A stretch of 36,294 bases of DNA from Bacteroidales bacterium (GTDB taxonomy: Bacteria; Bacteroidota; Bacteroidia; Bacteroidales; NBLH01): the NCBI GenBank assembly GCA_016937695.1, contig JAFGWC010000121.1, forward strand, positions 1 through 36,294. The letters run 5' to 3'. Made by a program: the position numbers and the translations under genes. Shown here in pieces: positions 1 through 36,294 of the stretch. Each line of letters opens with the position of its first letter. Positions within the stretch are counted from its first letter, which is position 1. The notes below the pieces were generated by a model. The model saw only the letters and a program-made list of their open reading frames with translations, did no database searches and was not told where the DNA came from.

Positions 1-813
1 AAAAATATAGAGCTAAATTTAACAGAATATTTAAGAAAAGAAAATTGTTTTGTGTACACAGATATTGCCAAATTAAAGCAAATTCTAAATAATTTAATAA
101 GCAATGCTGTAAAATTCACTAGAATAGGAAAAGTAGAATTTGGTTGTCTTCTTAAAAAAAACGCAATAGAATTTTTTGTTAAAGATTCCGGTATTGGGAT
201 ACATAAAGACATGCACGAACAAATTTTTGAGCGTTTTAGACAAGTAGAAGTTGATACAACCAGAGATTTCGGTGGACTTGGTTTAGGATTATCTATTTCA
301 AAAGAATATGTTGAAATGCTTGGCGGAAAAATATGGTTAAAATCTAAACTTAACGAAGGCGCTGAATTTTATTTCAATATTCCTTTAATTTCAGATGAAA
401 ATGCAATAGATGATAAAAAGCAAACCATTGCTGTTGAAAATGATAATTTTGAATTTAAAACTATTTTAATTGCTGAAGATAATGAGTTAAACTTTGTGTA
501 TCTCGAAGAGCTTCTTTCTATAACAAAAGCCAAAATTATTCGTGCTAAAAACGGATTAGAAGCTATTGAATTATGCAGAACCAATAAAAACATAGATTTA
601 GTTTTAATGGATATAAAAATGCCACTTTTAAACGGTTTTGAAGCAACTAAACAAATTAAGAAATTCCGTCCTGATTTGCATATTATTGCGCAAACTGCTT
701 ATGCTTTCGCAGATGATAAATTAAAAACTATCGAATCTGGATGCAATGATTATATAGCCAAACCAATTATTGAAAAAGATTTTTTTGAGATAATCAATAA
801 ATTCCTTAAGTAA
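1..813 (+). CDS. Hybrid histidine kinase, C-terminal part (ATPase plus receiver)
   Basis: The reading frame is open from base 1 to the TAA at 811-813, so this is the last 270 residues of a gene that starts outside the window. A GTG at 52 is internal and not a real start. The first half is a HATPase_c domain with its N box (LNNLISNAVKFT), G1 box (DSGIGI), F box (IFERFRQ) and G2 box (GGLGLGLSIS). The second half is a receiver domain with the acidic pair in AEDNE, the phospho-acceptor Asp at visible residue 204 (VLMDIKMP), the Thr in AQTAYA and the Lys in AKPI. All catalytic positions look intact. The protein should autophosphorylate on a His upstream of the window and pass the phosphate to its own receiver. 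Sensor domains, input signal and output partner cannot be seen. No response-regulator gene lies next to it on this side. Confidence 0.93.
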   Translation, partial: KNIELNLTEYLRKENCFVYTDIAKLKQILNNLISNAVKFTRIGKVEFGCLLKKNAIEFFVKDSGIGIHKDMHEQIFERFRQVEVDTTRDFGGLGLGLSISKEYVEMLGGKIWLKSKLNEGAEFYFNIPLISDENAIDDKKQTIAVENDNFEFKTILIAEDNELNFVYLEELLSITKAKIIRAKNGLEAIELCRTNKNIDLVLMDIKMPLLNGFEATKQIKKFRPDLHIIAQTAYAFADDKLKTIESGCNDYIAKPIIEKDFFEIINKFLK

Positions 814-835
814 TTAAATATCAGCATAATATTTT

Positions 836-871
836 AGGTTTCAGATTAAGAAATATTTTAATCTGAAACCT
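836..871 (+). terminator. Long hairpin after the hybrid kinase gene
   Basis: A perfect 14-base inverted repeat (AGGTTTCAGATTAA and its complement, 836-849 and 858-871) lies 22 bases after the kinase stop. A G-U pair at each end can lengthen the stem. It is not followed by a T run, so it may be a weak terminator or an mRNA 3' stabilising hairpin. The next gene, polA, is on the same strand. Confidence 0.55.
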
Positions 872-994
872 GTTAACTCAATTCAAATTAAATAATTCTT
901 CATATAAAATTTGATAGTTTTATTAGCTAAAAGAATTTTTATACTTTTAGTTTTAATTTACAGAAAAAAAAACAGCTTTTAAAAAATACAAAAA

Positions 995-3760
995 ATGAAT
1001 AATTCCGAAAATAAATTATTTTTAATAGACGCTTATGCCTTGATATTCAGAGCTTATTATGCTTTTATTAAAAATCCAAGAATAAACTCAAAAGGATTAA
1101 ATACATCAGCAATTTTTGGATTTACAAACGCACTTGACGAAATTTTAAAAAAAGAAAAACCAAGTCATATTGCTGTCGCTTTTGACCATAAAGAAGGAAG
1201 TTTTCGTAAAATATTATATCCAGAATATAAAGCAAACAGAAGCGCTACGCCTGAAGACATAATTAAATCTGTGCCTTATATAAAACAAATTATCAAAGCT
1301 TTTAATATTCCTATTTTAGAAATTGAAAATTACGAAGCTGATGATACAATTGGGACTATTGCTAAATTAGCTGAAAAAGAAGGATTTACAGTTTACATGA
1401 TGACACCAGACAAAGATTTTAAACAACTTGTAAGCGATAAAATTTTTATGTATAAACATACTCGCAGCGGAAAACCTGTTGAAATTGTTGATGCAAAATC
1501 TGTTCTGGAACAATATAAAATTAAAAAAACTGAACAATTTATCGATATTTTAGCTCTTTGGGGCGATTCTGCCGATAATATTCCTGGTGTACCTGGAATA
1601 GGAGAAAAAAAAGCTGCCGATTTGGTGTCTAAATTCGGAAGCGTTGAAAATATTCTTATGAGTGTAAACCTTATTAAAGGAAAACAAAAAGAAAATATTA
1701 TTGCTAGTCGAGAATCTATTAAATTATCCAAAGAATTAGCAACTATTGCTTTAGATGTTCCGGTTAAATTTAATGCTGATGAATTTAAACTAAAAAAATT
1801 TAATGCTGATGAGTTAACTAAAATATTTGAAGAACTGGAATTTAAAAATACGGCTATTAGAATTTTAGAAAATCCGCAAACAGAATATATAGGAAAATCT
1901 ATAGATACTTCAACAGAAACAACAGAAATTACAATTGAAAATACTAATTTTACAAATATTAAAACAGTTGCTCATAATTATGTTCTTATTGAAAATCAGA
2001 AAGATATAGATTTTTTAATTTCAGAATTATCAAAACAAAAAGAATTTTGTTTTGATACAGAAACAACTGGTTTAGAAGTACACACTTCTGATATTGTTGG
2101 TATTGCATTTTCTTTTGAAAATCACAAAGCATATTATCTAAATCTTCCTAAAATACATGAAGAAGCAAGCAAGGTTATTAATCAATTTAAAAGTCTTTTT
2201 GAAAACAATAAAATTCTAAAAATCGGACAAAATATTAAGTTCGATATTTTAATGCTAAAACCATATGGAATTGAAGTTTCGGGACCATTTTTTGATACGA
2301 TGATTGCTCATTATCTTATTAATCCTGACTCAAGACATAATTTTAAAGTTTTATCAGAAAGTTTATTAAATTATCAACCTGTTGAAATTGAGGAGCTTAT
2401 AGGAAAAAAAGGAAAAGATCAGCTAAATATGGCAAATGTTCCTATTGAAGATATAAAAGAATATGCAGCCGAAGATGCCGACATAACTTTCCAACTTAAA
2501 GAAATTCTAGAAAAAAAATTAGACGAAAATAAACTTTCTGCGTTGGCAGAAAAAATAGAAATGCCTTTAATTCCGGTACTTGCCGAACTTGAATTTGCAG
2601 GAATTAACTTAAATACCGAAAATCTCATTAAATTTTCATCCGAACTTAATATTGATATCGATTTAATTGAAAAAGAAATATTTAAACTGGCAGGCTCTGA
2701 ATTTAATATTTCATCTCCAAAACAAATGGGTGAAATTTTGTTTGATAAAATGAAAATAATTTCAAACGCAAAAAAAACAAAAACAGGACAGTATTCAACT
2801 AGCGAACAAGAACTTTTAAAACTGAAGGATAAACACGTAATTATCGAAAAAATATTAGAATACAGAGGTTTACAAAAGCTTCTTTCAACATATGTTGATG
2901 CTTTGCCAAAATTAATAAATGCAAAAACAAACAAAATACATACTTCTTATAATCAAGCAGTTACAACGACAGGAAGATTGAGTTCTTCAAATCCTAATTT
3001 GCAAAATATTCCTATTAGAACCGAAAAAGGCAGAGAAATACGAAAAGCATTTGTGGCTTCAAAAAACAATATTTTACTCGCTGCCGATTATTCTCAAATT
3101 GAGCTTAGATTAATGGCCTCAATGAGTGAAGATAAAAATATGATTGATGATTTTTTAAAAGGCGAAGATATTCACTCTGCAACAGCATCAAAAATTTTCA
3201 ATGTACCGTTAAATGAAGTCGACAGAGAAAAAAGAGCTCAGGCAAAATCAGCAAATTTTGGAATTATATATGGAATTTCAGCTTTTGGTTTGGCTCAAAA
3301 TTTAGCAATTAAAAGAAGTTTGGCAAAAGAAATAATTGATGAATATTTTAAAAATTATCCGAAAATTAAAGACTTTATGGATAGTCAAATAGAATTTGCC
3401 AGACAAAACGAATTTGTTACAACTTTATTAGGCAGAAAAAGACAATTGCCCGATATAAATTCTAGAAATTCTTTAGTTAAAAGCTTTGCTGAAAGAAATG
3501 CGGTTAATGCACCAATACAAGGTACAGCTGCTGACATCATAAAAATAGCTATGATAAACATTAGCAATAAGTTAAAAGAAAATAATTTGAAGTCAAAAAT
3601 GATTCTTCAGGTACACGATGAATTGGTTTTTGATGTAGAAAAAGAAGAGTTGGAAAATATTAAAGCAATTGTGATTAAGGAAATGGAAAATGCTTTTAAA
3701 TTAAAAGTTCCGTTAACTGTAGATTTAGGAATTGGCGACAACTGGCTTGAAGCTCATTAA
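995..3760 (+). CDS. polA: DNA polymerase I
   Basis: Repair and Okazaki-fragment-processing polymerase, 921 residues, the usual full length. The N-terminal 5'-3' exonuclease begins LFLIDAYALIFRAYYAF and includes EADD and a helix-hairpin-helix (GVPGIGEKKAADLV). The central 3'-5' proofreading domain looks active: Exo I FDTETTG, Exo II GQNIKFD, and Exo III YAAED. The polymerase domain has motif A (DYSQIELRLMA), motif B (KRAQAKSANFGIIYG) and motif C (QVHDELVF). The ATG at 995 follows an A-rich leader without Shine-Dalgarno, typical for the phylum. A small exported protein gene follows after 17 bases and is probably co-transcribed. Residues around 258-277 hold a 10-residue tandem repeat (KFNADEFKLK then KFNADELTKI). 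Confidence 0.98.
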   Translation: MNNSENKLFLIDAYALIFRAYYAFIKNPRINSKGLNTSAIFGFTNALDEILKKEKPSHIAVAFDHKEGSFRKILYPEYKANRSATPEDIIKSVPYIKQIIKAFNIPILEIENYEADDTIGTIAKLAEKEGFTVYMMTPDKDFKQLVSDKIFMYKHTRSGKPVEIVDAKSVLEQYKIKKTEQFIDILALWGDSADNIPGVPGIGEKKAADLVSKFGSVENILMSVNLIKGKQKENIIASRESIKLSKELATIALDVPVKFNADEFKLKKFNADELTKIFEELEFKNTAIRILENPQTEYIGKSIDTSTETTEITIENTNFTNIKTVAHNYVLIENQKDIDFLISELSKQKEFCFDTETTGLEVHTSDIVGIAFSFENHKAYYLNLPKIHEEASKVINQFKSLFENNKILKIGQNIKFDILMLKPYGIEVSGPFFDTMIAHYLINPDSRHNFKVLSESLLNYQPVEIEELIGKKGKDQLNMANVPIEDIKEYAAEDADITFQLKEILEKKLDENKLSALAEKIEMPLIPVLAELEFAGINLNTENLIKFSSELNIDIDLIEKEIFKLAGSEFNISSPKQMGEILFDKMKIISNAKKTKTGQYSTSEQELLKLKDKHVIIEKILEYRGLQKLLSTYVDALPKLINAKTNKIHTSYNQAVTTTGRLSSSNPNLQNIPIRTEKGREIRKAFVASKNNILLAADYSQIELRLMASMSEDKNMIDDFLKGEDIHSATASKIFNVPLNEVDREKRAQAKSANFGIIYGISAFGLAQNLAIKRSLAKEIIDEYFKNYPKIKDFMDSQIEFARQNEFVTTLLGRKRQLPDINSRNSLVKSFAERNAVNAPIQGTAADIIKIAMINISNKLKENNLKSKMILQVHDELVFDVEKEELENIKAIVIKEMENAFKLKVPLTVDLGIGDNWLEAH
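1766..1812 (+). repeat. Short tandem duplication inside polA
   Basis: A 17-base identical unit (AAATTTAATGCTGATGA) occurs at 1766-1782 and 1796-1812, a 30-base period. It encodes KFNADEFKLK followed by KFNADELTKI, near the end of the 5' nuclease region. The frame is kept and the polymerase looks intact. Confidence 0.6.
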
Positions 3761-3777
3761 ATATAAAATTACAAAAA

Positions 3778-4386
3778 ATGAAATTTAAAAACCAAATTCT
3801 CATAATAGGAAGTTTACTTAATTTGCTTTTTTCGCAATGCGCAGCTCCACATTACAATTGCGATTACCAAACTCCAAAAGTTCTTGATTTTAGAAAAGGA
3901 AAATGGCTGATAAACGTTATTGAAACAGATTTGAATACTTATAAAGCCAGAGAATTATTAAACAAAAACTTTGTAAGTAAATTTAAAAAAATAGGAGGAA
4001 ATTATATTTATTTTATAGACGATATTAGAATGAAATATTCGTTACCAAATGAAATGCCTTTTTCCACACCGCCTGAAAATATTGAGCTTTTAAAATTAAC
4101 AACAGAATTTAATTACTTAGTAAATATAAAAACAAGTAAAATAAAAAATGATTTGCATGATATTTATCTAACAGCACCATTGTCATATGGAAAAAGTGAA
4201 GCCGAAACAGAAATAGTTATTTATGAAATAAAAACCGGTGAAATAATTTTTAGTCAAAGAACTGTTGGATCTGTTACTTTAAATGAAAACGACAGAAATA
4301 TTAGATTTGCAAAATCTGCGGAAGGTTTAACTTTTAGTACAATTAATAAAGCATTAAGAGAAATAAAAAAGAATGCTATTAAATAA
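3778..4386 (+). CDS. Small exported protein, possible lipoprotein, function unknown
   Basis: 202 residues. The N terminus is a signal peptide: basic start, then a hydrophobic run (ILIIGSLLNLLF), then SQCAAPH. Cys21 could be a lipidation site, but Gln at the -1 position is a poor lipobox, so cleavage by ordinary signal peptidase is equally possible. The rest is mixed alpha/beta with no domain I recognise. A segment around residues 50-150 alternates strands and basic helices and carries TEIVIYEIKTGEIIFSQRT, which looks like a beta hairpin. It lies 17 bases after polA on the same strand with no terminator between, so it is probably read from the polA promoter; this need not mean a shared function. 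It ends at a terminator shared with the convergent cold-shock gene. Confidence 0.8.
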   Translation: MKFKNQILIIGSLLNLLFSQCAAPHYNCDYQTPKVLDFRKGKWLINVIETDLNTYKARELLNKNFVSKFKKIGGNYIYFIDDIRMKYSLPNEMPFSTPPENIELLKLTTEFNYLVNIKTSKIKNDLHDIYLTAPLSYGKSEAETEIVIYEIKTGEIIFSQRTVGSVTLNENDRNIRFAKSAEGLTFSTINKALREIKKNAIK

Positions 4387-4390
4387 AAAA

Positions 4391-4413
4391 AGCCCGTCTT
4401 AATCAGACAGGCT
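4391..4413. terminator. Bidirectional terminator between the polA unit and the cold-shock gene
   Basis: The arms AGCCCGTCT and AGACAGGCT (4391-4399, 4405-4413) pair with one internal mismatch and a 5-base loop. On the minus strand the stem is followed by seven T residues, so it is a strong terminator for the cold-shock gene. On the plus strand it is followed by CTTTATTT, which is weaker. Confidence 0.8.
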
Positions 4414-4445
4414 CTTTATTTGATAAAAATTTAAGGAACAAATAT

Positions 4446-4637
4446 TTAAATTACTTTAACATCTACTGCATTTAATCCTTTTTTACCTTCTTGTAATTCA
4501 AATTCTACTTGATCACCTTCACGAATTTCATCGATTAAACCAGAAATATGTACAAAGTATTCCTTGCCTGAGTTCTCATCACTTATGAATCCAAATCCTT
4601 TTGATTCATTAAAAAATTTTACTGTGCCTTTATTCAT
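4446..4637 (-). CDS. Cold-shock domain protein (CspA family)
   Basis: A 63-residue single-domain OB-fold protein of the CspA family, which binds single-stranded RNA or DNA and acts as an RNA chaperone. RNP1 is KGFGFI (residues 13-18) and RNP2 is YFVHI (27-31). The Tyr-Phe start of RNP2 differs slightly from the common VFVHF. The acidic loop and the C-terminal strand (GLNAVDVKV) are present. It is monocistronic: a good promoter lies about 25 bases upstream and a strong terminator downstream. The predicted leader is only about 18 bases, so the long thermosensing 5' leader known from E. coli cspA appears to be absent. Confidence 0.95.
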   Translation of the reverse strand: MNKGTVKFFNESKGFGFISDENSGKEYFVHISGLIDEIREGDQVEFELQEGKKGLNAVDVKVI

Positions 4638-4661
4638 TGTATTTTTTTATTATTTAAGCCG

Positions 4662-4692
4662 CAAAGGTCAACATTTTTTTAATCTTATCAAA
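4662..4692 (-). promoter_or_regulatory. Promoter of the cold-shock gene
   Basis: Read on the minus strand, TTTG (complement of 4689-4692) is followed after exactly 19 bases by GACCTTTG (complement of 4662-4669). This matches the Bacteroidota pattern TTTG-N19-TAnnTTTG except that the first two bases of the -7 element are GA. Transcription should start near 4655. Confidence 0.6.
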
Positions 4693-5068
4693 ATAAAATC
4701 AAATAATTCTCTAATATTTTTCATCTTTATTATCTATTTACAATAATTATTTAATATATCTTACTGATTTTATTGGTGTTAGCAAATTAATTTATTTTGA
4801 TTTTTTTCCCATTTTTTTTTATACATTAATAGATTTTCTGCTTTTTTGCTTAATAATTAGAACTTTTGGATAGAAAATACATTGAAAAAGTCCATTTTTT
4901 AAATGTTCGTTATAATTAAATTGTAATTAAATACTTTTTTATTAAATGATTTAATGTTATAAATGTTGTAATTACAAAAGTTAAAATTTGATAAATTATC
5001 TAAACTATCTTAAATTTAGATAAAAATAAGCTTAACTCACAGATTTTAAATAATTCATCAGACTTTAA

Positions 5069-5076
5069 TATATTTG
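5069..5076 (+). promoter_or_regulatory. Probable -7 element for the secreted peptidase gene
   Basis: TATATTTG is a perfect TAnnTTTG match, followed by CAAC, a common sequence context at Bacteroidota start sites. No good TTTG is seen 19-21 bases upstream (only GATTTT at 5042-5047), so the promoter may be weak or activator-dependent. The leader would be about 55 bases. Confidence 0.45.
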
Positions 5077-5135
5077 CAACTATTTAAATATTTAATCGTC
5101 TATACTCAAAGCTTTAGTAACAAAATACACAAAAA

Positions 5136-8100
5136 ATGAATAAAATTATTTTGTCAATAATAACAGTTATATTTTTTGCTTTGGCAGGATATTCGCAAAA
5201 AGAGCAAATTATAAAACTCTCAAAATCAAATAAATCGTATTTCAATTCTGAAATTAAATCAAAAAACAGCAATTTATTTGAAATCAGTATTTCGGAAATA
5301 AAATTAACTGAAACTCAAATAAAAAACAACAAATTTGTAAATCTTCAAGCTAATGGATTAATAAAAACTTATAATGTTGGTCTGCCTAATTTACCTGTAA
5401 TCAGTAAATTAATAGAAGTTCCAATTGGAGCAAAAGTTAAATTTAAAATTGTTTCTTTTGATGAAGAAATAATAGATTTTAAAAAGCACGGCATTTTAAA
5501 AAAAATAGCGCCAGCTCAAGCATCAGTATGGAAATCAGGCGATAAAAAAGAAAATTTTTATTACAATCAAACTGAATACTCAAAAGATTATTTTGATGAA
5601 AATGAAATAGCTATTTATGAAAATGCCGGAATTTTGAGAGATAAAAGAATCGGCAGAATAGAAATAAAACCTTTTTCATACAATCCTAAAAAAAACATTT
5701 TAAAAATTCTAAATAATTTAAAAATTGAAATTATTTTTGAAAATGTTGATTATAAAGCTAATCAAGATTTAAAAACAAAATACAGCTCGCCTTTTTTTAA
5801 TAATTTACCAAATATTTTATTAAAACCTGAAACAGAAAATAAAAACATAATAATCTCAACACCAATTACTTATGTAATAGTTTCGCCGCCTGATTTTGAA
5901 AGCTCTTTACAAAGTTTTATTGCTTGGAAAAAAACAAAAGGTTTTAAAGTTATAGAAGCGTATACAAATAATCCTTCGGTTGGCACAAGCAAAGAAAGTA
6001 TTAAAGCTTATTTACAGAATTTGTACGAAAATCCGCAAACTGGTTATAATCCACCATCATATATTCTCTTTGTTGGCGATATAGCTCAAATACCTTCTTG
6101 GAATGGATTAACCGATAATCATATTACCGATTTATACTATTGCGAGTACACTGGAGATAAATTACCTGAAGTTTATTACGGAAGATTTTCAGCACAAAAT
6201 ACTACGCATCTTAATAATATGATTTCTAAAACTTTAAATTACGAAAAATATTTAATGACAGATCCTGAATATCTGGGAAAACATTTGTTGGTTGCCGGTG
6301 TTGATCCAAATTATGCATCAACTTATGGAAATGGTGCAATTCGCTATATAACAAATAATTACAGCAATGCAACAAATGATTTAAGCTCAAAATATTACCT
6401 TTACGGTGATGCCAGTGGTGGAATGGCTTCTGAATATTATGCTGCCAGTTCTTCTGTTATTTCCGATTTAAATTCAGGATATGGTTTAGCTAATTACACA
6501 GCTCATTGTAGTTATCAAGGCTGGGCAGATCCAAATGTAGTTATCAGCGATTTAGTTTCGGTAAACAACTACGGAAAATATGGACTTTGGATTGGAAACT
6601 GCTGTGAATCTGTACGTTTCGAAAATAGCGAATGCTTTGGCGAAGCTGTTTTAAGACTTGCAGACAGAGGCGCAATTGGATACATTGGCGGTTCAGATAA
6701 TACACTTTGGGACGAAGATTATTGGTGGCAAATTGGTTTATCCTCAAATATTTCCGCTTATCCAACATACGAAGAAACAGAAACCGGCGCCTACGATGGA
6801 GCTTTTCACAATAAAATAAACGAGATAGATAATTTTTCTAAATGGTACACATCTCAAGGACAGATTAATGTTTGCGGTAATTTAGCTGTACAAAGTTCAA
6901 CTTCCTCATACAGAGATTATTATTGGGAAATTTATCATCTTATGGGAGATCCTTCTTTAATGCCATATTTAAAAATCCCAACAAATATTTCTGCATCAGT
7001 AAATCCAACAAATTTAATTTTAGGAATTAATCAAATAACTGTAACAACAGAAGCAAGAGCTTATGTGGCTTTAAGCCAAAATAACGAATTAATTATTGCC
7101 GCTTTCGCTGATGAAAACGGAATTGCAGTTTTAAATTTTTCTTCTGCAGATTTAAATATTGGCGATGCTTTAATAGTTGTTACAGCACAAAATAAAATTC
7201 CTTTTATTGAAACTAAAACAGTTGTTCCGGCAGAAGAACCATATATTATTTTAGATGAAAAGTATTTTAACCAGAACACTAGAAACGGAAATACTATTAC
7301 AATAAATGCAGTTTTCAAAAATGTAGCTGAATCCGAAAGTGGATATGATGCAACAAATGCAAGCACAATTTTAAGCACAAACAGCAGTTTTATCCAAATT
7401 AGCGACAATTCGGAAGAAATAGGAGATATAACGGCTGGCGAATCAAAAATGCTTAATAACGCCTTCGAAATTCAAATTTCTGAAAACACTCCAGATCAGG
7501 AAATAATTCCTTGCGATATTACAATTTCTCATGATGGATATATCAGGGTTTCTAAATTTCAATTTATTGTTGATGCTCCAAACCTTACAGCGGAATTAGT
7601 AGATTACATTGAAACAAGTAATCAAACAGGATTTTTAAGTACTCCTGTAAAAACAGTAAGTATCAATAGTACATATAATTACAACATAGAAGTTGGGCAA
7701 ACAAAGGGTAACAACAATTCATTACCTGACGCAGGCGAAGAGCTTTCAGCTAATTTTAAAATTACTAATAATGGACATGCTGATATCCAAAACATTACAT
7801 GCACTTTAAGTTCAGAAAATGCTTATGTCCAAATTCTTAATCCAAGTATTGAAATAACCTCTTTATTAGCAGAAACTTATACCGATGATGTTCACTTTCA
7901 AATTGTTATAGCAGAAACTACACCTTTAGGTGAAAATATCAATTTTAAACTGACAACAGAAAGTGGAAGCATTTTTAAGGAATTTATTTTTTCTACAACA
8001 ACAGGTTTACAAAAAGAAAGTTTTGAATCAGGAAATTTAAGAGCATTTAATTGGCAAACAAGCGGGCACCAAAATTGGGCTGTTTCAAATGAAAATGCTT

Positions 8101-8882
8101 TTGATGGAAATTATTGTGCACACTCAGGCGATATTAGTGACAGTCAAAATTCTGAATTAAATTTAGAAATAAATTCACAGATAAATAGTAAAATTTCATT
8201 CTACAAAAAAGTATCAAGCGAATCTAGTTTTGATTTTTTAATTTTTTATATCGATAATATTGAAAAAGGTAAATGGAGTGGCGAAATTGACTGGACAAAA
8301 GAAGAATACGATATTTCTGAAGGTATACACACAATAAAATGGAAATATGTTAAAGATGGTTCTGAAAGTTCAGGAACAGATAAAGCCTGGATTGACAATA
8401 TTTATTTTCCGCCTTTAAGTTCTAATTCTAAAAAAATTGAAGCAGCTTATACTATAAGCGCAACAACAAAACCAAATTGGCTGAATTTTACAGATAATGG
8501 CAATGGAACTGCGCTTTTAACTGGAACAACTCCGAGTGATGAAACAACAGAGCAGATTGCTATTTCTGCAACTGATGGAATTACAAGTGCAAAACAAAGT
8601 TTTGATTTAAATGTTCAAAATCAAACAAATATAGAAAATATAAAATCTGAAATTATTAAAGTATATCCAATTCCTGCAAATGATAAAATTTATATTGATA
8701 TGCCCATAAATTTTATTACAGCTGAAATTACAATTACTGATATAAATGGAAAAAATTTATACACAAAAAATATTTATCAAAAAAATCATGAAATTAATTT
8801 AGTGAAATTAGCTAAAGGAATATATTTTCTGAATATCAATACAGATAAAGAAAGTTTCACAAAAAAAATAATTATTAAGTAA
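5136..8882 (+). CDS. Secreted gingipain-like C25 cysteine peptidase with T9SS sorting domain
   Basis: 1248 residues. A signal peptide (ILSIITVIFFALAGYSQ) is followed by a gingipain-type propeptide to about residue 235. The C25 catalytic domain spans about 245-610. The dyad is visible: His457 in NYTAHCSYQGWADP and the Cys489-Cys490 pair in WIGNCCES. Aligned to RgpB (His211, Cys244, 33 apart) the nucleophile is Cys490. The flanking CFGEAVLRL and GAIGYIGGSDN strings also match the family. An Ig-like domain follows at about 613-697, then CARDB-like beta domains to about 955, a jelly-roll or cleaved-adhesin-like domain (ESFESGNLRAFNWQTSG, about 962-1090), a short cadherin/Ig-like domain (about 1098-1165), and a C-terminal sorting domain from about 1170 (IKVYPIPANDKIYI ... 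LAKGIYFLNI). It should be exported by Sec, carried across the outer membrane by T9SS, then anchored or released. Substrate specificity is not readable. Confidence 0.93.
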   Translation: MNKIILSIITVIFFALAGYSQKEQIIKLSKSNKSYFNSEIKSKNSNLFEISISEIKLTETQIKNNKFVNLQANGLIKTYNVGLPNLPVISKLIEVPIGAKVKFKIVSFDEEIIDFKKHGILKKIAPAQASVWKSGDKKENFYYNQTEYSKDYFDENEIAIYENAGILRDKRIGRIEIKPFSYNPKKNILKILNNLKIEIIFENVDYKANQDLKTKYSSPFFNNLPNILLKPETENKNIIISTPITYVIVSPPDFESSLQSFIAWKKTKGFKVIEAYTNNPSVGTSKESIKAYLQNLYENPQTGYNPPSYILFVGDIAQIPSWNGLTDNHITDLYYCEYTGDKLPEVYYGRFSAQNTTHLNNMISKTLNYEKYLMTDPEYLGKHLLVAGVDPNYASTYGNGAIRYITNNYSNATNDLSSKYYLYGDASGGMASEYYAASSSVISDLNSGYGLANYTAHCSYQGWADPNVVISDLVSVNNYGKYGLWIGNCCESVRFENSECFGEAVLRLADRGAIGYIGGSDNTLWDEDYWWQIGLSSNISAYPTYEETETGAYDGAFHNKINEIDNFSKWYTSQGQINVCGNLAVQSSTSSYRDYYWEIYHLMGDPSLMPYLKIPTNISASVNPTNLILGINQITVTTEARAYVALSQNNELIIAAFADENGIAVLNFSSADLNIGDALIVVTAQNKIPFIETKTVVPAEEPYIILDEKYFNQNTRNGNTITINAVFKNVAESESGYDATNASTILSTNSSFIQISDNSEEIGDITAGESKMLNNAFEIQISENTPDQEIIPCDITISHDGYIRVSKFQFIVDAPNLTAELVDYIETSNQTGFLSTPVKTVSINSTYNYNIEVGQTKGNNNSLPDAGEELSANFKITNNGHADIQNITCTLSSENAYVQILNPSIEITSLLAETYTDDVHFQIVIAETTPLGENINFKLTTESGSIFKEFIFSTTTGLQKESFESGNLRAFNWQTSGHQNWAVSNENAFDGNYCAHSGDISDSQNSELNLEINSQINSKISFYKKVSSESSFDFLIFYIDNIEKGKWSGEIDWTKEEYDISEGIHTIKWKYVKDGSESSGTDKAWIDNIYFPPLSSNSKKIEAAYTISATTKPNWLNFTDNGNGTALLTGTTPSDETTEQIAISATDGITSAKQSFDLNVQNQTNIENIKSEIIKVYPIPANDKIYIDMPINFITAEITITDINGKNLYTKNIYQKNHEINLVKLAKGIYFLNINTDKESFTKKIIIK

Positions 8883-8889
8883 ATAATAA

Positions 8890-9495
8890 ATGGAAAAGAT
8901 AAATATTACAGGAATAGTTTTATGCGGCGGAAGAAGTATTAGAATGGGAGAAAATAAAGCATTACTGAAATTAAATAATAAATTTATTATTTCGTATGTA
9001 ATCGATTCATTAAAAGAATTTTGCGATGAAATAATTTTAAGCACAAATTCAAACGAACTTGATTTTTTGAATCTAAAAACTATTGCTGATGAATATAAAA
9101 ATATTGGCCCAATAGCAGGTATTTTAAGCGGATTAGAATCTTCAAAAACAGATTTAAATATTATTGCAAGTTGCGATACACCATTTTTTTCTTCAGATTT
9201 GATAAATTTTTTACTAAAATTCTCTAATCAAAATGAAATTGTAATACCAGAATTTGAAGACTTTTTGCAACCAATTACTGGTATATTTAAAAAATCTGTA
9301 ATAAAAACGATTAAACAAGAAATTGAACTCGGAAATCACAGTCCTCAAAAAATAATAAAAAAAGCCAATCTAAAAATTGTAAAAATAGACAACTCTCTAA
9401 ATTTCTTTAATAACAAGCTGTTTATGAATATAAACACAAAAGAAGATTATGAAAATGCGAAACAAATTATTGATAAAAGAATGGTCAAACAATAA
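8890..9495 (+). CDS. mobA: Molybdenum cofactor guanylyltransferase
   Basis: 201 residues. The enzyme joins GMP from GTP to molybdopterin-bound molybdenum. The nucleotide-binding signature is LCGGRSIRMGENKALL (residues 11-26; Gly13-Gly14, Arg18, Lys23). IADEYKNIGPIAGILSGLE and the Mg-binding SCDTPF (Asp96) complete the family pattern. Length is normal for MobA. It starts 7 bases after the peptidase stop with no terminator between, so the two are probably co-transcribed, an unlikely functional pairing. moaD follows after 70 bases. A MobA in a species lacking later MGD enzymes could in principle act on a related nucleotidyl transfer, but the neighbouring moaD and moaE support the Moco assignment. 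Confidence 0.93.
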   Translation: MEKINITGIVLCGGRSIRMGENKALLKLNNKFIISYVIDSLKEFCDEIILSTNSNELDFLNLKTIADEYKNIGPIAGILSGLESSKTDLNIIASCDTPFFSSDLINFLLKFSNQNEIVIPEFEDFLQPITGIFKKSVIKTIKQEIELGNHSPQKIIKKANLKIVKIDNSLNFFNNKLFMNINTKEDYENAKQIIDKRMVKQ

Positions 9496-9565
9496 ATATT
9501 TTTACTTTTGAAATTGAAAATTAATTATTTATACAAAAAACAAATTAGCATTTAAATATAAACAC

Positions 9566-9799
9566 ATGAAAATAAACGTTCTGTTTTTTGGAATTTTAAC
9601 AGATATAAGTAAACAAAGCAAAATTGAGCTTAGCGGAATTGAAAATATTTCTAGCTTAAAGTCTTATCTGTGGAATACATATCCTGAAATTAAAAATATG
9701 GATTTTAGAATTGCTGTAAACAAAGAAATCATAAATGATTCTACCGTTTTTAAAAATGGCGATGAAATTGCTCTTTTACCACCTTTTGCCGGCGGATAA
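9566..9799 (+). CDS. moaD: Molybdopterin synthase small subunit (sulfur carrier)
   Basis: 77 residues with the ubiquitin-like beta-grasp pattern and the required C-terminal Gly-Gly (ALLPPFAGG). The thiocarboxylated C terminus donates sulfur to precursor Z inside the MoaE complex. FFGILTDISK near the start and AVNKEIINDSTVFKNGDEIALLPP near the end match MoaD rather than ThiS. A perfect TAnnTTTG string (TACTTTTG, 9503-9510) sits 56 bases upstream and could be an internal promoter, but no -33 element accompanies it. moaE follows 122 bases later. Confidence 0.93.
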   Translation: MKINVLFFGILTDISKQSKIELSGIENISSLKSYLWNTYPEIKNMDFRIAVNKEIINDSTVFKNGDEIALLPPFAGG

Positions 9800-9921
9800 A
9801 TTTTGCAAATAACTAATAGCCTGATATATACATGCATTCTATTTTCTCGTTCATTAAAAAAACATGAATTAAAACAATAGTTTTTCCATAATAAAATTAT
9901 AATTATAAAATATACAAACAA

Positions 9922-10374
9922 ATGGTGATGCTTAACAAAAATTTTTTAATTAAAGGTTCTATAAGTACTGATGTAGTAAAAAAAGAAATAAATCAGATAA
10001 ATACCGCATCAATGGGCGCTCAATCTGTTTTTTTAGGTCAAGTAAGACCCGATAATATTGAAGGAAAAGTTGTAAAAGAAATAGAATATTCTGCTTACGA
10101 AGAGATGGTAAAAATAGAACTTGAAAAGATATTCTCAGACATAAGTACAAAATATGATGATTTGCAAAAAATTATTATAATTCATTCAATTGGCAAAGTA
10201 AAAGCCGGTGAATATTCTTTATTTATATTTGTTGGTGCTGGACATAGAAAAAATGTATTTCTAGCACTTGACGACATCGTTAATCAAATTAAAAAGAGAT
10301 TGCCAATCTGGAAAAAAGAAGTTTTTGAAGATACAAGCTATATTTGGACTGAAAACGATAAAATAATGAATTAA
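9922..10374 (+). CDS. moaE: Molybdopterin synthase catalytic subunit
   Basis: 150 residues. Partner of MoaD; it converts cyclic pyranopterin monophosphate to molybdopterin. Family strings are GAQSVFLGQVR (32-42), EYSAYEEM (55-62), HSIGKVKAGEYSLFIFV (88-104), GHRKNVFLALDDIVNQIK and LPIWKKE. The two active-site lysines of the E. coli enzyme (Lys119, Lys126) correspond to Lys124 and Lys131 here, keeping the 7-residue spacing. A second ATG two codons in (9928) is an equally possible start. It ends at a strong terminator. No moaA, moaC, moeA or moaB is in the window, so the earlier and later steps must be encoded elsewhere. Confidence 0.95.
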   Translation: MVMLNKNFLIKGSISTDVVKKEINQINTASMGAQSVFLGQVRPDNIEGKVVKEIEYSAYEEMVKIELEKIFSDISTKYDDLQKIIIIHSIGKVKAGEYSLFIFVGAGHRKNVFLALDDIVNQIKKRLPIWKKEVFEDTSYIWTENDKIMN

Positions 10375-10380
10375 ATAAAA

Positions 10381-10414
10381 AAATCTCATTTACAAATATC
10401 AGTAAATGAGATTT
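10381..10414. terminator. Bidirectional terminator between moaE and the SiaC-like gene
   Basis: A perfect 13-base inverted repeat (AAATCTCATTTAC, 10381-10393, and its complement, 10402-10414) with an 8-base loop. T runs follow on both strands, so it can end both convergent transcripts. Confidence 0.85.
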
Positions 10415-10435
10415 TTCCTTTTAAAATTATATTTT

Positions 10436-10807
10436 TTAATATTCAATAAAATTAAATTGAATGCTAGTTAAATCCTGATAAATCTTTCCACTTTCGAAAA
10501 TTTCATCATCCTCTTCTGGATAATACCAATTAACAATTATATTTCTATCTTTAATATCATCTAGCCTTTCAAAAATATCAATAAAAGCCTTTGACGATCC
10601 GGAATTAAAATATCCTAATTTCATATCAAGGATAATATCTCTTCTTCCAAAATCCTTATAGTCTTCCCACCAAGTAATTATTGGCAAATAAAATGAAGCG
10701 ATATCCTCCGGATATGATTTTCCTAATATCTTACAGTTCCCTGTAAATGGATCTAAAAGGACATAAGGTGTATCATCTGTAGAATCTATCTCCAATTTTC
10801 GTAACAT
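10436..10807 (-). CDS. SiaC-family regulatory phosphoprotein (DUF1987)
   Basis: 123 residues matching the SiaC/DUF1987 family, single-domain proteins with a STAS-like role in partner switching. Visible family pattern: TPYVLLDPFTGNCKILGKSYPED at the start, ITWWEDY, DIILDMKLGYFNSGSSKAF, then DRNIIVNWYYPEEDDEI. In Pseudomonas aeruginosa SiaC the switch is phosphorylation of Thr68 in LNTSSIK by the kinase SiaB, reversed by the phosphatase SiaA. The aligned residue here is Ser69 in FNSGSSK, so a phospho-serine switch is likely. Neither a SiaA nor a SiaB gene is adjacent. The gene is monocistronic between two terminators. Family assignment is from recalled motifs; partner and output are unknown. 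Confidence 0.82.
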   Translation of the reverse strand: MLRKLEIDSTDDTPYVLLDPFTGNCKILGKSYPEDIASFYLPIITWWEDYKDFGRRDIILDMKLGYFNSGSSKAFIDIFERLDDIKDRNIIVNWYYPEEDDEIFESGKIYQDLTSIQFNFIEY

Positions 10808-10918
10808 ACAAACGAGATTTTAATATTTTAGCCAATAAAGATAATAAATTTAAAACAAATGTAAGTTTTACAATTATTTTTTCCAAAGAAATATTTTATA
10901 GATTATATAAAAAAGAAA

Positions 10919-10943
10919 AATCCCGATAATGTTATCGGGATTT
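10919..10943 (-). terminator. Terminator of the unknown exported-protein gene
   Basis: The arms TCCCGATA and TATCGGGA (10921-10928, 10933-10940) with a 4-base loop. On the minus strand they are followed by a T-rich tract (TTTTTCTTTT). It lies about 106 bases after the stop of the gene at 11049-11489, leaving a long 3' untranslated region. Confidence 0.7.
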
Positions 10944-10992
10944 ATTAGCTGCTTTAATGATTTGAAAGAAATTGAACATTTGTTATTATACC

Positions 10993-11004
10993 CCCTACAA
11001 GTAC
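10993..11004 (+). repeat. Copy 1 of inverted 12-base motif CCCTACAAGTAC
   Basis: CCCTACAAGTAC, preceded by two further C residues, lies in the 3' region of the gene at 11049-11489. An identical copy on the other strand is at 12602-12613. The two face each other across 1.6 kb. Confidence 0.5.
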
Positions 11005-11048
11005 AAACGATTTTCAGTTTTCATCACAATAGTGTGCAGCATTTCAAG

Positions 11049-11489
11049 TTAAATTTCCGTTAATGATATTTCTGTTTCATTATTTTTTGCAAAATTAATG
11101 CCTTTAGAAAAATCAATAACTTTTGTTTTTATATTAGACTCTTTTGAATCTGTTAATGTAAATGTTAAAACCACTTTGCTTGCGTCTTTAACATTTTCCG
11201 GTAATACATAAAAATAATTTACAACTGCCTGATGCGTATTTTCATCAAAATAAAAATCTAAATCACAATCTTCATTTATTCCTTTTACACTTGGCTTAAC
11301 TTTAAAATTAACCAGATTTTCATTTGATCTCAACTTTATTGAATAAACAAATAAATCGCCATTTTTTCCAATAAAACCTTTATCATTTACAAACTCAATG
11401 GAAGGATTACCAATCTTAAGTGTACTTCCAAGGTTAATTGTACTACCAGCAACAATTATTAGTAATATAATTAACCAGTTTGTTTTCAT
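11049..11489 (-). CDS. Exported protein of unknown function
   Basis: 146 residues. An N-terminal signal peptide or anchor (WLIILLIIVAGSTINLGS) has no lipobox Cys. The remainder is predicted, by its alternating hydrophobic pattern (FVYSIKLRS, LVNFKVKPS, AVVNYFYVLP, KVVLTFTLTD, TKVIDFSKG), to be an all-beta domain. I recognise no family. It has its own promoter (11527-11559) and its own terminator, and stands alone. The 1.15 kb upstream of it has no gene. Confidence 0.72.
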   Translation of the reverse strand: MKTNWLIILLIIVAGSTINLGSTLKIGNPSIEFVNDKGFIGKNGDLFVYSIKLRSNENLVNFKVKPSVKGINEDCDLDFYFDENTHQAVVNYFYVLPENVKDASKVVLTFTLTDSKESNIKTKVIDFSKGINFAKNNETEISLTEI

Positions 11490-11526
11490 ATAGTTATCTT
11501 CTGTTAATTAAAATTTTATTTAATGA

Positions 11527-11559
11527 CAAATATAAACAATAATTTTTAAATAAAACAAA
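11527..11559 (-). promoter_or_regulatory. Promoter of the unknown exported-protein gene
   Basis: On the minus strand, TTTG (complement of 11556-11559), 21 bases, then TATATTTG (complement of 11527-11534), a perfect TAnnTTTG. The start would be near 11520, about 30 bases before the ATG. Confidence 0.65.
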
Positions 11560-11876
11560 TACTTAAAGTAAAAAATTCAATTTTTTAGTAAAACTCAGTT
11601 TACATAGGTAAAGCAAAATAATGTTTTAGTCTAATATTTTCTATTATTGTAAGTTATAAGTGATTTAATAAAGTTTAAGGTTAATTATTTACATTAAATT
11701 TGTCAAAAAGTTGATTTGCAATTACTATTTATCTTATCCGTTTGATTATTAAATTATTAACTACTTTTTTTATCCATTTTTTGAATATTTAAAGATTTTT
11801 ATTTAAAGCCTATTCGCCACATTTATTTATCTCAAAAACTAGTTTGAAAAAAGAAAAACATGTTTTATTTTAACGA

Positions 11877-11910
11877 ACTTATAAGTTTAGATAACAATAC
11901 TTATAAGTTT
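11877..11910. repeat. Two palindromic 12-mers two helical turns apart
   Basis: ACTTATAAGTTT occurs at 11877-11888 and 11899-11910, a period of 22 bases. The core ACTTATAAGT is a perfect palindrome in both copies. This geometry is typical of a dimeric repressor bound on one face of the helix, but no promoter is placed beside it and AT-rich chance is possible. Confidence 0.4.
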
Positions 11911-12323
11911 TATTAATAGATATTTATGAAATAATTTTAAATGTACGAATAGTCAAATAATTAAAATATTGAAATCCAATTCGTATTTATAAAATTTAGT
12001 TTAAAATTTTATAAATATTTTAGACTTATAATATATATTCTAAAACCTTGCCTAATTTTTATAATTAGCTAATTATTTTAAAAGAAAATTTATTGCAAAC
12101 AGTAATCTTTAAAAATTATAATAATAATGCTTAAAATATGATTTTTATTTACGATTGCTTTGTAAATCAAGTAATTGTAAATAGCAAATAAAATAATCGT
12201 TAATCATTTTTTTTATGTACTACATGTGCTTTTGAGAAAATATATTAGTTAATTTTAATGCTAATACTTTTACTAGGATTTATTATCAACGATTTAGATA
12301 TGGACTAACATCTGATTTTCTAT

Positions 12324-12359
12324 TGACTTGTAAATCACATAATTATGATTTACAAGTCA
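12324..12359. repeat. 14-base inverted repeat, possible hairpin
   Basis: TGACTTGTAAATCA at 12324-12337 and its exact complement at 12346-12359 enclose an 8-base loop. On the plus strand a short TTTT tract follows, so it could end a plus-strand transcript, but no plus-strand gene is upstream. A related string TTGTAAATCAAGTAATT lies near 12,170. Confidence 0.5.
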
Positions 12360-12552
12360 TTTTAAACTATAACATATATTCTTATCTGGCAAAATTAAAG
12401 ATGCAATATTCAGATTATAAATTGTTTAAATAGTTTTTGATTGCGAAGGAAACTTGAAACAAATGAAAAATTAAGAAACAAGCTTTTTGATTATAAAAAA
12501 TAATACCTGTTGCAAAAGATTAATTAAAATAAATATCCGTAAAATAGAAAAA

Positions 12553-12581
12553 GGTGCAACTCAAAAAAATAGAGTTGCACC
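12553..12581 (-). terminator. Terminator of the S41 peptidase gene
   Basis: GGTGCAACTC (12553-12562) and GAGTTGCACC (12572-12581) pair perfectly with a 9-base loop. On the minus strand the stem is followed by TTTTTCTATTTT. It lies about 60 bases after the stop. Confidence 0.85.
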
Positions 12582-12601
12582 AGTAATAAAGGGGTTTTCA
12601 A

Positions 12602-12613
12602 GTACTTGTAGGG
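12602..12613 (-). repeat. Copy 2 of inverted 12-base motif CCCTACAAGTAC
   Basis: Plus-strand GTACTTGTAGGG, the complement of the motif at 10993-11004. Here it overlaps a 10-base palindrome CAAGTACTTG (12599-12608). It sits between the stop of the S41 peptidase gene and that gene's terminator hairpin. Confidence 0.5.
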
Positions 12614-12642
12614 TTTTTAGTTCAATATTCCCATTTATGCTT

Positions 12643-14310
12643 TCATTTTACATTTAATATTTTTTTATATTCTTGTGTATTGTTTAAAATTTTAATTGCT
12701 TTTTCTTTTTCAACACTATTTAGTAGCATGTATTCAATTGAGCCGTTTTGATAATAATATCTGTTTATAATCTCTGCCGATAAATAGGTTTTTATATTAT
12801 CTTTAAAATAATATAAATCGTCTTCAACATTGTGTTTTAATTTATTTTGAAGAGTTTTTATTTCATCTTCAACTTTATTATAATAATTATCTTCCTTTAG
12901 GGTTTTAATGAAATTATTTAAAGCAATATCAGATTCGGTTTTATATTCAATATTACGATCTTTAACATATTTAACAAATCCCTCATAATCAGAATCTTGG
13001 ATAGTAAATTTGTCAATTGATTCAATCTTTTGCTTCTCGTGCTTGAATTTAGTAACATAATCGAAAACTATATAATTGCTTAGCAAATATTCGCCCACAG
13101 AACAAAGTGTTTGAGTTTCAACTTTTATATCAGGAATAATTCCTCCGCCGTCAAAAACCTTTCTTCCGTTAATTGTTTTAAATTCAGATATTAACGAATC
13201 AGGAATATATCCAACACTTCCGTCTTTGTTTCTGTGAGTGTAATCTAAAGCCTGTATACATCTGCCACTCGGGATATAATATTTTGCTGTTGTAACTTTT
13301 AGCTTAGTATTATAACTTAAATCTCTACTTGTTTGAACTAAGCCTTTTCCATATGTTCTTTGTCCAATAATAACAGCTCTGTCTAAATCTTGTAAAGCTC
13401 CCGAAACAATTTCAGAGGCTGAAGCAGAATTTCTGTTAACTAAAACAACTATTGGAATATTTATATCAACAGGTTCTTTATTAGTGTATAAGTCGCTATT
13501 CCAACTTTTTACTTTTCCTTTTGTACTAACAACTAAAGTTTCTTTATTTACAAAAAGACTTACAATTTTTACGGCTTCATCTAATAATCCACCAGGATTT
13601 GATCGTAAATCAAGAATAAGTTTGTTAGCGCCTTTTTCTTTTAAATCCAATAAAGCATCTTTTACTTCGCTATAGGCTGTTTGTGTAAATCCATTAAGTT
13701 TAATATATGCAACATCTTGATTAATAATTGTATAATACGGAACATTTTTAACAATTATTTTTTCTCTTTTAACTGTTTTAACATATTCTTTATTTTCTAT
13801 TGGCCTAAAAATAGTAATTTCTATATCTGAATTTGGAATTCCTTTTAACAATAAGCTTATATCATCTTCATCTTTAGGCGTTATTAGTTTGTCTCCTACT
13901 TTTTTAAAAATGTCGCCGGGCATAATACCAGCTTTGTCGGCCGGATAATTTTGATAAACCTCTTCTACAACAACTCCTTGTTCACTATTCCTAATTAAAG
14001 CACCAATTCCGCCGTATTGTCCTGTTGTCATAAATCTAAAATCCTCAATTTCAGATTCGGGATAATAAACTGTATAAGGATCTAATGATTTAAGCATTTC
14101 ATCAATGCTAGTTTTCACTAATTTAGAAACATCTATTTCATCAACGTATATCATTCTTAAATCACGAATTAAAGTATGATATATGTCTAAATTTTTTGCT
14201 AATTCAAAATCATCGCTATCATCAAATGCAATAAATAATATTGAAAATGAAGAAATTGTAACCGCAATTAAAATTGTACGCCAAAAATTTAAGATTTTAA
14301 ATTTTTTCAT
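12643..14310 (-). CDS. C-terminal processing peptidase, S41 family
   Basis: 555 residues. One N-terminal membrane segment (about 12-29) places the enzyme in the periplasm. Then come an S41 N-terminal helical region with the conserved SLDPYTVYYP, a PDZ domain (about 95-180; GVVVEEVYQNYPADKAGIMPGD) and the protease core. The serine-lysine dyad is visible: Ser297 in SASASE and Lys322 in TYGKGLVQ, 25 apart as in E. coli Tsp. LDLRSNPGG precedes it. The C-terminal 150 residues are a helical extension common in Bacteroidota members. It degrades or trims periplasmic proteins. It follows rnpA on the same strand after 220 bases and probably has its own promoter, with a weak candidate at 14449-14477. 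Confidence 0.95.
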   Translation of the reverse strand: MKKFKILNFWRTILIAVTISSFSILFIAFDDSDDFELAKNLDIYHTLIRDLRMIYVDEIDVSKLVKTSIDEMLKSLDPYTVYYPESEIEDFRFMTTGQYGGIGALIRNSEQGVVVEEVYQNYPADKAGIMPGDIFKKVGDKLITPKDEDDISLLLKGIPNSDIEITIFRPIENKEYVKTVKREKIIVKNVPYYTIINQDVAYIKLNGFTQTAYSEVKDALLDLKEKGANKLILDLRSNPGGLLDEAVKIVSLFVNKETLVVSTKGKVKSWNSDLYTNKEPVDINIPIVVLVNRNSASASEIVSGALQDLDRAVIIGQRTYGKGLVQTSRDLSYNTKLKVTTAKYYIPSGRCIQALDYTHRNKDGSVGYIPDSLISEFKTINGRKVFDGGGIIPDIKVETQTLCSVGEYLLSNYIVFDYVTKFKHEKQKIESIDKFTIQDSDYEGFVKYVKDRNIEYKTESDIALNNFIKTLKEDNYYNKVEDEIKTLQNKLKHNVEDDLYYFKDNIKTYLSAEIINRYYYQNGSIEYMLLNSVEKEKAIKILNNTQEYKKILNVK

Positions 14311-14448
14311 TAATCAGGTTTTCTAACTATTTAATAATCAAATGATAAGAGTCGAGGCGAAAATCAGAGAAATTGATCGAAATTAAAAGTAAATTTTAAA
14401 TTTTGTAAACAAAAACTTCAACGTATATTACTAATTTTCTGACACTTA

Positions 14449-14477
14449 CAAGGATAAATATACAAATTCTGTGCAAA
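14449..14477 (-). promoter_or_regulatory. Weak candidate promoter for the S41 peptidase gene
   Basis: On the minus strand TTTG (complement of 14474-14477), 17 bases, TATCCTTG (complement of 14449-14456). One base departs from TAnnTTTG and the spacing is short. The leader would be about 130 bases. Confidence 0.25.
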
Positions 14478-14530
14478 TAAATAAGTAATTTTATGATTTA
14501 TTTTATTTTTTTTTATTGCGGAAATTATAA

Positions 14531-14917
14531 TTATAAATTTTCAAGTTTTTTTATAAGCTTTTGAAGAGCTTTTTGTAGTGCTTGTTCAATTTCTAAAAAA
14601 GGTAATTTTTCGTTAGATTGGTATATAATCATCATAGCTACCTGATAATTAGAGTTTTGGATAGTTTGATATAAGCTGTGCTTATTTTTACGAAAAGATT
14701 CACGTAGTCTTCTTTTAAGCAGATTTCTGTCAACTGCCCTTTTAAAACGTCTTTTAGAAACACTAATTACTGATTTAACAGGAATAGAGGTGTTAAATTT
14801 AGTTTTTCGCCAAACAATTTTAACCGGATAAACGCTAACAATCTTATTTTCAGCGAATAAATCACTAATTTCAGTTTTACTGCAAAGTTTTTCAACTTTT
14901 TTATAAGATAAATTCAT
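14531..14917 (-). CDS. rnpA: Ribonuclease P protein component
   Basis: 128 residues from the chosen start. The protein assists the RNase P RNA in 5' processing of tRNA precursors. The family motif is clear: SVSKRRFKRAVDRNLLKRRLRESFR region (basic helix with RAVxRNxxKRxxRE), preceded by a strand ending PVKSVISVS. A longer frame starts at 14959, but that ATG lies inside the -7 promoter element (14957-14964), so MNLSYKKVEKLCSK at 14917 is the start; it also matches the usual N terminus of bacterial RnpA. Its neighbours hemD and DUF4271 upstream are the usual ones in this phylum. rpmH and dnaA, the partners in many other bacteria, are absent. Confidence 0.95.
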   Translation of the reverse strand: MNLSYKKVEKLCSKTEISDLFAENKIVSVYPVKIVWRKTKFNTSIPVKSVISVSKRRFKRAVDRNLLKRRLRESFRKNKHSLYQTIQNSNYQVAMMIIYQSNEKLPFLEIEQALQKALQKLIKKLENL

Positions 14918-14956
14918 ATAATTTACTGAAATATAATTTGTTAGATATTGAGTTAA

Positions 14957-14989
14957 CAAATTTAAGTTAATTTAAATTTGATGTACAAA
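14957..14989 (-). promoter_or_regulatory. Promoter of rnpA
   Basis: On the minus strand TTTG (complement of 14986-14989), 21 bases, TAAATTTG (complement of 14957-14964), a perfect -7. The start should be near 14950, about 33 bases before the ATG at 14917. It lies just downstream of the hemD terminator. Confidence 0.7.
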
Positions 14990-14995
14990 AGATAA

Positions 14996-15019
14996 AAAAA
15001 GAGGCATAAGCCTCTTTTT
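14996..15019 (-). terminator. Terminator of hemD
   Basis: AAAAAGAGGC, a loop of ATAA, and GCCTCTTTTT (14996-15005, 15010-15019), starting 2 bases after the hemD stop. It makes rnpA a separate unit from hemD. Confidence 0.8.
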
Positions 15020-15021
15020 TT

Positions 15022-15783
15022 TTATAAATTTTTCTGAATAAAATTTTCAATGGCCATTGTCATAGATGGTGCTTTAGGAACCGGTGCCTGAATATCAAGT
15101 CTAAGTCCGGCATCTTTAACAGCTTTAGCTGTATTTGCACCAAAAGATGCAATCATAATTTCGTTTTGTTTAAAATCAGGAAAATTCTGAAACAAAGATT
15201 TAATCCCAGAAGGACTGTAAAAAACTAAAATGTCGTAATTTACATTTGCTAAATCTGATAAATCGCTGCTAACGGTTTTATAAAATACAGCTTTTGTAAA
15301 ATTTAGTTTAAACTTTCTAAGTTTTCTTGGAATTTCTTGTTTATGAGTGTCGGCCATTGGCACAAGAAAGTTTTCTTCTTTGTGTTTTGATAAAACATCA
15401 ATTAAGTCTTCTAACTTTCCTTTACCGTAAAAAATTCTTCTTTTCCTGTAAACAATGTATTTTTGCAAATAGAATGCTGTTGATTCAGTGATACAAAAAT
15501 ATTTCATTTTTTCCGGAATTGTAATTTTAAGCTCTTCAGCTATCCTAAAAAAATGATCAACAGCAGTTCTACTAGTAAAAATAACCGCAGAATGTTCTAA
15601 CAAATTAACTTTTTGTAATTTGAATTCTTTAGCAGATAAACCTTGTATTTGAATGAAAGGTCTGAAATCAATTTCAAGATTATTTTTTTTTGCTAAATCA
15701 AAAAAAGGCGACTTGTCGTTAGCGGGTTTAGGTTGAGATACTAAAATCCTTTTTATCTTCACGCCTGCATAAGTTTGGTTCAT
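15022..15783 (-). CDS. hemD: Uroporphyrinogen-III synthase
   Basis: 253 residues. The enzyme closes hydroxymethylbilane to uroporphyrinogen III in heme synthesis. HemD is poorly conserved in sequence, but the two-domain pattern is visible: ILVSQPKPANDKSPFFDL at the start, AVIFTSRTAVDHFF, then YDILVFYSPSGIKSLFQ and IASFGANTAKAVKDAGL with the closing APVPKAPSMTMAIENFI. It lies 38 bases after the DUF4271 gene on the same strand, an order common in Bacteroidota. The other heme genes are not in the window. Confidence 0.9.
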   Translation of the reverse strand: MNQTYAGVKIKRILVSQPKPANDKSPFFDLAKKNNLEIDFRPFIQIQGLSAKEFKLQKVNLLEHSAVIFTSRTAVDHFFRIAEELKITIPEKMKYFCITESTAFYLQKYIVYRKRRIFYGKGKLEDLIDVLSKHKEENFLVPMADTHKQEIPRKLRKFKLNFTKAVFYKTVSSDLSDLANVNYDILVFYSPSGIKSLFQNFPDFKQNEIMIASFGANTAKAVKDAGLRLDIQAPVPKAPSMTMAIENFIQKNL

Positions 15784-15821
15784 ACTCGTATCTGCTTTGT
15801 ATTTGTAAATATGCTTTATTC

Positions 15822-16703
15822 TTAAATTATGAATTTTATAATGTCATAATCTAACTCTATTAATATTAACAAAATCTTTACCAATAATAAAACAGGTATT
15901 ATTTCAAGGGCACAAAAGTACAAAAACATATAAAATAAAGAAAATCCATTTCGAAAAAAAGTTACCAAAGCGCGAAATATTTTGACGAAATACAAAAGGA
16001 AACTAAATGCTATAGCGATGTATATGAAATATTTTTTTATTTCAGGATCTGCAAAAAAAGTTGCAAATATTAAAAATATATACGCAATTCCAGCTAATTT
16101 TACCAAATTTGAAACAAAAAACATGTACTCATCTGCTATTTTAAATTGAGAAAATACAAATCCGAATGATAAAAATGCAATATATTGAACAATATATAAA
16201 GCGAAAATTATTAATGAAAATATAAGTACTGATGTAAACCAATAATTTTCAATAACTTTTGGATTAAAAATATCAAAAAATATTGTAACAAAAAATCCTA
16301 AGCTAACAAAAAATATTAATGCTAAAATATAGCCATTAAATTTTAATGATAGGTTTTTCTCTTTGCAGAAAGAGCTTGAATATGAATCACTTGTAATAGA
16401 AAAAGCTAGTTTGTGTATGTAGTCTTTTCCACTTATTTTAACATAAGCTACAAGAGAAATAAGCGCTAATAAAATCAATAATACAGCATCGGAATGTGTA
16501 AATTTAAATCCCAACATTGAAAAATTCTGTCTATCATATTTAGTGATTGTTTCTTTATATTCTCTTATATCAGGATTAACTTTATAATATTCTGAATTAA
16601 GATAGTTATATTTTAAAAAACCTTTTGCAGTATCCTTTGTGCTAAAATAAACAGGATAAATAAATGTTTTAGAATTTGCTAAACCGGATTGTTGAATCTG
16701 CAT
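15822..16703 (-). CDS. DUF4271 membrane protein
   Basis: 293 residues. A soluble N-terminal stretch (to about residue 68) is followed by roughly seven hydrophobic segments, the first at about 70-90 (AVLLILLALISLVAYV) and the last at about 262-282 (ALEIIPVLLLVKILLIL). The closing FLYFCALEIIPVLLL string and its place directly upstream of hemD are the family's hallmarks. DUF4271 is restricted to Bacteroidota and has no established function. Being next to hemD suggests a link to heme or the envelope, but that is inference from position only. It is divergent from the acyl-CoA dehydrogenase gene. Confidence 0.82.
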   Translation of the reverse strand: MQIQQSGLANSKTFIYPVYFSTKDTAKGFLKYNYLNSEYYKVNPDIREYKETITKYDRQNFSMLGFKFTHSDAVLLILLALISLVAYVKISGKDYIHKLAFSITSDSYSSSFCKEKNLSLKFNGYILALIFFVSLGFFVTIFFDIFNPKVIENYWFTSVLIFSLIIFALYIVQYIAFLSFGFVFSQFKIADEYMFFVSNLVKLAGIAYIFLIFATFFADPEIKKYFIYIAIAFSFLLYFVKIFRALVTFFRNGFSLFYMFLYFCALEIIPVLLLVKILLILIELDYDIIKFII

Positions 16704-16855
16704 TTATCTGTAAAATTATTTTTATGAATTTTGTAAAATTATAAAATTTTAGAAACTAATCTAAACTTGAGTATTTAAAATTTTAGATTTACGATTATTA
16801 TTGTTTTTTTTATCAAAATTTTCAAATCAATTAACATTTACAGAAAAATAAACAT

Positions 16856-18019
16856 ATGAAAATTATAGATTATTATAATATTGATGAACTTTTAACAGAG
16901 GAACACATTTTAATTAGAAATTCAGTTAGTAAATGGGTAGATAAAAATGTGATTCCAGTTATTGATAATTATGCTCAAAACCATGAATATCCTAAACATT
17001 TGTTAAAAGAAATGGGAGAACTTGGTGCACTTGGTTGTTTTATACCAAATGAGTATGGTGGTGCAGGAATGGATTATATCTCTTATGGTTTGATAATGCA
17101 AGAGTTAGAGCGCGGAGATTCATCTATTCGTTCAACTGGCTCTGTACAAAGTTCGTTGGTGATGTACCCAATTTTTGAGTTTGGAAGTGAGGCACAAAAA
17201 ATGAAATATTTACCAAAACTTGCAAGTGGTGATTTTATTGGATGTTTTGGACTTACAGAACCAAATCATGGCTCAGATCCTGGAAGTATGGAAACTAAAA
17301 TCAGTAAAAAAAATGGCAAATTAGTATTAAACGGTTCCAAAATGTGGATTACAAATTCTCCGATTGCTGATATTGCAGTTGTTTGGGCTAAAAATGATGA
17401 AAATAAAGTTATTGGTTTAATTGTTGAAAAAGGAATGAAAGGATTTACTGCGCCAGAAATTAAAAATAAATGGTCGTTAAGAGCTTCATTAACAGGAGAA
17501 TTGGTATTTGATAATGTTGTTATTCCTGAAGAAAATATTTTACCGAATATCAAAGGACTTAAAGGACCGATGATGTGTTTAAATTCTGCTCGTTACGGAA
17601 TTGCCTGGGGAGCAATTGGCGCCGCAATTGATTGCTACACAACAGCTTTAAATTATTCTCTGGAAAGAAATCAGTTTAATAAACCAATTGCCTCGTTTCA
17701 ATTAACACAAAAAAAACTTGCAGAAATGATTACTGAAATAACTAAAGCACAATTACTTGTGTGGCGTTTGGGAAATCTGAAAAATAATGGTAATGCTAGT
17801 CCGGCTCAAATTTCGATGGCAAAAAGGAATAATGTTAAAATTGCTTTAGATATTGCAAGAGAAAGTAGACAAATTTTAGGTGCAATGGGTATATCCGGCG
17901 ACTTTTCGATAATGCGACATATGGCTAATTTAGAGTCTGTTATAACATATGAAGGAACGCATGATATACATACTTTGATAACCGGATTTGATGTAACAGG
18001 AATTGCAGCATTTAAATAA
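16856..18019 (+). CDS. Acyl-CoA dehydrogenase, glutaryl-CoA dehydrogenase type
   Basis: 387 residues, a complete acyl-CoA dehydrogenase. The FAD and substrate signature is CFGLTEPNHGSDPGSM. The catalytic base is Glu366 in TYEGTHDIH, at the position of Glu370 of mature human glutaryl-CoA dehydrogenase. Arg92 in IRSTGSVQSSLVM matches the arginine (Arg94) that binds the distal carboxylate of glutaryl-CoA, and ARYGIAWGAIGAA is also typical of this subfamily. The product would be crotonyl-CoA plus CO2 or, in non-decarboxylating relatives, glutaconyl-CoA. It is monocistronic, with a terminator directly after. No electron-transfer flavoprotein or lysine-degradation gene is in the window, so the pathway is not shown. 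Confidence 0.9.
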   Translation: MKIIDYYNIDELLTEEHILIRNSVSKWVDKNVIPVIDNYAQNHEYPKHLLKEMGELGALGCFIPNEYGGAGMDYISYGLIMQELERGDSSIRSTGSVQSSLVMYPIFEFGSEAQKMKYLPKLASGDFIGCFGLTEPNHGSDPGSMETKISKKNGKLVLNGSKMWITNSPIADIAVVWAKNDENKVIGLIVEKGMKGFTAPEIKNKWSLRASLTGELVFDNVVIPEENILPNIKGLKGPMMCLNSARYGIAWGAIGAAIDCYTTALNYSLERNQFNKPIASFQLTQKKLAEMITEITKAQLLVWRLGNLKNNGNASPAQISMAKRNNVKIALDIARESRQILGAMGISGDFSIMRHMANLESVITYEGTHDIHTLITGFDVTGIAAFK

Positions 18020-18035
18020 AAAAAGTGAACAAAAA

Positions 18036-18068
18036 AGAAAAGCTCAGCAAATTTTGTTGAGCTTTTCT
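18036..18068 (+). terminator. Terminator of the acyl-CoA dehydrogenase gene
   Basis: AGAAAAGCTCA (18036-18046) and TGAGCTTTTCT (18058-18068) form an 11-base stem that can be lengthened inward through a G-U pair. A short T run follows. Confidence 0.8.
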
Positions 18069-18164
18069 TTTCGGTATTTTTGAATAACTTTAGTAAAACT
18101 AATCCCCAATTAATTTTAACTAAAAAAACCGATTTTTAGCGAAATTTTAAGTTACCAAATAAAT

Positions 18165-18611
18165 TTATTTTTTATCACATTTAAAAAAGTTTTTGATGCT
18201 TTCGAAATTAGATCTGTGTACTTCTACAACAAGTTTATCGTCTTTAAAAACATAGTAATCTGATTCTTCACTTCCAGAGTTTTGATTATAAGTGTACTCA
18301 TAAAGTTTTAAACCGTTTTTATACGATAAAACTCTCATAAATGCATAATCATCAGTTAGTTTATTGTTTTTATAAACAGGCATTTTTTCAAATCTCTGTC
18401 CATCTTTACAATAAGCTTGTACTTCAAATTTAGTAAAAGTAACTTTTTCGCCATTGTCTTTTTTACAAACTAAAAAATTGCTAATTCCATGTCGAACATT
18501 CTTAAAATAGAACACTCCATCGTTAGTGATAACAAAATCACCAGGACAATTGTCAGCAAATAATGCAGTACCGAAAACCGCAAATACCAATAATAAAAAT
18601 AGCTTTTTCAT
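18165..18611 (-). CDS. Small exported four-cysteine protein, function unknown
   Basis: 148 residues from the chosen start. The frame is open to an ATG at 18659, but the ATG at 18611 begins a clean signal peptide (MKKLFLLLVFAVFGTALFA) and has an AGGAGG eight bases upstream, so it is the start. The mature part is about 129 residues with four Cys (DNCPGD, LVCKKD, AYCKDG, FKCDKK), enough for two disulfides. Repeated short strand-like strings (DGVFYFKNV, GLKLYEYTYN, SDYYVFKDDKLVVEV) suggest a beta-rich fold. I recognise no family. The strong Shine-Dalgarno is unlike the other genes here and may mean recent acquisition or unusually high translation. Confidence 0.75.
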   Translation of the reverse strand: MKKLFLLLVFAVFGTALFADNCPGDFVITNDGVFYFKNVRHGISNFLVCKKDNGEKVTFTKFEVQAYCKDGQRFEKMPVYKNNKLTDDYAFMRVLSYKNGLKLYEYTYNQNSGSEESDYYVFKDDKLVVEVHRSNFESIKNFFKCDKK

Positions 18612-18618
18612 AATAATT

Positions 18619-18624
18619 CCTCCT
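18619..18624 (-). promoter_or_regulatory. Strong Shine-Dalgarno site
   Basis: The complement reads AGGAGG in the context TAGGAGGAATTATTATG. The start codon follows eight bases later. No other gene in the window has a comparable site; most have only an A-rich leader. Confidence 0.8.
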
Positions 18625-18984
18625 AAATATATTTTGTGATTAATTTCCTTGAAAAACAAATCATTTTTTATACCAAACTTTATAACTTATTAATTTAATG
18701 TATTTTACACTAATTTATTACTGATTGATGGTTTTTAAAAAGTGTTCAGTTTTAATACAATCGTGTACACAAACGAACAATTTTTTTTAATAAAATCATC
18801 AGGAATAAAAATTTTATTTCTAAAACTAATATGTAAATCAACAAAAATTAAATCAAGCAAGCTCCAATAATTATTGATATATAAAGGGAAAGCTATTTAA
18901 CTAATATGTAAACTATTCAATTTATAAATTAATTTAAAATCAATTTTTTGAAATAATAAAATATTATACTAATTTTCATTCAAA

Positions 18985-19000
18985 ATTTCCACGTGGAACA
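18985..19000. promoter_or_regulatory. parS-like site 1
   Basis: The core TTCCACGTGGAA (18987-18998) is a perfect palindrome extended on the right to GGAACA. It differs from the two sites at 24470-24522 only in the outer left bases. It resembles ParB-binding parS (consensus TGTTNCACGTGAAACA). Confidence 0.5.
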
Positions 19001-19086
19001 TTTTTATAAAATAATCAGCAAATCAATTGAATAAATTACATTGACTTACTTAAATAAACAAATAACAAAAGACAAATATCAACATT

Positions 19087-20586
19087 ATGAATAAAGAAGA
19101 ATTAGAAAACAAAACTACTGATGACAAACAAACTAAATCAAAAATTGAAGCTATTAGAGATTTAAAATCTTTATACAAATCGACAAGAAGTTTTTTGATT
19201 GAAACTTTAGCTATTAAAGATGGAATTGACACTATTGGCACAATTGAAGGAATTAAAAAAGATATGATTTTTAAAGGACATACAGTTTGGATTTTAATGG
19301 CTTCAATCTTTATCGCATCAATTGGTTTAAATGTTAATTCAACAGCCGTTGTTATTGGTGCTATGTTAATTTCGCCTTTAATGGGTCCGATTTTGGCAAT
19401 TGGCCTTTCTATTGGAACAAACGATTGGGAAACTTTATTAAAATCATTGAAAAATTTTGGAATTGCAATAGTAATTGCCTTAATAACTTCTACTATTTAT
19501 TTTTTAATCAGCCCTTTAAAAGAAGCTTCTCCGGAATTACTTGCAAGAACAAAACCAACAATTTTAGACGTGTTAATTGGAATTTTTGGAGGGTTTGCAG
19601 GAATTGTTGCTGGCTCGAGAAGAGAAAGAAGTAATGTTGTTCCCGGTGTTGCAATTGCTACAGCACTTATGCCTCCGCTTTGTACAGCAGGTTACGGTTT
19701 AGCAACTGCTCAATTAAGCTACTTTTTCGGTGCTTTTTATCTTTTCTTTATAAATTCGGTGTTTATAAGCCTTTCTACGCTTGCTATGGTAAGATACCTT
19801 AGATTTCCCAAAAAACGCTTTATAAACAAAGAAAAGGAGACGAAGATTAAAAAATACATCTGGATATTTATCATAATAATTATTATTCCTAGCGCTAAGA
19901 TTTTTCTTGATGTTTTAAAGGAAACAAGATTTACGGCTTTAGCTAAAAACTATTGCGATGATAATTTAAAATTTGAAGGAAGTGAACTTATAAATCAAAA
20001 AATAACTTATAGTGATACTTTATCAATAATCGATATTTACCTTATTGGCGAAGAATTAAACGAAGATAGAATTAAATATTTAAATGATAAACTAAAAGAT
20101 TATGGTTTAAATTCAGGCGATAAAATTTTTAATATTACAGATAAAACCATTTTAAAAGTTCATCAGGCAAATGATAACTCTGATACAATTTTTTCGCAAC
20201 TTGATTATATTTCAAACAATTTAAGTAAAGATATTAAAACAGGAATTCTTGAAGATATTTATAAAAAAAATGAAGAAATTATTTATTCAAAAGATCAACA
20301 AATAAAATTTTTGGAAAATAAAATTGTAGAATTTAAAAAAGACTCTATTCCGCTAAAAAAAGTTTCAAAAGAAATTATGATTCAATATCCGAAAATCACA
20401 AAATTTGGTTATGCTAAAACAATTGAAATTAATTCTGAAAATGAAATAGATACTATTTATAGTTTTTTTGTAAAATGGAATGGTTATGCTTGGCGAGCAC
20501 AAAAAATTGAACAAGAAAAAATTCTGGCAGAATGGTTAAAAGTAAGACTGCAAATTGATACTTTAAGAATTGTAGAATTCAAATAA
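19087..20586 (+). CDS. DUF389 (TIGR00341-type) membrane protein
   Basis: 499 residues. The hydrophobic core (about residues 65-270) carries the DUF389 hallmarks: GLNVNSTAVVIGAMLISPLM (about 80-100), GFAGIVAGSRRERSNVVPGV and AIATALMPPLCTAGYGLA. About six to seven membrane segments are visible, the last at about 258-276. A soluble C-terminal part of about 220 residues follows, rich in Lys, Glu and Ile, with a coiled-coil-like stretch near 390-420 (DQQIKFLENKIVEFKKD). The family's function is not established. It is monocistronic, with a strong terminator. The parS-like site 1 lies 87 bases upstream of its ATG. Confidence 0.88.
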   Translation: MNKEELENKTTDDKQTKSKIEAIRDLKSLYKSTRSFLIETLAIKDGIDTIGTIEGIKKDMIFKGHTVWILMASIFIASIGLNVNSTAVVIGAMLISPLMGPILAIGLSIGTNDWETLLKSLKNFGIAIVIALITSTIYFLISPLKEASPELLARTKPTILDVLIGIFGGFAGIVAGSRRERSNVVPGVAIATALMPPLCTAGYGLATAQLSYFFGAFYLFFINSVFISLSTLAMVRYLRFPKKRFINKEKETKIKKYIWIFIIIIIIPSAKIFLDVLKETRFTALAKNYCDDNLKFEGSELINQKITYSDTLSIIDIYLIGEELNEDRIKYLNDKLKDYGLNSGDKIFNITDKTILKVHQANDNSDTIFSQLDYISNNLSKDIKTGILEDIYKKNEEIIYSKDQQIKFLENKIVEFKKDSIPLKKVSKEIMIQYPKITKFGYAKTIEINSENEIDTIYSFFVKWNGYAWRAQKIEQEKILAEWLKVRLQIDTLRIVEFK

Positions 20587-20613
20587 GATTTTCAAAATAA
20601 TATTAAATTTTTT

Positions 20614-20648
20614 AAAAAAATGGAAGCGAAAAAGCTTCCATTTTTTTT
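20614..20648. terminator. Bidirectional terminator after the DUF389 gene
   Basis: TGGAAGC (20621-20627) and GCTTCCA (20634-20640) with a run of seven A before and eight T after. It ends the DUF389 transcript and can also end a minus-strand transcript coming from the orphan promoter at 20720-20747. Confidence 0.88.
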
Positions 20649-20714
20649 GTTTTAATATAAATTTAAATCCAAAAATATTATTGAAAAATTTAATGTGCTC
20701 CATAATTTGTTAAA
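20620..20714 (-). ncRNA. Candidate small RNA, about 95 bases
   Basis: Inferred transcript between the orphan promoter and the bidirectional terminator. It would be AT-rich, with no frame of note, and would end in the TGGAAGC hairpin and a T run. It could also overlap the 3' end of the DUF389 mRNA if readthrough occurs. There is no family match that I recognise; this rests only on the pairing of promoter and terminator. Confidence 0.28.
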
Positions 20715-20719
20715 TAATG

Positions 20720-20747
20720 CAAAGGTACACATCAAACAAAAATACAA
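20720..20747 (-). promoter_or_regulatory. Orphan minus-strand promoter in a gene-free gap
   Basis: On the minus strand TTG (complement of 20745-20747), 17 bases, then TACCTTTG (complement of 20720-20727), a perfect TAnnTTTG followed by C. No coding gene lies downstream on that strand before the terminator at 20614-20648. Confidence 0.4.
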
Positions 20748-20857
20748 GATTCTCAAGGACATAATTACAATAAAAAGAACTCCTATTCATCTAAATTTCA
20801 AATGATTAAAACACTGATGTTAATGCGTGAGAAAAGTTAGCTAATATATCCGAAATT

Positions 20858-22672
20858 CTACAATTTCTTACTTTTATTAAAATAATTAAAAATAATTTCA
20901 GCTTTAACAGATTTCACTACTTTTTTTAATTCCTCCACACTTGCATTTTTAATATTTGCGATTGTTTTGAAATTTTCAATTAATGCAAATTTTGTTTTTT
21001 CACCTACTCCATTAATTTCATCTAATTCCGAAATTAACATTCCTTTTGACCTTTTATCGCGATGAAATGTTATTCCAAATCTATGAGCTTCATTTCTGGC
21101 TTGTTGAATTATTTTTAAAGTTTCAGAATTTTTATCAATGTAAAGCGGAACAGGATCGTTTGGAAAATAAATTTCTTCCAATCGTTTAGCAATTCCAATT
21201 ATACTTATTTTTCCGCGCAAGTTCAATTCATCTAAACTTTCAACAGCCGAACTTAACTGACCTTTTCCTCCGTCAACAATAATTAATTGCGGTAAATTCT
21301 GTTTCTCATCAAGCAATCTTTTATATCTGCGAAAAATTATTTCTTTCATCGAAGCAAAATCATCGATTCCTTCAACAGTTTTAATATTAAAATGTCGATA
21401 ATCCTTTTTTGCCGGTTTTGCGTTTTTAAATACTACACATGCTGCAACAGGAAAATTTCCCTGAATATTTGAATTATCAAAACATTCAATGTGTACCGGA
21501 AGTTCCGGCAAATGTAAATCGTCTTTAATTTTGCTTAATATTCGATTTGTATGCTTAAGCGGATCAATATTTTCTTTGTGTTTTTTCTTTTCTAAACGAT
21601 AAAATTTAACGTTTTTTTCAGATAATTCAAGCAGCTTTTTTTTATCACCAATTTGAGGAATTATAAACTTTATATTATCAATATTAAAATCCAAATCAAA
21701 AGGTACAATTATTTCTTTGGAAACACTGTAAAACTTATTTCTTATTTCAATAATTCCCATTATTAATAAATCTTCTTTCGATTCGTCTAATTTCTTTTTA
21801 ATTTCTATAGTATTTACTTGAATGATAGAGCCATTAGCAACTTTTAAATAATTAACGTAAGCAAAATCTTCATCAGCAATAATTGAAAAAACATCTACAT
21901 TATCAATTTTCGGATTTACAATTGTAGATTTACTTTCGTAAGTTTCAAGCAATTTCAAGTTTTCTTTTATTTGATTTGCATTTTCAAATTCATAATTATC
22001 AGAGAAACGATGCATTTGTTCCTTCAATAATTTAATCACTGTATGGATATTTCCTTTTAAAATATGTCTAATGTAATTAATTTTATCATCGTAATCTTGT
22101 ACTCTTTGTTTGCCAATACAAGGCGCCAAGCAATTTCCAATATGATATTCAAGGCATACCTTAAACTTATTTGTGTTTATATTTTCAGAGCTTAAATTAT
22201 GCTTACAAGTTCTCAATTTATAAATTTCCTTAAACATGCTAATCATAAGCCTAACCAAGTGCACAGAAGCATATGGCCCGAAATATTCAGAGCCGTCTTT
22301 AACAACATTTCTTGTGTAAAAAACACGCGGAAATCTTTCGTTTTTAATACAAATCCAAGGATACGATTTATCATCTTTTAAGAGTACATTATATCTTGGC
22401 TGATATTTTTTTATTAAATTATTTTCAAGTAATAAAGCATCAGTTTCTGTCTCAACAACAATATGCTTAATATCAAATATCTTTCTTACGAGAATTCTAG
22501 TCTTCGCACTCTCGTGACTTTTTGTAAAGTACGACGCAACTCTCTTTTTTAGATTTTTTGCTTTACCAACGTAAATAATTTTCCCGCTTTTATCAAAATA
22601 TTGATAAACTCCGGGTTTTTCAGGTAAAACTTTAACCTGTAATTTCAATTTATCTATTAGCTTTTCCGGCAT
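20858..22672 (-). CDS. uvrC: UvrABC excinuclease subunit C
   Basis: 604 residues, normal length. It makes both incisions in nucleotide excision repair. The N-terminal GIY-YIG nuclease (PGVYQYFDKSGKIIYVGKAKNLKKR, about 19-45) makes the 3' cut. A UVR motif (about residues 200-235) binds UvrB. The RNase H-like nuclease has HIECFDNSNIQG with its catalytic Asp, and LIIVDGGKGQLSSA. Tandem helix-hairpin-helix elements (ELDEINGVGEKTKFALIENF) close the protein. It is preceded by the terminator of the adenine deaminase gene, with its own candidate promoter. Confidence 0.98.
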   Translation of the reverse strand: MPEKLIDKLKLQVKVLPEKPGVYQYFDKSGKIIYVGKAKNLKKRVASYFTKSHESAKTRILVRKIFDIKHIVVETETDALLLENNLIKKYQPRYNVLLKDDKSYPWICIKNERFPRVFYTRNVVKDGSEYFGPYASVHLVRLMISMFKEIYKLRTCKHNLSSENINTNKFKVCLEYHIGNCLAPCIGKQRVQDYDDKINYIRHILKGNIHTVIKLLKEQMHRFSDNYEFENANQIKENLKLLETYESKSTIVNPKIDNVDVFSIIADEDFAYVNYLKVANGSIIQVNTIEIKKKLDESKEDLLIMGIIEIRNKFYSVSKEIIVPFDLDFNIDNIKFIIPQIGDKKKLLELSEKNVKFYRLEKKKHKENIDPLKHTNRILSKIKDDLHLPELPVHIECFDNSNIQGNFPVAACVVFKNAKPAKKDYRHFNIKTVEGIDDFASMKEIIFRRYKRLLDEKQNLPQLIIVDGGKGQLSSAVESLDELNLRGKISIIGIAKRLEEIYFPNDPVPLYIDKNSETLKIIQQARNEAHRFGITFHRDKRSKGMLISELDEINGVGEKTKFALIENFKTIANIKNASVEELKKVVKSVKAEIIFNYFNKSKKL

Positions 22673-22695
22673 TTAGATTATAATTTTGTTGTTAT

Positions 22696-22724
22696 CAAAA
22701 ATAAAAAAAAGAGTTATTATACAA
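22696..22724 (-). promoter_or_regulatory. Candidate promoter of uvrC
   Basis: On the minus strand TTG (complement of 22722-22724), 18 bases, TATTTTTG (complement of 22696-22703), a perfect -7. It overlaps the upstream terminator hairpin, and the leader would be about 18 bases. Confidence 0.4.
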
Positions 22725-22738
22725 TAACTCTTTTTTTT
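22703..22738 (-). terminator. Terminator of the adenine deaminase gene
   Basis: GAGTTATT (22711-22718), loop ATAC, AATAACTC (22723-22730), flanked by eight A and eight T, so it works on either strand. It lies about 18 bases after the deaminase stop. Confidence 0.85.
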
Positions 22739-22755
22739 ATTTTTATATTTAAACA

Positions 22756-24381
22756 CTAAACAAATAAAGAAGTTTCTGAAAATTTTAATCCGTCAAATAA
22801 ATATTTATCGCCAATTTTTAATTCAGGAATTACTAATAAAGCCATAAATGACAATGTCATAAAAGGAGCATGCAATGTACTTCCCCATTCCTTAGCTTTC
22901 GCATTTAGTTTTTTATATTTATCAGCAACAATTTCTGCATTCTCATTTGACATTAAACCTGCAATTGGCAGAGCTAAATCTAAAATTTCATCACCATTAA
23001 GCGCAACAATAGCTCCTTTATGCTCAACAACTTTATTTATAGCATTTAAAATATCTACATCACAAACTCCAACAGCAATAATATTATGACTATCATGAGC
23101 CACACTACCAGCAATTGCTCCTTTTTTTAAGCCAAAGTTTTTTATGAATCCAACAACAGGTTTTGAATTATTATATCTATTAACAACCACAATTTTTAAT
23201 ACATCATTTTCAACATCACTAACCAAGCTACCTTCGTCTACCTTTGGTTTCACTATTTCTTTAGCTGTATACAAGTCGCCATCTTTCGCTACAATAACTT
23301 GAATGTTTTTTCCTATATCTTTAATTAAAATATCATCAATACTAAGCGATGTTCTATTAAAGTTATTAATCAAGTCAATAGATTTTGTTTCAATAAGCGA
23401 GCGGTTTTCAGAATAAACACATTCACCATCAATATATGTTTCAAGCACATTTAATTCTTGTAGATTATTAACAATAATAAAATCTGCCTTATCTCCTACT
23501 CTTAGTAAGCCGACATCTAATTTATAATGTTCAACAGGGTTTACAGTTGCAGATCTAAACGCATCAAAGAAATCAACTCCTTCATCAACAGCTCTTTTAA
23601 CAAGCTGCAAAATATGCTTTTCAATTAAATCATCAGGATGACAATCATCTGTACACAACATTACATCATCAGGATATTTAATTAGCACAGGCCATAGAGC
23701 CTCAAAGTTTTTAGCCGCACTGCCTTCTCTAATCTGCAATTTAATACCCAATTTAATCTTATCAATAGCCTCATTTTCACAAACACTTTCATGGTCTGTT
23801 GTAATCCCACCGGCGGCATATTTCATTAAGCTTTCGCCTTTTAAACCAGGTGCATGTCCATCAATAGGTTTAGATGCTTTTTTTGCAGCAGCTAATTTCA
23901 AAGCTACTTCCTTATCTCCATACACAACACCAGGAAAATTCATCATTTCCGATAAATATTTAATTTCATCTCGCTGCAATAAAGACTCAACATCAGCACT
24001 ATTCAATTCAAAACCAGAAGATTCAAAAGCAGTTGCAGGCACACAAGATGGTGCACCAAAATAAAATTTGAATGGAACCCGCTTTCCGTCGTCAATCATA
24101 AAGTCCACGCCTCTTAAACCAAGAACATTGGCAATCTCGTGCGGATCAGAGACACTTGCAACAGTACCGTGAGTAACAGCAAGCCTCGCAAACTCCTGAG
24201 GAATCAACATTGAACTTTCTATATGCACATGAGAATCAACAATTCCCGGAAGAATGAAGTCTTCAAAAAAATCATCTCTTCCTAAAATCTTTTCAATTCT
24301 CCCATCAACTATAAAAACTTCAGCCGGAAAAGCTGTTCTTTCGAAAACATCAACATAATTTCCTTTTACGCTATACCTCAT
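22756..24381 (-). CDS. ade: Adenine deaminase
   Basis: 541 residues from the chosen start. The enzyme converts adenine to hypoxanthine with release of ammonia, feeding purine salvage. It is an amidohydrolase with metal-binding LPGIVDSHVHIESSM, then GHAPGLKG, TTDHE and CTDDCHPDDL, and the Ade-specific C-terminal domain with AGSVAHDSHNIIAVG and PIAGLMS. The frame extends to an ATG at 24423, but MRYSVKGNYVDVFE at 24381 matches the family's N terminus and has an A-rich leader, so it is preferred. It lies 142 bases after mnmG on the same strand; two parS-like palindromes fill part of that gap. It has its own terminator. Confidence 0.94.
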   Translation of the reverse strand: MRYSVKGNYVDVFERTAFPAEVFIVDGRIEKILGRDDFFEDFILPGIVDSHVHIESSMLIPQEFARLAVTHGTVASVSDPHEIANVLGLRGVDFMIDDGKRVPFKFYFGAPSCVPATAFESSGFELNSADVESLLQRDEIKYLSEMMNFPGVVYGDKEVALKLAAAKKASKPIDGHAPGLKGESLMKYAAGGITTDHESVCENEAIDKIKLGIKLQIREGSAAKNFEALWPVLIKYPDDVMLCTDDCHPDDLIEKHILQLVKRAVDEGVDFFDAFRSATVNPVEHYKLDVGLLRVGDKADFIIVNNLQELNVLETYIDGECVYSENRSLIETKSIDLINNFNRTSLSIDDILIKDIGKNIQVIVAKDGDLYTAKEIVKPKVDEGSLVSDVENDVLKIVVVNRYNNSKPVVGFIKNFGLKKGAIAGSVAHDSHNIIAVGVCDVDILNAINKVVEHKGAIVALNGDEILDLALPIAGLMSNENAEIVADKYKKLNAKAKEWGSTLHAPFMTLSFMALLVIPELKIGDKYLFDGLKFSETSLFV

Positions 24382-24469
24382 TTTATTTTCATTTTTTTTA
24401 TTAAACAATAATCGCGAACACACTCAAAACCCCAACAAAACAGAGGAACACACATGCTTTAATAATAAC

Positions 24470-24483
24470 GTTCCACGTGGAAC
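24470..24483. promoter_or_regulatory. parS-like site 2
   Basis: GTTCCACGTGGAAC, a perfect 14-base palindrome flanked by C and A. It lies between mnmG and ade, 39 bases centre to centre from site 3. It resembles the ParB-binding sequence, with GGAA in place of GAAA. Confidence 0.62.
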
Positions 24484-24508
24484 AAATATGACAAGCAACC
24501 CCAAAAAC

Positions 24509-24522
24509 GTTCCACGTGGAAC
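24509..24522. promoter_or_regulatory. parS-like site 3, abutting the mnmG stop
   Basis: The same 14-base palindrome GTTCCACGTGGAAC, flanked by C and A, ending two bases before the mnmG stop codon. Sites 2 and 3 share CGTTCCACGTGGAACA, 16 identical bases. Confidence 0.62.
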
Positions 24523-24523
24523 A

Positions 24524-26395
24524 TTATCTACCCATGTATACCAAAAGAATATTTACGTCTGAAGGTGAAACTCCAGGTATCCTACTGGCTTGCCCAATCG
24601 TTTTGGGTTTAATTTCACTAAGCTTTTGTCTGGCTTCTATTGAGATAGAGCCCAAATCTGAGTATTGAAAATCATCTTTGATTTTTATCCGTTCTAATCT
24701 TTTGATTTTATCTGCTATTATTTTTTCTCTTTCGATGTATCCTTCGTATTTTATTTTAGTTTCGACATACTGCAATACTTCGTTTTTATAACACGTAATC
24801 ATATTTGCCACTTCTCTAAATTGAGGACAATTATGGATTAGGTCAACTATTTTTATTTGTGGTCTAAGTATTAGTTGATCTAATTTAACCGATTCCTTGA
24901 GCTCGCTTGTGTTGATTTTAACAAGAAACGGATTGATGTCTTTTGCTTTAACTTTTTTTGACTTGCAAAAATCAAAAACCATCTGGATATTCTTCTTCTT
25001 CTCTAAATACGCATCGTACCTTTCTTGCTTAGCCAATCCCATAGCGTAGGCTTTTGAAGTTAACCTTTCGTCGGCATTATCTTGCCTTAGCAATATTCTA
25101 AATTCTGCTCTGGATGTAAACATTCTGTATGGTTCGTCTACACCTTTTGTAACTAAATCATCAATGAGCACACCTATATAAGCTTCATCTCGACTTAATA
25201 TAAAATCTTCTTTGTTTGTTATCTTTTGGTGTGCGTTTATACCGGCCACAATACCTTGCGCAGCAGCTTCTTCATAACCAGTAGTTCCGTTTATTTGTCC
25301 TGAAAAATAAAGCCCTTGAATTTTTTTTGTTTCCAGAGTATGGTTTAATTGCGTTGGGTCTAAATAATCATATTCTATTGCATAGGCTGGCCTATAAATG
25401 CGTGCATTTTCAAGGCCTTTTATTTTTTTTAAGGCGTTTAATTGAACCTCTAGAGGTAAAGATGATGAAAACCCATTTAAATAATACTCGTTAGTATCTG
25501 TTCCTTCTGGCTCTAAAAAAAGCTGATGCTGGTCTTTATCAGAAAATGTAATTAGTTTATCTTCAATGCTAGGGCAATATCTAGGGCCAACTCCTGCGAT
25601 AGTTCCATTAAATAAAGGCGACGATGAAAAACCCTTTCTTAACTCAGAATGTACTCCAGGATTAGTAAATGTAATAAAACAATTTCTTTGCTTTTTTAAT
25701 TTTGGCTGCTTTATATACGAAAACCCTATTTCACCCACATCTCCCATTTGTTCTTCCATCACACTAAAATCGATAGTTCTACCATCGATACGTGGAGGCG
25801 TTCCCGTTTTCATTCTTCCGGAAGAGAAACCTAATGATACAAGTTGTTCTGTTAATCCTTGTGATGCAGGTTCTGCCATTCTCCCACCTCCTACTTGAGT
25901 TCCGCCAACGTGTATAATTCCATTTAAAAATGTTCCATTTGTTAATATTACAGCCTCTGATTTAATTTCAACTCCAAGCTTTGTTTTAACACCTTTTACT
26001 TTATTATCTTCAACAATTAAAGAAGTAACAGTGTCTTGCCAAAGATTCAAATTCTCAATATTCTCTAAAATAGTTCTCCATTCATCAGAAAATTTCATTC
26101 TATCTGATTGCGCTCTCGGACTCCACATTGCAGGCCCTTTTGATTTATTTAGCATTCTAAATTGTATGCTGGTTCTATCTGTCACAATTCCCATATATCC
26201 TCCAAGAGCATCTATTTCACGCACTATTTGACCTTTAGCAATTCCTCCAACAGCCGGATTGCAAGACATTTGTGCAAATTTTGCCATATCCATTGTAATC
26301 AAAAGCGTTTTTGAGCCTAAATTTGCTGCTGCTGCTGCTGCCTCGCAACCGGCATGTCCGCCACCAACAACAATTATATCGTATTTGAATTCCAT
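24524..26395 (-). CDS. mnmG: tRNA uridine-5-carboxymethylaminomethyl modification enzyme
   Basis: 623 residues, normal length. With MnmE it installs the carboxymethylaminomethyl group on U34 of certain tRNAs. The FAD-binding Rossmann motif [12 protein letters not shown] (9-20) is followed by the MnmG strings [20 protein letters not shown] and [33 protein letters not shown] and [17 protein letters not shown] follow, with the helical C-terminal domain ending [19 protein letters not shown]. The six Ala codons at residues 19-24 are a pure GCA run, a possible slippage site. Its ATG overlaps the ybeY stop by one base (TAATG), so translation is probably coupled. The MnmE gene is not in the window. 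Confidence 0.98.
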
Positions 26396-26826
26396 TAAAT
26401 TAATTTTTTATTATAATAATTATTCAAGCAAATGTCTTCTTTTTTTCTCATCTGTATTTTTTCTAAATCAGAATGATCTTTAAAGCCTACTAAATGCAAT
26501 ATTCCGTGTATTATTACTCTATTTAATTCTTCTAAAAAAGCTAAATTATACTCTTTTGAATTCTCCTTAACCCTATCAATACTAATATAAATATCACTAT
26601 TTATAATGTTTTTTTCGCAATAATTAAATGTAATTATATCTGTATAATAATCGTGTTTTAGGTATTCTTTATTTATTTGCAAAAGATATTCGTCTGAACA
26701 AAATATATAATTAATATTTCCAGTTTGTTTATTGTATTTAGAAATACAATTTTTTATCCATTGCTTTTTAAAAGTTTGATTCAAATAAAAGGGTTTCTTG
26801 TCTTCGAAATAAAAATTTATTGCCAT
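26395..26826 (-). CDS. ybeY: Endoribonuclease YbeY
   Basis: 143 residues. A metal-dependent RNase for rRNA maturation and ribosome quality control. The zinc motif is visible as His107, His111 and probably His118 in [12 protein letters not shown]; the last spacing is one residue longer than in E. coli (GFKDH for GYDH). [11 protein letters not shown] and the strand DIYISIDRV match the family. Two bases separate it from the ATPase gene upstream and it overlaps mnmG downstream by one base. Confidence 0.95.
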
Positions 26827-26828
26827 TT

Positions 26829-27224
26829 CTATATTTTAAAAGTTATTGTAAGCATAGTTCCATTATCTTCAAAAAGTACTTTGTCGGCTAAATGGTTTAT
26901 TAAAAAAATACCTCGCCCTTTAAAATTCTCTAGATTTTCAGGTAATGTAGGATCTGGAACATGCTTCAAATCAAAACCTTTTCCTTCATCTTTTATAGTA
27001 AACTCAATTATATTATCAATATACTTATATGATAATAATGTAATTTTGGTTACATCGTATTTATTTCCATGCTGAATAGCATTACTAACAGCCTCAACAA
27101 CACAAACAGAGATATTTCCTATTACTTCATCGCTTATATTTATTTCTTTTGCCAGTTTATCAATAAGCTTTTCTGCTCTATATATGTTTGACATGTCTGA
27201 TGGTATTTTTATTTGCCCAACCAT
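26829..27224 (-). CDS. RsbW-like ATP-binding protein (anti-sigma or switch kinase family)
   Basis: 131 residues, a single GHKL-type ATPase domain. The N box is EAVSNAIQHGNK (Glu44, Asn48), the G1 box is DEGKGFD (79-85), and GRGIFLI closes the ATP lid (103-109). Known relatives are serine kinases that bind sigma factors or phosphorylate STAS-type antagonists. No sigma factor, STAS protein or PP2C phosphatase gene is adjacent. The family is often found directly before ybeY and mnmG in Bacteroidota. Gaps are 5 bases (after DUF4175) and 2 bases (before ybeY). The SiaC-like protein at 10436-10807 is a conceivable partner but nothing here proves it. Confidence 0.9.
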   Translation of the reverse strand: MVGQIKIPSDMSNIYRAEKLIDKLAKEINISDEVIGNISVCVVEAVSNAIQHGNKYDVTKITLLSYKYIDNIIEFTIKDEGKGFDLKHVPDPTLPENLENFKGRGIFLINHLADKVLFEDNGTMLTITFKI

Positions 27225-27229
27225 AATTT

Positions 27230-30200
27230 TTATTTTAATTTAATAAAATATTCTTTTGTCAAATTTTTGTAATAATTTTTTAAGTCTAAATTACTTTTTT
27301 CTAATAGTTCTTTGCTTTTGGTATCCTTTTCGAATTGTATTTTAAGCATCTCCGGAATAACTATTTTCTTGTCTTTTGCTTCTTCAGATTCTCTTTTTTT
27401 ATCCTTCTCTCTTTCTTTTTCAGCCTTTTCGGCTTCTAAAAGTCTTGTTAAAATTAAATTATTCCTTTCTAATAAATTATTATTGATGTTTTTATTTATT
27501 AAATCTTCAATATTTTTGTCTGTTAATTGTTTAATTTGTTTTAATTTTTGACTCAACTCTGGATTTATACCTTCCTTGTTTTGCATTTCGCCTAACATTT
27601 TATTAAAAATTTCCTGATCTTGAAGCATTTTCACAATTCTTTTATTGATTGATTTAGAATCCATTTTTCCGTTACCTTTTTTCATGTCTTCTAACATTTG
27701 TTTAAGTTGCTCTTTGAAATTTTCTTGTTGCGATTTCATTGCGCCTAAATCCTGCGATTTACTTTTGTTCTTTCCATTTCCAGAGCCAGAAGATGACATC
27801 TGTTTTTGCATTTGCTCTTTTAATTCATCTAAATATAATGCTAAAATATTTGCCGAATTTAAGATAAATCTTTGAGTCCTCATTGCGCCTCTTCTTGAAC
27901 GTCTTTCAATTTCTTCGTTTGTTTTCAATAAGTTTATATTGATTTCTTTTAATTCTTTCAAAATCAAATTGCTTAATTGTGGTATTTGTTTTGACAATGA
28001 TTTTAAAGAATCTTCGATAATTACAAAGTCATTTTTTAGTTTATTCTGCTGTGATATTAACTCTAAATAATTAGGATTATTAATTAAAGTTTGATTTAAA
28101 AGATTGTATGTATCTTCTTGATTAATTGAAAAAGTTGATAAATTTTCTATTATTTGTCTTAAATCTTCGATGCCAATTTGCATGGTTTGCTTATTCATAT
28201 TGCCAAACATATTTTGCATTTGTTCAGACAGTTTCTTTAAATCTTTTGAAATTTCTTGTTGTTGCTGAGAGTTCTTTTTGTTCGAATTTTCATCAAACTT
28301 TTCATTTAAATATTTTAATTTTTGATCTATTCCGTTTATTGATTCATCTAATTTTTCTAGTTTATAAGGTTTTTCAAGATTTTTATTATTTTCAATATTT
28401 TCATTAAATTTTTCTTTTATTTTTTCAAATTCATCCGAAAGTTCTTTTTGCTGATTAGTTATCTCCTCTTTATTGCTTTTATTTATTTTCTCCTTTGATA
28501 ATTCATCTTGTATTTCAGAAAGTTTTTTTAAATCTTCTGCCATATGTAAAACATTCTCTTCAACTTGATATCTTTTAAGAAGTTCTAAACTTCGTTCTAA
28601 TTTGTCGTTTAATTCTTTATACGAAAAATCAAAATTCTGTTTTATGTTTTCAAAATCTTTATTCTCAAATTCTTCCGACAATTTTTTCAATTCATCTAAC
28701 AATGCTTTTAATTCATCATCTATTACTTGATCTAACAATTGTTGAATTTGTTTTTGCTTTTCAAGCAATTCATGTTGCTCTTTATAAAACTGTTTATTAA
28801 AATTATTTCGTTTAGCATTTTCATTACTAAGTTGTTTTAATAAATCATCAAGTTTTTTCTGTTTTTCAACTAAGTTTGTAGCAAAATTTTGTTTATCCCA
28901 ATCTGTTAACTCATTATTTAATTCTTTCTTTTTAAAATTAAATATGTCTTTTCGTATATCTTCAGTAATATTTTGACTTTTTTTTATAAAATCTTTAGTA
29001 CTTTTATCTAAATTTAAAATTTCTTGTTGTATATCGCTTACAGACAATGGTTTAAATACTTTATTATACGATTTTGCTGATTTAAATCCATTAATATAGT
29101 CATTATCAAAAACCTGAAAGTAGTATTCTATATACTTTTCATTCATATTAGTTTTAATATCTGTAAAATCAAAATAAAAAAATGTATTCTGATTTTTAGA
29201 GTTTTTATTTATATCTAATGATTTTACATTATGAGATATTGTGCTATCATTTTTATCTTTAATATCGTAAACGAAATCTAATTTTGAAAAACCATAATCA
29301 TCACTAATGTTAGAAAAATAATAAAATGCTCCTACTTTTAATGAATCTTCTATTTCCTTTATTTCAATTAGCGGAAATTCGTCTTGAATAATGTTTACAT
29401 AATATTCTAATTTTTCTTTGGATTCGAAATATTCGTTTTCTGCTGAAATTAAATATTTAGTAGAATTAATAAATGTTTTAGTTATATTAGATTTTTCTGA
29501 AATATTAATAATGGAAGTATCATTAATTGTAGAAAAAAGAATTTTATCGGTATTTTTTGAAGTAAATTTCCAAACTAATTTTGTTCCTGCCGGAACAGTA
29601 ATATCTCCACTATTTGCAATTACACTTTTTTCATATCCTGTATAAGATGGCGGAATTGCAGTTAATGTAAAACTTTGAATAGAAGGTGAAGGTAAAACAT
29701 TAATGTTAAATGATTTTGAATAAAATTTATCAGCAAAAAATTTAAAATTCATGCTGTTATTAATATTGCGAATAGTAAAGTTAAAAGTATTTTTAAGTCC
29801 ATTCTCAGCATTTTCCATTCTAAAAAAATTATCGCCAACAACTATAAAAACTTCATTTGGAACATATTCACCAACAATTTTTAAATGCAGACTATAATCA
29901 GTTCCTCTCCTAATATTAAAACTATTATTTTGCAATTCGAAATCAAATGGTGCTTCTTTTTCGAAATATACATTGTAATTAATAATGCGAGCTGTGCCTT
30001 GTAAAAAAACTTTTGGTGCAAAAGAATATATAATTAAAAGTAATGCCAAACTTATAATCAAATAAAGAAAATTTCTTTTTATTAAAGTGAAATTAATGGC
30101 AGTGTTAAATCGTAAAGGTTTTAATTCTGCTGTTCTTTGCTCAATACTAGCCAATAGTAAATCATAATTATTATTTTCCTTATCTAATAATAGGTTTAAT

Positions 30201-30541
30201 TCTATTGCATTAAGTAATTTATCATCTAATTGCGGAAAATACTTGACTATTAAATTATTAGCTTGCTTAAAATTAATGCTTTTTCGAAATTTTAAAAGTG
30301 TTAATAATGGCAAAAAAATATAATAAATAAATATTATAAGAAATGAAAATATAGTTGTGAAAAATAAAATATTCCTGCTTGTTATAGAAAGATAAGAAAA
30401 ATATTCGATTAAAGATTCAATCAAAATAAAAGCAATATAAATTGATAAGGCAAAAAATAAACCTTTTATCAATTTATATGTTTGATATTTATTAATAAAT
30501 TTTTCGAGTTTCAACTTTAATATTATAAAATCTTCATTCAT
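27230..30541 (-). CDS. DUF4175 membrane protein with long coiled coil
   Basis: 1103 residues. Three hydrophobic segments near the N terminus (about 23-46, 54-80 and 155-175) are followed by an extracytoplasmic-looking beta region (about 190-490). From about 500 to 1000 comes a long, very polar stretch rich in Lys, Glu, Gln, Asn and Leu that should form coiled coils (for example EQHELLEKQKQIQQLLDQV and LKKLSEEFENKDFENIKQN). Near residue 890 is RRSRRGAMRTQR and after it a Ser/Gly/Lys-rich linker (SSSGSGNGKNKSKS). The pattern fits the DUF4175 family of Bacteroidota; function is unknown. It lies 3 bases after the EnvC-like gene and 5 before the ATPase, so it belongs to that operon. A role in the cell envelope is inference from the neighbour. 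Confidence 0.82.
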   Translation of the reverse strand: MNEDFIILKLKLEKFINKYQTYKLIKGLFFALSIYIAFILIESLIEYFSYLSITSRNILFFTTIFSFLIIFIYYIFLPLLTLLKFRKSINFKQANNLIVKYFPQLDDKLLNAIELNLLLDKENNNYDLLLASIEQRTAELKPLRFNTAINFTLIKRNFLYLIISLALLLIIYSFAPKVFLQGTARIINYNVYFEKEAPFDFELQNNSFNIRRGTDYSLHLKIVGEYVPNEVFIVVGDNFFRMENAENGLKNTFNFTIRNINNSMNFKFFADKFYSKSFNINVLPSPSIQSFTLTAIPPSYTGYEKSVIANSGDITVPAGTKLVWKFTSKNTDKILFSTINDTSIINISEKSNITKTFINSTKYLISAENEYFESKEKLEYYVNIIQDEFPLIEIKEIEDSLKVGAFYYFSNISDDYGFSKLDFVYDIKDKNDSTISHNVKSLDINKNSKNQNTFFYFDFTDIKTNMNEKYIEYYFQVFDNDYINGFKSAKSYNKVFKPLSVSDIQQEILNLDKSTKDFIKKSQNITEDIRKDIFNFKKKELNNELTDWDKQNFATNLVEKQKKLDDLLKQLSNENAKRNNFNKQFYKEQHELLEKQKQIQQLLDQVIDDELKALLDELKKLSEEFENKDFENIKQNFDFSYKELNDKLERSLELLKRYQVEENVLHMAEDLKKLSEIQDELSKEKINKSNKEEITNQQKELSDEFEKIKEKFNENIENNKNLEKPYKLEKLDESINGIDQKLKYLNEKFDENSNKKNSQQQQEISKDLKKLSEQMQNMFGNMNKQTMQIGIEDLRQIIENLSTFSINQEDTYNLLNQTLINNPNYLELISQQNKLKNDFVIIEDSLKSLSKQIPQLSNLILKELKEININLLKTNEEIERRSRRGAMRTQRFILNSANILALYLDELKEQMQKQMSSSGSGNGKNKSKSQDLGAMKSQQENFKEQLKQMLEDMKKGNGKMDSKSINKRIVKMLQDQEIFNKMLGEMQNKEGINPELSQKLKQIKQLTDKNIEDLINKNINNNLLERNNLILTRLLEAEKAEKEREKDKKRESEEAKDKKIVIPEMLKIQFEKDTKSKELLEKSNLDLKNYYKNLTKEYFIKLK

Positions 30542-30544
30542 TTT

Positions 30545-31726
30545 CTATTTTTTTAACCATAATTGAGGATTCAATTTTTCTTTTCCTTTCCAAAGTTGAA
30601 AATTAATTTTAGCTAATTTATTGTCCTTAGATAACCTAGCTATTTGCTGTCCCGTTTTTACAATCTGCCCATTTGTTACTTCTACATTAAAAACATTTGA
30701 ATATACAGAATAATAATCTCCATGTTTAATTATTATAGATGTTCCATTTCCAGGAATTTCAATAATATTAATTATTTGTCCGTCGAATATCGAATAAACA
30801 TTTACTCCCTTTTTCGATGCCAAAACAATTCCATCGTTTTTAACAATTATATCTTTTAATATAGGATGATAATAATCGCCAAATTTATGAATAATTACAT
30901 AATTTGATAATGGCCAAATGTGTTTTGATTTAAAATTTGCAAAATTATTTCCAATTTTAACATTTAAATTATAAGCTTTATTATTCGATTTTACATTTTT
31001 TGAGGTATTAGAAATTTCATTAGTAACTTTATTTTTTATTTGCTCATTTTTGTTTTCTTCTTTAATTATTTCAGTTTTTAATTCATCAATTTTATAATCC
31101 AATTTATCTAACTCATATTGTAAATTTTGCTTAAATACTTTTAGTGAAGTAGTTTCAGGAAGTAAATTTTCAATTAATTCCTTTTTTTCATCTTGTTTAT
31201 TTTTCAATACAACTAATGATGAATCAATCAAAATTTTTCTTGATTCGATAGATTGATATGCTTCTTTTCTATAAACTGTTAATTGTTTTAAATAAGTAAT
31301 TCTTTTAAATGCACTATTAAAATTATCAGCAGATAAAATATAGATCATTCTGTCTTGCATTGAATTATTTAAATATGCAAAATATATTAATTTTTGATAT
31401 TCATCTTTTAAGCGTTTTAAATCAAAATTTAATTGTGCAATTCTAAGTTCTTCATTATTTATTTCTTCAGATAATAATCGTATTTCTCTTTTAGATGTTG
31501 ATACAATATTTTCTTGATTTTCTAATTTACTTTTAATTACTAAAAGTTTATCAAATAATCCCGATTTGTCAATTTCTAATTCTTTAATTAGTTTATTAGA
31601 ATATTCAATTGCTTTTTTATCTTTTTCTTTTAAATTTTTATAATAATTTCTGTTTTGTGAAATTATTTTAAAACTGAATAAAAGTAAAATCAGTAAAAAA
31701 ACAAATTTAAGCTTATATATGTTCAT
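30545..31726 (-). CDS. EnvC-like murein hydrolase activator with degenerate M23 domain
   Basis: 393 residues. An export signal (FVFLLILLLFSFKIISQ) is followed by two coiled-coil stretches to about residue 240, then a LytM/M23 domain at the C terminus. All five metal and catalytic positions of active LytM are replaced: the HTGID motif is NDGIV (297-301), Y-x-H is YSN, and the HLHF motif reads KINF. The closing NPQLWL is normal. Such proteins do not cut peptidoglycan; E. coli EnvC activates amidases at the division site. Here the amidase partner is not in the window. A good promoter lies 50 bases upstream, so this is the first gene of an operon reaching to mnmG. Confidence 0.9.
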   Translation of the reverse strand: MNIYKLKFVFLLILLLFSFKIISQNRNYYKNLKEKDKKAIEYSNKLIKELEIDKSGLFDKLLVIKSKLENQENIVSTSKREIRLLSEEINNEELRIAQLNFDLKRLKDEYQKLIYFAYLNNSMQDRMIYILSADNFNSAFKRITYLKQLTVYRKEAYQSIESRKILIDSSLVVLKNKQDEKKELIENLLPETTSLKVFKQNLQYELDKLDYKIDELKTEIIKEENKNEQIKNKVTNEISNTSKNVKSNNKAYNLNVKIGNNFANFKSKHIWPLSNYVIIHKFGDYYHPILKDIIVKNDGIVLASKKGVNVYSIFDGQIINIIEIPGNGTSIIIKHGDYYSVYSNVFNVEVTNGQIVKTGQQIARLSKDNKLAKINFQLWKGKEKLNPQLWLKK

Positions 31727-31776
31727 ACAAATTAATTACTAATTAATTTAAATTTTTTAAAGTAAAATAAATTTAT

Positions 31777-31807
31777 CAAAATTATAATACAATAGATTAT
31801 TATCAAA
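31777..31807 (-). promoter_or_regulatory. Promoter of the envC-to-mnmG operon
   Basis: On the minus strand TTTG (complement of 31804-31807), exactly 19 bases, TAATTTTG (complement of 31777-31784), a perfect match to the Bacteroidota consensus. The start should be near 31770, about 45 bases before the ATG. Confidence 0.68.
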
Positions 31808-31890
31808 GATAAATTCTTAAACCTAATTTAATTAATTAAAAGTATTTTATTGTAATACAAATTTATAATAAAATGGGTTTGAAATTTTAA

Positions 31891-32679
31891 TTAATAAATA
31901 ATTAATTTATAATTTTCGGGAATATTGAATGAAAAGTTTAATTCCTTATCTACAGAAACTTTTGTATATATTAATTCAACAGAAGTCAATTTATTAGAAT
32001 TATCGCTGTTTATAGATATTTTTTTTGGCAAATTTTGAATTTCCTTTGAAAAATTTCCTTCGTATTGTATTTTTAAACTTCGGCTTTGTGCAATATCAAA
32101 AATAAAATAATCAAGTATTTTATAATTTTCATTTTCAATATTTATCAAATTTTCTATAGAATTTGGCATTTTCCTATAAACTGAATGGAAAATACTATCT
32201 TTTCTAAATTTAAAATTATTTATGAATTCATTTTTATCTTGCTCAGAATGTGGATAAACAAAAAAGTAATTTGTTAAAATTGATTGCAAATCATTATATG
32301 TTAAATCTACTTTAAATGTCTTTTTCAAATATTCATAATTACCACTTTTTACTTCAGAATTTAATCTATCAATAATAAATAAACTGTCTTTTGTAAATTT
32401 AAGTTTAGCAGCTTCTATTCCTAAAACTGCAATAAGCGAGACAATTATAACAGAATCCTTTTTTATTTTTACAGTTCCTTTCAGTCCTAATGATTTTTCT
32501 GAGTTATCAAATCTAGTGTTAAATTTAATTGATAGAGTATTATACTTAAGATTACTTTTTTGCAATTTTTCATATAACTTGCTCATTTCCAGAGTTTCGT
32601 TATTATCAATATTTTTAATTTTACAAGAATTTATTACAAATATTAAAACTATTATTGCTAAATACTTAATTTTCAACAT
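31891..32679 (-). CDS. DUF4292 lipoprotein
   Basis: 262 residues. A lipoprotein signal with INSC gives lipidated Cys19. The body alternates short strands (LSIKFNTRF, GTVKIKKDSVIIVSL, LKFTKDSLFIIDRLNSE) in the way of LolA/LolB-like folds, and the strings KLKFTKDSLFIIDR match the DUF4292 family. The family's function is unproven. It is the last gene of the flippase-dut-TPR unit; the TPR lipoprotein is 10 bases upstream. A 164-base gap with a promoter separates it from envC. Confidence 0.83.
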   Translation of the reverse strand: MLKIKYLAIIVLIFVINSCKIKNIDNNETLEMSKLYEKLQKSNLKYNTLSIKFNTRFDNSEKSLGLKGTVKIKKDSVIIVSLIAVLGIEAAKLKFTKDSLFIIDRLNSEVKSGNYEYLKKTFKVDLTYNDLQSILTNYFFVYPHSEQDKNEFINNFKFRKDSIFHSVYRKMPNSIENLINIENENYKILDYFIFDIAQSRSLKIQYEGNFSKEIQNLPKKISINSDNSNKLTSVELIYTKVSVDKELNFSFNIPENYKLIIY

Positions 32680-32689
32680 ATTGGAATAT

Positions 32690-34405
32690 TTAATTTTTTA
32701 AATGATTTTCGATTTTATTTTTCAAATTTACATTTGTTTTATTTAACTCTAACGCTTCATTCCATTTTTCAATTGCTTCGTCATCTCTATTTAACATTAA
32801 TAAAATATCTCCATAATGCTCAATAATAACAATATTTTTATTTCCACCATAAATATAAGCTCGATTAATATAATTTAACGATTGCTTATATTGTTTTGTT
32901 AAATATAAAATCCAAGCGTAAGTATCTAAAAAGGAGCTATTAAACGGTTCTATTTCCAATGTTTTTCTCGATAATTCTAATGCTCTGTTTAAATTTGTAT
33001 TTCTTACTGCTAAATAATAAGAATAATTATTCATCAAGTAAGCATTTGTTAAATTATCCTTTAAATATTCTTCAAAATAAAAATCACTTTCTTTATGATT
33101 AAGAATATTATGATTAGATTCTGCTAGATAAAGCAAAAATTCTAGTTTTAAAGATAAATTATCAAAAACAAGCGATAATCCTGTTTTACAGTACTTTATA
33201 GTTTTTTCATACAACTTCTGCGAAAATAAACTATGTCCTTTAAAAAAATAAACTAATGGCTGATTTGGAAAATATTCAAGTGCTTCAGTTGTATATGTGT
33301 CTAATTCATTATATCTGTTTTGAAGAACTAAAATATTAAATAGCATTTCCCATGTATTAAAATTTTCAGGATTTTTTTTGATATATATTTTTGCAATATC
33401 TTCAGCTTTTGTAAGATTTTTATTGGTATAAAGATATTCTAAATACTCTTTTGTAATATCTGAGTTATTTTTTAAATTGTCAATTAAAACTTCATAAACA
33501 TCTTCAATTGTATCTGCAGAAAAAACATTCTTACTGTCGATATAAACCTGAGCAATTTCAAGCTTTTCATCATCATTAACAAAATCTGTTTTTAAACCAA
33601 TCAGCAAATAAGGAAAGCCTTTTTCAATTTTTTTTGTAGCTGTATAAATTTTACAAATTCCAAAATACAAAAGTGTATTGTCGCTAAATTTTTGTAAATT
33701 ATCTTGATACAAACTAATTGCTTTATCATATTCTGATGTAGAATAATAAAAGTTAGCTAACATGTCAACATATCTTATACTATCAGGAAAAATATTTATC
33801 AGTTTTTCAAATTCATTAATTACAGCAATATAATTTTTTTGTCGAAAATAAACATTGTTTTTTAGAAAAGTTATGCTTTCATTTACTCCAATGATTTTTT
33901 CAATTCTGTTTGCTATGTTTATAACAGAATCATTATAGTTCCTTTTAAAATTTATTAAAGCATATTCATATAAATAATTTAGATTTTCTGGTTGCAAGCT
34001 TACCAATTTTTCATACATTTTAGTATAAGTTTGCTTATCATATTTGAGGTTTGCAAGTTCAGCACGCTGTAATATATACCATTCATTGTCAGGATTTAAG
34101 CTAAATGCAATATTTGAAAAAAATACAGCACTATCAACATTATTTTTATTTAAATACAGATTTGACAATTCATATGCTGATGCTGAACTTTTATTATTTA
34201 AATTCAAACAAGCTTCAAATTTACTAATCGCTTCATCATATTTCTGGTGCATTTTGCTTTTTAATGCTTCTGAAAATAGATATGCAAAATTTAATTGCTG
34301 TTTATTTTCAGCAATTTGTAAATTTTTAGCTAATTCGCTTTTTGGCTTGCAAGCAGTAAAAAATACATTTATGATTAAAATAAATATTAATAATGATTTT
34401 TTCAA
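32690..34405 (-). CDS. TPR lipoprotein
   Basis: 571 residues. The signal peptide ends FFTAC, so Cys19 is lipidated. The rest is a series of tetratricopeptide repeats, roughly a dozen, for example EAISKFEACLNLNNKSSASAYELSNLYLNKN with its small residues in place, and DEAIEKWNEALELNKTN close to the end. Such solenoids bind proteins. Lipoprotein attachment with TPRs is common in Bacteroidota envelope systems. It sits between dut (20 bases upstream) and the DUF4292 gene (10 bases downstream). Binding partner unknown. Confidence 0.88.
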   Translation of the reverse strand: MKKSLLIFILIINVFFTACKPKSELAKNLQIAENKQQLNFAYLFSEALKSKMHQKYDEAISKFEACLNLNNKSSASAYELSNLYLNKNNVDSAVFFSNIAFSLNPDNEWYILQRAELANLKYDKQTYTKMYEKLVSLQPENLNYLYEYALINFKRNYNDSVINIANRIEKIIGVNESITFLKNNVYFRQKNYIAVINEFEKLINIFPDSIRYVDMLANFYYSTSEYDKAISLYQDNLQKFSDNTLLYFGICKIYTATKKIEKGFPYLLIGLKTDFVNDDEKLEIAQVYIDSKNVFSADTIEDVYEVLIDNLKNNSDITKEYLEYLYTNKNLTKAEDIAKIYIKKNPENFNTWEMLFNILVLQNRYNELDTYTTEALEYFPNQPLVYFFKGHSLFSQKLYEKTIKYCKTGLSLVFDNLSLKLEFLLYLAESNHNILNHKESDFYFEEYLKDNLTNAYLMNNYSYYLAVRNTNLNRALELSRKTLEIEPFNSSFLDTYAWILYLTKQYKQSLNYINRAYIYGGNKNIVIIEHYGDILLMLNRDDEAIEKWNEALELNKTNVNLKNKIENHLKN

Positions 34406-34425
34406 ATTTTCAAATTTTATTTAAT

Positions 34426-34866
34426 TTATTTTGTACCGGTATGTCCAAATCCTCCCATTCCTCTTTCAGTTTCATCAAGTATTTCTACTTTTTTCCATTT
34501 TATTTGTTCAACTTTTGCAAAAACAAGCTGACAAATTCTTTCTCCTTTAACGATTTCAAAATTTTGATTAGATAAATTTACTAAAATAACTTTTATTTCG
34601 CCTCTATAATCAGCATCAATTGTTCCGGGAGTATTTAAAACAGTAATTCCGTGTTTTGCAGCAAGTCCACTTCTTGGTCGAACTTGAGCTTCGTAACCAG
34701 TTGGTATTGAGACAAATAAACCTGTTGGTACTAACTTTCTTTCAAGTGGTTTTAATATAATACTTTCATCAATATTAGCTCTCAAATCAAGTCCTGATGA
34801 ATTTACAGTTTCGTATTCAGGTAATAAATTAGAAGATTTATTTATAATTTCTATTTCAATATTCAT
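34426..34866 (-). CDS. dut: dUTP diphosphatase
   Basis: 146 residues, a standard trimeric dUTPase that hydrolyses dUTP to dUMP. All five motifs are visible: SSGLDLRA (23-30), [11 protein letters not shown] (63-73), [12 protein letters not shown] (78-89, with the aspartates at 84 and 86), GERICQLVF and [10 protein letters not shown] at the flexible C terminus. It is 12 bases downstream of the flippase gene and 20 bases upstream of the TPR gene. Confidence 0.97.
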
Positions 34867-34878
34867 TTCTCTTATTGT

Positions 34879-36294
34879 TTATTTATTACGCTTTAATGTA
34901 TCTAATCTGAAATTTTCCTTTTTTAAAACAAATACAAAAAAACTAAATAATAATAATATATTCAAAATAATGTAATAATCTATTAAATATCTTAAAAGAA
35001 GATTTAAAAAATAGATTAATAAAGCAATAATTAAATATATAAATATATTTTTTAAATCATATTCGATATAATAATGTTTATTTCCGTAATAATATGAAAG
35101 TAACATCATAGCAAAATATGCAAAAAATGCAGCCCAAGCTGCTCCTAAATAACCAAAAATTGGAACTAAAATAATATTCAAAATTATTGTTACTATTGCA
35201 CCAACAAATGCAAGTATAACAGCATATTTAGTTTTATTTGTTAATTTATACCAAATTGATAAATTGAAAACAATTCCAAAAAATATTTTTCCGAATAATA
35301 AAACTGGTACAATTTTTAATCCTTCGTGATAACTAGGATCTATAATATATTTGACAAAATCGATTAATAATGTAATTCCTAAAAAAACAGACAACCCAAA
35401 AATTATAAAAAATTTCATAACTTTTGCATACATAACTTTTGCATCAGCATTTTTTGCATAACTAAAGAAAAATGGCTCAGCAGCATATCTAAAAGCTTGA
35501 ATAAATAAAGTCATTAATACAGCAATTTTAACATTTGCACCGTAAATTCCTAATTCAGACATTACATATGCCGGAGCATCAATAATATGCGCAGGAATAG
35601 TAAGTAAATATTTAATTAAAACTTTATCAAGATTTTCAGATATCATTCCTGCTAATCCGGCAAATAAAAGTGGTATCGAATATTTTAATATCTGCTTTAG
35701 AAGAGGAAAATCAAATTTAAAAACTTTAAAAGCTGTAGACATTTCAGGTATCAACAAGAATAAAGTTATAATACTGGTTATAAAATAGGAAATAAAAATA
35801 TATCCTACATCAATTCCATTATAAATATTTCTATAGAAAAAATTATCTGAACTAAAATATTTAGGAAGTATTATAAGGAAAAAGATATTTAAAATAACAT
35901 TTACAGAAATATTAACCAATTTGATAGTTACAAATTTCCATGCTTTTCGCTTTAAGCGGAGACTAGCAAAAGGAATTGAAGAAAAAGAATCAATTGCAAC
36001 AGTTAATCCGAGTAATAAAACATATTCAGGATTTTTACTATAACCAATTAAATCAGCAATTTGAAAACTAAAACTGTATATTAAAAAAGCAAAACCAAGT
36101 GATGTAAAAAAAACTGCTGTTAATATAGTTGAATACACAGAATTTTTATTTGTATCGGAATTTTCAGAAAATCTAAAAAATCCGGTTTCCATTCCATATG
36201 TTAAAATTACTAACAAAAAAGCTACGTATGCTTGCAATTCTGTATATACACCAAATTCGTTTGTTAAAAAAAGTCTTGTGTATAACGGTACTAA
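34879..36294 (-). CDS. Polysaccharide flippase-like membrane protein, 5' end missing
   Basis: The frame is open through the window edge, so the gene is cut. A TTG at 36237 is internal. The visible 471 residues begin LVPLYTRLFLTNEFGVYTEL, which is the first-helix pattern of Wzx/MurJ-like (MOP superfamily) transporters, and about twelve hydrophobic segments follow, including a paired repeat near residues 350-400 (LGAAWAAFFAYFAMMLL). These proteins flip lipid-linked oligosaccharides across the inner membrane. Which polysaccharide is unknown because no glycosyltransferase is visible. It is the first visible gene of the unit with dut, the TPR and the DUF4292 lipoproteins. Confidence 0.9.
   Translation of the reverse strand, partial: LVPLYTRLFLTNEFGVYTELQAYVAFLLVILTYGMETGFFRFSENSDTNKNSVYSTILTAVFFTSLGFAFLIYSFSFQIADLIGYSKNPEYVLLLGLTVAIDSFSSIPFASLRLKRKAWKFVTIKLVNISVNVILNIFFLIILPKYFSSDNFFYRNIYNGIDVGYIFISYFITSIITLFLLIPEMSTAFKVFKFDFPLLKQILKYSIPLLFAGLAGMISENLDKVLIKYLLTIPAHIIDAPAYVMSELGIYGANVKIAVLMTLFIQAFRYAAEPFFFSYAKNADAKVMYAKVMKFFIIFGLSVFLGITLLIDFVKYIIDPSYHEGLKIVPVLLFGKIFFGIVFNLSIWYKLTNKTKYAVILAFVGAIVTIILNIILVPIFGYLGAAWAAFFAYFAMMLLSYYYGNKHYYIEYDLKNIFIYLIIALLIYFLNLLLRYLIDYYIILNILLLFSFFVFVLKKENFRLDTLKRNK

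Follow-up and report, generated by a model that had tools for sequence, protein, structure and literature searches.

Predicted parS sites beside mnmG in a Bacteroidales chromosome and in other Bacteroidota

Three palindromes lying within 5.5 kb of one another around the 3' end of mnmG in a Bacteroidales genome are predicted to be targets of ParB, that is to say parS sites forming the centromere of this chromosome, and we would put the probability of this reading at roughly 93%. The sites themselves would be ordinary parS of a known kind, and the new part is their address at mnmG across the phylum; in most of the genomes examined parS is found beside mnmG, with parAB and often dnaA elsewhere. 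A preliminary description of this DNA had proposed that the palindromes were ParB sites, and the proposal is strengthened, at the level of sequence comparison, by their identity with the parS of Myxococcus xanthus, by their occurrence as one cluster, by the residues of the genome's ParB and by the retention of the motif at mnmG in other genomes. According to the mechanism envisaged, which is that of ParABS systems elsewhere, the chromosomal ParB, whose gene adjoins that of ParA on a different contig, would bind the palindromes as a dimer, would load at parS as a CTP clamp and spread over the mnmG region, and would then be moved by ParA, with the result that the replicated region around mnmG would be segregated.

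The window, by which is meant the whole stretch of 36,294 nucleotides that was analysed, is the complete contig C8 of a draft genome (G000). Sites 1 and 2 are identical 16-mers (CGTTCCACGTGGAACA) at 24469-24484 and 24508-24523, their starts being 39 bases apart, and each contains the perfect 14-base palindrome GTTCCACGTGGAAC, at 24470-24483 and 24509-24522 respectively. Site 3 (ATTTCCACGTGGAACA, 18985-19000) is situated 5.5 kb from the pair and 86 bases before a DUF389 gene, and has the same 12-base core within the 14-base form TTTCCACGTGGAAC (18986-18999), which is one base off GTTCCACGTGGAAC. The two identical strings and the third site sharing their core are all where they had originally been reported to be, and the accompanying judgement that such a set was unlikely to arise by chance was borne out, as the window has three matches to GTTCCACGTGGAAC with up to two mismatches compared to 0.01 expected, and three or more were reached in none of 100 shuffles. 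The gene mnmG (gidA; 24524-26395 including the stop codon, - strand; TIGR00136, 827 bits, cut-off 525) ends in a stop codon at 24526-24524, so that site 2 abuts it and both sites are downstream of mnmG. They are also upstream of the next gene, that for adenine deaminase (ade; 22756-24423, - strand; TIGR01178, 589 bits, cut-off 472.5), which is followed by uvrC (20858-22672, - strand; TIGR00194, 519 bits), a gene that comes after the mnmG-parS unit in several relatives. Directly upstream of mnmG, and with no intergenic DNA between the two genes, is ybeY (26395-26826, - strand; TIGR00043, 97 bits, cut-off 45).

It had been suggested that the sites be counted across the whole genome, and this count revealed a single cluster: the 12-base core TTCCACGTGGAA occurs three times in the 3,947,023 bases (159 contigs) of the draft genome, all three copies being in the window within 5.5 kb, and a reversed control pattern of TTCCACGTGGAA does not occur in the draft genome at all. 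The sites have the form TGTTYCACGTGRAACA, the 16-base palindrome by which parS is recognised, and as is usual of parS they are few and clustered (3/3 core copies within 5.5 kb). When up to three mismatches to TGTTCCACGTGGAACA were allowed, the genome gave 19 sites and the control pattern 7; a single outer base separates sites 1 and 2 from TGTTCCACGTGGAACA, and two separate site 3 from it, the best match outside the window is one asymmetric site with two mismatches (C48:46899) and the remaining 15 have three. Places elsewhere in the genome with one mismatch to GTTYCACNTGRAAC are scattered across other contigs.

Read on the opposite strand, the 16-mer of the window is identical to the parS consensus of M. 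xanthus, TGTTCCACGTGGAACG, and the M. xanthus sequence is bound in vitro by ParB in gel shift experiments, according to the available part of that report (PMC3899335). The sites had been described as resembling parS with GGAA replacing GAAA; given the identity with M. xanthus, GGAA is an established form and not a deviation. The 14-mer was also found in at least nine published texts, eight of which have titles concerned with ParB, parS, centromeres or the segregation and organisation of chromosomes. The two species differ in the number and placing of sites, there being 22 in M. xanthus, the 12 first described of which lie about 4.4 kb upstream of parA, compared to three here with parAB on another contig (PMC3899335, same part). 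In Bacillus subtilis parS, with the consensus TGTTNCACGTGAAACA (PMC7022226, portion available), is likewise a palindrome around CACGTG and is accompanied by a ParA-ParB pair, but has GAAA where the window sites have GGAA, and Smc was not found above the cut-off in the present genome; most B. subtilis sites are in the origin domain, a position that is predicted for the window sites too. Escherichia coli is not known to possess a chromosomal ParABS, or a parS beside oriC and gidA. The neighbours of its oriC are mioC and gidA, so that mnmG is beside the origin there too (PMC4446571, as excerpted). Within the same phylum, the parS of Bacteroides caecimuris and Muribaculum intestinale are mostly clustered and have been used as a mark of the origin, and in the main text of that study the words mnmG and gidA do not appear (PMC10197239).

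Conservation among relatives, which would be looked for in a parS, was assessed at several depths. The 12-base site TTYCACGTGRAA was present in 55 of the 60 genomes of the relatives search, G000 included, the other five being without it, and when 30 relatives' loci were searched by tblastn with the genes of the window, 21 had mnmG beside the site, one had only ade there and eight had none of the window genes. A genome of the same genus (G006) has a pair of sites 45 bases apart and a third 4.1 kb away. Within the class, 70 mnmG loci were compared (the 30 best-scoring and 40 picked down a list of 195 genomes with an mnmG match, G000 among them), and 64 of these, that of the present genome included, had the motif, with 127 sites in total; at 63 loci the nearest site fell inside mnmG or no further than 200 bases from it. 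For 179 permuted palindromes in the same class loci, 175 scored 2 or less, and the other four, which contain forms of the motif, scored 34-37. Outside the class but within the phylum the motif was present at 19 of 20 mnmG loci drawn from 20 families. In a named collection, which overlaps the class set at least partly (L109 and L340 share four site distances), 70 of 80 mnmG loci carried the motif inside the gene or no more than 500 bases from it, compared to three loci for the best permutation lacking motif forms. The motif was therefore absent at mnmG from 6/70 class loci, 1/20 loci outside the class and 10/80 named loci.

The layout of the sites varies with the lineage. In the named collection the Bacteroidales-type records mostly have a site 3' of mnmG, in Cytophaga-type and Pedobacter records the site, where there is one, is 5' of the gene, and in most Flavobacteria both ends carry a site. 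All five Saprospira-type records (L313, L315, L326, L336 and L344), two of which we take to be such from the genus name, have no copy of the motif at 500 bases or less from mnmG, and it is possible that they represent a clade in which the centromere has moved or changed. At eight loci (L094, L114, L119, L123, L330, L331, L332 and L337) sites fall inside the mnmG match, where the palindrome must also serve as codons.

The same tie between site and gene was seen on the scale of whole genomes. Of 24 genomes of the class, selected mostly because they have few contigs, 20 had the 14-mer, with a total of 41 sites, and four had none. Leaving out four of the 41 sites (in G113 and G173), for which a place for mnmG was lacking, 36 of the remaining 37 (18 genomes) were within 1 kb of mnmG, and the other, 26.6 kb away, is the one site of G228. 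A set of 16 genomes, of which 12 come from outside the class, gave 42 sites for the 12-mer, and the distance to mnmG was at most 1 kb for 26 of these sites and at most 2.5 kb for 28; 15 of the 16 genomes have a site, each with one within 1 kb of mnmG, and G137 is without the 12-mer. The 14 sites more than 2.5 kb away are all in three genomes from outside the class (G257, G259 and G278); some of them form clusters fairly close to mnmG, such as that of four sites at about 5 kb in G257, and others are single and distant.

Some transcription regulators bind sites with a CACGTG core, and here the pair is situated in the interval from mnmG to ade, adjoining the start of ade. It had accordingly been offered as an alternative that another CACGTG-type regulator, controlling ade or mnmG, binds here. 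This explanation we regard as very improbable, and the alternative finds no support in that the genome has a single cluster of sites and that in relatives the forms TTTCACGTGAAA, TTCCACGTGGAA and mixtures of them interchange and are found at either end of mnmG beside varied neighbours (ade, uvrC or ybeY), whilst the 16-mer is a proven parS elsewhere, namely in M. xanthus (PMC3899335, in the part cited above).

An explanation with a similarly small chance of being right is that the palindromes are an RNA hairpin or terminator at the end of mnmG that merely resembles parS, or that parS here also ends the mnmG transcript. On the mnmG strand site 1 forms a 6-pair hairpin followed by TTATTATTAA, and is one of two terminator-like places between 24350 and 24650 compared to 0.2 in shuffles; site 2 is followed by GTTTTTGGGG on that strand. 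The 76 bases around the pair (24455-24530, - strand) fold as RNA into one long stem of -35 kcal/mol (z -6.7) in which the two palindromes pair with each other, but the strength of this fold is partly due to the fact that two identical palindromes must pair, whatever their function. In relatives the sites are often 1-15 bases after the mnmG stop codon, but equally many are 5' of mnmG, and TTTT within 12 bases after the site occurs at 7/49 of the 3' sites compared to 5/57 of the 5' sites, and in a second set at 10/58 compared to 8/45, which is no commoner at 3' sites than chance and the 5' sites would suggest. As the two rates are alike, a role in termination is unlikely to be the general reason for conservation, and in this genome the sites may have a second role in ending the mnmG transcript. 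Moreover it is the sequence itself that is kept, permuted palindromes of the same composition being nearly absent from the same DNA, and the genome has only one such cluster. No Rfam family matched within the window at gathering scores.

The predicted reader of the parS sites is a single ParB, the one match in the genome above the cut-off of model TIGR00180 (C96:12853-13383, 3.4e-56), in a frame of 296 aa that adjoins two others, a ParA-like one of 257 aa and one of 244 aa. Its best solved relative is the ParB chain 7bnk (5.1e-51), and among solved structures it is nearest to chains of ParB proteins, Spo0J and Noc. According to the available text of PMC7383237, every extant ParB retains R173 and G201, in place of which Noc has Q and R; the protein here has R and G at these places, the residues of the parS type, and with ParA beside it provides the cognate ParB that parS calls for. 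R and G were likewise present in each of 13 of 15 ParB recovered by residue pattern, L130 and L134 being left out of the comparison, the latter a normal ParB with one changed residue. That the palindromes are instead nucleoid-occlusion sites of the Noc type is the least credible of the readings, for although this protein scores with the Noc model TIGR04285 as well (243 bits, below the cut-off of 315), Noc genes are confined to Firmicutes and carry Q173 and R201 (PMC7383237, as far as available), and Noc sites are spread over the genome as opposed to the one cluster found here.

One genome of the same class (G137, a single contig of 2.3 Mb) has a ParB locus (L126; TIGR00180, 4.1e-56) and no TTYCACGTGRAA site, and after the helix-turn-helix its ParB reads EGQARP compared to MGHAR or MGHAK in most others; in view of the missing site and the altered protein, the parS of this genome may have changed.

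With the Smc model nothing above the cut-off was found in the present genome or in G214, G234 and G200, which gave only stretches below 40 bits; in G097, another genome of the class, Smc is present at full length. No known condensin was found in the two Bacteroidetes of PMC10197239, according to the part of that study available. As no Smc above the cut-off was found here, it is probable that ParB-parS acts through ParA rather than by loading Smc-ScpAB.

The position of the sites with respect to the origin of replication is complicated by the separation of the genes concerned. In the portions available of PMC10197239, parS clusters together with GC skew were used to place the origins of 12 gut bacteria, which included B. 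caecimuris and M. intestinale; the places were backed by read coverage, and dnaA was not always with the origin. When contigs were taken as circles, the distance between parS and dnaA in seven single-contig genomes was 0.66 Mb (G214), 1.47 Mb (G200), 0.75 Mb (G234), 1.77 Mb (G161), 0.87 Mb (G184), 1.02 Mb (G113) and 16 kb (G097), that is 0.66-1.8 Mb in six of the seven, and parB was at least 0.3 Mb from parS in all seven (0.3 Mb in G097). The sites had been expected to cluster around parB, an expectation that failed both in these relatives and in the present genome, in which parB is on another contig. In the preliminary description the stretch was also held to be origin-proximal, in keeping with the nearness of rnpA and mnmG. 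The text available of PMC2099444 counts both gidA and rnpA as classical genes of the origin, and rnpA is found in the window at 14531-14959 (- strand; NF002509, 76 bits, and TIGR00188, 36.5 bits, both below their cut-offs). The claim is upheld in part, from relatives, and for this genome is a prediction. In G214 the skew minimum of a 220-kb stretch is at 2627301, 143 bases 5' of the mnmG match, at a point where genes change strand, which alone can be enough for a local minimum, and the coarse profile is noisy. In G234 a 140-kb stretch has its minimum at 2547347, at a distance of 19 kb from parS, with a coarse profile that turns positive once as early as 2.45 Mb, and in G200 the skew, which is weak, turns at 2.6-2.8 Mb compared to a parS at 2.997 Mb (0.2-0.4 Mb off). 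The parS-mnmG region is near a skew turn in two of these three relatives and within 0.4 Mb of one in the third, and the coarse skew (20 windows for each of the three) showed no turn at dnaA. The cumulative GC skew of the window itself has its minimum at 35658, near the right end of the contig, and its maximum at 10368, a shape that the strands of the genes alone could cause, and there is no turn at the palindromes. DnaA boxes with at most one mismatch numbered 11 in the window compared to 10.5 expected and, there being no excess, oriC was not located in the window. By analogy with the relatives we infer that this stretch would lie near oriC. A side observation concerns G128, in which six stretches on contigs C1, C2 and C3 have identical weak scores with the DnaA model, each in a frame of 261 aa; presumably they are copies of a transposon ATPase.

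Among the matches listed in a search of the literature, judged by titles and the beginnings of abstracts, there was no description of parS at mnmG in Bacteroidota, and the survey of Livny et al. (2007) may note gidA neighbourhoods. As to why the address has been kept, we lean towards the view that the tie of the Bacteroidota centromere to mnmG is a relic of an ancestral origin cluster, in which parS and probably oriC stayed in place and dnaA and parAB moved by up to megabases, that without Smc segregation would be driven by ParA alone, and that ParB spreading over mnmG, or the palindromes in its transcript, may tie the expression of mnmG to the cell cycle. If the relic view is true, the mnmG-parS unit would be a portable marker by which to place the origin in drafts and metagenome assemblies from Bacteroidota, in which dnaA misleads, and would serve a phylum that is common in the gut and the sea. 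The mnmG address also makes it testable why a centromere should stay for so long with a tRNA-modification gene, and how segregation works where Smc is not found.

One further gene of the window may be mentioned, which encodes a protein of 1103 aa (27230-30541, - strand) with only a weak match to DUF4175 (32.6 bits); a relative of it was found near mnmG in 4 of the 30 relatives' loci.
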